Below, piece after piece: positions 1 through 64,000 of a stretch of DNA of 64,000 bases (its first letter is position 1; every line of letters starts with the position of its first letter). This stretch comes from an uncultured Myxococcales bacterium (GTDB lineage: Bacteria; Myxococcota_A; UBA9042), in assembly GCA_903955385.1 (NCBI GenBank), contig CAJBNH010000122.1, positions 1 to 64,000 on the forward strand, given 5' to 3'. The notes under the pieces were generated by a model. The model saw nothing but the letters and a program-made list of their open reading frames with translations. It was not told the origin of the DNA and did not search any database. The position numbers were made by a program, and so were the translations under genes.

Positions 1-1
1 G

Positions 2-184
2 GACGATCGGCCGCGCTTCGACGGCCCGCGTCCGCCGCGTCAGGACGATCGCCCCCGCTCCGACGGCCCGCGTCCGCCGCGTCAGGACGATCGCCCCCGC
101 TCCGACGGCCCGCGTCCGCCGCGTCAGGACGATCGCCCGCGTTTCGACGGCCCGCGTCCGCCGCGTCAGGACGATCGCCCGCGG
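2..184 (+). repeat. 42-bp in-frame tandem repeat in the RlmB N-terminus
   Basis: Four full 42-base copies (starting at 2, 44, 86 and 128) and a 15-base partial copy are seen at the window edge. Each encodes the 14-residue unit DDRPRxDGPRPPRQ, where x is Phe or Ser. The array continues upstream out of view. Copies differ by only a few bases, so expansion or homogenisation looks recent. Confidence 0.95.
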
Positions 185-1033
185 TTTGGTGACCGCCGCC
201 CCGACCGGCCGACCGGTCCACGCGACGCCGCAGCGCCCCGGGCTGTCGATTCCCCGGCCGATCGCGGCGCCGCGCTGCCACCCGACGTCATCACCGGAGC
301 CCACGCCGTCGAGTCGCTGGTCCGCTACAAGCCCGGACGCGTCAAGGAGATCTTCGCCTGGGCAGCGGAGCCCCGCCTGATGGCCCGCTTGGTAGACCTC
401 GCTTCCGAGAAGGGCCTGCGTCTGATGCGTGAGCCACCTCCCGGAATCGACCCCGCAGCTCCCAACCCGCAGGGCGTGGCAGTTCGCGTCACCCCCTTTG
501 AGTACAGGGACTTGGATGAGCTCGTTCCCGTCACAGGAGCCAAGCCCGGCACCCTCGTGCTTGCCCTCGACTCCATTACCGACCCGCGCAATCTGGGCGC
601 GATCCTGCGCTCGGCAGCCTTTTTCGAGGCCACCGCGGTCGTCATGCCGCAAGATCGTGCCGCCGAGGTGACCTCGCTGGTAGAGCGAGTGGCCGAGGGC
701 GGCAGTGCAGTGGTGCCCGTGGTCCGCGTGGTGAATCTGGCGCGGACGCTCAAGGCGCTGGCCGAACGCGGCGTCGAGGTGGTCGGAACGGCGCTGGACG
801 GTGCGACGGGAGACTTTCGCGATCACCGATTCGGCACCGCAACCGCGCTGGTACTTGGGGCCGAAGGTCCGGGCATCCGGCCTCTGGTCCGCAAGAGCTG
901 CGACGTCATCCTGACCTTGGCCGGACCACAGACGATGCCCTCGCTCAACGTGTCCGCTTTCGCGACGCTCGCGCTCGCCTCGGCACGCGGCGCAGTAGGG
1001 TCGGAAGGCGGCGGAAGCCCCCGTCGTCCTTGA
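2..1033 (+). CDS. rlmB: 23S rRNA (guanosine-2'-O)-methyltransferase RlmB-like, SpoU/TrmH family (5' end outside the window)
   Basis: The reading frame is open from base 2, so the start lies upstream. After a charged repeat region (Asp/Arg/Pro-rich) comes the substrate-binding segment starting ITGAHAVESL, then a SPOUT methyltransferase domain. All three SpoU motifs are visible: DPRNLGAILRSA, LVLGAEGPGI and MPSLNVSAFATLAL. These make the trefoil-knot S-adenosylmethionine site. The family methylates the 2'-OH of a guanosine in 23S rRNA (G2251 in E. coli) or of related tRNA sites. RlmB is inferred from the N-terminal domain plus knot arrangement; another TrmH-family target cannot be excluded. The disordered repeat extension is unusual. 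The stop codon TGA overlaps the -35 box of the next promoter. Confidence 0.85.
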   Translation, partial: DDRPRFDGPRPPRQDDRPRSDGPRPPRQDDRPRSDGPRPPRQDDRPRFDGPRPPRQDDRPRFGDRRPDRPTGPRDAAAPRAVDSPADRGAALPPDVITGAHAVESLVRYKPGRVKEIFAWAAEPRLMARLVDLASEKGLRLMREPPPGIDPAAPNPQGVAVRVTPFEYRDLDELVPVTGAKPGTLVLALDSITDPRNLGAILRSAAFFEATAVVMPQDRAAEVTSLVERVAEGGSAVVPVVRVVNLARTLKALAERGVEVVGTALDGATGDFRDHRFGTATALVLGAEGPGIRPLVRKSCDVILTLAGPQTMPSLNVSAFATLALASARGAVGSEGGGSPRRP

Positions 1034-1058
1034 CACCGAGGGGACCCTACTGTATATC
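1030..1058 (+). promoter_or_regulatory. Promoter of the tRNA-tuf operon
   Basis: TTGACA at 1030-1035 is followed by a 17-base spacer and TATATC at 1053-1058, close to the sigma-70 consensus. The -35 box overlaps the rlmB stop codon. Transcription would start near 1065, about 157 bases before the first tRNA, and could read through four tRNAs into tuf. Confidence 0.75.
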
Positions 1059-1221
1059 GGTTCGCCCCGAAGAGGCCCGTCGCGCACGGCCCACTTCTTC
1101 TGGAGCCTGCAAACGTCGGTCAGAAACGACGCAAGTAGGTAAAGTGCTTCGCGAAGTTCGTTGAAGCCGCTCTCGGGCGGTGGCAACAGACGCGACCTCG
1201 ACTCGACAGGGACTTTCCGCT

Positions 1222-1294
1222 GCTGGCGTAGCTCAACTGGCAGAGCAGCTGATTTGTAATCAGCAGGTTGCGGGTTCAAGTCCCATCGCCAGCT
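1222..1294 (+). tRNA. tRNA-Thr (TGT)
   Basis: A 73-base cloverleaf with acceptor GCTGGCG/CGCCAGC, anticodon loop TTTGTAA and a GGTTCAAGTCC T-arm. The anticodon TGT reads ACA. The 3' CCA is not encoded. It is first of four tRNAs ahead of tuf, matching thrU in E. coli. Confidence 0.95.
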
Positions 1295-1357
1295 CCCCGC
1301 CGACCGGCGGAAGTGGCGACGAGGAAAGTGGCGACGCGATGGGCACGAGATGATCAC

Positions 1358-1440
1358 GGAGGATTGCCCGAGTGGCTAATGGGGGCAGACTGTAAATCTG
1401 CTGGTGTAAGCCTACGGTGGTTCGAATCCACCATCCTCCA
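1358..1440 (+). tRNA. tRNA-Tyr (GTA)
   Basis: An 83-base tRNA with acceptor GGAGGAT/ATCCTCC, anticodon loop CTGTAAA and the long variable arm expected for bacterial tRNA-Tyr. The discriminator is A and CCA is not encoded. Confidence 0.95.
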
Positions 1441-1553
1441 CCCCGCGCAGTCTTCGTCCGGCCCCTGGCCGGGCAACCAGCCGCGACCTTGGCGAGGTCG
1501 ATGCTGTTGGACTGGCGAGACATCTCTTGCGGTCCAAAGCGGGCCAAGTTCCT

Positions 1554-1626
1554 GCGGGAATAGCTCAGTTGGCAGAGCGTCAGCCTTCCAAGCTGAATGT
1601 CGCGGGTTCGAATCCCGTTTCCCGCT
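1554..1626 (+). tRNA. tRNA-Gly (TCC)
   Basis: A 73-base tRNA with acceptor GCGGGAA/TTCCCGC, anticodon loop CTTCCAA (TCC, reads GGA) and T-arm GGGTTCGAATCCC. CCA follows directly at 1627-1629. It lies four bases before the next tRNA, so the two must share a precursor. Confidence 0.95.
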
Positions 1627-1630
1627 CCAC

Positions 1631-1703
<73 letters not shown>

Positions 1704-1862
1704 CCAGGCGGTGCCCAGGTGATCGCTGTTGGAGCGGGTCAGGCAGCGCGGTCCGGATCGTCTCTACCGGGCGGTCCATGGGATGAAGTTGGGGGCTGGT
1801 GAGCGCCCCAGCGTGTAACAGCTTCAGCAGGACGCCACGTGCGGTGGCGGGAGGAACCAGCA

Positions 1863-3065
<1,203 letters not shown>

Positions 3066-3158
3066 GTTCGGAAGTCTTTGCTTAGCGCGGGCGCCGGGTA
3101 GCGCCCTGTCCACCCCAGCCGAGAGGCGCGGGTCGAGACGTGTGTCTGGAGGAATCTC

Positions 3159-3338
3159 ATGGCCGGCAGCAATCGCAGCATCGTCCATCTTGAGTGCACC
3201 GAATGTCGCACCAGCGGCCTGCCCGGCGTCTCGCGCTACAGCACGACGAAGAACAAGAAGAGCACACCAGGTCGCCTGACCTTCAGCAAGTACTGCAAAT
3301 TCCAGCGCAAGCACACCTTGCACAAGGAATCGAAGTAG
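3159..3338 (+). CDS. rpmG: 50S ribosomal protein L33
   Basis: This 59-residue protein of the large ribosomal subunit shows the family core YSTTKNKK, then [18 protein letters not shown]. Its first zinc knuckle is intact (Cys13 and Cys16). The second is not: Cys46 remains, but its usual CxxC partner is missing, replaced by KFQR. The protein is thus between the zinc-binding C+ form and the zinc-free C- form. GGAGG at 3148-3152 supports the ATG. It sits between tuf and tRNA-Trp, a usual position in this cluster. Confidence 0.96.
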
Positions 3339-3402
3339 TCTGTAGGGATGGGGAGCCTGCCCGGGCGGGTGGACTTCCCAACACAGCGGCCCTCCGCCCG
3401 AC

Positions 3403-3475
3403 AGGCCAGTAGCTCTAACGGTAGAGCGGCGGACTCCAAATCCGTAGGTTGTGGGTTCGAATCCCGCCTGGCCTG
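3403..3475 (+). tRNA. tRNA-Trp (CCA)
   Basis: A 73-base tRNA with acceptor AGGCCAG/CTGGCCT, anticodon loop CTCCAAA (CCA, reads TGG), discriminator G as expected for Trp, and T-arm GGGTTCGAATCCC. CCA is not encoded. It lies between rpmG and secE, a common arrangement. Confidence 0.96.
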
Positions 3476-3541
3476 CCCAGAGCCCGCGATCCGGCATTGT
3501 CCGGACGGCATGTCACCGGGATCCGCCACCGGGAGTGGTTC

Positions 3542-3919
3542 ATGAGCCAGGAACGGATCGTCAACCTCGGGTTTGTTGCAGTGGCTTTGCTGCTGTGGTT
3601 CCTGAGCGCCAACTTGTTCGCCGGCATCCTCGACCCGTTTGGTTGGGACGCGAAGATCATCGGCAGCGAGCTCGTGCTCAGCACCGTGATCGGCATCGCC
3701 ATTGGCGTGTTGGGCGGCATCTACCTCTGGCGCAACGAGCGCGTCTTCGGACTCGCTCATGAGGTCGTTGGAGAGCTGACCAAGGTGACCTGGCCCTCGT
3801 GGCCCGAGACCCGGCTGTCGACCATCGTCGTGATGGTGACGACGCTCATCATGGCCGTGGTCCTGTGGGCCTACGATACGGGGTTCAGCGCACTGACGCG
3901 CCTCGTTTACGGCATCTAG
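3542..3919 (+). CDS. secE: Preprotein translocase subunit SecE
   Basis: This 125-residue inner-membrane protein clamps SecY in the SecYEG channel. Three hydrophobic segments are visible (about residues 4-26, 38-58 and 91-112). Three is the E. coli form; many bacteria have only one. The signature KVTWPSWPET precedes the last helix. The ATG at 3542 is chosen because GGGAG (3531-3535) lies six bases upstream; longer versions would run into tRNA-Trp. It is followed by nusG, as in nearly all bacteria. Confidence 0.95.
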   Translation: MSQERIVNLGFVAVALLLWFLSANLFAGILDPFGWDAKIIGSELVLSTVIGIAIGVLGGIYLWRNERVFGLAHEVVGELTKVTWPSWPETRLSTIVVMVTTLIMAVVLWAYDTGFSALTRLVYGI

Positions 3920-4129
3920 GAGACCCGGGAGCGGTGCGACGCCTGACGTCGCGACCGTCCCCGCGAGCGGCCTTCGCAACGGCGCCGGGTCAGGCTGGTG
4001 GCACTGTCGTCCGCGACGAGCCCGAGCTCAGGCAGAGAGAAGATTGCCCTCGCAGGCAGGATGGCACGCGACGCCGGCCCAATAGGCACTCAGTGCGACC
4101 GTGCCCGAAGGCAGTTTGGGGAGACCGTG

Positions 4130-4738
4130 ATGGTGGAGCAGATTCCCGAACAGGGGCACAGCGAGACGAACGATGCAGCGGAGAAGTCCGCGGCACGTGC
4201 GCTGCGCAAGCGCTGGTACATCGTCAACACCTACACCGGGTCCGAGAACGTGGCACGGGCGGGATTGCTCGAGCGCGTCAAGGCTGACGGCGTCGAGGAC
4301 CTGTTCGGCGAAGTGCTCGTGCCGACGGAGAAGGTGGCTGAGGTTCGCGCGGGCGTGCGTCGCGAGTCCAAGCGCAAGTTCTTCCCGGGGTACATCCTCG
4401 TGCACATGGTGCTCAACGAGCAGACCTGGCACTTGGTCAAGGGTACTCAGAAGATCATCGGGTTCGTGGGCGGCGGCATGAAGCCCCCGTTCGTGCCGGA
4501 CTCCGAGGTCAAGCTCATCACCGCACAGCTGGAGCAGAGCGAGGTTCAGGCCAAGCCCATGCTCAGCTTTGATGAAGGCACCGAGGTTCGCGTCATCGAC
4601 GGACCGTTCGCCAACTTCAGCGGCACAGTTGCAGAGGTCAGCCCCGACAAGCAGAAGCTCAAGGTGCTGGTCAGCATTTTCGGACGGGCGACTCCGGTCG
4701 AGCTCGGCTTCATGCAAGTCGAGAAGATCGCCGGCTAG
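4130..4738 (+). CDS. nusG: Transcription termination/antitermination factor NusG
   Basis: This 202-residue protein binds RNA polymerase across its clamp and links it to Rho or the ribosome. The NGN domain begins [12 protein letters not shown] and includes [12 protein letters not shown]. The C-terminal KOW domain is seen in [15 protein letters not shown] and [13 protein letters not shown]. The ATG at 4130 is preceded by GGGGAG at 4118-4123; a GTG one codon upstream is a minor alternative. There is a short acidic N-terminal extension of about 24 residues. The 210-base gap after secE contains a GCGACG/CGTCGC hairpin (3936-3952) but no clear promoter. Confidence 0.97.
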
Positions 4739-4858
4739 TTCGGACAGGGGCGGGAGGCGCCGAAGGGCGTCGGCACCGCGAGAAGTGGGTGCGAGGCCGG
4801 ACAACCCGGCCGCTAGCAGCACGGCGTCATCAAGGGGATGGCGCGCAGGAGCAGGTAC

Positions 4859-5284
4859 ATGGCCAAGAAAATTACTGGATACATCAAGTTGCAGTTGCCT
4901 GCAGGCAAGGCGACCCCGTCGCCGCCCGTCGGACCGGCCCTCGGCCAGCACGGCGTGAACATCATGCAGTTCTGCAAGGCCTATAACGCGGCGACCCAGG
5001 CGCAGGTCGGCATGATCATCCCCGTGGTGATCACCGTCTACGCGGACCGTTCGTTCACGTTCGTCACCAAGACGCCCCCCGCTTCCCGGCTGCTGCTGAA
5101 GCACGCAGGGCTCGAGAAGGGTTCGTCCGTGCCGAACCGCGACAAGGTCGGGAAGGTCACGAGGGCGCAAGTCCGCGAGATCGCGGAGCTCAAGATGGTC
5201 GATCTTTACGCGAACGACATCGACAGCGCCATCAACACCATTGCTGGAACCGCCCGCTCCATGGGCATCGACATCATCGGGTAG
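4859..5284 (+). CDS. rplK: 50S ribosomal protein L11
   Basis: This 141-residue protein binds the GTPase-associated region of 23S rRNA. The conserved N-terminus [17 protein letters not shown] and the motif [18 protein letters not shown] are present, and the length is standard. The ATG at 4859 is preceded by AGGAG (4847-4851). An upstream in-frame ATG would add seven residues not found in the family. The rplK stop overlaps the rplA ribosome binding site, so the two are tightly coupled. Confidence 0.98.
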
Positions 5285-5292
5285 GAGAAGCC

Positions 5293-6003
5293 ATGCCGCA
5301 CACTTCCAAGAAGCGTACCGCCGCCCTGGCGAAGTTCGATCGGCAGCAGCGATATCCGCTCGACGAGGCGATCACCATCGCCAAGAGCATCGCTTCTGCC
5401 AAGTACGACGAGACGCTAGAGATTGCCGTCAACCTGGGTGTCAACCCCAAGCATGCCGACCAGATGGTCCGTGGCGCCGTCGTGCTGCCCAACGGAACCG
5501 GCAAAGTCACCCGCGTGCTGGTGTTCGCCAAGGGCGAGAAAGAGAAGGAAGCCCTCGACGCCGGAGCCGATTTTGTCGGTGGCGACGAATTGGTCGAGAA
5601 GATCAAGGGCGGATGGTTCGAGTTCGACACCGCGATCGCGACGCCGAACATGATGGTCACCGTGGGCAAGATCGGCAAGCTGCTCGGTCCCCGCGGCCTG
5701 ATGCCGAACCCCAAGGTTGGCACCGTGACCTTCGATGTCGGCGCTGCGGTCTCCGCTGCCAAGGCGGGCAAGATCGAGTTCCGCGCTGAGAAGTCCGGCA
5801 TCATCCATGCTGGCGTCGGCAAGATCTCGTTCGAAGCGCCCAAGCTGCGCGAGAACATCGACGCCTTGCTCGAGGCCCTGATGAAGCTCAAGCCGGCGAC
5901 GGCCAAGGGCACCTACATCAAGGCAGTGACCGTTGCCACCACGCAGTCGCCGGGCATCCGAGTCGACCCCGTGGGCGTGGCGGCGGGACTTCGCGCGCAC
6001 TAG
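5293..6003 (+). CDS. rplA: 50S ribosomal protein L1
   Basis: This 236-residue protein forms the L1 stalk and binds 23S rRNA. The signature [18 protein letters not shown] is intact and the length is standard. AGGAG at 5283-5287 overlaps the rplK stop codon, implying coupled translation. In many bacteria L1 also represses its own rplKA mRNA; no clear L1-site mimic was identified in the 120-base nusG-rplK gap. Confidence 0.98.
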
Positions 6004-6338
6004 CGCGCACCGAAAGCCGGAGCACCTGGCTGGAGAATCCATCGGGAAGGCATTTGCCGACCTGACGGAATCGACAAAGCCAGACAGGTGTTCCGACCGT
6101 CCGCCGTCCGGAAGTCTGGACGGCGGGAAACCATGCCTCTTCGGAGGCAGCGTCTGAGAAGCAGGCCAACCCATCGAAACCCTTGCGGTCTAGACGGGGG
6201 ACAAGTCCTGCGGAGGCGCGCGGTGGCACCAGTGGTGCGTCACGTCGAGTGGATGACCCTGTTGTCTCTATGCGTCCGGTCGGAGGGCCTTCGGGCCGAC
6301 TTGCCGGATCTCCTCTCAGGCGTAGCAAGGAGAGACCC
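6004..6338 (+). promoter_or_regulatory. Structured rplJ leader, candidate L10(L12) autoregulatory RNA
   Basis: This 335-base gene-free stretch separates rplA from rplJ. It holds a 9-bp perfect stem (CCGCCGTCC 6101-6109 with GGACGGCGG 6118-6126), a 6-bp stem closed by a TTCG tetraloop (TGCCTC 6134-6139, GAGGCA 6144-6149), and a second TTCG hairpin (GGCC 6286-6289, GGCC 6294-6297) about 40 bases before the start codon. L10 leaders bind the L10-L12 complex and control rplJL translation in other bacteria. That function here is inferred from position and structure only. Confidence 0.6.
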
Positions 6339-6878
6339 GTGAACAAAGTCGAAAAGCATGAACGGGTCGACTCGCTGCGACAGGAACTGGCTGGCATCAC
6401 TTCGGTGATCGTTGCGGAGTATCGCGGTCTGACCATGACCGAGATGCAAAACCTCCGCAAGGCTCTTCGAAAGGTGGACGGTCAGGTCCGCGTGGTGAAG
6501 AACACCCTTGCACGCTTGTCGGTCAAAGGTACCTCGTTGGAGGCAGTGACCGACAAGTTGGTGGGGCCCGTTCTCATCACCTACGGACCCGAGCCCGTTG
6601 GCCCGGCCAAGGCGACCGTCAAGGCCGCCCAGGACATGCCCAAAATCGTCATTACCGGTGGTTGCCTCGCCGGCCGCGCCTTGTCTCCGGACGAGGTCAA
6701 GGCCCTGAGCTTGCTGCCGAGTCAGGACGAGCTGCGTGCGAAGTTCCTGGGAGTGCTGAATGCGGTGCCGTCGAAGTTCGTGGGGACCCTGGCTGGCGTG
6801 TCTCGCGGCCTGCTCAACGTGCTGACCGCACGCAAAGAGCAGCTCGAAGGACCTGCAGTCGAGGCCGAAGCAGCCTGA
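6339..6878 (+). CDS. rplJ: 50S ribosomal protein L10
   Basis: This 179-residue stalk-base protein anchors L7/L12 dimers. The N-terminal rRNA-binding part contains VIVAEYRGLTMTEMQNLR and VRVVKNTLAR; the C-terminal helix (FVGTLAGVSRGLLNVLTARK) is where L12 dimers bind. A GTG at 6339 is chosen because AAGGAGA (6327-6333) lies six bases upstream and the protein then begins at the conserved NKVEKHE segment; longer frames would enter the structured leader. Confidence 0.96.
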   Translation: MNKVEKHERVDSLRQELAGITSVIVAEYRGLTMTEMQNLRKALRKVDGQVRVVKNTLARLSVKGTSLEAVTDKLVGPVLITYGPEPVGPAKATVKAAQDMPKIVITGGCLAGRALSPDEVKALSLLPSQDELRAKFLGVLNAVPSKFVGTLAGVSRGLLNVLTARKEQLEGPAVEAEAA

Positions 6879-6984
6879 GACCCGACAACCCGAAGTGGGA
6901 GTGTCCGAGTCATCCACATCAGCGGTCGACCCGAGTTGCATGACAACCTGGAAGCCGCGTGTCTAGAGAACAAGGAGTGCTCAG

Positions 6985-7365
6985 ATGGCTATTACTCGTG
7001 AAGCGTTGATTGACCACCTGTCCGGGCTGACCGTGCTCGAGCTCGCCGACATCATCAAGGCCCTGGAAGAGAAGTGGGGCGTCACGGCAGCGGCTCCGGT
7101 CGCGGTCGCCGCGGCTGGCGGCCCCGCTGAGGCGGCTCCCGTCGTCGAAGAGAAGACTGAGTTCGACGTCATCATCCTCGAGCCCGGTGCCAACAAGATC
7201 AACGTGATCAAGGCAGTGCGCGAGCTGACCAACCTCGGTCTCCGCGAGGCCAAGGATCTGGTCGAGACGGCCGGCGGCAAGATCAAGGAGGCCATCTCCA
7301 AGGTTGACGCTGAGGCCGCCAAGAAGAAGCTCGAAGACGCCGGCGCCAAGATCGAGATCAAGTAG
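6985..7365 (+). CDS. rplL: 50S ribosomal protein L7/L12
   Basis: This 126-residue stalk protein recruits and stimulates translational GTPases. The N-terminal dimerisation domain, an Ala/Val/Pro-rich hinge (about residues 36-55) and the C-terminal domain ([20 protein letters not shown] through [10 protein letters not shown]) are all visible. AGGAG at 6973-6977 supports the ATG. It follows rplJ by about 106 bases and precedes a strong terminator-like hairpin before rpoB. Confidence 0.98.
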
Positions 7366-7398
7366 GGTGCCCCAGACCCGCAAGGGCCCAAGGCATGT

Positions 7399-7442
7399 GC
7401 CTTCGGGCGGAGGGAGACGTTTCCCTCTGCCCGAAGGCTTTT
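7399..7442 (+). terminator. Terminator/attenuator hairpin between rplL and rpoB
   Basis: A 17-bp stem (7399-7415 with 7422-7438, one G-T pair) with a 6-base loop is followed by TTTT (7439-7442). It has the form of an intrinsic terminator. In E. coli a partial terminator and an RNase III site lie at the same place and lower rpoBC expression relative to ribosomal proteins. Partial read-through is inferred here because no clear promoter is seen before rpoB. Confidence 0.85.
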
Positions 7443-7492
7443 GCCCGTGAAAGAAGCGATCGTCCCGCCCCCTGGCAAGGAGATACGTACGC

Positions 7493-12388
<4,896 letters not shown>

Positions 12389-12516
12389 CCCTCGTCGTCA
12401 CCGGCTCGGGTTGCGAACTCGACGCTGGTTGCACGGAAGTGACGTTGGACCGAGACACATTCTGAAGTCGTGGCGCGCGGGGCGGCAGCCCTTGCGCGAC
12501 CACAAAAGGGTGCCAA

Positions 12517-17055
<4,539 letters not shown>

Positions 17056-17084
17056 GCTTCAGAGTGACTCTGGCAAGTGGACGG

Positions 17085-17114
17085 AGCCCCCGGTCGGAAA
17101 CGGCCGGGGGCTTC
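17085..17114 (+). terminator. Intrinsic terminator after rpoC
   Basis: A 9-bp perfect GC-rich stem (AGCCCCCGG 17085-17093 with CCGGGGGCT 17104-17112) and a 10-base loop are followed by a short T-containing tail. It lies 30 bases after the rpoC stop and ends the large plus-strand cluster. Confidence 0.85.
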
Positions 17115-17549
17115 GTCGTTTGGGGCGGCGTGGAGGTCGGGTCGCTTCGCGCTCGGACTCCTCGGAGGGGGCCCTGCCCGGGGCCTCGAGTCTGAAGTCA
17201 CGACGGACTCCAACCGTCACCCGTCATCCCGAGGCAGGGACGCTGGATTCCGGCAGGTGCCCTCTTCCGAGGGACCTTGGCCGAAGGCCTTCCGGACCCA
17301 ACGTGCGGTCCCGACCGCGCAACAGAAGACCGGAGCGGGGGCGACGGACGTGCACGTCCCTCGCCGGGGGCGTCAGGCCGGCGGACCAACGGCGGCCGAG
17401 ACAGGAATCCTTGCGGCAAAAAGCACCGCGCCCCGGATGGCCTTGCAGCCGTCCGGGGCGCGATGGAACGATCTGGCCCGGGCGCGGAGCTCGGGAACTC
17501 GGCCAGAGACCCTTCGCCCGCCTCACGCTCACGCGCTCGCGGGCTCAGG
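17115..17549. other. Gene-free stretch after rpoC with palindromes
   Basis: No supported gene lies here; open frames in it lack ribosome sites and family features. It contains the 14-base palindrome GGACGTGCACGTCC (17346-17359), small CCCTC/GAGGG and GGCC/GGCC hairpins around 17260-17295, and the minus-strand terminator listed separately. A segment near 17220-17255 resembles degenerate extragenic inverted repeats of the GTCATnCCCG...GGATTCC type. Confidence 0.5.
17418..17462 (-). terminator. Intrinsic terminator for the Cys-rich lipoprotein gene
   Basis: Read on the minus strand, an 11-bp stem (17452-17462 with 17427-17437) is followed by a run of five T (17418-17422). It lies about 125 bases after the lipoprotein stop codon. 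Confidence 0.8.
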
Positions 17550-17591
17550 GTAGCGGACGGGTGCCCGCGCGGAGCGCGACCCGTCCGCTAC
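17550..17591 (-). terminator. Long hairpin overlapping the lipoprotein stop codon
   Basis: A 13-bp perfect inverted repeat (GTAGCGGACGGGT 17550-17562 with its complement 17579-17591) encloses an inner CGCGC/GCGCG stem. It includes the TAG stop at 17588-17590. It has no T-run, so it may stabilise the mRNA 3' end rather than terminate. Confidence 0.5.
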
Positions 17592-20104
17592 TTGCAGGAC
17601 GGCGTGCAGACCTTCACACCCGGGATCTCGGTTCCCTTGGTGTTCTTGGCCGGCTCGCACTTGGCTCCCGCGCCGCTGTCGGCGGCCGCGCAGTCCGAGT
17701 CGGTCTGGCAGGGGGCCGCGCAACGCAGGTTGGCTGCGGTGCCAGCAGCGCCGGTGTTCGAGCACTTGTAGCCGCCATTGCAGTGGAAGTCCTCGTTGCA
17801 GGGCAGGCAGGACTTCTTCTTGACGCACATGGGCACCAGAGCCGCCATGGACATGTCCTTGCGGGGGATACGCATGTAGTTCTGGTCGCAGACCATGTCC
17901 TGAACCACGCCGCAGTCCGCATTGGTGTTGCACAGCGCGGTGCAGTAGCCCTTGCCGGTCGCGCTGTCCTGGAAGCAGCTAAGACCGGAGGCGCACTCGG
18001 GAACCGCATCCTGAGCAGGATCGGGATTGCAGGACTCGCCGGGCTTCTTGGTGCCCATGGTCTCGTTCTCGGCGACCATCAGCAGGCAGCGGTACTCGAC
18101 CGAGGCCTTCTTGTCCGGACCCGTGGCGATCGGGAAGGGCACGCAAGCTTCCTTGCCGTCGCACTTCTTCGTGGCGCTGCAGTCGGACAGCGTGCTGTCG
18201 ACGCCGACGGGGATGCAGAGCGGGAAGTAGAGGTCGTCATACTGCGACATCGTGCCGCCCCAAGCGGCCATCAGCGACGAGCAAAGGGTCTTGTAGTCGG
18301 TGCCGTCGATGGTGATCTTTTCGGCGCAGGTGGCCTTGCCGTTGCAGGTGTCGACGCAGTAGCCGGGCTGGGTCTCGGTGCTGCCGAGGCACAGGCCGCT
18401 CTTGCACAGCTTGCCGACTGCGGAACCGCAAGCTTCGCCGGCCGCGGAGGCCTTGGTGTCAGGCGTGATGCAGAGACCGCCGACGGTGTAAGCATCGACC
18501 GTCGTGCCGGTGGCCTGACCCGGCAGCTGGTACTGGTACTCCCAGAGCTTGCAGTAGTTCGAGGTCGCGTCCTTGCAGTCCGCGCTCGACTTGCACTCGC
18601 CCTTCGGAGCCGCCATCGGCGTGCAGACTTCCAGCGGCAGGAAGACGTCGTAGATGTCGTCGGCGGGATTGGACAGGTCGAGCGGAATCTCGAGCGCGCC
18701 GCACTTCTGGTTGGTGGCGCAGTCGGTGTCGGTCTTGCAGTGGCCGGAGCACGAGCCATCGACGCACCAGATCGGGTTCTCGCAAATCGGCACGCTCTTG
18801 TCCTTGTCGTTGGGGAACGCATCGCAAGCCGCGCCCTTGGCCGAGCCGCCGACGGTCTTGCGCACGCAGCCGGGCTCCCAACCGGGCATCGTGATCTTGG
18901 TCTTGTCGATCGGGTCCGGGTCGCCGTCGGGGCTGGAGACGCCGTTGTAGAAGGTGCGGCAGTAGAAGTCGCTGTCGCCGCACTCCTTGTCCAGGAAGCA
19001 CTTCTTCGGCAGGCAGACGTCGAACAGGTCCGGAACGTCGCTGTACATCTTGACGCCCGTCTCGCACTGCCAGGCGGAGCAGTCCGCGTCACCCGAGCAC
19101 GTCGCGCCGGTGCCGTCGCACTTGCCGGACTTGCAGGCGCCCTTGGCGGTCACGCAGTCGTTGTCGGACTTGCAGAACGATAGGCAGCCCGTCGTGCCGC
19201 ACAGGTTGTTCTCGCAGGTCGCGACCTTGCCGCTCAGCGGGTCGTCGTTGCAGGTCTCGGAGACGCCCACGCCGGCCGTGCCGTCGGGGTTCTTTGCCTT
19301 CGGGGCGCAGACCAGCTGGGGGCTGCCGTTGAAGAACTGCAGGCCGCACGCCTCGGTGGCGGGGCAATCAGAGTCGGCCTTGCAGGGCTTGAAGTTGGTG
19401 CCGGCGGCGCAGTAGCTGAACGACTGGCCCTGAGCCAGCTGAGCCTGGCTGGCGTACTCGATGCACTTGAAGGCTGTGCCGTTGGGGCCATCGACCGCGT
19501 CCTCGCAATCCGAAGGCGAACCCGGGTCTTCGACGCCGTCCGCGCCCTGATCGCCGGTTGCGTTGTTCACGACGTCGTTGACGATGGTGCACATCTTGGT
19601 GCAGACGCCGATGCAAAGTCCGGTGTCGCACTGGGCATTGATGCAGTCGCGGTAGGCCTGTACTTCCGTGTCGGCCGCGCCCTGCTGGGGCGGGCGGCAG
19701 GTCTTGTCGGGACCGCAGGCCTCGCCGAACTTCTTCTTCTCGACGACCGTCTCAGCCTTGCACTTGTAGGTGGGCGAGGTGCCAGCCGTGTCGCACTTGA
19801 AATTGGTCTTGCAGGGGCCGCAGTTCGCGGGGCATCCGGGGACGAATCCGCACTCGGCGCCCTTGTCGAGGCAGCACTGCTGGGCTGCCGTGACGTCGGT
19901 GTTGGCGTCGCTGCCCGGGTTGATGGTGTCCGGGGTGTCGTTCGAGTCGGCCGTGGAGTCGCCGGGGGTCAGATCGCCGCCGAAGATGTCCTTGTTGTCG
20001 GACGTGTCGGTCGTGGTCGAAGTTCCACCGGTCGAATCGCTGCCGCAGGCCGCCAATGTCAGCATCGCCAGGCTGAGGAGGGCAATACAGCTTCTCAATT
20101 TCAT
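17588..20104 (-). CDS. Large Cys-rich lipoprotein, function unknown
   Basis: This 838-residue exported protein begins with a lipoprotein signal (hydrophobic core, lipobox LAAC near residue 20), then an Asp/Ser/Thr-rich linker of about 60 residues. The rest is filled with Cys-rich modules such as CCLDKGAECGFVPGCPANC and CKSDNDCVTAKGACKSGKCD, in which Cys-x-(S/T)-D-x-D-C pieces recur. Such disulphide-rich repeat lipoproteins are common in Myxococcota, where they are probably anchored to the outer membrane. No enzymatic motif was seen. The ATG at 20104 is chosen for its signal peptide and an upstream GGAGA. It is transcribed away from panC, with its own promoter and terminators. Confidence 0.85.
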   Translation of the reverse strand: MKLRSCIALLSLAMLTLAACGSDSTGGTSTTTDTSDNKDIFGGDLTPGDSTADSNDTPDTINPGSDANTDVTAAQQCCLDKGAECGFVPGCPANCGPCKTNFKCDTAGTSPTYKCKAETVVEKKKFGEACGPDKTCRPPQQGAADTEVQAYRDCINAQCDTGLCIGVCTKMCTIVNDVVNNATGDQGADGVEDPGSPSDCEDAVDGPNGTAFKCIEYASQAQLAQGQSFSYCAAGTNFKPCKADSDCPATEACGLQFFNGSPQLVCAPKAKNPDGTAGVGVSETCNDDPLSGKVATCENNLCGTTGCLSFCKSDNDCVTAKGACKSGKCDGTGATCSGDADCSAWQCETGVKMYSDVPDLFDVCLPKKCFLDKECGDSDFYCRTFYNGVSSPDGDPDPIDKTKITMPGWEPGCVRKTVGGSAKGAACDAFPNDKDKSVPICENPIWCVDGSCSGHCKTDTDCATNQKCGALEIPLDLSNPADDIYDVFLPLEVCTPMAAPKGECKSSADCKDATSNYCKLWEYQYQLPGQATGTTVDAYTVGGLCITPDTKASAAGEACGSAVGKLCKSGLCLGSTETQPGYCVDTCNGKATCAEKITIDGTDYKTLCSSLMAAWGGTMSQYDDLYFPLCIPVGVDSTLSDCSATKKCDGKEACVPFPIATGPDKKASVEYRCLLMVAENETMGTKKPGESCNPDPAQDAVPECASGLSCFQDSATGKGYCTALCNTNADCGVVQDMVCDQNYMRIPRKDMSMAALVPMCVKKKSCLPCNEDFHCNGGYKCSNTGAAGTAANLRCAAPCQTDSDCAAADSGAGAKCEPAKNTKGTEIPGVKVCTPSCK

Positions 20105-20213
20105 GAATGTTCTCCGGTTTCCAGCCCTGTGCTGGTGGCGGCGCGTGCAACTGCCGTCCGCGAGGGGGTTCGGACGTCGCGGCGGAATGCCGGCACCGAA
20201 CAAAAGCCGCGAA

Positions 20214-20243
20214 ACGGTAGCCGATCGGCAACCACGTCGTCAA
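20214..20243 (-). promoter_or_regulatory. Promoter of the Cys-rich lipoprotein gene
   Basis: On the minus strand TTGACG (20238-20243), an 18-base spacer and TACCGT (20214-20219) are seen, about 110 bases upstream of the ATG. The bases CTACCGTTTCGCGGC recur upstream of panB. Confidence 0.55.
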
Positions 20244-20321
20244 GCTGAGAACACCCCGGGGCAATTCAATGTGTGTGCGGACTTGCGCCCGTGAGCGGAC
20301 CGCGCTGCCGGGCGCCAATCG

Positions 20322-21224
20322 CTAGACGCCAACGCTGCGACTCTGGGCCGACGTCAGCCGGGCGTTGTCGATCAGGCGAGTGCTGCCAAAGTACGCCGCA
20401 ATCAGGACTTGTGCGGGGCCGTCGATGGAGGAACAGGAGACCAGCGTTTCCGGGTCCACGATGCCGACGAAGTCGACCCGTCCCCCGGCGTCGGAGACCC
20501 GACCGACAATGGCAGCTATCAGGCGAGCGGCATCGCATTCGCCTGCACTTGCCTTGTCTTGGGCTTCTCGCAGCGCATCGGGAATCGAGCGTGCGCCGCG
20601 TCGCTCCTCCGAGGTCAGGAAGACGTTGCGCGAGCTCAGCGCCAGACCATCGGGTTCGCGCAGGGTCGGAACACCCACGATCTCCGTCGGGTGATTCAGG
20701 TCTCGCGACATGCGGGCGATGACCTGCAACTGCTGCCAGTCCTTTTCACCGAAGACCGCGACGTCGGCCATCACCAGGTTCAGCAGCTTCGCCACCACCG
20801 TCGCCACGCCGCGGAAGTGTCCGGGGCGACTCGCGCCGCACCACCGCTCTGCCAAGGCGCCGGGTTCGACGTGGGTCTCGAAGCCCCCCGGATACATCGC
20901 CGCTGCGGTCGGAGCGAAGATCAGCCCCACGCCATGGGCACGGCACAGTTCGGCGTCGGCCGGGAGGGTGCGTGGATACGCGTCGAGGTCCTCGCGAGGG
21001 CCGAATTGCAGCGGGTTGACGAAGACCGAAACGACCACCGCCTCGGCGCGCTCGCGAGCGTGATCGACCAGCGCCATGTGTCCGGCGTGCAGCGCGCCCA
21101 TGGTGGGAACAAAGCTGATGCGACGGCCACTCGCCCTCTGCGTGGCGGTCCAAGTGCGCAAGTCGTCCGGGGAGCGCGCAATGGGCACCCCCGCCAGCGA
21201 TGGCAGAGACAATTCAGCCGACAT
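20322..21224 (-). CDS. panC: Pantothenate synthetase
   Basis: This 300-residue cytoplasmic enzyme joins pantoate and beta-alanine using ATP, the last step of vitamin B5 synthesis. Family motifs are visible: PTMGALHAGH (ATP-binding HIGH-like), FVNPLQFGP, GEKDWQQL and LSSRN. The length is typical (about 280-300). It starts 15 bases after the panB stop, with AGGAAA upstream of its ATG, so panB and panC form an operon with consecutive pathway steps. Confidence 0.97.
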   Translation of the reverse strand: MSAELSLPSLAGVPIARSPDDLRTWTATQRASGRRISFVPTMGALHAGHMALVDHARERAEAVVVSVFVNPLQFGPREDLDAYPRTLPADAELCRAHGVGLIFAPTAAAMYPGGFETHVEPGALAERWCGASRPGHFRGVATVVAKLLNLVMADVAVFGEKDWQQLQVIARMSRDLNHPTEIVGVPTLREPDGLALSSRNVFLTSEERRGARSIPDALREAQDKASAGECDAARLIAAIVGRVSDAGGRVDFVGIVDPETLVSCSSIDGPAQVLIAAYFGSTRLIDNARLTSAQSRSVGV

Positions 21225-21239
21225 CGTGATTTCCTGAGG

Positions 21240-22220
21240 TCATGCGCCCGACGGCAGCGCGTGCGGCTCAGCCGCCAAGGTGGGGTCGACGTAACCGTGC
21301 TCAGCCGCAGGGAATTCGACGGCCTGAACCTCTGCGCGGTAGGTCGCCAGCGCATCGACCACGGTGTCGCCCAAGGCTGCGTACTGCTTCAAGAACTTCG
21401 GCTTGAATTCCGGGTTCAGCCCCAGCAGGTCGTACAGCACCAGGATCTGGCCGTCGCAATTGGGACCCGCGCCGATGCCGATGGTCGGGATCGTCAATTC
21501 GGCCGTGATGCCGGCCGCCAGCTCTGACGGGATACCCTCGAGCACCAAGGCGTAGCAGCCGGCCTCTTCGAGTGCGAGCGCGGCCTCGACCAGCCGCTCC
21601 CGAGCCGCCCGTCCGCGACCTTGGACCCGGTTGCCGCCCATCGCGTGCACCGACTGTGGCGTCAGGCCGATGTGTCCCATGACCGGAATGCCGGCCGACA
21701 CCAGCGCCCGAACCGTCTCGGCCACTTCCTTGCCGCCCTCCAGCTTGACGGCGTGGGCGCCGCCCTCTGCCAGCATCCGTCCTGCGTTCTGCAAGGCGAC
21801 GTCGGGGCTGCGGTAGCTCATGAAGGGCATATCCGCGACCAGATGCGCGCGCTGCAGGCCCCGGGCGACGGCGGCGGTGTGATAGACGACGTGGTCGACG
21901 GTCACGGGCAGCGTCGTGTCGTGGCCCTGGATGACGTTGCCCAAGGAGTCGCCGACCAGCACGACCTCGATCCCGGCTGCATCGACCAAGCGAGCGAACG
22001 TGGCGTCGTAGCAAGTGATCGCTGCAATGCGCTGACCGCGGCCCTTCATCTCACGCAGGTGGTGCACTCGCACGCGGGTCGCAGACCCCTCGCCGATCGC
22101 GTACAGGCCGTGCGGACGTCCCGACGGGGTCGAGCGCGCAGCGGCCGATGGAGAGGCTGGCGGGGAAGAAGAAGCAGCCGCCGCGGCGGAAGGCGCCGCG
22201 CGGCGAGAGGAATCCTGCAT
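21240..22220 (-). CDS. panB: 3-methyl-2-oxobutanoate hydroxymethyltransferase
   Basis: This 326-residue enzyme transfers a hydroxymethyl group from methylene-tetrahydrofolate to ketoisovalerate, giving ketopantoate. Conserved stretches include [37 protein letters not shown] and [11 protein letters not shown]. The family is usually about 265 residues; the extra length is a 45-residue Ala/Ser/Pro-rich N-terminus. The ATG at 22220 follows GGAGG at good spacing, so the extension appears to be translated, but a later start cannot be excluded. panC lies directly downstream. Confidence 0.96.
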
Positions 22221-22247
22221 CGGGTGGCCTCCAAGGGGCGGCGTGAT

Positions 22248-22262
22248 GCCGCGAAACGGTAG
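22248..22262 (-). promoter_or_regulatory. Putative -10 region of panBC, shared with the lipoprotein promoter
   Basis: The 15 bases CTACCGTTTCGCGGC (minus strand) are identical to those at 20206-20220. The TACCGT part would be the -10 box, about 36 bases before the panB ATG. No good -35 box is seen at the proper distance, so this call is tentative. Confidence 0.35.
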
Positions 22263-22370
22263 ACCCCACGACGCAAAGGCTAGGAGAAAGCCCCGGCCCT
22301 CGCAACCCCGGAGAACCTGAGGCGGGGAATTTCGCCTTGGATGCGGGAGGTCCCGGGGCTCCATCGGGGT

Positions 22371-22399
22371 TTGCCCGCACCTGCGTCGCCTGTTATCGT
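22371..22399 (+). promoter_or_regulatory. Candidate promoter of the subtilase-like gene
   Basis: TTGCCC (22371-22376), a 17-base spacer and TATCGT (22394-22399) lie about 55 bases upstream of the ATG. The same -10 sequence occurs before the last gene of the window. Confidence 0.4.
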
Positions 22400-22453
22400 C
22401 GCGGTTCTCGCGCGATTGGGCAGTCGCCGCGCAGCATCACGAGGGGGGATCGG

Positions 22454-25400
22454 ATGGAGAACTGGGGGGTTCGTTCGGGTCTGTTGGCGGTAGCCGTGCT
22501 GGTGCTGGGGCTGCTGTCGGTTGCCGCGGTTGCTCAACCGTCGTGGCCGCCGCCGAAGGGCGCCGACCTGACGCAGCCCGCGAACTGGCCCAACGACCCC
22601 GGGTTCATCCAGTACACGATCGTGAGCGACGTTGTGCACGTTCTGGGCGGCGACTGGAACCTGTGGTCATTCGTGCCGAAGAAGGGCGACCCCGACAAGC
22701 CGGGCGAGCAGCCGAACAAGCAGTGGCAGGAGTACCCGGGCTTTCGCCAGTCCGAGGTCGCGATTGGCACCGGCATGCATGCGGACCAAGCTTGGTCGCT
22801 GACGACTGGAGATCGGCGGGTGCTGATTGCGGTGCTGGATTCAGGCATCAAGTGGGAGTCCGACGATCTGGTCAACAAGCACTACCTGAACCGCAAGGAG
22901 CTGCCGCCGCCGCAGGAAGCGTGTCGCGGACCGAAATTCCAGGCCGCCGACCCGTGGGACTCCGACGGTGACGGCATCTTCAACATGCTCGACTACGCCC
23001 AAGAGGGCGGCAAAGACATCCCCAAGACGTCGTGCGACACGCGCGTCAGCGACTTGAACAAGAACGGGTTGTTGGACCCGCAGGACCTGATCAAGGCGTT
23101 CTCTGACGGCAAGGACGAAGACGGCAACGGCTATGTCGACGACATTTCCGGGTGGGACTTCTTTCGCAACGACAACGATGCCTATGACGACACCCGCTTT
23201 GGCCACGGCACTGGCGAGGCCCACGACTCGGCTGCAGAGGGCAACAACGGCCGCGGCAGCCTGGGCATCTGCCCCGACTGCACCGTGATGGCCGTGCGCG
23301 TGGGCGACAGCTTCGTGGCGGACGGCAACGACTTTGCCGCGGCCGTCATCTTCGCGACCGACAGCGGCGCCAACGTCGTGCAGGAAGCGCTGGGGACGAT
23401 GAGCCGCAGCCACTACGCCGACGCGGCCATCAACTACGCCTACGCCAACAATGTCGTGGTCATCGCATCGGCGGCGGACGAGCTCAGCTTCCACCACAAC
23501 ATGCCGGGCACGACCGACCACACGGTGTACGTGCACGCGATCGTGTACGACGGCGGCTCGCCCAAGACATCGACCACCTTCCTGAATTTCAACAACTGCA
23601 CGAATTTCGGCGGCAATCTGGTGCTGTCGTCCCCCGGCACCGGCTGCTCGTCCGAGGCGACGGGTGTGACATCGGGCCATGCGGGCATGATCTACTCGGC
23701 AGGCGTGCAGGCCAACCTGAACCCGCCGCTGTCGGCAGAGGAAGTGCGCGGCGTGCTGATCATGAGCGCCGACGACATCGACGTCCCCGAATCCAAGACC
23801 GACCCGACCAAGTTCCCCAGTGGCCCGGGTTGGGACCTGCACTTCGGCTACGGCCGCAACAATGTGTTTCGTTCCGCACAGATGGTGCAGGCCGACCAGA
23901 TCCCTCCCGACCTCGACATCCTGACCCCCAGCTGGTTTGAGCCGATCGAGGTCACACGCTCGCCCAAGGTCACCGTCACCGGCCGCATCGGCAAACGCTC
24001 CGACGGCAAAGCGGCCCGCTATGGCGAGTACAGCTACGTCCTCGAATACGCCAAGGGCATCGACCCCAAGGGCGGCTGGGTCACGGTAGCGGAAGGCAAG
24101 ACTGCCGGAATCGATGGCAAGATCGCTGACTTCGATGTGGCAAAGGCCGCCGAGGCGATCGACTTCGATGCGCCGCTGATCGACCACGACCAGTACAGCT
24201 TCACCCTGCGGCTGCGTGCGACGGCCAAGGCCAAGGACGGCACCGAGGTCAAGGCCGAGTACCGCAAGTCCATTGGCCTCTACAAGGACCCCGACCTGTT
24301 GCCGGGCTATCCCAAGCACGTGAAGACCTCGGTCGAGGCAAGTCCCAAGCTCTTCGATCTGGACGGCGATGGCGGCGACGAGCTGATCCAGCCGACGTCG
24401 GACGGCTTTGTGCACGCGTGGAAGGCGGATGGCTCTGAGGCGGCGGGCTGGCCGATCTCGACGCCGGTGCGCCACGAGCTGGGCGACGAGGGCGTGCAGA
24501 ACGTGTCCAAGGCGTGTGCCTATCGCGCCGACAAGGCCGGCTGCACCGCCCAGAACGGCAAGCTCGAGCCGATGTACCGCGAGATGATGCTGGGCACACC
24601 CGCGGTCGGCGACCTGGACGGCGACGGCAGCGTCGAGGTGATCGTCACCACCTACGATGGGCACGTGGTCGTGGCGGGCAAGGACGGCAAGCCTCGCGCA
24701 GGCTTCCCCGTCGAGGTCGACCGCGCCAAGTCGATGAAGACCGACCCCGAGCACCTGTGGGACGACGGCATCTTCTCGGCCGCCGCGCTGGCTGATCTCG
24801 ACAAAGACGGCAAGCTCGAGATCGTCGTGACCGCCATGGACCAGCACGTCTATGTCTGGCGCCACGACGGCACGCAGCAGCCGGGCTTCCCCGTTCTGGT
24901 GCGCGACCCAGAGCTGGGGGACACGATGGGCGACCGCATCATCGCCGCCCCGTCGATCGGAGACATCAACGGCGACGGTCAGTTGGAGATCGCCACCGGC
25001 ACCAACGAGGCGATCGGCGCCGACAAGGCCAAGAACGAGGCGCGCGGCTATGTGCTGTGGGGCAACGGCAACCTGCACGAGGGCGGGCCGTTCTTGCCCG
25101 GCTTCCCGGTCACGACGCTTGGCATCATGGCGTTCGTGCTGCCGACGGTGGGCTCCGGCGTTCCCGGGCATCCCGCGCTGCTGGACATCGACTACGACGG
25201 CAAGCTCGAGATCAACTTCGACACGATCGGCTCGTCGGGCACGTTCTATACGTCCACCGGCAAGGTCTTCTGCCGCACCGTGGCGGGGACGACCAAGAAG
25301 CAGTGTTCGTTCGATAACCAGAACTTCGGAGCCAAGTCCAACACGCAGGACAGCCCGGCCTACATCCTGATCGCCAACGCGTCGCTGGGTCGCATCGATC

Positions 25401-26056
25401 CCACGGGCGGGGTGGACTTCGTCAAGGCCACGGCGGGCTTCAAGTTTGCGCTGACGTTTGCCTCCGGTGGCCAGCGCGCGGAGTTCGACCACCACCTCTC
25501 GGCGTGGGACACAGCGACCGGCAAGATGCTGGAGGGTTGGCCGCGCGTGATCGACGACTGGCAGTTCTTCTCGAATCCCGCGATCGTCGACCTGAACAAT
25601 GACGACAAGCCCGAGGTCATCGCCGGATCGGCGGGCTACTTGGTGCGAGCCTGGAACTATCTTGGCGAAGAAGCCAAGGGATTCCCGAAGTACACGATGG
25701 GCTGGGTCCTGGGCTCCCCTGCGGTCGGTGACATCGACGGCGACGGGAAGTTCGACGTCTCGGCGTCGACCCGCGATGGCTGGGTATTTGCCTGGCGCAC
25801 CGGCGGCACGGTCAAGGGGTCGATCGTCGAGTGGCCTTTCCACGGTCACGACCTGCACAACACGGCCAACTACCACTCCGTCATCAATCCCTACGCCAAG
25901 ACCGCCGACCCGACACCGACGGCGACGAGCGACGCCAGCGGCGGCGGTGGCTGCAGCGCGAGGTCGACCGCGACGTCGACCGGTGGCGCTCTTCTGGCCT
26001 TTGCACTACTTGCACTGGTCGTCCTGCGGAAGCGCCAGACCGATCGGGTGGGGTGA
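22454..26056 (+). CDS. Secreted subtilase-like (S8) protein with FG-GAP-type repeats and MYXO-CTERM tail
   Basis: This 1200-residue protein has a signal peptide (cleavage likely after AVA, near residue 27), an S8-like domain to about residue 490, then at least six Asp-rich FG-GAP/VCBS-like repeats (such as VGDLDGDGSVEVIV). It ends in a MYXO-CTERM-type tail: Gly-rich GGGGCS, hydrophobic helix, RKRQ. Asp129 (VLDSG), His251 (GHGTG) and Ser407 (VTSGHAG) fit the catalytic triad. However, HGTHVAG is altered after HGT, GTSMAAP is replaced by TSGHAGM, and the oxyanion Asn (AAGN) is replaced in VVVIASAADE. Activity is therefore doubtful. Asp-rich loops between Asp129 and His251 suggest calcium binding. 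GAGGGGGG precedes the ATG. Confidence 0.85.
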   Translation: MENWGVRSGLLAVAVLVLGLLSVAAVAQPSWPPPKGADLTQPANWPNDPGFIQYTIVSDVVHVLGGDWNLWSFVPKKGDPDKPGEQPNKQWQEYPGFRQSEVAIGTGMHADQAWSLTTGDRRVLIAVLDSGIKWESDDLVNKHYLNRKELPPPQEACRGPKFQAADPWDSDGDGIFNMLDYAQEGGKDIPKTSCDTRVSDLNKNGLLDPQDLIKAFSDGKDEDGNGYVDDISGWDFFRNDNDAYDDTRFGHGTGEAHDSAAEGNNGRGSLGICPDCTVMAVRVGDSFVADGNDFAAAVIFATDSGANVVQEALGTMSRSHYADAAINYAYANNVVVIASAADELSFHHNMPGTTDHTVYVHAIVYDGGSPKTSTTFLNFNNCTNFGGNLVLSSPGTGCSSEATGVTSGHAGMIYSAGVQANLNPPLSAEEVRGVLIMSADDIDVPESKTDPTKFPSGPGWDLHFGYGRNNVFRSAQMVQADQIPPDLDILTPSWFEPIEVTRSPKVTVTGRIGKRSDGKAARYGEYSYVLEYAKGIDPKGGWVTVAEGKTAGIDGKIADFDVAKAAEAIDFDAPLIDHDQYSFTLRLRATAKAKDGTEVKAEYRKSIGLYKDPDLLPGYPKHVKTSVEASPKLFDLDGDGGDELIQPTSDGFVHAWKADGSEAAGWPISTPVRHELGDEGVQNVSKACAYRADKAGCTAQNGKLEPMYREMMLGTPAVGDLDGDGSVEVIVTTYDGHVVVAGKDGKPRAGFPVEVDRAKSMKTDPEHLWDDGIFSAAALADLDKDGKLEIVVTAMDQHVYVWRHDGTQQPGFPVLVRDPELGDTMGDRIIAAPSIGDINGDGQLEIATGTNEAIGADKAKNEARGYVLWGNGNLHEGGPFLPGFPVTTLGIMAFVLPTVGSGVPGHPALLDIDYDGKLEINFDTIGSSGTFYTSTGKVFCRTVAGTTKKQCSFDNQNFGAKSNTQDSPAYILIANASLGRIDPTGGVDFVKATAGFKFALTFASGGQRAEFDHHLSAWDTATGKMLEGWPRVIDDWQFFSNPAIVDLNNDDKPEVIAGSAGYLVRAWNYLGEEAKGFPKYTMGWVLGSPAVGDIDGDGKFDVSASTRDGWVFAWRTGGTVKGSIVEWPFHGHDLHNTANYHSVINPYAKTADPTPTATSDASGGGGCSARSTATSTGGALLAFALLALVVLRKRQTDRVG

Positions 26057-26168
26057 ACAGGACAAGGAACGTGCGCCGGCGCTCGGAACAATGCGCGGTG
26101 CAAAGGGTTGCAGCAGGGGTCGCGTCCGAGCGGCCCGAGACGGGGAAGGAAGTCCCCAGGAGGAGAGC

Positions 26169-26561
26169 GTGATCGCCGAGCCCCGCCACCAATGTTACAA
26201 GTGTTTGGAAGAACTCGTTTTCGAGGTCAAGATCGGTCGGTTGGACACCTGCCCCAACTGCAGCGCGTACCTGCACTCGTGCCGCAACTGCCGCTTCTGG
26301 AGCAAGTCCGCCCACAACGAGTGCCTCGAGAATCAGGGCGAATTCATCCGCGACCGGGAGGCCGGCAACTTCTGCGGCTTCTTCCAGTTCCGCATCATGG
26401 GCGAGGACACGTCGGCGGAGGTCAACGCCGCGCGTTCCAAGCTGGAGTCGCTGTTCGGCAAAAGCCCTGAGAAGCCCACCATCTCGTTCGGCACGCCAGA
26501 GCCGGTGCAGTCCCCGGAAGACGCGGCGCGGGCAAGGTTGGAGGCGCTCTTCAAGAAGTGA
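26169..26561 (+). CDS. Small zinc-ribbon protein, function unknown
   Basis: This 130-residue protein starts at a GTG with AGGAGG six bases upstream. Three CxxC knuckles (Cys9/12, Cys28/31, Cys38/41) and further His49, Cys52 and a Cys in NFCGFF suggest two zinc sites in the first 65 residues. The C-terminal half is charged, with two similar segments (SKLESLFGK and ARLEALFKK). It follows the subtilase-like gene by 112 bases and may be co-transcribed. I do not recognise the family well enough to name a role. Confidence 0.75.
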   Translation: MIAEPRHQCYKCLEELVFEVKIGRLDTCPNCSAYLHSCRNCRFWSKSAHNECLENQGEFIRDREAGNFCGFFQFRIMGEDTSAEVNAARSKLESLFGKSPEKPTISFGTPEPVQSPEDAARARLEALFKK

Positions 26562-26577
26562 CAGACCAGCAGCGGCA

Positions 26578-26606
26578 TTGACAACGGCCCCGATCTTCGG
26601 CATACG
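26578..26606 (+). promoter_or_regulatory. Promoter of tRNA-Pro
   Basis: TTGACA (26578-26583), a 17-base spacer and CATACG (26601-26606) lie about 55 bases upstream of the tRNA. Confidence 0.6.
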
Positions 26607-26661
26607 CATGCGCCGCCCGACCGGGGTGTGCTCGCGCAGCACAGGGACCGGTCGAGCCAGA

Positions 26662-26735
26662 CGGGGTGTAGCGCAGCCTGGTAGCGCACTTGCTTCGGGA
26701 GCAAGGAGTCGCTGGTTCAAATCCAGTCACCCCGA
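26662..26735 (+). tRNA. tRNA-Pro (CGG)
   Basis: A 74-base tRNA with acceptor CGGGGTG/CACCCCG, anticodon stem CTTGC/GCAAG and loop TTCGGGA (anticodon CGG, reads CCG). The discriminator A is followed by encoded CCA at 26736-26738. Confidence 0.96.
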
Positions 26736-26740
26736 CCACA

Positions 26741-26799
26741 GGGCGTCACGTCGCGCAGGGCCGAGAGCCCGAAGTGGCGGTGACGCCCTTGGCGTTTTT
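26741..26799 (+). terminator. Hairpin and T-run after tRNA-Pro
   Basis: GGGCGTCAC (26741-26749) pairs perfectly with GTGACGCCC (26780-26788). An inner GGGC/GCCC stem sits in the loop. TTTTT follows at 26795-26799, six bases after the stem. It may end the tRNA transcript just before the next gene, whose ribosome site begins at once. Confidence 0.5.
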
Positions 26800-26809
26800 G
26801 AGGTGGATC

Positions 26810-27667
26810 ATGAGCACGCGGGACCGCCTCGAACCCAAGATCCTTCACGAGGACAACGACTTGCTGGTCATCGACAAGCCCGGCGGCTTGCTGGTGCACG
26901 GTGCTGAGGACGTCGAGTCCGCCTTGGCGTGGGCGCGTCGTCGCGAGGCTGCGCGGGGCGGCGACCCGGACAACATCGACCTGATCCATCGGCTCGACCG
27001 CGACACCAGTGGTGTGCTCCTGTTCGGCCGCAATGCGCAGACCGTATCCCGCATGGGAGAGGCGTTCCGTGACCGCAAGGTGCTGAAGCTGTACCTCGCG
27101 CTGACCTCTCCCGTGCCCGCCCTGCGGTGGCTGCGCGTCGAGCAGCGGCTGCGGGCACGCAGGCTTGGCGGCGGCGAGTTCATGGAGGTCGTTCAGGACG
27201 GCGGCGTCGAAGCCTTCAGTGAAATCGAAGTGTTGTCGCGCGGTCGTCGGTTCGGTCTGGTGCGCGTCATCCCGGAGCAGGGCCGCAAGCATCAGGTCCG
27301 CGTCGCGCTGGCGGCGACCGGCTCGCCCATTTGCGGCGACTTCCTGTACGGCGGGGCGATCGTGGCGCGGTTGGCCAAGCGGGTCATGCTGCACGCGCGG
27401 CGTCTGGAGTTCGCCCACCCGACCACCGGGGAACACGTCGTGTTCAAGGCGGCGCTACCGCAGGACTTTCGCGACCTGATTGCGGAGGATGGCGGCTCGA
27501 TTCCGCCCGATCTGGACCGCCGCCACCGCACCGAACCTCGCGGCGGGCGCAAGGCGGCAGAAGCTGCTCCGAATCTGGCCGCGTCGGCGCGGGTGCAGGG
27601 CGCACGGATCGAGACTCCGCGCCACGCCAGTACGTGGCGGCGGCCGACGAACAAGCCGAAAACTTAG
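26810..27667 (+). CDS. RluA-family pseudouridine synthase
   Basis: This 285-residue enzyme converts specific uridines in rRNA or tRNA to pseudouridine. The catalytic motif HRLDRDTSG with its nucleophilic Asp is present, along with VIDKPGGLLVH and the RKHQVRVALAATGSPICGD segment. No S4 RNA-binding domain is seen, so it is closer to RluA or TruC in layout than to RluC/RluD; the target is unknown. A basic tail of about 50 residues follows the core. The ATG at 26810 is chosen for GAGGTGG upstream. It converges with the next gene, 9 bases apart. Confidence 0.9.
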   Translation: MSTRDRLEPKILHEDNDLLVIDKPGGLLVHGAEDVESALAWARRREAARGGDPDNIDLIHRLDRDTSGVLLFGRNAQTVSRMGEAFRDRKVLKLYLALTSPVPALRWLRVEQRLRARRLGGGEFMEVVQDGGVEAFSEIEVLSRGRRFGLVRVIPEQGRKHQVRVALAATGSPICGDFLYGGAIVARLAKRVMLHARRLEFAHPTTGEHVVFKAALPQDFRDLIAEDGGSIPPDLDRRHRTEPRGGRKAAEAAPNLAASARVQGARIETPRHASTWRRPTNKPKT

Positions 27668-27676
27668 GGAATCAAA

Positions 27677-28342
27677 TCACTTCGCCACGGCGTCGCCCGG
27701 CTTGTGGTCGACACGGCACACCAGCCACTCGTAGCCGCGCAGGCACCAATCGATCCGCCACGTCGCCTCAGTCGTGTCGTCTTTCAACCTTGGGTGGCGA
27801 AAGCGCACGATCACGCGCTCAGCGTCGCCCGCAGGCCGTTCGAGACGGATACCTGAGGCGCGGGTGTGGGCGAGGCCGTCGGGCTCCTCGATGCGGTCGA
27901 ACCACGAGCTCCAGTCCTTCAACCACTGGTCGATCTCCGCCCGCCGTGTCTCGTGCTGCGCGGGAAATGCCCACTGATCCGCCCAGCGCTCGCCCAGCTT
28001 CTTGCCGTCAACCTCGAGCAGCGACCACTCGAACAGCCCGTGCAAGGCCGTCACGCGGTCCTGATGCTGCAGCTGGCTCAGGAAATACACGACCGCGGAC
28101 TCAGGCGTCTCGCACGCTTCCGCGCAGCCGCCGATGATCGCGGCAGGGCGGGCGCGGCGGGCGGCCTTGTCGCCCAGCGGATTGGCGACAGGCTCAGTGG
28201 TCGTCGGGGCTTGGGCGGCTTCGACGGCGGCGGCGGGCGCAATCGCCGGGACGGCAGTCGGCACCGGCGCAGCGGGCGCAGGGGACCGACAGGCCGCGAG
28301 TGTGCCAAAAAGCATCAAGAACAGCAGGGACTTGTGGGGCAT
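27677..28342 (-). CDS. Putative lipoprotein, function unknown
   Basis: This 221-residue protein has a lipoprotein signal with lipobox LAAC (Cys18) and an Ala/Pro-rich linker to about residue 65. The C-terminal domain contains paired Cys (GGCAEACETPE, WCLRGYEWLVCRV). No known motif was identified. Its ATG shares one base with the stop codon of the upstream HD-GYP gene (TGATG), so the two are translationally coupled. A role in the same signalling output or envelope process is inferred only from this coupling. Confidence 0.8.
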   Translation of the reverse strand: MPHKSLLFLMLFGTLAACRSPAPAAPVPTAVPAIAPAAAVEAAQAPTTTEPVANPLGDKAARRARPAAIIGGCAEACETPESAVVYFLSQLQHQDRVTALHGLFEWSLLEVDGKKLGERWADQWAFPAQHETRRAEIDQWLKDWSSWFDRIEEPDGLAHTRASGIRLERPAGDAERVIVRFRHPRLKDDTTEATWRIDWCLRGYEWLVCRVDHKPGDAVAK

Positions 28343-29922
28343 CAGGGACTCAAGGGCTGAGAATCGTACAGGTAGGTCGCGCGGATCTCGAGCAACCGGT
28401 CCAAACACTGCTCGAACGCGGCGACGACTTGCGGGTCGAAGTGGCGCCCCCGCTCTCGCTGGATGTGCTGCACCGCGTCGTCGACGCTCCAGGCGTCCTT
28501 GTACACGCGTGGGGTAGTCAGCGCATCGAACACGTCTGCCAGCGCAACGATGCGACCCACAAGCGGAATGTCGGAGCCGGCAAGGCCGCGGGGATAGCCG
28601 GTGCCGTCCCACCGCTCATGGTGCGAGTAGGCGATCTGCTCCGCCATCTGCAACAGCTTGGCGCGCGAGCCGCCGAGGATGCGGGCTCCGATGGTCGGGT
28701 GCTCCTTCATCTGCTCGTACTCGTCCTGCGTCAGGCGGCCCTGCTTCAACAGAATCGAGTCGCGGATGCCAATCTTGCCGACGTCGTGCATCGGGGCGGC
28801 GAGCTTGAGCAGCCCCTGCTCCTCAGCGGGCATCCCCATCTGTCTGGCAATTACCTGTGAATACGATGACATGCGATCGACGTGCTCGCCCGTGTCGCCG
28901 TCGCGGTACTCGGCCGCGCGTGCCAGACGCATCACCGTGTCACGGCTGCCTTCCAACAGCTGCGCGTTGACGCCTCGTAGCCGATCGAGCGCGGCGGTCA
29001 GGTCTGCGGTGCGGGTCTCGACCATTTCCTCCAGACGCCGATTGCTGGTGTGGATCTGGATCTCGGTCGAGATGCGCTCTGCCGCCACTCGCATCACGCG
29101 CAGGTTGGCGCCGCTGGGCAGGTGGCCCTCGCCCCAGGCGTGAAGGACGCCCAACACCTCACCATTTTGGCTGCGCAGGGGGACGCCGACGTACGGCAGG
29201 CTGCTCGGGTCCTCCCCGGCGAGCGTTCCTTCGGCTTCATCCAGCAGCAGCAGGTCGCCGCGGAGGACCAGCTCGGCGTGACGGCGATCGAGCAGGGAAG
29301 GACCCCAGCCGGGACCGTTGCGACCCCAGCCAAGTCCCTCTTGCTTATGAGCTTCTGCCGTGATGCGGGGTTGGTTGCCGGGGCCCAGCGTGACCACGAC
29401 GTGCGCCAGACCGGTCCACTCGGCGACCCGGCGGGCCAACGCCAGCAACACGTCGTCGGTGCTGGACCAGACCCCAGAGAAGGTCGAGAGCTCAAACAGC
29501 GAGTTCAGGATGTCGCAGTCGCGCAAGGACTGGGCGGCAACCCGTTGCACACGCAGCAGCGCCCGGATGCGGATCTCCAGATCGATCCGGTCGAACGGCT
29601 TGAGCAACGTCTCATCCGGCAGTGCCGCCTGTCCGATGCGTTCGCGCAGCGAGTCGTCGCCGCGGACCAGCAGCAGCACCTGTGGCCGTGAGGTCGCCCG
29701 CAGCCGCCCCAACACGTCGGCCAGCAGCGCCGCGTCTCGGCACAGGGCGGAGTCGGCGTCCAACACGACGAGTTCGGTCCGCAAGTCCGCATACCGCGAT
29801 GTCAGCTCGTTGGCCGTCGCCACCCGAGTCAAACCGTGGCCCATGGGCTGCAACACCAGCGTCACCGCTTGGGTGACATCGGCGTCGTGGCACACGAGCA
29901 GAATCCGCGACGGGGTCGACAC
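28342..29922 (-). CDS. Response regulator with REC, GAF-like and HD-GYP domains
   Basis: This 526-residue protein has an N-terminal receiver-like domain (VVLDAD, conserved Lys in LLKPFD), a central GAF-like domain and a coiled-coil stretch. The C-terminal HD-GYP domain has HDVGKIGIRD near residue 377, HHERWDGTGYP and DVFDALTTPRVYK. HD-GYP enzymes hydrolyse cyclic di-GMP (some cyclic GAMP), and these metal-binding motifs are intact, so it is probably active. The GTG at 29922 is preferred because GGAGG precedes it and a promoter lies just upstream, inside the longer frame. It is coupled to the lipoprotein gene downstream. Confidence 0.88.
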   Translation of the reverse strand: MSTPSRILLVCHDADVTQAVTLVLQPMGHGLTRVATANELTSRYADLRTELVVLDADSALCRDAALLADVLGRLRATSRPQVLLLVRGDDSLRERIGQAALPDETLLKPFDRIDLEIRIRALLRVQRVAAQSLRDCDILNSLFELSTFSGVWSSTDDVLLALARRVAEWTGLAHVVVTLGPGNQPRITAEAHKQEGLGWGRNGPGWGPSLLDRRHAELVLRGDLLLLDEAEGTLAGEDPSSLPYVGVPLRSQNGEVLGVLHAWGEGHLPSGANLRVMRVAAERISTEIQIHTSNRRLEEMVETRTADLTAALDRLRGVNAQLLEGSRDTVMRLARAAEYRDGDTGEHVDRMSSYSQVIARQMGMPAEEQGLLKLAAPMHDVGKIGIRDSILLKQGRLTQDEYEQMKEHPTIGARILGGSRAKLLQMAEQIAYSHHERWDGTGYPRGLAGSDIPLVGRIVALADVFDALTTPRVYKDAWSVDDAVQHIQRERGRHFDPQVVAAFEQCLDRLLEIRATYLYDSQPLSP

Positions 29923-29943
29923 TGGGGGCCTCCGAGGCGTGGG

Positions 29944-29971
29944 AGGATAGCCCACGTTGCCCCGGGTGCAA
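29944..29971 (-). promoter_or_regulatory. Promoter of the HD-GYP/lipoprotein operon
   Basis: On the minus strand TTGCAC (29966-29971), a 16-base spacer and TATCCT (29944-29949) precede the GTG start by about 22 bases. This position decides against the longer GTG start at 29985. Confidence 0.6.
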
Positions 29972-29984
29972 GGGTCCAGCGCCA

Positions 29985-30013
29985 CTGGCGTGTCGGCGGC
30001 TTCGAGCTACTCT
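29985..30013 (+). promoter_or_regulatory. Candidate promoter of the thioredoxin-like gene
   Basis: CTGGCG (29985-29990), a 17-base spacer and TACTCT (30008-30013) lie 25 bases upstream of the ATG. Confidence 0.4.
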
Positions 30014-30038
30014 GTGGAATCCGCTGGAGCGCTTGACC

Positions 30039-30599
30039 ATGTCCATCCCCACCACCCCTTCGAACCGCCGCGCGAGCTGGACGTTGGTGATTGGCATCGT
30101 TCTGGCGGTCCTGTTTGCCGCCATCGGGTGGCACACGGAGCCGCGCACAGGCACCTCGGGGCTGGTCGGCAAGCCCGCGCCGGAGTTCTCGCTGCCTCTG
30201 CTCGGCGATCTGCCCACCGCTGCCAACCGCAGTCCCGAGGCAAGCCGTGGCAAGGTGCTGCTGCTGCACTTCTGGGCGCCTTCGTGTCAGCCCTGTCTGG
30301 CCGAGATGCCGCAGTGGCAGGCCCTGTACGCAGAGAGTCGCAGTCCAAACGCGGGGTTTGATGTGCTGACCGTCTCGGGGGACGACACGCAGGACGTGCG
30401 CGCCTTTCTGCGGGACAACGCCTATAGTTTCGCCGTGATCCACGACGGCAATGCGCGAGTCCACCGCGACTATCGGGTGACCGGCATTCCGCACACCTAC
30501 GCGATCGCTCCCGACGGTCGAGTTGCGGTGGAGTTGTCGGGACCGCAGTCGGCCGAGGCGCTGCACGCCGCGATCGCCGCCGCCCGCGTCTTTCGCTGA
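30039..30599 (+). CDS. TlpA/ResA-like membrane-anchored thioredoxin
   Basis: This 186-residue protein has one N-terminal transmembrane anchor (LVIGIVLAVLFAAIG) and a thioredoxin fold facing the periplasm. The active site is CQPC in LLHFWAPSCQPCLAEMPQW; the cis-Pro loop is GIPHTYAI. TlpA-type proteins reduce disulphides or heme-ligand Cys in exported proteins. With two Cys-rich lipoproteins encoded in the same window, a disulphide role is plausible but not shown. The ATG at 30039 is chosen over a TTG two codons upstream because of GGAG spacing. It converges with tamA, 12 bases apart. Confidence 0.88.
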   Translation: MSIPTTPSNRRASWTLVIGIVLAVLFAAIGWHTEPRTGTSGLVGKPAPEFSLPLLGDLPTAANRSPEASRGKVLLLHFWAPSCQPCLAEMPQWQALYAESRSPNAGFDVLTVSGDDTQDVRAFLRDNAYSFAVIHDGNARVHRDYRVTGIPHTYAIAPDGRVAVELSGPQSAEALHAAIAAARVFR

Positions 30600-30611
30600 G
30601 CGTTGTTTCGG

Positions 30612-33600
30612 TCAGAAGCTGTAGAGCAGGCCCAAGCTCAGCTCGCCGAAGCTGTCCTTGACGCAGGTCGGCTCGCCGTTGTCGTCCAGGACGGGCAGTG
30701 CGCTGCCAGAGCTGGACTCGGTCACCAGATCGCGGCAGCGCTTGCCAATCGCGACGCCGTAGTCGATGCGCAGGGGGATTTGCCCCGCGATGAGCCAGCG
30801 AAGGCCCAGACCCACGCCGTGGCGGACTGAGGCGAAGTGCAGGGCGGACCAGGTCTCTGCGATGGCGCCGTAATCCCAGAAGGCCGCGCCCCAGAAGCCC
30901 TGCTCGCGCGCGACAGGAAAGCGCAGCTCCCACGAGCCGTTGGCGACGACGTCGCCCCGATCGACCACCGCGGGCGTCGTCCCCGAGCCGGCCTTCCAGT
31001 CCTGATCCGTGCCCGACTGGACCAACCGGGTTGTTCCATCGGCCAGGTATTGCCGCACGCCGTCGTCCACGTAGCCGCGCAGGCCGGACTGGCCGCCCAG
31101 ACGGAAGCGCTCGAGCAGTGGCAGCTGGCTGCGGCCCGTGGCGAACGAGAACCCGGCGCCGCCCCGCAGCAGACCGGCCAGAGAAACGGCCGGGCCGATC
31201 GGGATGAACAGCTTGCCTTGGGCGTCGTACTTCAGGTACTGGTCGCCCCGGTAGTTGATGTAGGGGAATTCTGCCTGTGCATAGAGGCCCTTGCGCGGGT
31301 TGATCGGGCTGTCGGTGGCGTCCCAGGTGATGCGAGGCACGGCCCGGAACTGCGGCTGGAATCCGTCCAGCCAGCCGTCGAACTCGGGCTCGGACTGGCC
31401 GCGACCGCGCAGAAGGCCGGTGTCGATGCCGATCGCGGTGGCCAGTTTCTCGTAACGGCGCGAGACCTCGACGAAGACACCGGTCTTGTCGACATCGTCC
31501 CGGCCCAACGCGTAGTCGTGCACGAAGTACGGCGCCGTGACTCGCAGCCCAAACGCGCTGCCCCCGAGCCGAGAGTCGAAGTAGGACGGCAGCAGCTGCG
31601 CCAGCCGGATCGAGTCGGTCGTAAAGCCCTCTGCCGACAGACCCACCTTCAGCGGAATGCGCAACTCTTTGGCTGTACTCAGGAAGTTCTGGTCGACGTA
31701 CACCGCCTCGCCCGTCAGCAGCAGGTTCGGCAGCGTGATGTCCACGGACTGGCCGAAACCGGTCGAGATTCGGTCCGTCGCCGCAGCCAGATGCTCGAGC
31801 GAGTCGACCACGGCCGGCACGCTCTGGGCTTCGCTGGTGCGGTCGGTGGTCTGAAAGCCGGTATTGAGCTCGATGTGTCGCGCGGGCGCCTCGACCACCT
31901 GCACCAGAATCGCGATCCGCTCGCGGGGGGGCTTCTCGTCGCCGCCGATGTTCACGAAGTTGACCTGACTGAAGATGCCGAGATTGCGCAGCGCCCGTTG
32001 GGATTCAAACAGCGACTCGGCCGAGAACGGCTCGCCGGCTTTCGGCATGTCGCGCAAGATCACCTCGCGGTGGGTCGAGAAGTTGCCGCTGATGAACACC
32101 TCACCGACGTCCACGCGCTCCCCCTCGCGCAGCACCAGCCGCAGGTCCACGGCGCGGGCCAGCAGCATCTCAGGGGCGCATGGCTGCTCTGGGGCGTCGG
32201 GGTGCGACGTCTTGCACAACGCTTGGAGTTCCATCCGGAAGAAGCCGGTATTGCGGTAGCGGTCCTCGACGGCACGCAGTCCGCGGGCCAGTACGTCGTA
32301 CGAGATGACGTCGCCTTCCGAAAGGCCAAGCAGCGACCGGACCTCGCGCAGAGGCACCTTGCTGGCGCCCTCGACCCGCACCGTGCGCAGGCGGCTGCGG
32401 TCGCCCTCAGTCAGCGGGATGTCGACGTACACGAAGTTCTCGCCGGTCGGTTTCCGAATCTGGAACCCCTTGTCGCGGAAGCGGTATTCGAAAATGGTGG
32501 CCTGTGGCGTGTCGAATCGGGTGCGCGGCGAACCGGTGGGCGTCACCTCTGCGGGCAGCCCGAGGTCGTAGTGGAACTGATAGAAGCCCGCCCGCTGGTA
32601 GAAGGCACGCAGCGCGTCCAGATCCGCCAGCAGCTGGTCGATCTGCAGATAACCGCCTGTGTCCAGGAAGTTGTAGGCCTTGGTCGTCAGGACGCCCTCG
32701 AGCGCGCTCGCACCAAAGTGGGCGCGGCCCGGAAACGAGATGCCGCGGATCTGCGAGATGTAGCCGGTGGTGACGTAGTAGCTGATCGCGTTTTCGACCT
32801 GGCTGGCCAAGTTGATCGGCACCGGGCGGTAGTCCAAGCGCACGTCGGCGAACAGGTAGCCGCGGTTTTCGAACGCGGCGAGCAGCGCGGCACGACCGCG
32901 ATCGGCCTCGTCGAAATCGAACAGACCCGAGTCGGCAAACGGCAGCGCGGCCAGCAGTTGGGTGTCCCGGCTGAGCGAGAACCCGCCGCCGTCGGTCGCC
33001 TCGCCCTCCTGCCGCACGAAGATCCTCAGCAGGTTGCAGCGACCCGGACGGATGTCGACCAGCACCGTCTGGGTGGCATCGTCGCGCTCGACTTCGACCC
33101 GCGGGTTGGCGTAACCCAGCTGGCGCAAGTAGGTTCGCACCAGTGCACGCGCCTGGTTGGCCTTGCGTTGCGTGAAGACACCGGCAGAGTCCAGCTGGCT
33201 GGCCTCGAGCACCTGCCGCTCGCTGATGGCGGGGCAGACGAGGCCCGCGTCCTCCTCGCCTTCGCGGGGCGGCGGCAGCGCGCGAATGCTGACTTCGGTG
33301 TGGGCGATGCGGCGGCGCTCTCCCTCCTTGATCGCCACAAGCACCCGCAGCTCGCTGGGTTGCAGCACTTCTGCGGTCACGTGGATGACGGCGTCGTCGT
33401 AGCCGGCCCTCTGGTACACCGCCTCGATCGACTCCCGCTGGCGATTCAGGGACGAGAGGCCGTCGGGCGTGTTCGGGTTCAGCACGTCACCGGGACGGAT
33501 CAGCAGCTTGCTGCCCAGCTCGTCCTGGAACAGCGCCTTGTTGCCCACGATGTCGACCCGCCGCACGAAAGCATTTCCGGTCACCGTCAGCATCAGACGC

Positions 33601-34106
33601 GCGTCGCCCGTCAGGTCCGGCAGGCACGAGACGTGCACGGTTCGGAAGAAGCGCAGCGCCACAAGCCGCTGGTAGGCGAGTCGCAACTGGCCGGGCTGCA
33701 GGGTCGCCCCAACCAAGATATCGGTCAGGGACTTCACGCGGGCCGCAGTTGCGTCGTCCTCACAGGCGGTTCCGACGCAGCCGACCAGCGTCAGGCTGGA
33801 CACCCTGCGACCCACGCAAGCGACTTCGGCCCGCTCGACGCCTGCCGTCAAGCTCAGGGTGCGCGCCAGTCCCACCGACGGCCCGCCATCGGTCGCGGTG
33901 ATGCCCGAGGCCAGAGGCACGGTGAACGGCATCAGACCGCCGTCTAGCGCGGGCCCGTCTCCCGCCGGAGCGTCCGACCCCCGTTGACCCTGCGCCCGGG
34001 CCGGAGCAGCGAAGCACGCGAGCACAAACGCAAGCAGGCAGGCAATCCGGCCGGGGTGGAACCGGACGGAGAGGCGGCGCGTGGCGATGGGGCGTGCGTA
34101 GGTCAT
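30612..34106 (-). CDS. tamA: Omp85-superfamily outer-membrane protein, TamA-like, with an extended periplasmic part
   Basis: This 1164-residue protein has a signal peptide (ending APARA-QG), about 700 residues of POTRA-like sequence, and a C-terminal 16-strand-type barrel from about residue 742. The Omp85 hallmark is visible in LPLLERFRLGGQSGLRGY. TamA of E. coli is about 577 residues with three POTRA domains, so this one has room for several more. BamA identity is possible by length, but the tamB gene directly upstream, overlapping by one base (TGATG), argues for TamA. The pair would help insert proteins into, or move phospholipids to, the outer membrane. Confidence 0.88.
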   Translation of the reverse strand: MTYARPIATRRLSVRFHPGRIACLLAFVLACFAAPARAQGQRGSDAPAGDGPALDGGLMPFTVPLASGITATDGGPSVGLARTLSLTAGVERAEVACVGRRVSSLTLVGCVGTACEDDATAARVKSLTDILVGATLQPGQLRLAYQRLVALRFFRTVHVSCLPDLTGDARLMLTVTGNAFVRRVDIVGNKALFQDELGSKLLIRPGDVLNPNTPDGLSSLNRQRESIEAVYQRAGYDDAVIHVTAEVLQPSELRVLVAIKEGERRRIAHTEVSIRALPPPREGEEDAGLVCPAISERQVLEASQLDSAGVFTQRKANQARALVRTYLRQLGYANPRVEVERDDATQTVLVDIRPGRCNLLRIFVRQEGEATDGGGFSLSRDTQLLAALPFADSGLFDFDEADRGRAALLAAFENRGYLFADVRLDYRPVPINLASQVENAISYYVTTGYISQIRGISFPGRAHFGASALEGVLTTKAYNFLDTGGYLQIDQLLADLDALRAFYQRAGFYQFHYDLGLPAEVTPTGSPRTRFDTPQATIFEYRFRDKGFQIRKPTGENFVYVDIPLTEGDRSRLRTVRVEGASKVPLREVRSLLGLSEGDVISYDVLARGLRAVEDRYRNTGFFRMELQALCKTSHPDAPEQPCAPEMLLARAVDLRLVLREGERVDVGEVFISGNFSTHREVILRDMPKAGEPFSAESLFESQRALRNLGIFSQVNFVNIGGDEKPPRERIAILVQVVEAPARHIELNTGFQTTDRTSEAQSVPAVVDSLEHLAAATDRISTGFGQSVDITLPNLLLTGEAVYVDQNFLSTAKELRIPLKVGLSAEGFTTDSIRLAQLLPSYFDSRLGGSAFGLRVTAPYFVHDYALGRDDVDKTGVFVEVSRRYEKLATAIGIDTGLLRGRGQSEPEFDGWLDGFQPQFRAVPRITWDATDSPINPRKGLYAQAEFPYINYRGDQYLKYDAQGKLFIPIGPAVSLAGLLRGGAGFSFATGRSQLPLLERFRLGGQSGLRGYVDDGVRQYLADGTTRLVQSGTDQDWKAGSGTTPAVVDRGDVVANGSWELRFPVAREQGFWGAAFWDYGAIAETWSALHFASVRHGVGLGLRWLIAGQIPLRIDYGVAIGKRCRDLVTESSSGSALPVLDDNGEPTCVKDSFGELSLGLLYSF

Positions 34107-37100
34107 CAGTCGAGAGGAACCTTGTAGCGAAGCTTGGACTCGTAGACGTCCTGGCGGTTGGTGGTCTGCTGGGTCTGGGAGAATTCCTCGCGCCGCCACA
34201 GGCCGTTGAGCGACAGGCGATCGCTGATGCGGAACGAGAAGGATCCTTGGTAGTTCTGTCGCGTGCCGGTCTCGACCCGTGCGGCCATCACGATCGCCTT
34301 GCCCAAGCGCTTGGACACTTCGGCCGTGACGGCGCCGCTGGTGGGGTCCAGATTCAGCGCGAGCGCGTCGAACACGCCCAGCGGCCGCAACAGCCGCTCG
34401 ATGGATTGGGCCGCGAACTCGCCGAACAGCAGGTCGGTGTTGATGACGAGGTCCCCGGGCGCCTGATCGCCGCGGCGTCGGCCGGTCGCGATCAGGTACT
34501 GCACGTCGGCGGGCGAGTCGCCCTGGTTCGAGCTGAAGCGAATGTCGAAGTTCTTCGAGTCGTCGGACCAGAAGCCGCTGATCTGCACCGTGACGGTCAC
34601 GATCTCTTCGGTCTGGCTGGTGTCGGTCGTCAGGTCCTGCCCCAGACCGCTGGCCGTGCGTCGCCCGGTCGACGAGGTGGGCACCGCGATGTCGGCCTCG
34701 AGCACCAGGTCCAGGTAGGGCCGCGTCGGGTCGCCGTTGAAGTCCAGCGTGCCGCGCTTCACCTCGAACACCAGCTTGTTGATCGCATACGTGATCTGGC
34801 TGCCGCTGCCCTCCGTCACCCTCGCGCGGTCGTAGATGCGCATGTCGCCCAGCGTGCCGCGCAGCTTCAGATCGTAGTCGGCGATGACGTCGGTCTTGCC
34901 CAGCGGGAAGCGGCTGGTGAGCTCGAAGTCCTCGCCCTCGATGGCCAGATCCAGCACGACCTCTTGCAGCCAGGGCATCGTTTGCGTGATCGGTTGCGAG
35001 TAGGTCTCGACCTGCCGTTCGCGCACGCCGCCCACAACCGACGCAAGGGTGTCGAACGAGCGGAAGTAGCTGCCCTCGGTCACGTGCACGCGCCCCGACA
35101 GCAGCATCGAGCGCTCTACCGGGTCATCCAGATGCGTGCCGCGGAACTTCAAGTCTGGGGACAGGGCCAGGCGGTACTCCTTGGGCGCATTGACCGGCAG
35201 GTCGGCCCCTTGCAGCGTGAGATCGACGGACTGCGGGGCCCCATCGACCAGCACCGCCTGACCCCAGGACGAAAAGCGCCCGTCGTCCAGCGTACCGGAC
35301 AGCGGCTGCTCACGCGGAATGGTCAGGGTCATGCGCCCGCCCGCACCTGAAGCCACCTGCACCCTGGCGCCCGCGGCCAGCTGAACATCGCCAAAGCGTC
35401 GCGGGGTAATGCGGCTCGCCCGGGTCTGCACCGCTCCCTGCACCCGCAGGTCGTCCAGCGGGCCCTCGACGCGCAGACGTCCCTTGCCCACCCGTGCCGA
35501 CTGTAGACACGACGAGCGCGGGTCGGCGGCGACCACCGGGTCGGACAGGATGTCCAGGCGCAGGTCCAGGGCAGACAGCAGCTCAACCAACGGCCCGACC
35601 CGTGGCACGTCCAGCGTTCCGGCGAGAAACACCAACAGGGACATAGGCTTGCCCACAGCCGCGTCGGCAAACGCCAGCTCGCCGCACAGCTCCAGCGGGT
35701 GGCGCCCCAGGTCCAGAAACGTGCTGCCGAGCGTGATCCCGGAGGGCAGGACCTCGATCTCGGTGGCGCCGGCGTTGCGCAACGGCGGCAGCCCCACGCC
35801 CACGTCGACCAGCGCCCCGCCGGCCGGCAGGTGAACGGTCACGCGGTACAGCGGTTGGCCAGGGCGCAAGTCCAGCAGCGCCGTGACCTCGGACTCGAGC
35901 CGCACACTCGTTCCTGCGGGCCGTTCGATGCCCAGCAGGGCAAACGGGTCAAGCGGGCCGTCGGTGCCCACGTGAAGCGCGATCTGTTCGACGGTCTGGT
36001 GGTGGAACGTCGCCTGCGAGTCCTCCAACAGCTTGAAGCGACGGAAGAACTTCTGGCTGGTCAGTACCGCGGGACCGTCGGCTTCCTTGCGAATCGACAG
36101 GTCTGCGTCGCCCAAGTCGATGGCCTGGTAGCTGAGCCCTCGGGTGCGCAGGTCGGCCTGAACCTCCAAGTGGTCCTGTTCTCCCGCCACGCGAATATTG
36201 GCTCCCACGCGGCCTTGCAGCGGCAGCCCTCGACGCGTGATGTTGGCAAAGCCCGCCACGTCGACCATCGGCAGGTCCAGCGCGACGTCGAACCGCCTGC
36301 GCCCCAGATCGATTTCCGCCGTGGCGCGGGCGGTGTTGGCGGCGTCGATCTGCACCGTCGCCTCCGGGACGCTCAGCGTCGTGCCGGTCATGGCGACCCG
36401 AGCCTCAGCGCGCGGGAAGGTCTCGCCGCCGGCCGTCAAGTCGTCGGCTACCAAGTGCGCGCTCAACTTGATGGAACGTTTGGGGTTATTCAGGTCCAGC
36501 CGCAGCGCGCCCTCGTCGACCGTCACGAATCCGCCGATGCCCGGGATGCCTGCGCGACGCAGCGCCTGTCCCAGATCCAGCCGGGCCACCGAGATGTCGC
36601 GGACCTCGAGCAGCCGCTGCCGGGGAGCCTCGGACAGCGTGCGGCCGAACAGTTGCACCGACGCCGACCCTCGAACCCGCGCCACCGGACTGTCAATCGC
36701 GATGCCGTCGATGCTCAGTTGGCCGGACCTCAGTCGCAGCTTCATCCCAGCGCGCGTCACCAACTGTCCGTAAGCACGAATGTTCCTGGCCGTCACCTCG
36801 CCCACGACCTCCGGGCGCTCCATCGTGCCCACGACGTCGGCGGCCCGCAGGTCCACCATGCCGCTGACGTCGGGGATGCCCAGCGGCCCCAGCACGTCCG
36901 CCAGCTCGGGGATGTGCGCCGACAGCGACATGTGGGTGTCGCCAGCGCCGAAGTCGACTTGCCCATCTGCCCGCAACCACTCGTGTTGTTCCGATGCGCC
37001 ATCCGGGCCGCGGGTCTGGGCCGTGTGCACCACCACCTCGTTGACCCGCACGATTGGACCACGACCGGGCCCCATGCCGATGGCCACTCCGCCGCGCAGG

Positions 37101-38533
37101 TTCAGCCGGGGCAGCTCGCGGCTGTAGAGCGCGCCGTCCACCGTGCGTTGCAGGTCCACATCCGCATCGACCGCGACGTCCACGTCGAACATCGGTTGCG
37201 TCAAGGGGTTCAGGCTCACCCGCACCGCGGCGCCGACTTCACCCGACAGCTTGCCGTCCAGCGCTTGCGGAATCAGCCCTTGCAGCGCCACGCCCTCGCT
37301 GCGCAGCATCGCCCCGGGAGCTACGTCGCGCACCGTCAGCCGCCCCGACACCACGTGCTGGTCCGGCAGTTCGAAGCGGTAGTCGAGCCGCGGCGAGTGC
37401 AGCTCGCCGCCGTAAGCCCGCACCGCGACATCGGTTGCCGCGACCCGCACGATGGCACCGCCGGGACCGCCCGCCTCGACCTTGACGCGCCCCGACACCG
37501 CCTGGGTCTGGAAACCCGCGACTTTGCCCCAGCCGCGCACGTCGCCTTCCGCGCTGAAGCCCGTCAGTAGGTCGACGCGGAAGTCCGCCTTCATCCACGC
37601 CTTCATATCGAACGACGGTCCCAGCAGCGGTCCCAGGAACGTCGAGCGCGACGATGACGCCAGCTCGGCGCCCGTGCCCAGCACCACCACGTCCGGGTCC
37701 AGCTCGACCGACACGCGCGCGTCGGCCAACGCCGTGTCGGGCAGGCGCGGCGAGTACCACGGCGCGGCGACGGGCTGCACGACATGCAGGTCCTGGGTGA
37801 CGATGCGGTGCAGATCGCCGTCCACCGGTCCCGACCAGGCCGTGCCGGGCGGCAGTTGCGGCAGCCCGCGCATCGCCGACGGCAGCACCTCGACCTCGCC
37901 CACCCGCAGCCAGTCCACGTGCCAGGCGACGTGGGGGTCGGCATTCGGGAAGGTCTCGAGCTCGAAGCGGCCGCGCAGGTCCCCCTGTGCCACACGAATG
38001 CGGACGGCCGGAATGTCCATGAAATACGAGGTGTCGCGCGCGTCCACCCGGTCGATGTCCAGCCGAAAGCGACCGCTGGGGTCGGGCTTGGGCGGCTCGT
38101 CCAGGTCGACGAACGCCTGAACCAGCCGAAAGCGACCCAACGCATCGGGCACCAGCCGCACGTCTGCGCCCACCGCCCGCACCCGGTTCAGCCGCAGCGC
38201 GAAGCCCGGCTTGCCCTCCAGCAGATCGTCGATCATGGGCAGCCACGCCAGGTTGGCCTCGACCTCGCGGGCCGCGATCACCTGCTCGCCGTCGGGCGCA
38301 GAGATCTTGACCCCGGCCAGCCGCACGTTGCCCGGAGTCGGTCCCCACTGCACGGTGCGCACGCTGAAACTGCCGGGCAGCACGCCGGTCAGCACCTGAC
38401 TCAGCAGGCCGGCGGAAGACGGCGAATTCACTGCGAAGTAGACGAACAGGCCGAACGCCAGCAGGCCCATCGCGGCCTGGATGGTCGCGACGTAGGCAAA
38501 GCTCGCCCACCTGCGCAGTCGGCTCCGCGTCAT
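34106..38533 (-). CDS. tamB: Translocation and assembly module protein TamB-like (AsmA-like, DUF490)
   Basis: This 1475-residue protein has a single N-terminal membrane anchor (about residues 17-35) and a very long beta-rich periplasmic region with weak repeats, typical of bridge-like lipid-transfer AsmA/TamB proteins. The C-terminal DUF490/TamB region is visible from about residue 1190 (GTLGDMRIYDRARVTEGSG, then IRFSSNQGDSPADVQYLIATG and VSKRLGKAIVMAARV). The E. coli protein is 1259 residues. The tamA start overlaps its stop. A promoter with a 14-base palindrome lies just upstream, so tamBA appears to be a two-gene operon. Confidence 0.9.
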   Translation of the reverse strand: MTRSRLRRWASFAYVATIQAAMGLLAFGLFVYFAVNSPSSAGLLSQVLTGVLPGSFSVRTVQWGPTPGNVRLAGVKISAPDGEQVIAAREVEANLAWLPMIDDLLEGKPGFALRLNRVRAVGADVRLVPDALGRFRLVQAFVDLDEPPKPDPSGRFRLDIDRVDARDTSYFMDIPAVRIRVAQGDLRGRFELETFPNADPHVAWHVDWLRVGEVEVLPSAMRGLPQLPPGTAWSGPVDGDLHRIVTQDLHVVQPVAAPWYSPRLPDTALADARVSVELDPDVVVLGTGAELASSSRSTFLGPLLGPSFDMKAWMKADFRVDLLTGFSAEGDVRGWGKVAGFQTQAVSGRVKVEAGGPGGAIVRVAATDVAVRAYGGELHSPRLDYRFELPDQHVVSGRLTVRDVAPGAMLRSEGVALQGLIPQALDGKLSGEVGAAVRVSLNPLTQPMFDVDVAVDADVDLQRTVDGALYSRELPRLNLRGGVAIGMGPGRGPIVRVNEVVVHTAQTRGPDGASEQHEWLRADGQVDFGAGDTHMSLSAHIPELADVLGPLGIPDVSGMVDLRAADVVGTMERPEVVGEVTARNIRAYGQLVTRAGMKLRLRSGQLSIDGIAIDSPVARVRGSASVQLFGRTLSEAPRQRLLEVRDISVARLDLGQALRRAGIPGIGGFVTVDEGALRLDLNNPKRSIKLSAHLVADDLTAGGETFPRAEARVAMTGTTLSVPEATVQIDAANTARATAEIDLGRRRFDVALDLPMVDVAGFANITRRGLPLQGRVGANIRVAGEQDHLEVQADLRTRGLSYQAIDLGDADLSIRKEADGPAVLTSQKFFRRFKLLEDSQATFHHQTVEQIALHVGTDGPLDPFALLGIERPAGTSVRLESEVTALLDLRPGQPLYRVTVHLPAGGALVDVGVGLPPLRNAGATEIEVLPSGITLGSTFLDLGRHPLELCGELAFADAAVGKPMSLLVFLAGTLDVPRVGPLVELLSALDLRLDILSDPVVAADPRSSCLQSARVGKGRLRVEGPLDDLRVQGAVQTRASRITPRRFGDVQLAAGARVQVASGAGGRMTLTIPREQPLSGTLDDGRFSSWGQAVLVDGAPQSVDLTLQGADLPVNAPKEYRLALSPDLKFRGTHLDDPVERSMLLSGRVHVTEGSYFRSFDTLASVVGGVRERQVETYSQPITQTMPWLQEVVLDLAIEGEDFELTSRFPLGKTDVIADYDLKLRGTLGDMRIYDRARVTEGSGSQITYAINKLVFEVKRGTLDFNGDPTRPYLDLVLEADIAVPTSSTGRRTASGLGQDLTTDTSQTEEIVTVTVQISGFWSDDSKNFDIRFSSNQGDSPADVQYLIATGRRRGDQAPGDLVINTDLLFGEFAAQSIERLLRPLGVFDALALNLDPTSGAVTAEVSKRLGKAIVMAARVETGTRQNYQGSFSFRISDRLSLNGLWRREEFSQTQQTTNRQDVYESKLRYKVPLD

Positions 38534-38623
38534 CCACCGCCCCCGATGGCCCCACAGCGGACGCCAGACGAGGCGAAGATCCGCTGTGTTTTCAGTAGGT
38601 CATGTGGGGGTGGGACGAACGAC

Positions 38624-38637
38624 GGACGCATGCGTCC
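38624..38637. repeat. 14-bp palindrome near the tamBA transcription start
   Basis: GGACGCATGCGTCC is a perfect palindrome immediately downstream of the predicted -10 box. Its position fits an operator. The related palindrome GGACGTGCACGTCC lies at 17346-17359. No regulator is assigned. Confidence 0.45.
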
Positions 38638-38667
38638 AGTGTAGCCCCGCGCCGGATCTCGCGCCAA
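38638..38667 (-). promoter_or_regulatory. Promoter of tamB-tamA
   Basis: On the minus strand TTGGCG (38662-38667), an 18-base spacer and TACACT (38638-38643) are seen, about 105 bases upstream of the tamB ATG. Confidence 0.5.
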
Positions 38668-38741
38668 ATTCCGGGGTGTTTCGCGTACGCGCGCGAGGGG
38701 GGCTTGGGCGCTTCGGTCGGGAGTGGCGCGGGAGCGGTCCG

Positions 38742-40610
38742 CTAACCGATGGGCATGCAGAACTGAATTCCGTAGCACTTGATGCACAACCCGTTGCATC
38801 CCGGGCAGGTGTACTGCGGCGGCGGCTGGGTGACCACGCACTTGCCAGCGGCGGTGCACTTGCCGGCAATCGGATCGCTCTTGCACAGGTCGGTCTCGAT
38901 CTCGGTCATGCACGTCTCGTTCGGCTTGGGAAAGCATGATCCGGCCGAGCAAACGCCCATCGGACACTCGACGGCCGTCGACACGCACGGCCCCGTGTTG
39001 TTCGTGTACACGCAACCGCCCGCAACCTGTGGGTTGCAACTGTCCGAAGTGCACGCATTGCCGTCATTGCACGCCTTCTGCTTGCCGGGCAGGCACTTGC
39101 CGGCCGAGCAGGTATCGCCCTCAGTGCACGCATTGCCGTCGTCGCAGGGGCTGGTGCCGTTGATATGCACGCAGCTGCCGGCCTGACACACGTCGTCGGT
39201 GCAGGGCTTGCCGTCTTCCTGGCACTTCAAGCCGTCGGCCATGGGGTGGATGCACTGGCCGTTGTTGCAGATGTCGGCCGTGCAGGGCTTGGAATCGTCG
39301 GGACACGCGCCGCCGTCGACAGCCGGTGGGTGCGCGCACTTGCCCGACTGGCAGATGTCCTGGGTGCAGGCGTTGCCGTCGTTGGTACACACGGCGTCCG
39401 AGGCGGGGGTGTGGGTGCAGCCGGTAAAGGGGTCACAAGCGTCGGTGGTGCAGGGGTCGTTGTCGTCGCAGGGAAGGGCGTTGCCGCCAAAGCACTTGCC
39501 CGAGACGCAGCCGTCGGTTTGCGTGCAGATGCTGCCGTCGTTGCAGGGGGTTCCGCTGAGTTCGACCTGCTTGCACGAGCCATCGGTGTTGCAGATGCCG
39601 TTGGTGCAGGGGTCGCCGTCCTCGCACAGGTTGTTGTCGGTCGCGCCGTCGCAGTTGTCGTCCAGGCCGTTGCAGGTCTCAGGCTTGGCATCCGGCGCGT
39701 CGCACACTGCCACACCGTCGTTGCAGGCGATCAGCTTGCCCTTGCACTCGCCAAACTCATTCTTCTTGGTGCACGAGGCGCTGACATCGAAATCGTCGGT
39801 CTTGCCATTGCAGTTGTTGTCCTTGGCGTCGCAGATTTCTTCTTCCGGAATCGGGGCGCTGCAGGCGGACAGACCCTCCATCGTGCAAAGGCGCTCGCCG
39901 GTGCAGGCGCCAATCGGATTCTTGTTGGTGCAGGCGGTCTTCAGCCCCATGATCTTGGCGTTCAGGCTGCAGCTGCAGATGCCGGCGCCCTTGGCCCGCA
40001 TGCACTGCCACGCGTTGTAGCCCGTGATCGGGTCGGTCATCGCGCCGCACTCGTAGTTCTCGGGGCACTGTGGGTCCATCGGGTCGCAGTCGGCGCCGCA
40101 GTAGTTGCCCAGCGGACCGTAGGGCACGCACAAGTTGCCCGTCTCACCGGGACCGTTGCAGGGCGCGTTCTCGAAGCAGGGGTCGCACAGGCGCTTGAAC
40201 CGGGGCACGCAGATGTACAGCGCGTCGCCGCCGCCCAGCGTCTGCTCCAGGCACTTGTAGCCGATGGGGCAGGTCGAGTCGCAGACCTTGCTGCACACCT
40301 TGCCCTCGGCCGAGTCGATGCAGATGCCGCTGTCGCAGTCGACCTCGCTTTTGCACGGGGCGCCGAAGCTGCCGGGGGCGGGGGCGGTGTCTTCGGGGGG
40401 CGAGGTCTCGGTCTCTTCGTTGATGACGTCGAACAAGGACGAGTCGAACTCGAACAGGTCCGGGTCCGAGGCCAGGGCATCCCCGGATGCCGACTCGGAA
40501 TTGTCCGAGCATCCAATCGCGGCGACCGCGATGAGCAAAACGGGCCATCCTCGAAGCTTGGTACAGGAACCTATGCGGTCCGCCAAGTTGCGCGCCGTCT
40601 CGAACGCCAT
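38742..40610 (-). CDS. Cys-rich lipoprotein with MopE-like and DGxxCT repeats, function unknown
   Basis: This 622-residue exported protein has a lipoprotein signal (lipobox AIGC) and an acidic linker. A Cys-rich domain follows, then two MopE-like metal-binding motifs (DAKDNNCNGKTDD and NGLDDNCDGATDN). About seven repeats of roughly 40 residues come next, with a DGNxCTxDxCxxGxCxH pattern (DGNACTQDICQSGKCAH, DGKPCTDDVCQAGSCVH). Ca2+-binding and disulphide-stabilised adhesin-like architecture is inferred; the pattern is frequent in Myxococcota. The ATG at 40610 follows GGGGGAGA and gives a clean signal peptide. It lies upstream of tamBA on the same strand but has its own promoter. Confidence 0.87.
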   Translation of the reverse strand: MAFETARNLADRIGSCTKLRGWPVLLIAVAAIGCSDNSESASGDALASDPDLFEFDSSLFDVINEETETSPPEDTAPAPGSFGAPCKSEVDCDSGICIDSAEGKVCSKVCDSTCPIGYKCLEQTLGGGDALYICVPRFKRLCDPCFENAPCNGPGETGNLCVPYGPLGNYCGADCDPMDPQCPENYECGAMTDPITGYNAWQCMRAKGAGICSCSLNAKIMGLKTACTNKNPIGACTGERLCTMEGLSACSAPIPEEEICDAKDNNCNGKTDDFDVSASCTKKNEFGECKGKLIACNDGVAVCDAPDAKPETCNGLDDNCDGATDNNLCEDGDPCTNGICNTDGSCKQVELSGTPCNDGSICTQTDGCVSGKCFGGNALPCDDNDPCTTDACDPFTGCTHTPASDAVCTNDGNACTQDICQSGKCAHPPAVDGGACPDDSKPCTADICNNGQCIHPMADGLKCQEDGKPCTDDVCQAGSCVHINGTSPCDDGNACTEGDTCSAGKCLPGKQKACNDGNACTSDSCNPQVAGGCVYTNNTGPCVSTAVECPMGVCSAGSCFPKPNETCMTEIETDLCKSDPIAGKCTAAGKCVVTQPPPQYTCPGCNGLCIKCYGIQFCMPIG

Positions 40611-40684
40611 GCTGTCTCTCCCCCCTGCAGCGCAACCTCCCTCCCGAGCCATGGCGGGGCGGGAAAGCGCTTCAGCAGCCAGCC

Positions 40685-40714
40685 AGTATAGCCGCCCGCC
40701 GGACGCGCCAGCAA
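40685..40714 (-). promoter_or_regulatory. Promoter of the second Cys-rich lipoprotein gene
   Basis: On the minus strand TTGCTG (40709-40714), an 18-base spacer and TATACT (40685-40690) lie about 75 bases upstream of the ATG. The -10 box is close to consensus. Confidence 0.6.
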
Positions 40715-40750
40715 TCGAAGGCTGTGAGAATCGCTGTAGGTTGGGGGCCT

Positions 40751-41611
40751 TCAGCCCTCTGCCTTGTCGCCAAAGTCGAGGCTGGAGGTGCGATGCAGCT
40801 GCGAAAGGACGGCGCAGGCCTCGATGGGACGCAGACCCGAGGCGGCAATCACGTCGCCAAGGGTACGCTCACCGTCCAGCAACCCGGCAACGGCGGCGAC
40901 CTTGTCGAACTCAAAGTAACTGTTGGGCATCCCATGTTCCGGGCGCAGCAGGGTCGCCGTGCGCGTGAACGGGCCGAACGAGCTTTCGTAATAGTCGACC
41001 AGACGGTCTTCGTTGTGCGTCAGGAAGGCTTCGGCCTGCTGTGACACCGGGGCGACGGTCAGCATGCGCTCGAGCGAGATGAGCGCGCCCTCGCGATCGC
41101 CCAGAGCGAACAGCACGCCAATGTCTTCGTACAGCACCTGGGCCATGTACGACGGCATCACCGACTGCTTCGACCGAATCTTGCGCCGGATGTCGGGGCC
41201 GTGCAGCACGATCGTCTCGGCTGAGGCCATCTGCTCGCGAGGACGGGTGCCTGCTGCGACAAAGGCGGCGACGGTATCGACTTGCTCGACGTCCGACAAT
41301 TCGTCGACCGACAGCTCGATCGGAACGTCGTCGGCCAACAGGTCGCTTTCGTCGATCAGGGTGGCGGGCACCGTGTCGGCGCCGCCCTCTTCCAGCGCCC
41401 GCAGCAGATCGTCCAGCCGCTCGAGTGAGGCGAGCATCTGCCGCACGCGCTCGTCCACCTCGAGGCCCAGCACGGCGTAACGGCGCGCGGACGCCCAGCC
41501 GGAAGCATCAGCGGCGGCGAGCGGGTCGCGCGGAACGTCGGGGTCGATGGCAAACGACGGGATCAAGGCGCCTTCCACGGGGGCTTGGGGCAGCGTGGAC
41601 CTGACGTTCAC
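40751..41611 (-). CDS. Hypothetical protein with C-terminal winged-helix-like segment
   Basis: This 286-residue cytoplasmic-looking protein has no signal peptide or membrane segment. A tetratricopeptide-like pair (VLYEDIGVLFALGDREGALI) precedes a C-terminal segment, LLDGERTLGDVIAASGLRPI, resembling the helical repeat of DUF4388/PATAN-type regulators common in Myxococcota. That likeness is weak. The GTG at 41611 is chosen because a clear promoter lies about 20 bases upstream, leaving only a short leader and no obvious Shine-Dalgarno site. It is divergent from the pseudouridine synthase gene. Confidence 0.7.
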   Translation of the reverse strand: MNVRSTLPQAPVEGALIPSFAIDPDVPRDPLAAADASGWASARRYAVLGLEVDERVRQMLASLERLDDLLRALEEGGADTVPATLIDESDLLADDVPIELSVDELSDVEQVDTVAAFVAAGTRPREQMASAETIVLHGPDIRRKIRSKQSVMPSYMAQVLYEDIGVLFALGDREGALISLERMLTVAPVSQQAEAFLTHNEDRLVDYYESSFGPFTRTATLLRPEHGMPNSYFEFDKVAAVAGLLDGERTLGDVIAASGLRPIEACAVLSQLHRTSSLDFGDKAEG

Positions 41612-41630
41612 GGCCGCAGAATCGAAGCAG

Positions 41631-41658
41631 ACTATACGCGAACGGATTTGGGTCGCAA
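41631..41658 (-). promoter_or_regulatory. Promoter of the hypothetical gene at 40751-41611
   Basis: On the minus strand TTGCGA (41653-41658), a 16-base spacer and TATAGT (41631-41636) are seen. Transcription would start only about 10-14 bases before the GTG. Confidence 0.6.
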
Positions 41659-41702
41659 GGAAGCTGGCGCGGAGCGCATTTGCACCCGTTGCAGCCACAC
41701 GC

Positions 41703-41731
41703 TTGCCGCCACCCGTAGCGCAGGCTACACC
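41703..41731 (+). promoter_or_regulatory. Promoter of the S4-domain pseudouridine synthase gene
   Basis: TTGCCG (41703-41708), a 17-base spacer and TACACC (41726-41731) lie about 33 bases upstream of the ATG. Confidence 0.5.
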
Positions 41732-41764
41732 TTGCCGCGCCGTTCGCCACGCCCGGAGCGCCCG

Positions 41765-42781
41765 ATGTCCCGACCGCACCCAGAAGAGCGCCGTATTCTC
41801 GTCGATCCCGAATTGGTCGGCGTTCGGCTGGACGTTGCGGTGCAGCGCGCCATGGCCTGGAGTCGGTCGGCCAGCCAGCACGCGATCGAGGACGGCGCGG
41901 TCTACGTCGACGACCACCGGTGTCGCGTGCCAGCGCAGCTGCTGACGGCTGGCCAGACGATCCGCGTGCTGCCGGCAGCGCCCGACCGGACCCAGGTCGG
42001 TGGCGGGCGCCTTCGCGTCGTGCACGAGGACCGGGCGCTGCTGGTCGTCGACAAACCGGCCGGATTGCCGACCCAGCCGCCGCCGCGCGGGGGCGACGCG
42101 CTGAGCCTGCGCGTGCAGAAGTATCTGGAACGCAAGGGAACGCTGCGGGCGGGAGAAGTGCATCGCCTCGACCGCGACGCGTCTGGCCTTGTGGTTTACG
42201 GGCGGTCGCGCTCGGCGACGGCTTCTCTGGCGGAGCAGTTCCGCCAACACACGGCCGGTCGGCACTACCTGGCGATCGTGCGGACGGCGCTACCGGTGCT
42301 GCCCCAGGTGATCGACGAGCCGCTGGCCGAGCTGGGACCCGGGCGCATGACGCTGGACCCGACCGGGATGCCGGCGCGGACGTTTGTGCTGCCGCTGGCG
42401 TTCGACCCGAAGCGCAACGCCGCGCTGGTGCTGTGTGCGCTGGACACGGGCCGAACCCATCAGGTTCGCGTGCATCTGGCGTTTGCCGTGGGACCGATCG
42501 CGGGCGACGTGATGTATGGCGACATGCCCTCCCAGAGCCAGCCGCCCCCCGGCCTCGACGACGTGGGTGAAGCGGCGGAGTCCTCGGGGCCCGGACGAAT
42601 CGCCTTGCATGGCAGCGTGTTGTCGCTGGATCACCCCGACGGCGGTCAGCCGCGGACCTGGGTGGCGGCACCGGGCGACGACTTCTGGGCGCTCGTGCCG
42701 GGGGCCGTGCTGCCGTTGCCGGACGGTTGGGCCGAGCTGGACCCTCGCCACGGGCTTGCGAATGAGGCGGCGACGGCCTAG
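41765..42781 (+). CDS. RluA/RluD-family pseudouridine synthase with S4 domain
   Basis: This 338-residue enzyme has an N-terminal S4 RNA-binding domain (about residues 10-75) and a catalytic domain with HRLDRDASG, VVDKPAGLPTQP and GRTHQVRVHLAF. The S4 plus catalytic layout is like RluD/RluC, which modify 23S rRNA; the exact site is not predictable here. The active-site Asp is conserved. The ATG at 41765 is preceded by GGAG. It is the second RluA paralogue in the window, and the methylmalonyl-CoA mutase gene follows 42 bases downstream. Confidence 0.9.
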   Translation: MSRPHPEERRILVDPELVGVRLDVAVQRAMAWSRSASQHAIEDGAVYVDDHRCRVPAQLLTAGQTIRVLPAAPDRTQVGGGRLRVVHEDRALLVVDKPAGLPTQPPPRGGDALSLRVQKYLERKGTLRAGEVHRLDRDASGLVVYGRSRSATASLAEQFRQHTAGRHYLAIVRTALPVLPQVIDEPLAELGPGRMTLDPTGMPARTFVLPLAFDPKRNAALVLCALDTGRTHQVRVHLAFAVGPIAGDVMYGDMPSQSQPPPGLDDVGEAAESSGPGRIALHGSVLSLDHPDGGQPRTWVAAPGDDFWALVPGAVLPLPDGWAELDPRHGLANEAATA

Positions 42782-42823
42782 AAACCGCACGCAGCGGGGG
42801 CCGCGCGAAAGGAGAACGGGTAG

Positions 42824-44500
42824 ATGGCGAACGGACACGACAACGAGACTCAGGTAGCCGGGCAGAAGTGGCAGCAGACGGTGCTGGCGGCGGCGACGCG
42901 CAAGCCACTGCGCAAGGAGCGTTTCCTGCGCTCGACGGCTGAGACGGTCGAGGCGCTGTATGCTCCGGTCGGCGACGTAGATGCGGCGAAGTACCTGCGC
43001 GACGTGGGCTTTCCCGGTCAGTTCCCATTCACCCGCGGCGTGCAGGCGACGATGTACCGCGGTCGACTGTGGACCATGCGGCAGTACGCGGGGTTCGGGA
43101 CGGCGAAGGAGTCGAACGAGCGCTACCGCTACCTGCTGGACCGCGGGCAGACCGGCCTGTCGGTGGCCTTCGACCTGCCGACCCAGATGGGCTACGACCC
43201 CGACGACCCGATGGCGCAGGGCGAGGTGGGGCGCGTGGGCGTTTCGGTCGCAAGCATCGAGGACATGTCGACGCTGATGGACGGCATCCCGCTGGACAAG
43301 GTGTCGGTGTCGATGACGATCAACTCGACCGCCAGCACGCTGCTGGCCTTTCTGGTGGCCGTTGCCAAGCAGAACGGGGTCGCGTCGCAGGCGCTGCGGG
43401 GGACGGTGCAGAACGACATCCTCAAGGAGTACATGGCGCGCGGCACGTGGATCTACCCGCCGCGGCCGTCGATGCGGCTGATCACCGACATGTTCGCGTG
43501 GTGCGCGTCGAACGTGCCGCAGTGGAACACGATCTCGGTCAGCGGCTACCACGTGCGCGAGGCGGGGTGCGACGCCGCGCAGGAGATCGCGTTTACGCTG
43601 GGCGACGGCATCGCGTACGTCGACGCTGCGGTGAAGGCGGGGCTGGACGTCGACTCGTTTGCCGAGCGGATCTCGTTCTTCTTCAACGGCCACAACAACT
43701 TCTTGGAGGAGGTGGCCAAGTTCCGCGCCGCGCGCCGCATGTGGGCCCGCATCATGCGCGAGCGCTTCGGCGCCCAGAAGGACGAGAGCTGCAAGCTGCG
43801 CTTTCACACCCAGACCGGCGGTTCGACGCTGACGGCGCAGCAGCCCGACAACAACATCGTGCGCGTCACCGTGCAGGCGCTTGCGGCGGTGCTGGGCGGG
43901 ACCCAGAGTCTGCACACCAATAGCCGCGACGAGGCGCTGGGACTGCCCACCGAAGCGGCGGCGCAGATCGCCTTGCGCACCCAGCAGATCCTTGCGGCAG
44001 AGTCGGGCGTGGCAGATGTCGTCGACGCGCTGGCGGGTTCGTACGTGGTCGAAGCGTGGACGGACGAGCTGGAGCGCAAGGCCCAGAACTACCTGACGCG
44101 CATCGATGAACTGGGCGGCATGGTGGCGGCCATCGAAAAGGGCTATCCGCAGCGCGAGATTCAGGACAGCGCCTACCGCACCCAAGTCGCCATCGAGTCG
44201 GCCGAGCAGGTCATCGTGGGCGTCAACCAGTACCGCAACGCAGTCGAGCCTCCGGTGCCGGTGCTGCAGATCAATCCCGCGGTGGAACGCGATCAGGTCG
44301 AGCGGATCCGGGCCCTGCGGCTGAAGCGGGATCAAGCGGCCACCGACGCTGCACTGCGGTCGTTGGGCGATGCGGCGGCGGGATCCGACAACTTGATGCC
44401 GGCCATCGTTCACGCGGTGCAAAATCAGGCGACAATGGGAGAAATCGGCCATACCCTTCGGCGCGTCTTTGGTCGCCACGAGGAAGTGTTGGTCGTTTGA
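42824..44500 (+). CDS. Methylmalonyl-CoA mutase, catalytic (large) subunit without B12 domain
   Basis: This 558-residue TIM-barrel enzyme interconverts methylmalonyl-CoA and succinyl-CoA by a radical mechanism. Residues equivalent to Tyr89, Arg207 and His244 of the Propionibacterium enzyme are seen: Tyr88 in [13 protein letters not shown], Arg206 in [10 protein letters not shown], His243 in SGYHVREAG. The Tyr/Arg pair marks methylmalonyl rather than isobutyryl substrates (Phe and Gln there). The protein stops after the barrel and lacks the B12-binding DxHxxG domain, so a separate cobalamin-binding subunit must be encoded outside this window. AAAGGAG lies nine bases before the ATG. Confidence 0.93.
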
Positions 44501-44553
44501 GGCCGCTGCGTCCCCCCGCAGCTCGCCCTGCTGGCGTCTTGCGGGAGGAACAA

Positions 44554-47500
44554 ATGGATCCGCGTGTCACGGGTTGCTTGCGCTGGACAGTGGTACTGCT
44601 TCTGCTGGTCGTTGGGGTTGGTGAGGCCAGCGCCGGAGCCAAGGTCGTCAAGGCTCCGACCACGATCGACTTTGAGGTGCACGGTCGCGTAACGGCCCTC
44701 CAGGACGACGTCGCCACCATCAACCGCGGCGTGGACGACGGCCTGACGGCCGCGCGTGACGACTTGGTCTTCTATCCCCTGCGACAAGGGACCGGCGAGA
44801 CGTCCAAGAGCATCGACGCGCTCGTGGTCCTGGCATCGGGGCGGGTGCAGACGATCAGCGCCGACAGTGCGCAGGTCAAGCTCGAACGCAAGACCGATGA
44901 GGTGCGGGTCGGCGACCTGTTCAGCTACAAGCTGCAAGTTCCCGCCGTGCTGGACGACGACCCGCTGACCCGCGTGGCGGCGATGGACGTCCAGCTTCGC
45001 AGCCTCGACAGCGATAAGCCACTGTATACGCTGGCCGAACGCATCCGCGACCCCAGTCCGGCGGCGGCGACGGCAATCTACGACCGGCTGATCGCCGAGG
45101 TTCGCGCGCAGGTCGAACTCGCCGACGCAGCCTTCACCAAGCCCATTCCGGGCGGGCGGTTTCACGGGCAGCAGCTCAGCGAGGCGTTTCGACGCACCAA
45201 CGCCTTGGATCTCGAGGAGTTCCTGCTGTTCATCGACGAGTACCCAGGGAAGTACATCGGCCAGACCTGGAAGCTGGTCGAGGTGTACGCGACCTGGATC
45301 ATCAACCGCACCCCTTCGGGTCAGAACAAGCGGCTCGATCGCAGGGTGGCGCCGCTGATCGCTGAGGGCGAGACCCTGGCCCGCGCGGGGAAGCTCGATC
45401 AGGCAGAGCAGACCTTTCGCGAGGTGCTGCGCCAGCATCCGGCCTCTGACGTGGCCAAGAAGACCGTGACGGCCATCGACAAGATCGAGGATCTGCGGCG
45501 CGCGCTGCGGCGTGACCCGGCCGATCAGGTCGTGCGCTATGACCTGATGGTGGCGTTGACTGAAGTCGAAGCGTGGCCGCTGGTGCTGCAAGAGGCGCTG
45601 ACGCTGGCCAAGACCGACTTTCGCGCGCATCGGGTGGCGTATTGGCGCGGTGTCGCGCTGAGCGAATTGGGCAAGTACGACGAGGCCATCAAGGTCTTCG
45701 AGAAGATCAAGCTGCCCGAGGACGACAAGACTTGGGGACCGGCCGCGGCCCGCAAGCTGCAGGAGGCCAAGATCCGCAAGGCCTCGGGCGCCAAGGTCGG
45801 CTCGACGCGCTCGTTCCGCGAGTGGGTCGATCTTGCCCAAGCAGAGGAAAAGTCTGGGGAATTCGAGAGCGCCCAGAAGAAGCTCTACATGGCACGCAAG
45901 GTGGCGGCGAATGTCGACGAGTTGCAGCAGGTCGGGGTGGCAGCCTCGCGCTTGGTCGAGCTGCGGTCGATGGTTTCGGTTTGCGAGACGCTGAAGACGA
46001 CCGTCGGCGAACACAACCTGGAGAAGATGGAAGACCGCATCGAGGCCGTCGTGAAGCTGGCGCGCGCCCACAAGGTCGAAGCGGTCGCGCTGAAGTGCTT
46101 GGACAAGGCGTCAGAGCGGGCACGGGATAAGGACGAGTACGCGGCGGCCCTGCGAATCGACACGGTGCGCACCGAGCTGGCACCGACCGACGCGTCGGTG
46201 TGGCGCGATCTGGGATGGACGGCGTTCGGGGCGCAGGACCTCGCGCTCGCCGAGAAGGCCACGCGCCAGGCGCTGCAGATGGACGATAATTCCGCGTTTG
46301 GTCACCACCTGCTGGGTCTGGTGCTGCTGGCGCGCGGCGATCTGGACGGCGCGGAAGCTGAGGCCAAGACGTCTTGCAAGAACGCCACTTACGAGTGGCC
46401 GCGGCGTACCCTCGCGCGAGTTGCCACCGCCAGAGGCCAACACGACGCGGCCGTGGCGATGGCGCTGGAGGCCCGCAAGCTCGCCGACGATCCCGCCAGC
46501 ATGGCGTTGGGCCTGCGCGGCGTGGTGTATGCGCGCGATGCGGCCCGCGCGATCGCCGCCGGCACCGACGTGCCGCGCCAACGGTTGCGGCTGTTGCGCG
46601 CGCTGGTGCAGCTCGGCCTTTGGAATCGGGTGGGCGAGGAACTCGACGCGCTGAAGGGCACGGCGAATTACGACGACGCCTGCTGGGCGGTGGCCGAGAC
46701 CGAAGACACCGAGGCCCCCGTGGCCCTGCGGCTGCGCGCGGCCCGCGACGGCAAGGCCGAGTCACCCCGGCAGAAGGCGCTGCTCGAGCGGATCACGGCC
46801 GAGTCTGACCTGACCACGGCGGGCGCGACCCCGGTCGGCGAGGGCGCGCGGCTGCGGCTGGCGCGGCTGCTGGTCAAGGAAGGGCGCTTTCACCTGGCGA
46901 TCGCCATCGTGGGCCCCGTGACACAAAAGGCCAGCAGCGACGCGGTCGAACGGCAGGCGCAGGACGTCTCGGACGCGGCGCACAAGGGGCTGGACGCCGA
47001 CGATCTGGTGGCCCAGGCCGACGAGGTGCGCGAACGGGGTGGCGGCGACGCCCAGACAGAGAAGCTGTACGGCGAAGCCGCGCGCCGATTCGAGGCTATC
47101 GAGGCCTGGGGCCGCGCGAGCATGGCCGCCTTTTACCGCGCGTGGGCACTGGCGATGCAGGGCCGCAGCGAAGAGGCGTTGCAGGCCATCACGGCGCTGG
47201 AACCGCGGTTGCGCGGCAACGTGCCTGCTTTGGTGATGATCGACATCGCGATGGTCAAGGCCGGCGTCCTGTCGTGGCGCGGCAACCTCGACGCCAACGC
47301 CAAGGCCGTGGCCGAGTCGATGGAGACCTGCCGCACCCTGGACGAGGATCGCTGCGTGCACAACATGCTGCTGCAGCGGTCGGGTCTGATGGTCAGCGAG
47401 GGCAGGCTGGCCGAGGCGATCGCCGATGCGAGCCAGGTCCTCGAGTTTGCAAAGGCACTTGGCTTCGACGAGCAGGCGCGCCGGGCGCTGTTCCAGGTCG

Positions 47501-49638
47501 GCGACATCAGCCTGGTGGCCGGCGACCTTGTCAAGGCGCAGCAAGTGGCCGTCGAACTGCTGGATGCGTCGCGCAAGGCCAAGGACGCCGGCAACGAGCG
47601 GTATGCGCTGATGTTGCACGGCGCAGTCGCGGCGCGGCGGGGCGATGCTCCGGCGGCTTTGGGCTGGTTTGCCGATGTGTTTCGCGTGGGAGAGCGCACC
47701 GGCGACAACGGCGTCAAGGCAATGGCCAAGCTGTTCGAGGGCTTTACCCACTTGGACGCCAGTCACGACCCCAAGAAGGCGCTGCCGGCATTCGAGGCGG
47801 CGACGCAGTTCTTCGACAAGGCCGGCGACGACTACAACGTGGCCCGCTCGCGCCACGGCACCGGCCGCGCCCGGCTCGAGCTGGGCCAGGCGGACGCGGC
47901 GCGCACGGTGCTCGAGGCGGTGCTGGCGTTTGCCACCAAGGTGGGCCGGCAGACGTTGGTCGCCGCCGCGCACGTCGAGTTGTGCCACGTCGAGCTGCTG
48001 GCCGGCCGCAAGCCCGAGGCCCTGGCGCACGCGCAGGCGGCGGTCGCGATCGCAGAGAAGACCGACATCGACAGCGACCGCTGGGCCGCCCTGCACGCGC
48101 TGGGACGGTCCCTGGACGCTGCGGGGCAGTCGGAGCAGGCGGCGGAGAAGCTGCGCGAGGCAGCCAAGACGCTGGCGCGCGAGATCGGCCGGTCGGGCGG
48201 CGAGGAGCAGCAGCAGGGCGCGACGGGCTACGGCCGCAGCCGCAAGGTGTTCAAGGACGCGATCGATGTGTTCATTCGCTTGGGACGGACCAACGAAGCG
48301 CTAGAGATCCTTCAGCTTTCGCGAGATGCCGCGCTGCGGCGCATGTTCAAGGGCGTGCGACCCGAGGTCAGCGACGCTGCCGCCGGCAAGGCGCTGGACG
48401 TCGTGCAGTCGGCGAGCGAACAGGCTGAGGCGGCCCGTCGTGCATTGGAGGCCGAGAAGGCCAAGCCTGACGCCGAGCGGTCGGAGGCGCGCATCCAGGC
48501 GCTGGGCGAGCGGGTAGCGGCCAACGTGCAGCAGCTGAACCAATTGCTGTTCCAGCTCAAGAGCAACCACCCGCGCCTCTACAGCCTCGCGGCCAACGTC
48601 GCCGATCCGCGCACCCTGGTGGCCGACCGCGACGTCCTGGCCAAGGACACGATGATCGTCGCGTACTTCCTGGCCGGCGACGTTCTGTACATCTTCACCA
48701 TCGCCCCCGGACGCAAGGACGCCCACGCCTTCAAGGTCGAGCTGGGCGACATCGACCTGCGCCAGACGGTTGAGGAGTGGCGCGAGGCGGTGAAGAAGCG
48801 CACGCCCAAGGTCGCCGTGCTGGGGCGCAAGCTGTACGACAAGCTGTTGGCCCCCGTCGAGGCCGACATCGCCCAGGCCAAGACGCTGCTGATCGTGCCG
48901 TCTGGGCCGCTGTTCTTCCTGCCGTTCGGTGCGCTCGAGACCAAGGTGGGCACGAAGTCCGTGTACGCCGTCGAGAAGTGGCGGATCGCGACGCTGATGT
49001 CGACGACGATGGGCTCGCTGCACCGGCCGCGTGCCAAGGGGCGGTGGGGCTCGATGGCGGCGTTCGCCAATCCCGACGGCAGCTTGCCCGGCGCACAGGC
49101 CGAGGTCGAGAAGGTGCGCGATGCCGTCTTCCGCGATGCCAAGCTGTTCGTGGGCGCCAAAGCCATCGAGGAAGCCGTGCGTTCCGCGGTCGGACAGAGT
49201 CGGATCCTGCACTTCGCCACCCACGGCATCCTGTCGCCCGACCGGTTGGCCAGCCACCTGCAGATGGCCGCAGGGCCGCTGACAGTCAATGCAATCGCGG
49301 GGTTGCCGTTTGGCGACACGACCGATCTTGCCGTGCTGTCGGCGTGCGAGACGGCGGTGTCGATGGGTGAGACGGCCGAAGAAGGCATCTCGATCGCCGA
49401 GGCCTTTGCCTTTGGCGGCGTGCAGACGCTGGTGGCCAGTTTGTGGAGCGTGCCCGACGACGCCACGTCCGAGCTGATGGTCCGCTTCTACCGCAACCTG
49501 CGCGCCGGCAAGGGCGACACGGTCGAGGCGCTGCGGACGGCACAGCTGGACCTGCTCAAACTCGACGTCGGCGGACGCAAGCCGTTCACGCAGCCGATCC
49601 ACTGGGCGGCGTTCGGGGTCATCGGCGATTATCGTTAG
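44554..49638 (+). CDS. Secreted TPR-rich protein with CHAT protease domain
   Basis: This 1694-residue protein begins with a signal peptide (hydrophobic core residues 12-20, cleavage near ASA-GA). Most of it is helical, with many tetratricopeptide-like repeats (about residues 280-1230), and it ends in a CHAT domain (about 1380-1690). CHAT domains are caspase-like cysteine proteases. The catalytic dyad is intact: His1557 in HFATHG and Cys1598 in LSACETA, followed by FGGVQTLVASLWSVPD. TPR-CHAT proteins act in signalling, and some partner with CRISPR effectors, but an exported one would act in the envelope. No partner is adjacent except a convergent metalloprotease. GGGAGGA supports the ATG at 44554. 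Confidence 0.88.
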   Translation: MDPRVTGCLRWTVVLLLLVVGVGEASAGAKVVKAPTTIDFEVHGRVTALQDDVATINRGVDDGLTAARDDLVFYPLRQGTGETSKSIDALVVLASGRVQTISADSAQVKLERKTDEVRVGDLFSYKLQVPAVLDDDPLTRVAAMDVQLRSLDSDKPLYTLAERIRDPSPAAATAIYDRLIAEVRAQVELADAAFTKPIPGGRFHGQQLSEAFRRTNALDLEEFLLFIDEYPGKYIGQTWKLVEVYATWIINRTPSGQNKRLDRRVAPLIAEGETLARAGKLDQAEQTFREVLRQHPASDVAKKTVTAIDKIEDLRRALRRDPADQVVRYDLMVALTEVEAWPLVLQEALTLAKTDFRAHRVAYWRGVALSELGKYDEAIKVFEKIKLPEDDKTWGPAAARKLQEAKIRKASGAKVGSTRSFREWVDLAQAEEKSGEFESAQKKLYMARKVAANVDELQQVGVAASRLVELRSMVSVCETLKTTVGEHNLEKMEDRIEAVVKLARAHKVEAVALKCLDKASERARDKDEYAAALRIDTVRTELAPTDASVWRDLGWTAFGAQDLALAEKATRQALQMDDNSAFGHHLLGLVLLARGDLDGAEAEAKTSCKNATYEWPRRTLARVATARGQHDAAVAMALEARKLADDPASMALGLRGVVYARDAARAIAAGTDVPRQRLRLLRALVQLGLWNRVGEELDALKGTANYDDACWAVAETEDTEAPVALRLRAARDGKAESPRQKALLERITAESDLTTAGATPVGEGARLRLARLLVKEGRFHLAIAIVGPVTQKASSDAVERQAQDVSDAAHKGLDADDLVAQADEVRERGGGDAQTEKLYGEAARRFEAIEAWGRASMAAFYRAWALAMQGRSEEALQAITALEPRLRGNVPALVMIDIAMVKAGVLSWRGNLDANAKAVAESMETCRTLDEDRCVHNMLLQRSGLMVSEGRLAEAIADASQVLEFAKALGFDEQARRALFQVGDISLVAGDLVKAQQVAVELLDASRKAKDAGNERYALMLHGAVAARRGDAPAALGWFADVFRVGERTGDNGVKAMAKLFEGFTHLDASHDPKKALPAFEAATQFFDKAGDDYNVARSRHGTGRARLELGQADAARTVLEAVLAFATKVGRQTLVAAAHVELCHVELLAGRKPEALAHAQAAVAIAEKTDIDSDRWAALHALGRSLDAAGQSEQAAEKLREAAKTLAREIGRSGGEEQQQGATGYGRSRKVFKDAIDVFIRLGRTNEALEILQLSRDAALRRMFKGVRPEVSDAAAGKALDVVQSASEQAEAARRALEAEKAKPDAERSEARIQALGERVAANVQQLNQLLFQLKSNHPRLYSLAANVADPRTLVADRDVLAKDTMIVAYFLAGDVLYIFTIAPGRKDAHAFKVELGDIDLRQTVEEWREAVKKRTPKVAVLGRKLYDKLLAPVEADIAQAKTLLIVPSGPLFFLPFGALETKVGTKSVYAVEKWRIATLMSTTMGSLHRPRAKGRWGSMAAFANPDGSLPGAQAEVEKVRDAVFRDAKLFVGAKAIEEAVRSAVGQSRILHFATHGILSPDRLASHLQMAAGPLTVNAIAGLPFGDTTDLAVLSACETAVSMGETAEEGISIAEAFAFGGVQTLVASLWSVPDDATSELMVRFYRNLRAGKGDTVEALRTAQLDLLKLDVGGRKPFTQPIHWAAFGVIGDYR

Positions 49639-49680
49639 CGGCAGTCCGTCGAGCGGTCAGTCAGCCGTAACAACACGACT

Positions 49681-51627
49681 CTACTCGCCTTCCAGCACGG
49701 CCAGCCGACTCACGCTGCCGTCCGGTGTGGCGTACAGCACGCCCAGCGACACGCCCAGCGGCTCGCAGGCGACCATGTAGCCCGACTCGCCCAGGTCCGA
49801 GACGCCCATGTAGCTCATGCCCTCGCCGCACAGGCAGATCCACGTGTTCAGCGGCGGCAGCTCCATGGCGCTTGCGTCGATCATGCGGATCGCAATGCGC
49901 AGCGCCGACAGCACCGGGCTCGTCACCGCGGGCAGGTCGACCCGCGACCAGCGCACGCCCGCGCGACCGTCCTCGGGCACGCAGGTGGTGATGCCGGTGG
50001 TCGTGCCGGTGCGCTCAGCGACCTCGGCCTTGGGCAGGGTGTGCGCCTGCTTCCAGCCGGTCGGGCAGGCACCCAGCTTCGCGGGGTTCGGGGCCTTGGC
50101 GGCAGGAATCGTGAGCGGCGCAGGCGCAGCGGGATTGCCCAAGCACTTCGGCAGGTTGGGCGCGGGGGCGCTGGCGACCGCCTTGGGGTCGGCCAGAGCG
50201 GCGACGTAGGCGTCGAGTTGCCGGTGAGCGCGGAAGGTCGCCCGCTTCTTCGCGAGCGGCAGCGCCCACTTGGCCACGGCCTTGGCATCGGTCGACGGCG
50301 GCGCGGGCGGTGCGGCCTGCACAGTAGCCAGAAAGTCGACCAGTGCCAGGTTGGCGGAAAGCGCCCGCTTGACGGGCTCCGGCGCCTTGGTCGACAGCGC
50401 CTTCATCGCGACGTCATGTTGGCGGCGCGCGACGTCAGCTTCGCCCAGATAGAACGCAGCACACGACTGGCCCGCGGCGACGGTCAGCGGCGAGGCGCCC
50501 ATCTCGCCCGCTTCCTCCAGCAACCTGCGTGCCGTCATCAGGTTTCGCCGTGCGGTCTCGGTCTCGGCGGCGCCGCGCACGACTCCGGCGGGCTCGGGCT
50601 CCTCCCACAGCGCGGTGTGACCGGCAAAGATGGGGGCGCAGCGTAGGTGGCCCGCGCTCTGCGGCAGCTTGGCCGACTCGAGCCACGGTGCGTCGGGCGC
50701 CGCGTGCATCATCAACACCAACGCGCGGGCGACCAGCAGCTCAGGGATCGGCAACCCCGTACTGCGCATCAGGTCTTCTGCCCACGCCAGCAGCCGGGTG
50801 GCCGACCCCGTCTCACCCGACAACGCCAGCGCGATGCTGACCTGGTACATGTTCTCGAAGGCATCGAACTGGTCCAGTGCGTCCATCACCGCGGCCTTGC
50901 GCTGGTCGATGTTGAACTGCCGTACGCCGAACTCCTGCTGGAGGAAGGCGGACACGAGATCTGCGCGGGCCAGCGCCCGGGTCGGAAAGCCCGCCAGCGC
51001 GATGAAGAAAGCTGACCGCCGGTCCGCCAGCGCTTCCTCCGTCTTGCCCTTGCCCGGCCGCGCGAACGCTGCGAGTTGGCAGCCGTCCGACGAGAAGTCG
51101 TTGGCGCGGTGCCCCAGCTCATGACCCAGCACAAACGCCAGAAAGTCGACCGGATAGGTCTTCTTGCGCAGCACCAGCTCGATCAGCGAGTCGGGCACGT
51201 ACACAAGTGGCGGCGCCCCCGGGCAGATATACGCGGCCGGAGAGAACGGCTTGGCCTCATCGCCCTGACCGATCCGCGCTTCCGGGGCCAGCACGACCAG
51301 ACCGGTCTCGCGTCCGGTCAACGCCGCGAACGGCCTCTCGATCTTGCGCCAGATCGCCACAATCGCCTTCACGGTGGGGTCATCGTCCTTGGCCCGCGGC
51401 GCGGCGTCCATGGCACGGCAGATGCGCTCGGGCGGACCGTCGTAACACGGGTCGCGCTCCCCTGCGGCAGGCGTTGCCGCCGGGGTGGCGGCCAGGGGAG
51501 CGGCCGCTGGGGCAGGATCTGCCGCCCGCGCCGGTGAGGACCAGGAGCAGGCCGCGCTCAGGGCGACCACAGCAAGCAGACCACGGGCGGTGCCAGACGA
51601 AAGTCGGCAGGAACAAAGGGCGTTCAT
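49681..51627 (-). CDS. Exported M48-like zinc metalloprotease
   Basis: This 648-residue protein has a signal peptide and an Ala/Pro-rich linker. The zinc site HELGH (His169, Glu170, His173) is followed by Glu198 in EALADR, matching the E-x-x-A-D third-ligand pattern of M48 peptidases. The long C-terminal part (residues 210-648) has no recognised domain, but contains two Cys pairs and Ala/Pro-rich links. No membrane helix is evident beyond the signal. The ATG is at 51627; its ribosome site is weak. It converges with the TPR-CHAT gene, 42 bases apart. Confidence 0.82.
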   Translation of the reverse strand: MNALCSCRLSSGTARGLLAVVALSAACSWSSPARAADPAPAAAPLAATPAATPAAGERDPCYDGPPERICRAMDAAPRAKDDDPTVKAIVAIWRKIERPFAALTGRETGLVVLAPEARIGQGDEAKPFSPAAYICPGAPPLVYVPDSLIELVLRKKTYPVDFLAFVLGHELGHRANDFSSDGCQLAAFARPGKGKTEEALADRRSAFFIALAGFPTRALARADLVSAFLQQEFGVRQFNIDQRKAAVMDALDQFDAFENMYQVSIALALSGETGSATRLLAWAEDLMRSTGLPIPELLVARALVLMMHAAPDAPWLESAKLPQSAGHLRCAPIFAGHTALWEEPEPAGVVRGAAETETARRNLMTARRLLEEAGEMGASPLTVAAGQSCAAFYLGEADVARRQHDVAMKALSTKAPEPVKRALSANLALVDFLATVQAAPPAPPSTDAKAVAKWALPLAKKRATFRAHRQLDAYVAALADPKAVASAPAPNLPKCLGNPAAPAPLTIPAAKAPNPAKLGACPTGWKQAHTLPKAEVAERTGTTTGITTCVPEDGRAGVRWSRVDLPAVTSPVLSALRIAIRMIDASAMELPPLNTWICLCGEGMSYMGVSDLGESGYMVACEPLGVSLGVLYATPDGSVSRLAVLEGE

Positions 51628-51741
51628 GTCAGGACCTGTGGGCGGGGGCGCGTCGCGTCGGGCCTTGAGTGCCGCAGGGTGCGGGGCACGTGGAGCCCGG
51701 TGGGCGCGCGGGGTCGACTGCAGGGTCGACGGCGGACCCGA

Positions 51742-52701
51742 CTAGACGTCGGACTTCGCGCTCAACACCTGCTCGGCGGAGGTCTTGATGACGGCCATGT
51801 CGGGCGCGTCCTTCTTGAGCTCGACGGCGATGGCGCGCATCAGCGTCGCGATCTTGCGGTCGGTGCCGCCAAAGGCTGCGTCTTCGTCCAGCAGGACGCA
51901 GAGGGGCTCGGCCATGTCGGCGTAGGTCGCGCTGCCACCGGCCGAGCCGACCATCAGCGCCATGCCCGTCCAGATGCCGGCCAGATAGTAGCCGTGGGCG
52001 CGCTGGGGACCGGCGGCGATGCCCAACATGCCGGCCTTCATCGCGGCCGCGTAGACCATGCCCAGCAGCTCGCCGTCCATCTTCTCGTCGCGCAGGGCAA
52101 GCGCGATGAACAGCTTGGCGGTGGTCTGGGTGTCGGCGCTAAGGCCCGACAGGGCGTCGAAGCCGTTCATCAGGTTCGTCGCGAGATCCTTGGCCGCGGC
52201 GTCGTTGCCGGCGTTCAGCAGCGTGGGCAGAAAGCCCAGGGCGACGGCGTATTGCAGCACCGCGACGTCCTTGGCCTCAGCGTTGCCGGCGAAGCCCAGC
52301 GGGCCTTCCGGCGCCTTGATCTTCGCGGTCTTGGCCAGGTCGATCGACTTGGCGTTGGTCTTGGCGCTGGCCATCTGCGACGCGAGCACCGTCCAGGCGC
52401 CCGTGTTGCCGCCGGCCATCAGCATGGGCTGCACGGCGACGGTGTGGCTGGCCAGGAGTTCATCCTTGGTGATCTCGACCTTGGTCAGGTCGACCTTGGG
52501 CTTCTCAGGGGCCGGGGCGGGCGCCGCGGCGGCAGCTGGAGCCGGGGCAGCCTCAGCGGGCTTGGCGGCCTCCTTCTTGGCGTCCTTGGTGGCGGCGGCC
52601 TTCTTGGCAGCGGGCTTCTGGGCGAGCGCCGGAGCGCCCACCAAGGCCAGCGCGGCCACCAGGGCAGCAGCGCTCATCATGCGATTCATCAAGCTCTTCA
52701 T
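51742..52701 (-). CDS. Ala-rich exported protein, function unknown
   Basis: This 319-residue protein has a signal peptide ending APALA-QK and a Lys/Ala/Pro-rich linker (about residues 28-70). The rest is an Ala-rich helical domain without recognised motifs. AGGAGA upstream of the ATG at 52701 supports the start. It follows the trypsin-like lipoprotein gene by 85 bases on the same strand, so both may share a transcript. A role linked to that protease is only an inference from position. Confidence 0.75.
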   Translation of the reverse strand: MKSLMNRMMSAAALVAALALVGAPALAQKPAAKKAAATKDAKKEAAKPAEAAPAPAAAAAPAPAPEKPKVDLTKVEITKDELLASHTVAVQPMLMAGGNTGAWTVLASQMASAKTNAKSIDLAKTAKIKAPEGPLGFAGNAEAKDVAVLQYAVALGFLPTLLNAGNDAAAKDLATNLMNGFDALSGLSADTQTTAKLFIALALRDEKMDGELLGMVYAAAMKAGMLGIAAGPQRAHGYYLAGIWTGMALMVGSAGGSATYADMAEPLCVLLDEDAAFGGTDRKIATLMRAIAVELKKDAPDMAVIKTSAEQVLSAKSDV

Positions 52702-52769
52702 GTTCAGGTCTCCTGTCGTTCGGTGCTGCGTTCAGCGGTGGGACCGTGTCCCGCGCTCGCGGCGGTCGT

Positions 52770-52805
52770 TACTTCGACGAGATGCGCTACTTCGACGAGA
52801 TGCGC
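52770..52805. repeat. Tandem 18-bp duplication over a stop codon
   Basis: TACTTCGACGAGATGCGC occurs twice in tandem (52770-52787 and 52788-52805). It duplicates the last six codons, RISSK plus stop, of the lipoprotein protease gene, leaving a second stop just downstream. Confidence 0.95.
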
Positions 52806-53824
52806 TTCTTCCAGTCCAGCCGGCCCATCGCCACCGAGGCGCACGCCTTGGTGGTGGCCTGCGGCGGGTTGACGACCAGCACCGCGTACACGCCGCTGCC
52901 CGGAAGGGTCCACGCCGCGATCAGGTCTTGGGTCAGCACGCCCTTGCTCATCAGTTGGTCGCCGCGAATCAGGCCGAAGAAGAGGGGCGTATCCGTGGTC
53001 TGGAACTTCACCATCGCCACCAGGTCGGCCGTGCCGACCACCTGGGCCGACATCACGAGCTTCTGATCGGGCTCCAAGCAGACTTCGCGCTTGACGTCGA
53101 TCGAGACCGGCAGGTCCTTGGGGCTGAAGGCGTCGGTCAGGGCCGCGCCGCCGTTGCCGCGGGCGTCGTCGACCACGGTCTTGACCTGCCACGCGGGCGT
53201 CGCGAACGACTGACGCAGCGCCAGATTGATCGCCTTGTTGATGCCGAGCAGGTTGCCGTCCATGTCGTACAGCGGTCCACCGGACGAGCCGCTGGAGATG
53301 TCGGCGCTGTGCACGATGTTCTCCGCGCCCTTCTCGCCAACGACGTTGGTGACCTCGCCGCTGTACACGGACAGGCCCTGGCCGCCGGTGTTGCCGATCG
53401 CCTGCACCTTGGTGCCGCGCAGCGACTTCGGGTCGTCCGGACGCTCGACCAGCCCGAGCTCGCCGACCTCGGATTGTCCTGAGGCCTGCAGGACGGCGAT
53501 GTCCAAGTCCTCGTTCAGCGAAAGGATCCTGTCGAAGTTGTACGTGGTGCCGTAGTCGTCCTTGCCTTCCATCTTCAGCGCTTTGCCGGCGACGTGGGCG
53601 TTGGTGAGGATGGTGCGGTTGTCGAGCCAGACCGCGCTGCCGCTCCAACCGGCCTGCTGGATCTGCGTGCCGTCGAACTGGTAGCCGGCGGCGGTGACTT
53701 GCAGCGTCTGCTTGCGCCAGTCAACGCCACCACCACACGCGGACGTGAGGGCGACGAGGACCAGCAGGGCCGACATCAGGACGGTGCGCAGCACATGACG
53801 GGCTGCGAGACGACCAGAATTCAT
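52787..53824 (-). CDS. Trypsin-fold serine protease, lipoprotein (S1/HtrA-like)
   Basis: This 345-residue protein has a lipoprotein signal (lipobox TSAC, Cys30) and a chymotrypsin-like domain. The catalytic triad is complete: His77 (TNAHVAG), Asp108 (DLDIAVL) and Ser181 (GSSGGP). The domain resembles HtrA/DegP proteases, but no PDZ domain is seen; the remaining 150 residues are unassigned. It would be anchored in the envelope and process or degrade exported proteins. GGGAG lies seven bases before the ATG. The reading frame ends at the first of two tandem stops created by the 18-base duplication. Confidence 0.87.
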   Translation of the reverse strand: MNSGRLAARHVLRTVLMSALLVLVALTSACGGGVDWRKQTLQVTAAGYQFDGTQIQQAGWSGSAVWLDNRTILTNAHVAGKALKMEGKDDYGTTYNFDRILSLNEDLDIAVLQASGQSEVGELGLVERPDDPKSLRGTKVQAIGNTGGQGLSVYSGEVTNVVGEKGAENIVHSADISSGSSGGPLYDMDGNLLGINKAINLALRQSFATPAWQVKTVVDDARGNGGAALTDAFSPKDLPVSIDVKREVCLEPDQKLVMSAQVVGTADLVAMVKFQTTDTPLFFGLIRGDQLMSKGVLTQDLIAAWTLPGSGVYAVLVVNPPQATTKACASVAMGRLDWKKRISSK

Positions 53825-54163
53825 CGAGGTTCTCCCGGGGTTCAGTGCGAGTACCGCGCGCCATCCCCAAAGTCGGGGGAATGCTGGCCGGGTCTTGCAA
53901 GGACGATGGAAAGTCGGGCGAGAAGCGCCACACGATTGGTAAATCGGCTGTACCGCACATAGGACGCGGCGTCAACGCTTTCGATCTACGGCCGGGGCGC
54001 ATGGGGGCGCAGTCCAGCGATTCGACAGCAGGCGCTGGGTGGGACAAGGCTGCCTCTCACCTCGTGCATTCCCGAGTTACTGCACCTAACGGGGAGGCGC
54101 GCGCCGTCGCAATTGCGGTTAGGATGCGCCCCTTGCGGCCTGACCCGCACCGAGATTGTCCCG
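53825..54163. other. Divergent intergenic region between the lipoprotein protease and membrane sulfatase genes
   Basis: This 339-base stretch has no supported gene. It carries the minus-strand promoter listed separately. No convincing plus-strand promoter was found; TAGGAT at 54120-54125 could be a -10 box but lacks a -35. Confidence 0.6.
53947..53975 (-). promoter_or_regulatory. Promoter of the lipoprotein protease gene
   Basis: On the minus strand TTGACG (53970-53975), a 17-base spacer and TACAGC (53947-53952) are seen, about 120 bases upstream of the ATG. Confidence 0.55.
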
Positions 54164-56428
54164 ATGCCTGACGACCTTCCCCAGTCCGCATCCGCCGCGC
54201 CCGCCGGTCAGTCCGACACGGGGGGACGCGCGGCCTTGCGGGGCGAACGCCTGTCCGAGTGGGTGTCGGGTTTGGGTGTGCTGGCGACCCTTGCGCTGGT
54301 GCGGGTGGCCGTGGGTGCCGTGCAGCGTTTGGCCCTGTTGGCCCGTCCCGACGCGTTCGGGCAGCCGATGGTGAGCAAGCTGGAGTGGTATTGGTTCCAC
54401 GCCATCGCGCTGGATGCGCTGGAGGCGGGGCTGCTGGCTTGCCTGCCCGCGCTGCTCTGGACGGTCGCCGTGGCGGTGGCTGCGCCGGGTTCGCGGGTGC
54501 TGCGACGGCTGCGCCGGGTGTCGGTGGCGTTGTTGATGGCGTTGCTGCTGCTGGTGACGCTGTGGGCGGCGGTGGATCACGAGGTGATGCGCTTCGTTGG
54601 CGCACACCTGACGCCGGACTACGTCGAGACCTATGCCAACCCCGCGTCGATCTTCGAAGTGCTTCGTGCCCTGTGGACCGATCAGGGCGGCCCGTTCCTG
54701 CCTGTCGTGCTGCTGGTCGGGTCGCTGACGATCTCGTTTCTGGCGATGCGCAGGGCGCAGCGGGCAGCCTTGTCGATGCGGCAGGCGGCGCAGCGGATGC
54801 TGGGGTTCGGGGTGCTGGTGGCGACCAGCTGGATGTTGGTGAACGTGTGGTGGCCCGGTCAGTTCCGGCTGTGGCGCTTGGCGACTCCCGTGGAGTTGGT
54901 GTGGGGCGCGCTCGGGTCGGGCGCGCTGGTGCATCTGGACCCGGTCGAGGCGCGCAAGGCCGCCCAAGCGCACCGCGTGCGCTGGGCCCGGGGGCAAGGC
55001 CTGACCCAACCGCAGGCCGAAGCAGCGTTTCCCCTGCCCGACTTTCCGCTGTACCACGCCACGCCGTACGCGCGCTGCCGGTTGGCGGCGGGGGGGCTGG
55101 TGCAGGTCGCGGTGGGCCTGAACTGCTCGGCGGATGCCGACCGGGACGGCGTGCCGTTGAGCCGCGACTGCGACGACGACACGCCACAAGTGCATCCGGA
55201 CGCTGCAGATCTTCCCGGCGACGGCGTGGACCAGGACTGTGACGGCGTGGACGCCCAGCCGTGGAACGTGGTCGTGTTGGTGCTCGAGTCGCACCGTTCG
55301 ATCAGCGTGGGGCACGTCGGGACGACCAAGGACTCGTGGTCGCCGCAGCTGGACCGTCTGGCCGCCACCGGCGCGGCGTGGGCGAGGGGCAGCTCGAACG
55401 GGGTGCCGACCATCGCGACCTTCATGGCGCTGCACACGTCTCTGTTGCCGCATCCGGACGTCTACGTCGCCACGCGATTTGTCGCGGCTGGCATCGTCGG
55501 GTTGCCGGACGTCCTGCGGCGACACGGGTATTTCACCGCGTTCTTCTCGGCAGCCGACCCGGCGTGGGACAACCAGTCACCGTGGCTCGCCCGCTGGTAT
55601 GACCACATCGACTTCGACCGCTCGCGAGAATCGGACGCGGCGATGTTGCAGCACATGCGGACCTGGCTCTCCCGCGAGCGGCTGACGGAAGGGCGCGATG
55701 CGCAAGGCCACATTCGGCCGTTCTTTGCGATGGCGTTCACCCGCAACAACCACTTTCCGTTCCCCCGCGACGAGGGCGTTGGCACGACGGGACCCGACAC
55801 GATGGCCGCGCGGATGCGCGACACGATGCGCTACACCGACCACCACGTGGCGGCGCTGATCGACGGCCTGCGGAGCGAGCCCTGGTTTGACCACACCGTC
55901 TTCCTCATCACGGGCGACCACGGCTTTCCGCTGGGCGAGCACGGCAACCTGCGCCTCCACGAGACCGCCCACGTCGCGGCGACGGGCGTGCCGATCGTGA
56001 TCTTGGGCAACCATCCCAAGCTGTTGCGACTGGGCAGGGGCTTGCGGCCCGAGCCGGCGAGCCACGTGGATCTGGCGCCGACGATTCTGGACCTGCTGGG
56101 GATCGACGGTTCCGGTGCATGGATGGGGCGGTCATTGGTGGGACCGGGGGTGGGCGAGTCGCTGACGATCGCCCGCGGCGGCTGGGCGCTGGAGCGTGGT
56201 CGGGAGCGCGCGATCGTGCTGCCGCGGTCATGGCAGCAGGCCGACGGCGTGACGGTGTACGACCGACTGGCAGATCCCTTGGAGGTTCGACCACTTGCGG
56301 ACCCTGCCAGGCATGGACCGGCGCTGGCGGCAGAGGTCGCGCGGGCCGCGCGCTGGATGGCGTGGCTGTATGAAAGGGACCGGCTGTGGCCGCCTCAGGC
56401 GATACCCGTTGTGCGCCATCGGCCGTGA
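54164..56428 (+). CDS. LtaS-like membrane sulfatase/phosphotransferase with inserted MopE-type motif
   Basis: This 754-residue protein has about five N-terminal membrane segments (to about residue 235) and a C-terminal sulfatase-fold domain. Putative metal ligands and nucleophile are visible: Glu in LVLESHRS (near 374), Thr in NGVPTIATFM (near 414) and Asp-His in ITGDHGFPLGEHG (near 584). The family transfers phosphoglycerol or phosphoethanolamine to envelope polymers or lipid A. Between the two parts, residues 322-365 form a MopE-like Asp/Cys-rich metal-binding motif (SRDCDDDTPQVHPDA, DGVDQDCDG), which is unusual. The ATG at 54164 is chosen on domain grounds; its ribosome site is weak. Confidence 0.84.
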   Translation: MPDDLPQSASAAPAGQSDTGGRAALRGERLSEWVSGLGVLATLALVRVAVGAVQRLALLARPDAFGQPMVSKLEWYWFHAIALDALEAGLLACLPALLWTVAVAVAAPGSRVLRRLRRVSVALLMALLLLVTLWAAVDHEVMRFVGAHLTPDYVETYANPASIFEVLRALWTDQGGPFLPVVLLVGSLTISFLAMRRAQRAALSMRQAAQRMLGFGVLVATSWMLVNVWWPGQFRLWRLATPVELVWGALGSGALVHLDPVEARKAAQAHRVRWARGQGLTQPQAEAAFPLPDFPLYHATPYARCRLAAGGLVQVAVGLNCSADADRDGVPLSRDCDDDTPQVHPDAADLPGDGVDQDCDGVDAQPWNVVVLVLESHRSISVGHVGTTKDSWSPQLDRLAATGAAWARGSSNGVPTIATFMALHTSLLPHPDVYVATRFVAAGIVGLPDVLRRHGYFTAFFSAADPAWDNQSPWLARWYDHIDFDRSRESDAAMLQHMRTWLSRERLTEGRDAQGHIRPFFAMAFTRNNHFPFPRDEGVGTTGPDTMAARMRDTMRYTDHHVAALIDGLRSEPWFDHTVFLITGDHGFPLGEHGNLRLHETAHVAATGVPIVILGNHPKLLRLGRGLRPEPASHVDLAPTILDLLGIDGSGAWMGRSLVGPGVGESLTIARGGWALERGRERAIVLPRSWQQADGVTVYDRLADPLEVRPLADPARHGPALAAEVARAARWMAWLYERDRLWPPQAIPVVRHRP

Positions 56429-56431
56429 CGT

Positions 56432-57343
56432 TCAGCCTGCCGATCGCTCGAACCCCAGACGTTCCTTCAGGAAGCGCTGCACTCGGCCGTGAATGAGACC
56501 GGGGAACTCCAGCGGCGTGTAGTGCGAGCCGCCAGCGATCTCCAACAGCTCTGCCTTCGGAATGCGCGCAGCCATTTCGCGGCTCTGGGAGATCGGCGTG
56601 AACAGGTCGCGGTCGCCAGAGACGATCAGCGTCGGCCGGTCGACAAACGGCAGCAGTGCCGCGGTGCAGTGTTCTCCCAGCGCGTTCAGCGTCGCCATGT
56701 AGCGTGGCATGTGCAGCATGGCGACCTGTTCGGCCAGCGTGACGAACATCTCCTCGTCCAGCGTGTCTCCCACCAGACCCACCAGTCGCAAGGTTCGCAG
56801 GGCGGCGCGGGTGCGGGCCAGGCGGCGAGCGACGGGCTGCAGCGGCTCGGCCAGCGGCGCAATCGACTGCAAAGCGCGCATGATTGCCGGGATGTAGGGC
56901 ACGACCGGCGACTTGCCCAGCACGGGGGCAAACGCGGTTGCAAACGGCTTACCGTAGGTGCCGTTGACCAGCACCAGCCCCAGCACCCGGTCGGCCTGGT
57001 GACGGTAGAACTCGAACACGACCTGCACGCCCATCGACCAGCCGATCAGCACCGTCTGGTCGACGCCGAAGTGGTCCAGCACGGCTCGCAGATCGTCGAC
57101 CTGCGCTTGCACGGTGTAGTCGCTCCCCGAGGCGCATGGTCCCGAGTGGTACAGACCTCGGTAGTCCCAACTGAGGATGCGGTGGTGGGTGCCGAAGTCC
57201 TCGATGAAGTACCGCCAGGCGTCGATGTTGCCGCCCAGACCGTTGGCGAGCATCAGCACGGGCCCGGGACCGGCACCGCACTCGTACACGGCCAGTTGGG
57301 TGCCATCGCGGGCCGAGATGCGCGACTCGTGGATCGGGATCAT
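56432..57343 (-). CDS. Alpha/beta-fold hydrolase
   Basis: This 303-residue cytoplasmic enzyme shows the nucleophile elbow GWSMG (Ser103), the acid in SGDRDLFTP and the catalytic His in GGSHYTPLEF. A cap region lies at about residues 130-210. Substrate cannot be told; esterase, lipase-like or haloperoxidase-like activity are all possible. AAGGAG lies eight bases before the ATG. It begins 16 bases after dtd, so both form an operon. It converges with the sulfatase gene, three bases apart. Confidence 0.9.
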   Translation of the reverse strand: MIPIHESRISARDGTQLAVYECGAGPGPVLMLANGLGGNIDAWRYFIEDFGTHHRILSWDYRGLYHSGPCASGSDYTVQAQVDDLRAVLDHFGVDQTVLIGWSMGVQVVFEFYRHQADRVLGLVLVNGTYGKPFATAFAPVLGKSPVVPYIPAIMRALQSIAPLAEPLQPVARRLARTRAALRTLRLVGLVGDTLDEEMFVTLAEQVAMLHMPRYMATLNALGEHCTAALLPFVDRPTLIVSGDRDLFTPISQSREMAARIPKAELLEIAGGSHYTPLEFPGLIHGRVQRFLKERLGFERSAG

Positions 57344-57359
57344 CGAAGAACTCCTTGCT

Positions 57360-57824
57360 TCAGAAGACTTTCTTGGTGTCCAGCAGGATAGTCACCGGGC
57401 CCTGGTTGCACAGCGACACGGCCATGTCGGCGGCGAACACGCCTTCAGCCACCCGCAGTCCCGCCGTGCGCAGGCCGACCGCCACTTGCTCGACCCGCCG
57501 ACGGGCCTCGACGGGTTCCATCGCCGTGATGAAGGCTGGCCGCTTGCCGCGCCGGACGTCGCCGTGCAGGGTGAACTGGCTGATCAGCAACACCTCGCCG
57601 CCCGTCTGCACCACGTCCACGTTCATCCGGCCCCCGGCGTCGGGAAAGATGCGCAATCCTGCGACCTTGTCGACCATCGCCGTCACGTCCGCGTCGCCGT
57701 CGTCCTGACCCACCGACAGCAGCACGCACAGCCCGAACGGCCTGCCAGCGCCGCCGATGGCGCCCACCACTTGCCCATCGACCGCGACGGATGCCTCGCT
57801 GACTCTCTGCACAACTGCCCGCAC
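57360..57824 (-). CDS. dtd: D-aminoacyl-tRNA deacylase
   Basis: This 154-residue homodimeric enzyme removes D-amino acids from tRNA. The family motifs SQFTLHGD (catalytic Ser-Gln-Phe-Thr) and NQGPVTILLD (Gly-cisPro) are present. The start is a GTG at 57824, giving the conserved MRAVVQRVSEASV N-terminus, preceded by GGGAGG. Longer frames that run into the opposite gene have no support. It is upstream of the hydrolase in a two-gene operon and divergent from the gene at 57986. Confidence 0.95.
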   Translation of the reverse strand: MRAVVQRVSEASVAVDGQVVGAIGGAGRPFGLCVLLSVGQDDGDADVTAMVDKVAGLRIFPDAGGRMNVDVVQTGGEVLLISQFTLHGDVRRGKRPAFITAMEPVEARRRVEQVAVGLRTAGLRVAEGVFAADMAVSLCNQGPVTILLDTKKVF

Positions 57825-57861
57825 GCGTGACCTCCCTTTCTGCGGATACGGCCCCGCCTGC

Positions 57862-57891
57862 TTGCGCGGTTCCTCACCACGCCTCCATAAT
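57862..57891 (+). promoter_or_regulatory. Candidate promoter of the gene at 57986
   Basis: TTGCGC (57862-57867), an 18-base spacer and CATAAT (57886-57891) lie about 95 bases upstream of the ATG. Confidence 0.45.
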
Positions 57892-57985
57892 CCCCCGTTG
57901 CGATTTCGGCCAGTCCCAGTGCGGTCCCGGCCGGAACCTCTCCTTGTTCCCGCCGGTTGCGCAAGGCCGGCCGTGGGGTTGCCCG

Positions 57986-59164
57986 ATGCCGTTCGACCTC
58001 GCTCAGGCCGCCCGCACGGTTCGCCGTCGGTACAGCGACGCGATCGGTTTTCGCCAGACGTTGCTGGACCTTCTGTTTGCCGCCGGCTGCAGCGTCCGCG
58101 AGCAGGCTGTGGCGCTGGAGCACGGCGATGCCGTTTTCGTGCGGACGTCCGGTCCCGCGGCGCCAGTCGGTGGCCCCCCGCTGGTGCTCGTCGCCGTCGA
58201 CCTCGATCCTCCCTCGTCGCTGACGCTGCTGCCTGACCGCCCTGCGGCTTGGCCGGTGCCGCTGGCTTCGCTAGGGGGGCCCGCGGTCGCCATCGGCTGG
58301 CTCGCGGCCCTGCACGCCCTGTTGCACTCGAATCGTCAGAGGCCATGGGAGGTTGTGTTCGTCCGCGGTCCTGCGCTGGGGCTAGCCGCCGACCTGCACG
58401 CCATGCTGCAGGGGCTGCCGGCCGATGCTGAGGTGGTTCAGATCGTGCCCGGGCTGCCCGCAGGGGCGGTTCCGGGTGTCGCGCCATTGGATTTGGTGCG
58501 GCTGGATCTTGTACGTCCGCGCAACATCTGGCGTTTTCCTGCGTGCGACCACACGTGGTCCGTCTCGGCAAGTGTGACGGGTGGTGACGCGCTGCCGCGG
58601 CTACGGGCCCTGCTCGCGGGTCTTGGCTCAGGAGCGGCTTGGACGCTGCACGACCTGCACCTTCAGCCCGGTCGCGCGTCGCACCTGTCGGCTGTCCTGC
58701 GGACTTCGGTGCCGCTGCCGCAAGACACGGCCTTCACCGTGCGCGAGCTGGAGGCAGAGCAACGGTTGCTGTTCCCCGTCAATGACGCCCTGTCCGGCCT
58801 CGCGCATCTGTCCGCTCTGCCTGCGGAATTGGTTCACGGGCTGGCCGCACCGCTGCACGCCGAGGTCATGCCTGACGGCCTGACGGTGCACGCGCTGGTC
58901 GCTGGCTCCGTCGACATCGACACGCTGCCGGACCGCGTGGGGCCGTTGTCGCTGCAGTGGGACGTCGGCCAGCTGACGCGGCGCACCCCCGCGGTCGAGT
59001 TGGACGTGGCTGACGTCCAAGCGGTGCAAGGTCCGCTGCCGGCAGGGGCTGAGCGGGCCGCCGTGGTCTGGCGCACCCCAAGTCTGGAAGCCGACGACGA
59101 GGCCGTCGAATTGGCCCACGCCATCGGACAGTTGCTGCGCGCTCCGGCAGCTCATCCGGCGTGA
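57986..59164 (+). CDS. Hypothetical protein, possibly a degenerate M20-peptidase-like fold
   Basis: This 392-residue soluble protein has no confident family. Segment order is loosely like M20 peptidases: LVLVAVDLDPP in the place of the His-x-Asp metal loop, then GPAVAIGWLAALHAL, then WEVVFVRGPALG where Glu-Glu is expected. The metal-binding His and Glu are missing, so if the fold is right the site is dead. The ATG at 57986 has only a weak ribosome site. It ends seven bases before the FAD-dependent dehydrogenase gene, so both are probably one operon. Confidence 0.6.
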   Translation: MPFDLAQAARTVRRRYSDAIGFRQTLLDLLFAAGCSVREQAVALEHGDAVFVRTSGPAAPVGGPPLVLVAVDLDPPSSLTLLPDRPAAWPVPLASLGGPAVAIGWLAALHALLHSNRQRPWEVVFVRGPALGLAADLHAMLQGLPADAEVVQIVPGLPAGAVPGVAPLDLVRLDLVRPRNIWRFPACDHTWSVSASVTGGDALPRLRALLAGLGSGAAWTLHDLHLQPGRASHLSAVLRTSVPLPQDTAFTVRELEAEQRLLFPVNDALSGLAHLSALPAELVHGLAAPLHAEVMPDGLTVHALVAGSVDIDTLPDRVGPLSLQWDVGQLTRRTPAVELDVADVQAVQGPLPAGAERAAVVWRTPSLEADDEAVELAHAIGQLLRAPAAHPA

Positions 59165-59171
59165 GGCCCGC

Positions 59172-60893
59172 TTGAAGACCGTTGACCTCCGCCTTCCCCT
59201 CGACCCCACCGGACCCGCGCCGGGTGACGGCGACCCCGCGTTGGTGCGCGCCGTGGCTGTTGCGCTTGGTCTGCGTCCGGGCGACCTGACGACGGTCGTC
59301 GTCCGCAAGCGCTCGCTGGACCTGCGCCGTCGTCGCGAGCCGGCCTGGGTGTTGCGCTGTGACGCCTTCCTGACGGGGGACGTGCCGCCGGATGGGTCGC
59401 TGCCGGCGCTGCTGCGGCCTCTGAAGCTGGCCAAGAAGATCGAGGGGTTGCGGCCGATCGTGGTCGGCTCGGGCCCGGCCGGCCTGTTTGCGGCGCTTGC
59501 GTTTGCCGATGCTGGCGTTGCCTGCACGCTGGTCGAGCGGGGCGGAGCCGTCGAGGACCGCAACTTGCACGTGCGCGACCTGCGCGTCGACGGTCGGCTC
59601 AACCCCGAGTCGAACCTGTGCTACGGCGAGGGCGGCGCGGGGACCTATTCCGACGGCAAGCTGTATACGCGCTCCAAGCACCCGCTGGTGCGCCAGGTCT
59701 ACGAGCGGCTGGTGGCGCTGGGGGCCAGTCGCGAGATCCTCGTGCAGGCGCACCCGCACATCGGCACGAACCGCCTGATTCCACTGATGAAGCTGCTGCG
59801 AGCGGCGCTGAGAGAGGCCGGGCATACGCTTGAGTTTGGCGCGCGGGTCGATGACCTGCTGGTCGACCGCAGCGGCCCACGCCCCCGCGTGATCGGTGTG
59901 CGTCTGGCCGACGGGCGCGAGCTGCACGGCGGTCCGGTGCTGCTGGCGACCGGCCACTCGGCGCGCGACACCTACGCGATGCTGGCCAGTCATGACATCA
60001 CGATGCAGCGCAAGGACTTTGCGATTGGCGCCCGGGTCGAGCACCCCCAGGACCTGATCGACGAGGTGCAGCTGGGACCGCTTGCGGGCAGTCCGGCGAT
60101 CGGACCGGCGGAGTACTTTCTGGCGCAGACGGTGACGGGCGGGCGCGGCGTCTACTCGTTCTGCATGTGTCCGGGCGGGTTCGTCCTGCCGTCGCCCACC
60201 GCGCTGGAGCACCTCAACGTCAACGGCATGTCGAATGCCAACCGAGGGTCCACCTTCGCGAATGCTGCGTGGGTGACGCAGGTGGCGGCCGACGACTTCT
60301 TCCTCGAGCAACCGGGCGATCTGGACGACGACCCCCGGTTCGGCGCGCATGTGGCGGGCGGCGCGCTTGTGGGTTTGGCGCTGCAGGGCGCGCTCGAGCG
60401 GGCGGCGTTCCTGGCTGGCGGGGGCGGCTATCGGGCACCGGCGCAGCGGCTGGTCGACTTCGTTGCCGAGCGGGACTCTGCGGATCTGCCTGAGAAATCG
60501 ACCTACCGCCCCGGCGTGACGCCCGCGCGCCTGGACCGCTTGCTGCCGTCGCGGTTCGTGCGGGCGCTGCAGCAAGGCGCGCGACAGGTCGACCGCCACC
60601 AGCTGCGGGGCTACCTGTCTCGAGAGGCGATGATCGTGGGGGTCGAGACCACGACGTCGTCGCCCGTGCGCGTCGTGCGCGGTGTCGACCGACAGTCGGT
60701 CAGTCACGAAGGGCTGTACCCCTGTGCAGAAGGCGCAGGCTATGCGGGCGGGATCGTGTCGTCGGCGATTGACGGGATGGTCAGCGCTTATGCGGTGTTG
60801 GCTGCGGCGGGCGTCGTGGCGGCGGTCGACCTTCCCGCCGGCGTGCTACCTGTGCCCGGGGACCCGCGCGGACCGGAACCTGAGGCGGACTAG
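59172..60893 (+). CDS. FAD-dependent dehydrogenase (COG2509-like)
   Basis: This 573-residue flavoprotein has a short N-terminal domain (about residues 1-90, with RKRSLDLRRR) and a FAD-binding Rossmann fold starting VVGSGPAGLFAALAFADAG. GEGGAGTYSDGKLYTR and the C-terminal YPCAEGAGYAGGIVSSAIDG are typical of this uncharacterised dehydrogenase family. The substrate is unknown. The start is a TTG at 59172, eight bases after the previous stop, with GAGG upstream; an internal ATG would cut the N-terminal domain. It converges with the next gene, nine bases apart. Confidence 0.9.
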   Translation: MKTVDLRLPLDPTGPAPGDGDPALVRAVAVALGLRPGDLTTVVVRKRSLDLRRRREPAWVLRCDAFLTGDVPPDGSLPALLRPLKLAKKIEGLRPIVVGSGPAGLFAALAFADAGVACTLVERGGAVEDRNLHVRDLRVDGRLNPESNLCYGEGGAGTYSDGKLYTRSKHPLVRQVYERLVALGASREILVQAHPHIGTNRLIPLMKLLRAALREAGHTLEFGARVDDLLVDRSGPRPRVIGVRLADGRELHGGPVLLATGHSARDTYAMLASHDITMQRKDFAIGARVEHPQDLIDEVQLGPLAGSPAIGPAEYFLAQTVTGGRGVYSFCMCPGGFVLPSPTALEHLNVNGMSNANRGSTFANAAWVTQVAADDFFLEQPGDLDDDPRFGAHVAGGALVGLALQGALERAAFLAGGGGYRAPAQRLVDFVAERDSADLPEKSTYRPGVTPARLDRLLPSRFVRALQQGARQVDRHQLRGYLSREAMIVGVETTTSSPVRVVRGVDRQSVSHEGLYPCAEGAGYAGGIVSSAIDGMVSAYAVLAAAGVVAAVDLPAGVLPVPGDPRGPEPEAD

Positions 60894-60902
60894 CCCGGTG
60901 GG

Positions 60903-62288
60903 TCAAGTCGCCCGCGGGCGTCGGCGGCGCACGTCTTGCGGGTTGACTTGCAACAGCTCCGCGCGCTCACGCTGCACGATCTCCAAGTACGCCTCACTGG
61001 ACAGCAGGGGCTCGACGCGACCGGCCTCGACCTCGGCCTCCAGCCACGCCACCACCTGCCCCAGCCACGGCCCCGGTCCCAACCCGGTCGCCTGCATCAC
61101 GGTGTGTCCCAGACCCTTGGGCAGCGGGGGCACCTTGGCGTCCTCTTCGGCGATGCGGGGGATGCGGGCGTTGAGTTCCTCAGCCAGCGAGCGTACTTCG
61201 GCAATTCGCCAGGCGCGCTTGGTCGTGAAGTCGCTCTGCGAAAAGGCGATCACGTCCTGCAAATGCGGCCCCATGTCGCGGATCAGTCGACGCACCGCAC
61301 TGTCGGTCCAGTCTGTCGTATAGACGTTGGCGCGTGCGTGGTTGGCGATCACGTAGACCACGCGGTCGCGCAGCTCCGGGTCGAGGTGAAAGCGGCCCGC
61401 GACGCCCTCCATCAGCGACGCGCCCATCTCTTCATGCCGGAAGAAGTGGACCTTGCCCTGCTTGTTGACCGTACGCGTCCACACCTTGCCGGTGTCGTGC
61501 ATCAGTGCCGCCCAGCGCACAGCGGGACTGTACGGGCACTTCTCGATCACCTGCAGCGTGTGGTCCCAGATGTCCTTGTGGTGCACCGGGCAGCCCTTGT
61601 GGAAGTCGATCATCGCGACGACTTCGGGGACCATCAGTTGCAACACCATGGCTTCGTGCAGGAAACGCAGCCCAGTTCCGGCGAATTCGCCCAGCAGTAC
61701 GGTGCCAAAGCGCTCGCACCACAGGGCGCGATCCAGCGACAGCACGTTGCCGGCATCGCGCTGCGCCGCCCGCACCGCCTCGATCGGGGGTTTCAGGCCC
61801 GACTGCGCTGCCCAGACGGCAAGGTCCAGGATGTGCCGAGGGTTGCCTTGGACAAACTTCCGCAGGTCCGATCGTAGGCCCAGCCTTCCCTCGGCCGCAT
61901 CCGCAAGGCCGCCAGTGGAATCGACGATCTCGCCGCCCGCACCCACCGCGACCGCCCATGCCCGCACCGGCTCGGCCGCCAGATGTTGCAACAGCGCGTG
62001 CGCAAAAGGTTCTGTCTCGACGGTACGGAGTTGCATCGGCCAGTCTTGCGGCGTCTCAGGGCACTTTTGCGCGGGACCGCTGGCCAGAATCGTCCACGGC
62101 AGGCCCGTGGGCAGGGGCGTGCCGCTGGCCAGCGCGAGTGCTGCGGGACCGACGACGGCCACTTCGACCCCCCGCTCGCTTGCGGCGAGCAGCCAGGCCC
62201 TCAGGTCGTCAGGGGTCGCAGGGACTGGAGGCACGGGCAAACCTTTCGGTGTGGGACGCAGCACGGCGCGCGCGGTGTAGCGGTGCAT
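60903..62288 (-). CDS. HD-domain protein related to tRNA nucleotidyltransferase, catalytic head lost
   Basis: This 461-residue protein has the neck-and-HD layout of bacterial CCA-adding/poly(A) polymerases: NPRHILDLAVWAAQ in place of the DPxRILRAxRFA segment, then GLRFLHEAMVLQLMVPEV, and the HD domain DIWDHTLQVIEK, MHDTGKVW. The N-terminal head, however, has VVGPAALALASG where GGxVRDxLL is expected, and the DxD metal motif is missing. It thus cannot be a normal nucleotidyltransferase; the HD phosphohydrolase may still act. The ATG at 62288 is tentative because no ribosome site is seen. Confidence 0.72.
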   Translation of the reverse strand: MHRYTARAVLRPTPKGLPVPPVPATPDDLRAWLLAASERGVEVAVVGPAALALASGTPLPTGLPWTILASGPAQKCPETPQDWPMQLRTVETEPFAHALLQHLAAEPVRAWAVAVGAGGEIVDSTGGLADAAEGRLGLRSDLRKFVQGNPRHILDLAVWAAQSGLKPPIEAVRAAQRDAGNVLSLDRALWCERFGTVLLGEFAGTGLRFLHEAMVLQLMVPEVVAMIDFHKGCPVHHKDIWDHTLQVIEKCPYSPAVRWAALMHDTGKVWTRTVNKQGKVHFFRHEEMGASLMEGVAGRFHLDPELRDRVVYVIANHARANVYTTDWTDSAVRRLIRDMGPHLQDVIAFSQSDFTTKRAWRIAEVRSLAEELNARIPRIAEEDAKVPPLPKGLGHTVMQATGLGPGPWLGQVVAWLEAEVEAGRVEPLLSSEAYLEIVQRERAELLQVNPQDVRRRRPRAT

Positions 62289-62337
62289 CGGGGCGAGGTC
62301 AAGCCCGAACAAGGCAAAGCCCAGCCCGACACGTTCG

Positions 62338-62367
62338 TTGACACTTCTCGCGGCTGGGTGGTACCTA
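62338..62367 (+). promoter_or_regulatory. Promoter of the Ser-His-Gly repeat gene
   Basis: TTGACA (62338-62343) matches the -35 consensus. After 18 bases TACCTA (62362-62367) is a fair -10 box. The ATG lies 42 bases further down. Confidence 0.5.
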
Positions 62368-62379
62368 CCCTCAGTAGGT
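62363..62379. repeat. Inverted repeat overlapping the -10 box
   Basis: ACCTAC (62363-62368) and GTAGGT (62374-62379) are a perfect inverted repeat around a 5-base centre. It overlaps the predicted -10 box and start site, the right place for an operator. A leader RNA hairpin is the alternative reading. Confidence 0.5.
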
Positions 62380-62408
62380 TTCGGTTTCACACTGAGGCCG
62401 GGGGCAGG

Positions 62409-62717
62409 ATGAAGAAGGCGCTTCCCAAGCTCAATCGGACCGCCGCAGACTTCCTCTCGTCGGAAGAGGGCGCGATCAGCGACAAGCAGGAAGCCACGCT
62501 GGCTACGCTGGGCGACCTGTCAGGCCCTGAGCCCCTGTTCCCCGATGCCCAAGACATGCGCGCGGAGCACTGCAGCCACGGTTCACATGGCAGCCACGGT
62601 TCGCACGGCAGCCACGGCTCGCACGGCAGCCACGGCTCGCACGGCAGCCACGGTTCGCACGGCAGCCACGGCAGCCACGGTTCGCACGGCAGCCACGGTT
62701 CGCACGGCTCCTGGTAA
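62409..62717 (+). CDS. Small protein with 15 Ser-His-Gly repeats, candidate metal-binding or peptide precursor
   Basis: This 102-residue protein has no signal peptide. Residues 1-54 are a mixed, acidic leader-like part (MKKALPKLNRTAADFLSSEE, then GPEPLFPDAQD). Cys55 follows, then 15 uninterrupted Ser-His-Gly units and a terminal Ser-Trp. The tail has 15 His and could bind Ni, Zn or Cu. The layout is also like a modified-peptide precursor, and the repeat recalls His-Xaa-Ser (HxsA) proteins, which are matured by radical SAM partners; none is present in the window. GGGGGCAGG upstream gives a possible ribosome site. It converges with a sigma-factor gene, 21 bases apart. Confidence 0.8.
   Translation: MKKALPKLNRTAADFLSSEEGAISDKQEATLATLGDLSGPEPLFPDAQDMRAEHCSHGSHGSHGSHGSHGSHGSHGSHGSHGSHGSHGSHGSHGSHGSHGSW
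62574..62708 (+). repeat. Tandem repeat coding for (Ser-His-Gly)15
   Basis: The array is built of 9-base units that mostly alternate AGC CAC GGn and TCG CAC GGC, giving an 18-base higher-order period. One AGC-type unit is repeated without its partner near 62664-62681, breaking the alternation. Synonymous third-base differences exist, so selection on the peptide, not only slippage, is likely. Confidence 0.95.
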
Positions 62718-62738
62718 CACCCCAGAACCTCTTGTCCA

Positions 62739-63329
62739 TCACGACGGCAGAATTGGTTCCGGCAGCACGGACAGCTGCCTGCGCAGGCGTTGGATCAGGT
62801 TGCGGTGCGCGCGCTGCAGCTGGTCCGTCGATGCCGTGCCCTGCGTCGCCAGCTGGTTCAGCGACAAGTCGGCGCCGTAGTGGCCGTTCAGCACCAGTCG
62901 CTCGGCGCTGCCAAGCTCCGGCAACACGGCCGCAATCGCCCGCCCCAGGTCCAGCCGGGTCGAGATCGTCACTTGCGGCGCCGCGCTTGCCAACACCAAG
63001 CCGTGGATATGGAAATCGCGGCGGGTGCGCCACTGTCGCGCCTCGCGGCGAACGGCGTCCAGTGCGCGGCCCCGCACCCGACCAAAGGCGTACGTCATCA
63101 GCGTCGGTCCGCGCGAGGCATCGAAGCGGCTGGCGCACTCGACCAGCGCCAGCAACGCTTCGCCCGTCGAGTCCTGACCGATGTGCCGAGCGAAGACCTC
63201 GCGCTGACTGATGCGCATCGAGACCTGCACGGCGCGGTCATCGATCGGCAGCGACCCGGGCCAAGTCCTTCCGGGCGCAGCGAATTCCTCGGAGCTCTGG
63301 GTGACGGGAAACGCGGCGGGCGTCGGCAT
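62739..63329 (-). CDS. Small sigma-70-family factor
   Basis: This 196-residue protein has a region 2-like segment (ALLALVECASRFDASRGPTL, then TYAFGRVRGRALDAVRREAR) and a C-terminal region 4-like helix-turn-helix (LGSAERLVLNGHYGADLSLN). Regions 1.1 and 3 are short or missing. It is closest in form to alternative sigma factors of the FliA/SigB type or phage-like relatives. The region 4 helix is divergent. The ATG at 63329 follows AGGAAGA. No anti-sigma factor lies next to it; its neighbours are the Ser-His-Gly gene and a divergent lipoprotein. Confidence 0.75.
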   Translation of the reverse strand: MPTPAAFPVTQSSEEFAAPGRTWPGSLPIDDRAVQVSMRISQREVFARHIGQDSTGEALLALVECASRFDASRGPTLMTYAFGRVRGRALDAVRREARQWRTRRDFHIHGLVLASAAPQVTISTRLDLGRAIAAVLPELGSAERLVLNGHYGADLSLNQLATQGTASTDQLQRAHRNLIQRLRRQLSVLPEPILPS

Positions 63330-63658
63330 GGTGTCTTCCTGACTTGGCGGAAAGGGTGGAAATTGGGATGGGCAGCGGCGCCGCGGGTCGATCGGCCCCG
63401 GCGTGCCCCGACCCTTGTGCAAGTCTGTGGCCGGAGCGCCGCGTAAAGCGTAAAGGTCAAGTGTTTCAGTTGATTAAGAAGCTGAATCGCAAGTATTGCT
63501 GCAACCCGACTGGGGTGTCGGTGCCCCGGCCTCGCGGCCCCACCCGGCATCGGCGCCAGTCCATGCGATTTCGTTGACGGCGCCGCAGTCGCGATTATCG
63601 TCACCTCGACTCCCCGCGGCCACATGGCCCTAGGTGTATCCAGCAAAGAGGGAACCCC
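63330..63658. other. Divergent intergenic region upstream of the sigma-factor gene
   Basis: This 329-base stretch has no supported gene. Bases 63450-63500 are AT-rich compared with the surroundings and contain TTGATT-18-TATTGC on the plus strand. The better plus-strand promoter is listed separately. No clear minus-strand promoter for the sigma gene was found. Confidence 0.55.
63574..63601 (+). promoter_or_regulatory. Promoter of the lipoprotein gene at 63659
   Basis: TTGACG (63574-63579), a 16-base spacer and TATCGT (63596-63601) lie 57 bases upstream of the ATG. Confidence 0.6.
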
Positions 63659-64000
63659 ATGATGCAGAACCCTGTTGCCCGCTTGCGCCTCACCACCGCG
63701 CCCTTCTCGCTGGTGCTGCTGCTGGTGCTCGGATGGGCCGGATGCGAGGGCCAGCCGGACAAGCCTCGCCCCCCGGCCGCGCCGGGAGCCGATGTCGCAG
63801 CGGCAGAGCCCACCGTCCCGTTGTCACCCGCGCGCACGCTGCCCGAGGTCGCCGCCCACGTTGCGGCGCAGGTCGAGCAGGTCGTGAAGGCCGAGCCCGC
63901 CGCGCTGGCCAAGGCCATTTTGGCGACCGGCCCCGATGCAAAGGTGGTCAAGTCCATGTACGGAGAGCCGAAACTGCGCTTCTTCGGCATCGACGGCCAG
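63659..64000 (+). CDS. Lipoprotein, N-terminal part (runs off the window)
   Basis: The first 114 codons are present. A lipoprotein signal (hydrophobic LVLLLVLGWAGC, lipobox WAGC near residue 26) is followed by a Pro/Ala-rich linker and the start of a folded domain (ending SMYGEPKLRFFGIDG). GAGGGA lies upstream; a second ATG directly follows the first. The domain cannot be named from this much sequence; a murein-related enzyme is one possibility, but this is a guess. Confidence 0.75.
   Translation, partial: MMQNPVARLRLTTAPFSLVLLLVLGWAGCEGQPDKPRPPAAPGADVAAAEPTVPLSPARTLPEVAAHVAAQVEQVVKAEPAALAKAILATGPDAKVVKSMYGEPKLRFFGIDGQ

Follow-up and report, generated by a model that had tools for sequence, protein, structure and literature searches.

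The repeat-bearing protein encoded at one end of the window (the whole stretch of 64,000 nucleotides that was analysed) appears to be the precursor of a modified peptide. By its sequence it is a member of the HxsA4-type precursor family, and we put at about 85% the probability that its leader is recognised and its 16 His-Xaa-Ser (HxS) units serve as substrate of an unlinked HxsB, a radical SAM/SPASM enzyme. The features referred to below are the following.

62409..62717, + strand: hxsA4-type gene, 102 aa (translation, NF038313 match, order-wide orthologues)
62409..62567, + strand: leader, residues 1-53, MKKALPKLNRTAADFLSSEEGAISDKQEATLATLGDLSGPEPLFPDAQDMRAE (homologue alignment)
62568..62711, + strand: core, His54-Cys55-Ser56 and 15 His-Gly-Ser, residues 54-101, predicted HxsB substrate (sequence)
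62712..62714, + strand: C-terminal Trp, kept in the family
62400..62408, + strand: G-rich stretch 5' of the ATG, likely ribosome-binding site (upstream comparison, 20 homologues)
62338..62343, + strand: TTGACA hexamer, without support as a promoter element
62363..62379, no strand: 6-bp inverted repeat ACCTAC-N5-GTAGGT, expected by chance

The gene encodes a probable precursor of HxsA4 type

Translation from the ATG at 62409 confirms exactly the protein of the preliminary description: 102 residues arranged as MKKALPKLNRTAADFLSSEEGAISDKQEATLATLGDLSGPEPLFPDAQDMRAEHC-(SHG)15-SW, in which Cys55 is followed by exactly 15 perfect SHG units (residues 56-100), Ser-Trp and a TAA stop. Read in the His-Xaa-Ser register, the tail consists of 16 HxS units (one HCS and 15 HGS) and a C-terminal Trp, so that the lone Cys becomes the middle residue of unit 1. 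Relatives have Met (L205, L208), Gly (L191) or Phe (L190) in its place, and the flanking His and Ser are kept. The codons of the SHG units are mixed (Ser AGC 8, TCG 6, TCA 1; Gly GGC 10, GGT 5; His CAT 1), so a recent duplication of DNA does not account for the perfect repeat in the protein. A separate tandem repeat, with a 42-bp unit in 4.4 copies and 95% matches, occupies the very start of the window (1-183).

The whole protein matches the NCBIfam model of HxsA4 (NF038313) with 86.9 bits against a curated cut-off of 55, bearing out the likeness to His-Xaa-Ser proteins that had been noticed before. The repeats alone score 66.2 bits and the leader alone 16.1 bits (E 0.016). A shuffled tail gave zero matches to any Hxs family, and the HxsA4 match is not due to composition alone. 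The tail has the His/Ser periodicity with a free middle residue that characterises His-Xaa-Ser proteins, its own unit 1 being His-Cys-Ser, while the cut-off of the HxsA model TIGR03979 (121.65) is not reached by this protein. With HxsA4 of NCBIfam it shares the full-length match, the leader, the SHG repeats and the terminal SW/QW; its family differs in that the hydrophobic stretch after SEEG is missing and in that hxsA4 does not adjoin hxsB. Weak HxsA4 matches elsewhere in the genome (contigs C72, C16 and C33) were set aside, being far under the cut-off and in longer frames.

A controlled promoter had also been proposed for this gene, with TTGACA as -35 box and an inverted repeat over the -10 box. 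At spacings of 15-19 from TTGACA the best match to a -10 box is 2/6, a promoter scan returned none, and hairpins are at chance level (1 observed, 1.2 expected). Perfect 6-bp inverted repeats of the ACCTAC-N5-GTAGGT kind occur about 2 times per kb in the window, and neither element recurs in the upstream regions of 20 other family copies that were compared. By the same tests, regulation of the gene by a special promoter is unsupported. GGGGA or a similar sequence stands at the ribosome-binding position in the homologues (20 upstream sequences).

HxsA4 and HxsB are inherited together

Survey of the order to which the genome belongs shows HxsA4 in 22/22 genomes, the gene being split by contig ends in two, and HxsB in 21/22, the HxsB-less genome being 58% complete. 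HxsD_rel was over its cut-off, once per genome, in all 21 order genomes searched. hxsA4 is single throughout the order, apart from G002, which has two copies in tandem, and G008, which has additional weaker matches. The pair (L133, G002:C103, 2349-3350) has 15 and 18 units, and its leaders differ; another tandem pair of HxS precursors, at L191 (9126-10502), has 58 SHG units in one member. Across the class (52 genomes), 44 carry both genes, and HxsB never occurs without HxsA4; HxsA4 clearly stands alone in two genomes, which are 58% and 68% complete.

Likewise, among 239 genomes sampled from the phylum, each at least 90% complete, both genes occur in 80, HxsA4 only in 1, HxsB only in 5 and neither in 153. 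The sole HxsA4-only genome has its match under the cut-off, and one of the five HxsB-only genomes, G021, has HxsA4 split by contig ends. Fisher's test on these counts, which are raw and ignore phylogeny, gives 3e-56 with shared ancestry left out of account. Radical SAM genes were sought beside the homologues, as the preliminary description had advised, and of the 80 phylum genomes carrying both genes, 40 were found to have hxsB adjoining hxsA4 at a distance of 1 kb or less. Together with the HxsA4 score, the conserved leader and an HxsB in 80/81 genomes that have HxsA4, this strongly supports the suggestion that the product is a modified peptide.

In a scan of named genomes, HxS precursors also stand beside HxsB in Elusimicrobia, Omnitrophota, deltaproteobacterial and two archaeal metagenome-assembled genomes; the archaeal records, L174 and L193 (Woesearchaeota and another archaeon), hold HxsB and His-Xaa-Ser precursors. 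Most named relatives of the window's own family bear the label uncultured Myxococcales or Deltaproteobacteria. Two records titled Klebsiella pneumoniae (MAG) (L156, L169) contain this Myxococcota-type gene and its surroundings, and their titles look wrong.

Radical SAM partners lie on two other contigs

The preliminary description held that the radical SAM partners of the His-Xaa-Ser system were absent from the window. This is correct but not the whole picture: the genes lie outside the window, on contigs C16 and C193, and were missed for that reason. HxsB (TIGR03978) is encoded at C16:28118-29521 with 520.7 bits against a cut-off of 370, and is the sole HxsB over cut-off in the genome. Its CxxxCxxC motif is intact (CNHTCQYC), and the HxsB of a relative matches the Pfam SPASM domain too. 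The nearest solved relatives by sequence are radical SAM enzymes that include anaerobic sulfatase maturase (5wgg, 8vpo, 9gm3, 4k36). Among maturase models the best scores are to enzymes of thioether or other chemistry (QhpD 112, nif11 112 and PapB 107 bits), and cyclophane-forming models score 41-56 bits, below their cut-offs of 310-450. Adjoining hxsB is a gene for a further radical SAM protein (L020, G000:C16, 12388-13599), whose best NCBIfam match is PhpK with 24.6 bits; it is common only to this genome, G001 and G002.

The start of C193 carries a pair of radical SAM genes akin to HxsC4/HxsC, together with an HxsD-like gene and HxsD_rel (L030, G000:C193, 692-5096), and lacks the hxsB that comes next in other members of the family. 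HxsD_rel (NF038315) reaches 71.2 bits, over its cut-off of 41, whereas HxsD (TIGR03976) stays at 39.9-41.8 bits against 50. For HxsC (TIGR03977) the best score in the genome is 101.7 bits against 267.9, the two C193 proteins having 90 and 76.6, and for HxsC4 these two have at most 110 bits against 500. Compared with radical SAM proteins encoded in the linked operon of G047, they show identities of 49.5% (307 aa) and 34% (547 aa). The predicted structures of HxsD and HxsD_rel are small alpha/beta proteins, for which a PDB fold search returned no confident match and which display no sign of a winged-helix recognition domain. HxsD has a faint likeness to Rpb11/RpoL-type subunits (E 3e-3, with a TM-score under 0.5 when normalised to HxsD).

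The precursor and HxsB are not in one cluster in this genome; they are on different contigs, away from contig ends, with hxsB 28 kb into the 35.7 kb of C16. The related family f2 arranges its genes as hxsD, hxsD_rel, hxsB, hxsA4 and radical SAM. Family f10 (G047) keeps this core arrangement inside a longer cluster, in which hxsA4 has hxsB on one side and two more radical SAM genes on the other; six radical SAM genes are present in total. In linked relatives as many as five radical SAM genes accompany HxsB. An operon at L140 (173-10414) has hxsB and hxsA4, six radical SAM genes and a gene for a protein of 208 aa whose start, MRRRDFIGG, is twin-arginine-like. The operon of the window's own family comprises radical SAM genes, hxsD, hxsD_rel and hxsB, with hxsA4 located elsewhere, and linkage of hxsA4 to hxsB occurs nowhere in that family. 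The genome under study lacks the operon hxsB as well; its hxsD_rel is followed by a gene whose relatives in G009 and G019 come after hxsB. Judged by this gene order, the absence of hxsB from C193 looks like a clean loss of the operon copy. The C16 hxsB groups with a second hxsB clade, a paralogue present in several family members.

Beside hxsA4 itself, on the minus strand, are a sigma-70-like gene (62739-63422) and a tRNA nucleotidyltransferase-like/HD gene (60903-62390, below cut-off), both of which hold their position in several family genomes. The conserved neighbours of hxsA4 in the family, namely these two, an L,D-transpeptidase and a Ser/Thr kinase, were rejected as candidate pathway genes, since they look like ordinary synteny.

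The sole HxsB kept in this genome, the second paralogue, might have another substrate. The radical SAM proteins of C193 could then be the ones that process a true HxsA4 precursor, with the C16 HxsB and its neighbouring radical SAM protein forming a second pathway. The clade of this HxsB, the restriction of its neighbour to three genomes, and the fact that C193 is the orthologue of the family operon minus hxsB all fit such a division. It is nonetheless unlikely in our judgement, for at least one HxsB is found in every own-family genome except one 58% complete assembly, and the C16 copy is the only HxsB that this genome has. Furthermore, no other HxS substrate was found among the matches in the genome, and the search for a second His-periodic small ORF near own-family hxsB loci yielded none.

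The leader is conserved and the repeat peptide is under selection

Search of the leader among homologues, which the preliminary description had called for, shows by alignment that all 22 genomes of the order share a conserved N-terminus, with the motif LPxxxxxxxDFLxSEEGxI, also written LPKLKKxxADFLSxEEGxIS... That it is leader-like and without signal peptide was thus rightly seen: the N-terminus is not hydrophobic (best 15-residue hydropathy 0.44). Several related families have a hydrophobic, signal-like stretch after the SEEG motif, e.g. SEEGKITRRQAAKISTFLLIAGTGSGQALAAD, which has been lost in the window's own family. From these sequences we infer that the product is exported in relatives with the stretch, and that the product studied here may be cytoplasmic or differently exported.

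In 21 own-family copies SHG is the sole unit type (310/310 units), and 18 of the 21 have exactly 15 units. Codon-by-codon comparison of these 18 copies counted 0 nonsynonymous against 2,403 synonymous differences, a result of selection and not of repeat drift; the SHG peptide is under strong purifying selection. In relatives the His and Ser of the triplet are constant and the middle Gly is replaced by Ser, Ala, Thr, Val, Asn or Asp. Most complete relatives finish with SW or QW, and the window's own family conserves the Trp.

A different account of so many histidines is that the protein remains unmodified and binds metal (Zn, Ni, Cu) directly, or buffers, HxsB being irrelevant to it. Sixteen evenly spaced His and one Cys would suit such a role, there is a weak ZrgA match (10.9 bits, cut-off 27.4), and a protein that has no signal peptide could be a cytoplasmic store. 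Metal binding needs no Ser as invariant as the His, and it leaves aside both the fixed number of units and the near-constant company of HxsB, a member of a peptide-maturase family; we therefore give this account little credence.

Still less probable is a collagen-like Gly-X-Y protein. The tail scores 34.5 bits with Pfam PF01391, over the gathering threshold of 27.2, and has collagen-like and phage tail-fibre PHROG matches; these follow Gly periodicity, which explains them, the repeat is without Pro, and the invariant Gly at every third residue fails in relatives, which swap Gly and keep His and Ser, the reverse of collagen. Functionless low-complexity drift, which the tandem repeat detected in the hxsA4 DNA (TRF) and a range of 5-58 HxS units across phyla might have suggested, is refuted by the codon test and has practically no chance left, given the orthologues in the whole order, the conserved leader and the 15 units in most of the family. 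The preliminary description had itself named an unconserved leader, varied tails and no conserved neighbours as marks of drift; leader and tail contradict this, and the partner genes are conserved though unlinked in the family.

A proposed modification in trans

Under the reading of an HxsA4-type precursor modified by HxsB, the conserved N-terminus would act as a recognition leader that recruits HxsB and perhaps the C193 proteins. HxsB from C16 would modify the HxS units, probably together with the products of the second unlinked locus on C193, namely its radical SAM, HxsD-like and HxsD_rel proteins, so that the enzymes would act on HxsA4 in trans. Against this it must be set that the HxsA4 score comes mostly from the repeats and that hxsA4 is unlinked to hxsB throughout its own family.

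Which bond would be made can be approached by analogy with the triceptides, the products of XncB, OscB, MscB, HaaB and YhhB, whose three-residue cyclophanes include C2(His)-Cbeta(Ala) and C4(Phe)-Cbeta(Ser) bonds (review, PMC11002830). Shared with them are a three-residue motif as target of a SPASM radical SAM enzyme and a geometry of His-Gly-Ser that the known bonds would fit. Given modification, the most economical guess from these bonds is one between the His ring and the beta-carbon of the Ser two residues on, in each unit, as three-residue cyclophanes; it is a guess more doubtful than probable. It is weakened by the scores of HxsB, which is not close to the cyclophane enzymes and matches QhpD, nif11 and PapB better. 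A thioether at every unit is impossible because there is a single Cys, and epimerised or oxidised Ser may be the product instead. A cross-linked product would carry its modified imidazoles as an array along a strand rich in Gly and Ser; that such an array binds metal or surfaces is speculation.

Discussion

The system that Haft and Basu, reference 10 of PMC9062424, are said to have described, HxsABCD (TIGR03976-TIGR03979), shares with the present one an HxsB well over cut-off, an HxS repeat precursor, HxsD-like and HxsD_rel proteins and several radical SAM genes. It differs in that here the HxsA (TIGR03979), HxsC and HxsD cut-offs are not reached and the genes are spread over three contigs. 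HxsB was reportedly named years ago from sequence alone. Published work on the chemistry of HxsB or the biochemistry of HxS or Ser-His-Gly peptides was not found in the searchable literature. TvgA/TvgB, which make poly-cyclopropylglycine (PMC9062424), offer a parallel in that a single radical SAM enzyme modifies every unit of a short-repeat precursor; they differ in the TVGG repeat and the Val chemistry, and homology is not indicated by the evidence here.

What is already known is thus the family name of HxsA4 and HxsB, a kind biochemically unexplored. New here are the strict unit number and the selection on the peptide within one order; to these, comparison of genomes adds that precursor and enzymes can apparently be scattered yet co-inherited, that linked relatives have multi-radical-SAM operons, and that the genome of the window has seemingly lost the operon hxsB. 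Since precursor and enzyme can be unlinked yet stay together in genomes, searches confined to the gene neighbourhood would miss half of such systems. With identical units in fixed number and a core that has one Cys and no Lys, the peptide is an unusually clean substrate for the study of HxsB. Somewhat doubtfully, we imagine a lineage-wide, essential-looking peptide of 16 HxS units, modified in trans by radical SAM enzymes into a polymer of cross-linked or altered histidines unlike known natural products. Universal retention in one order suggests that the product has a basic cellular role and is not an occasional antibiotic.
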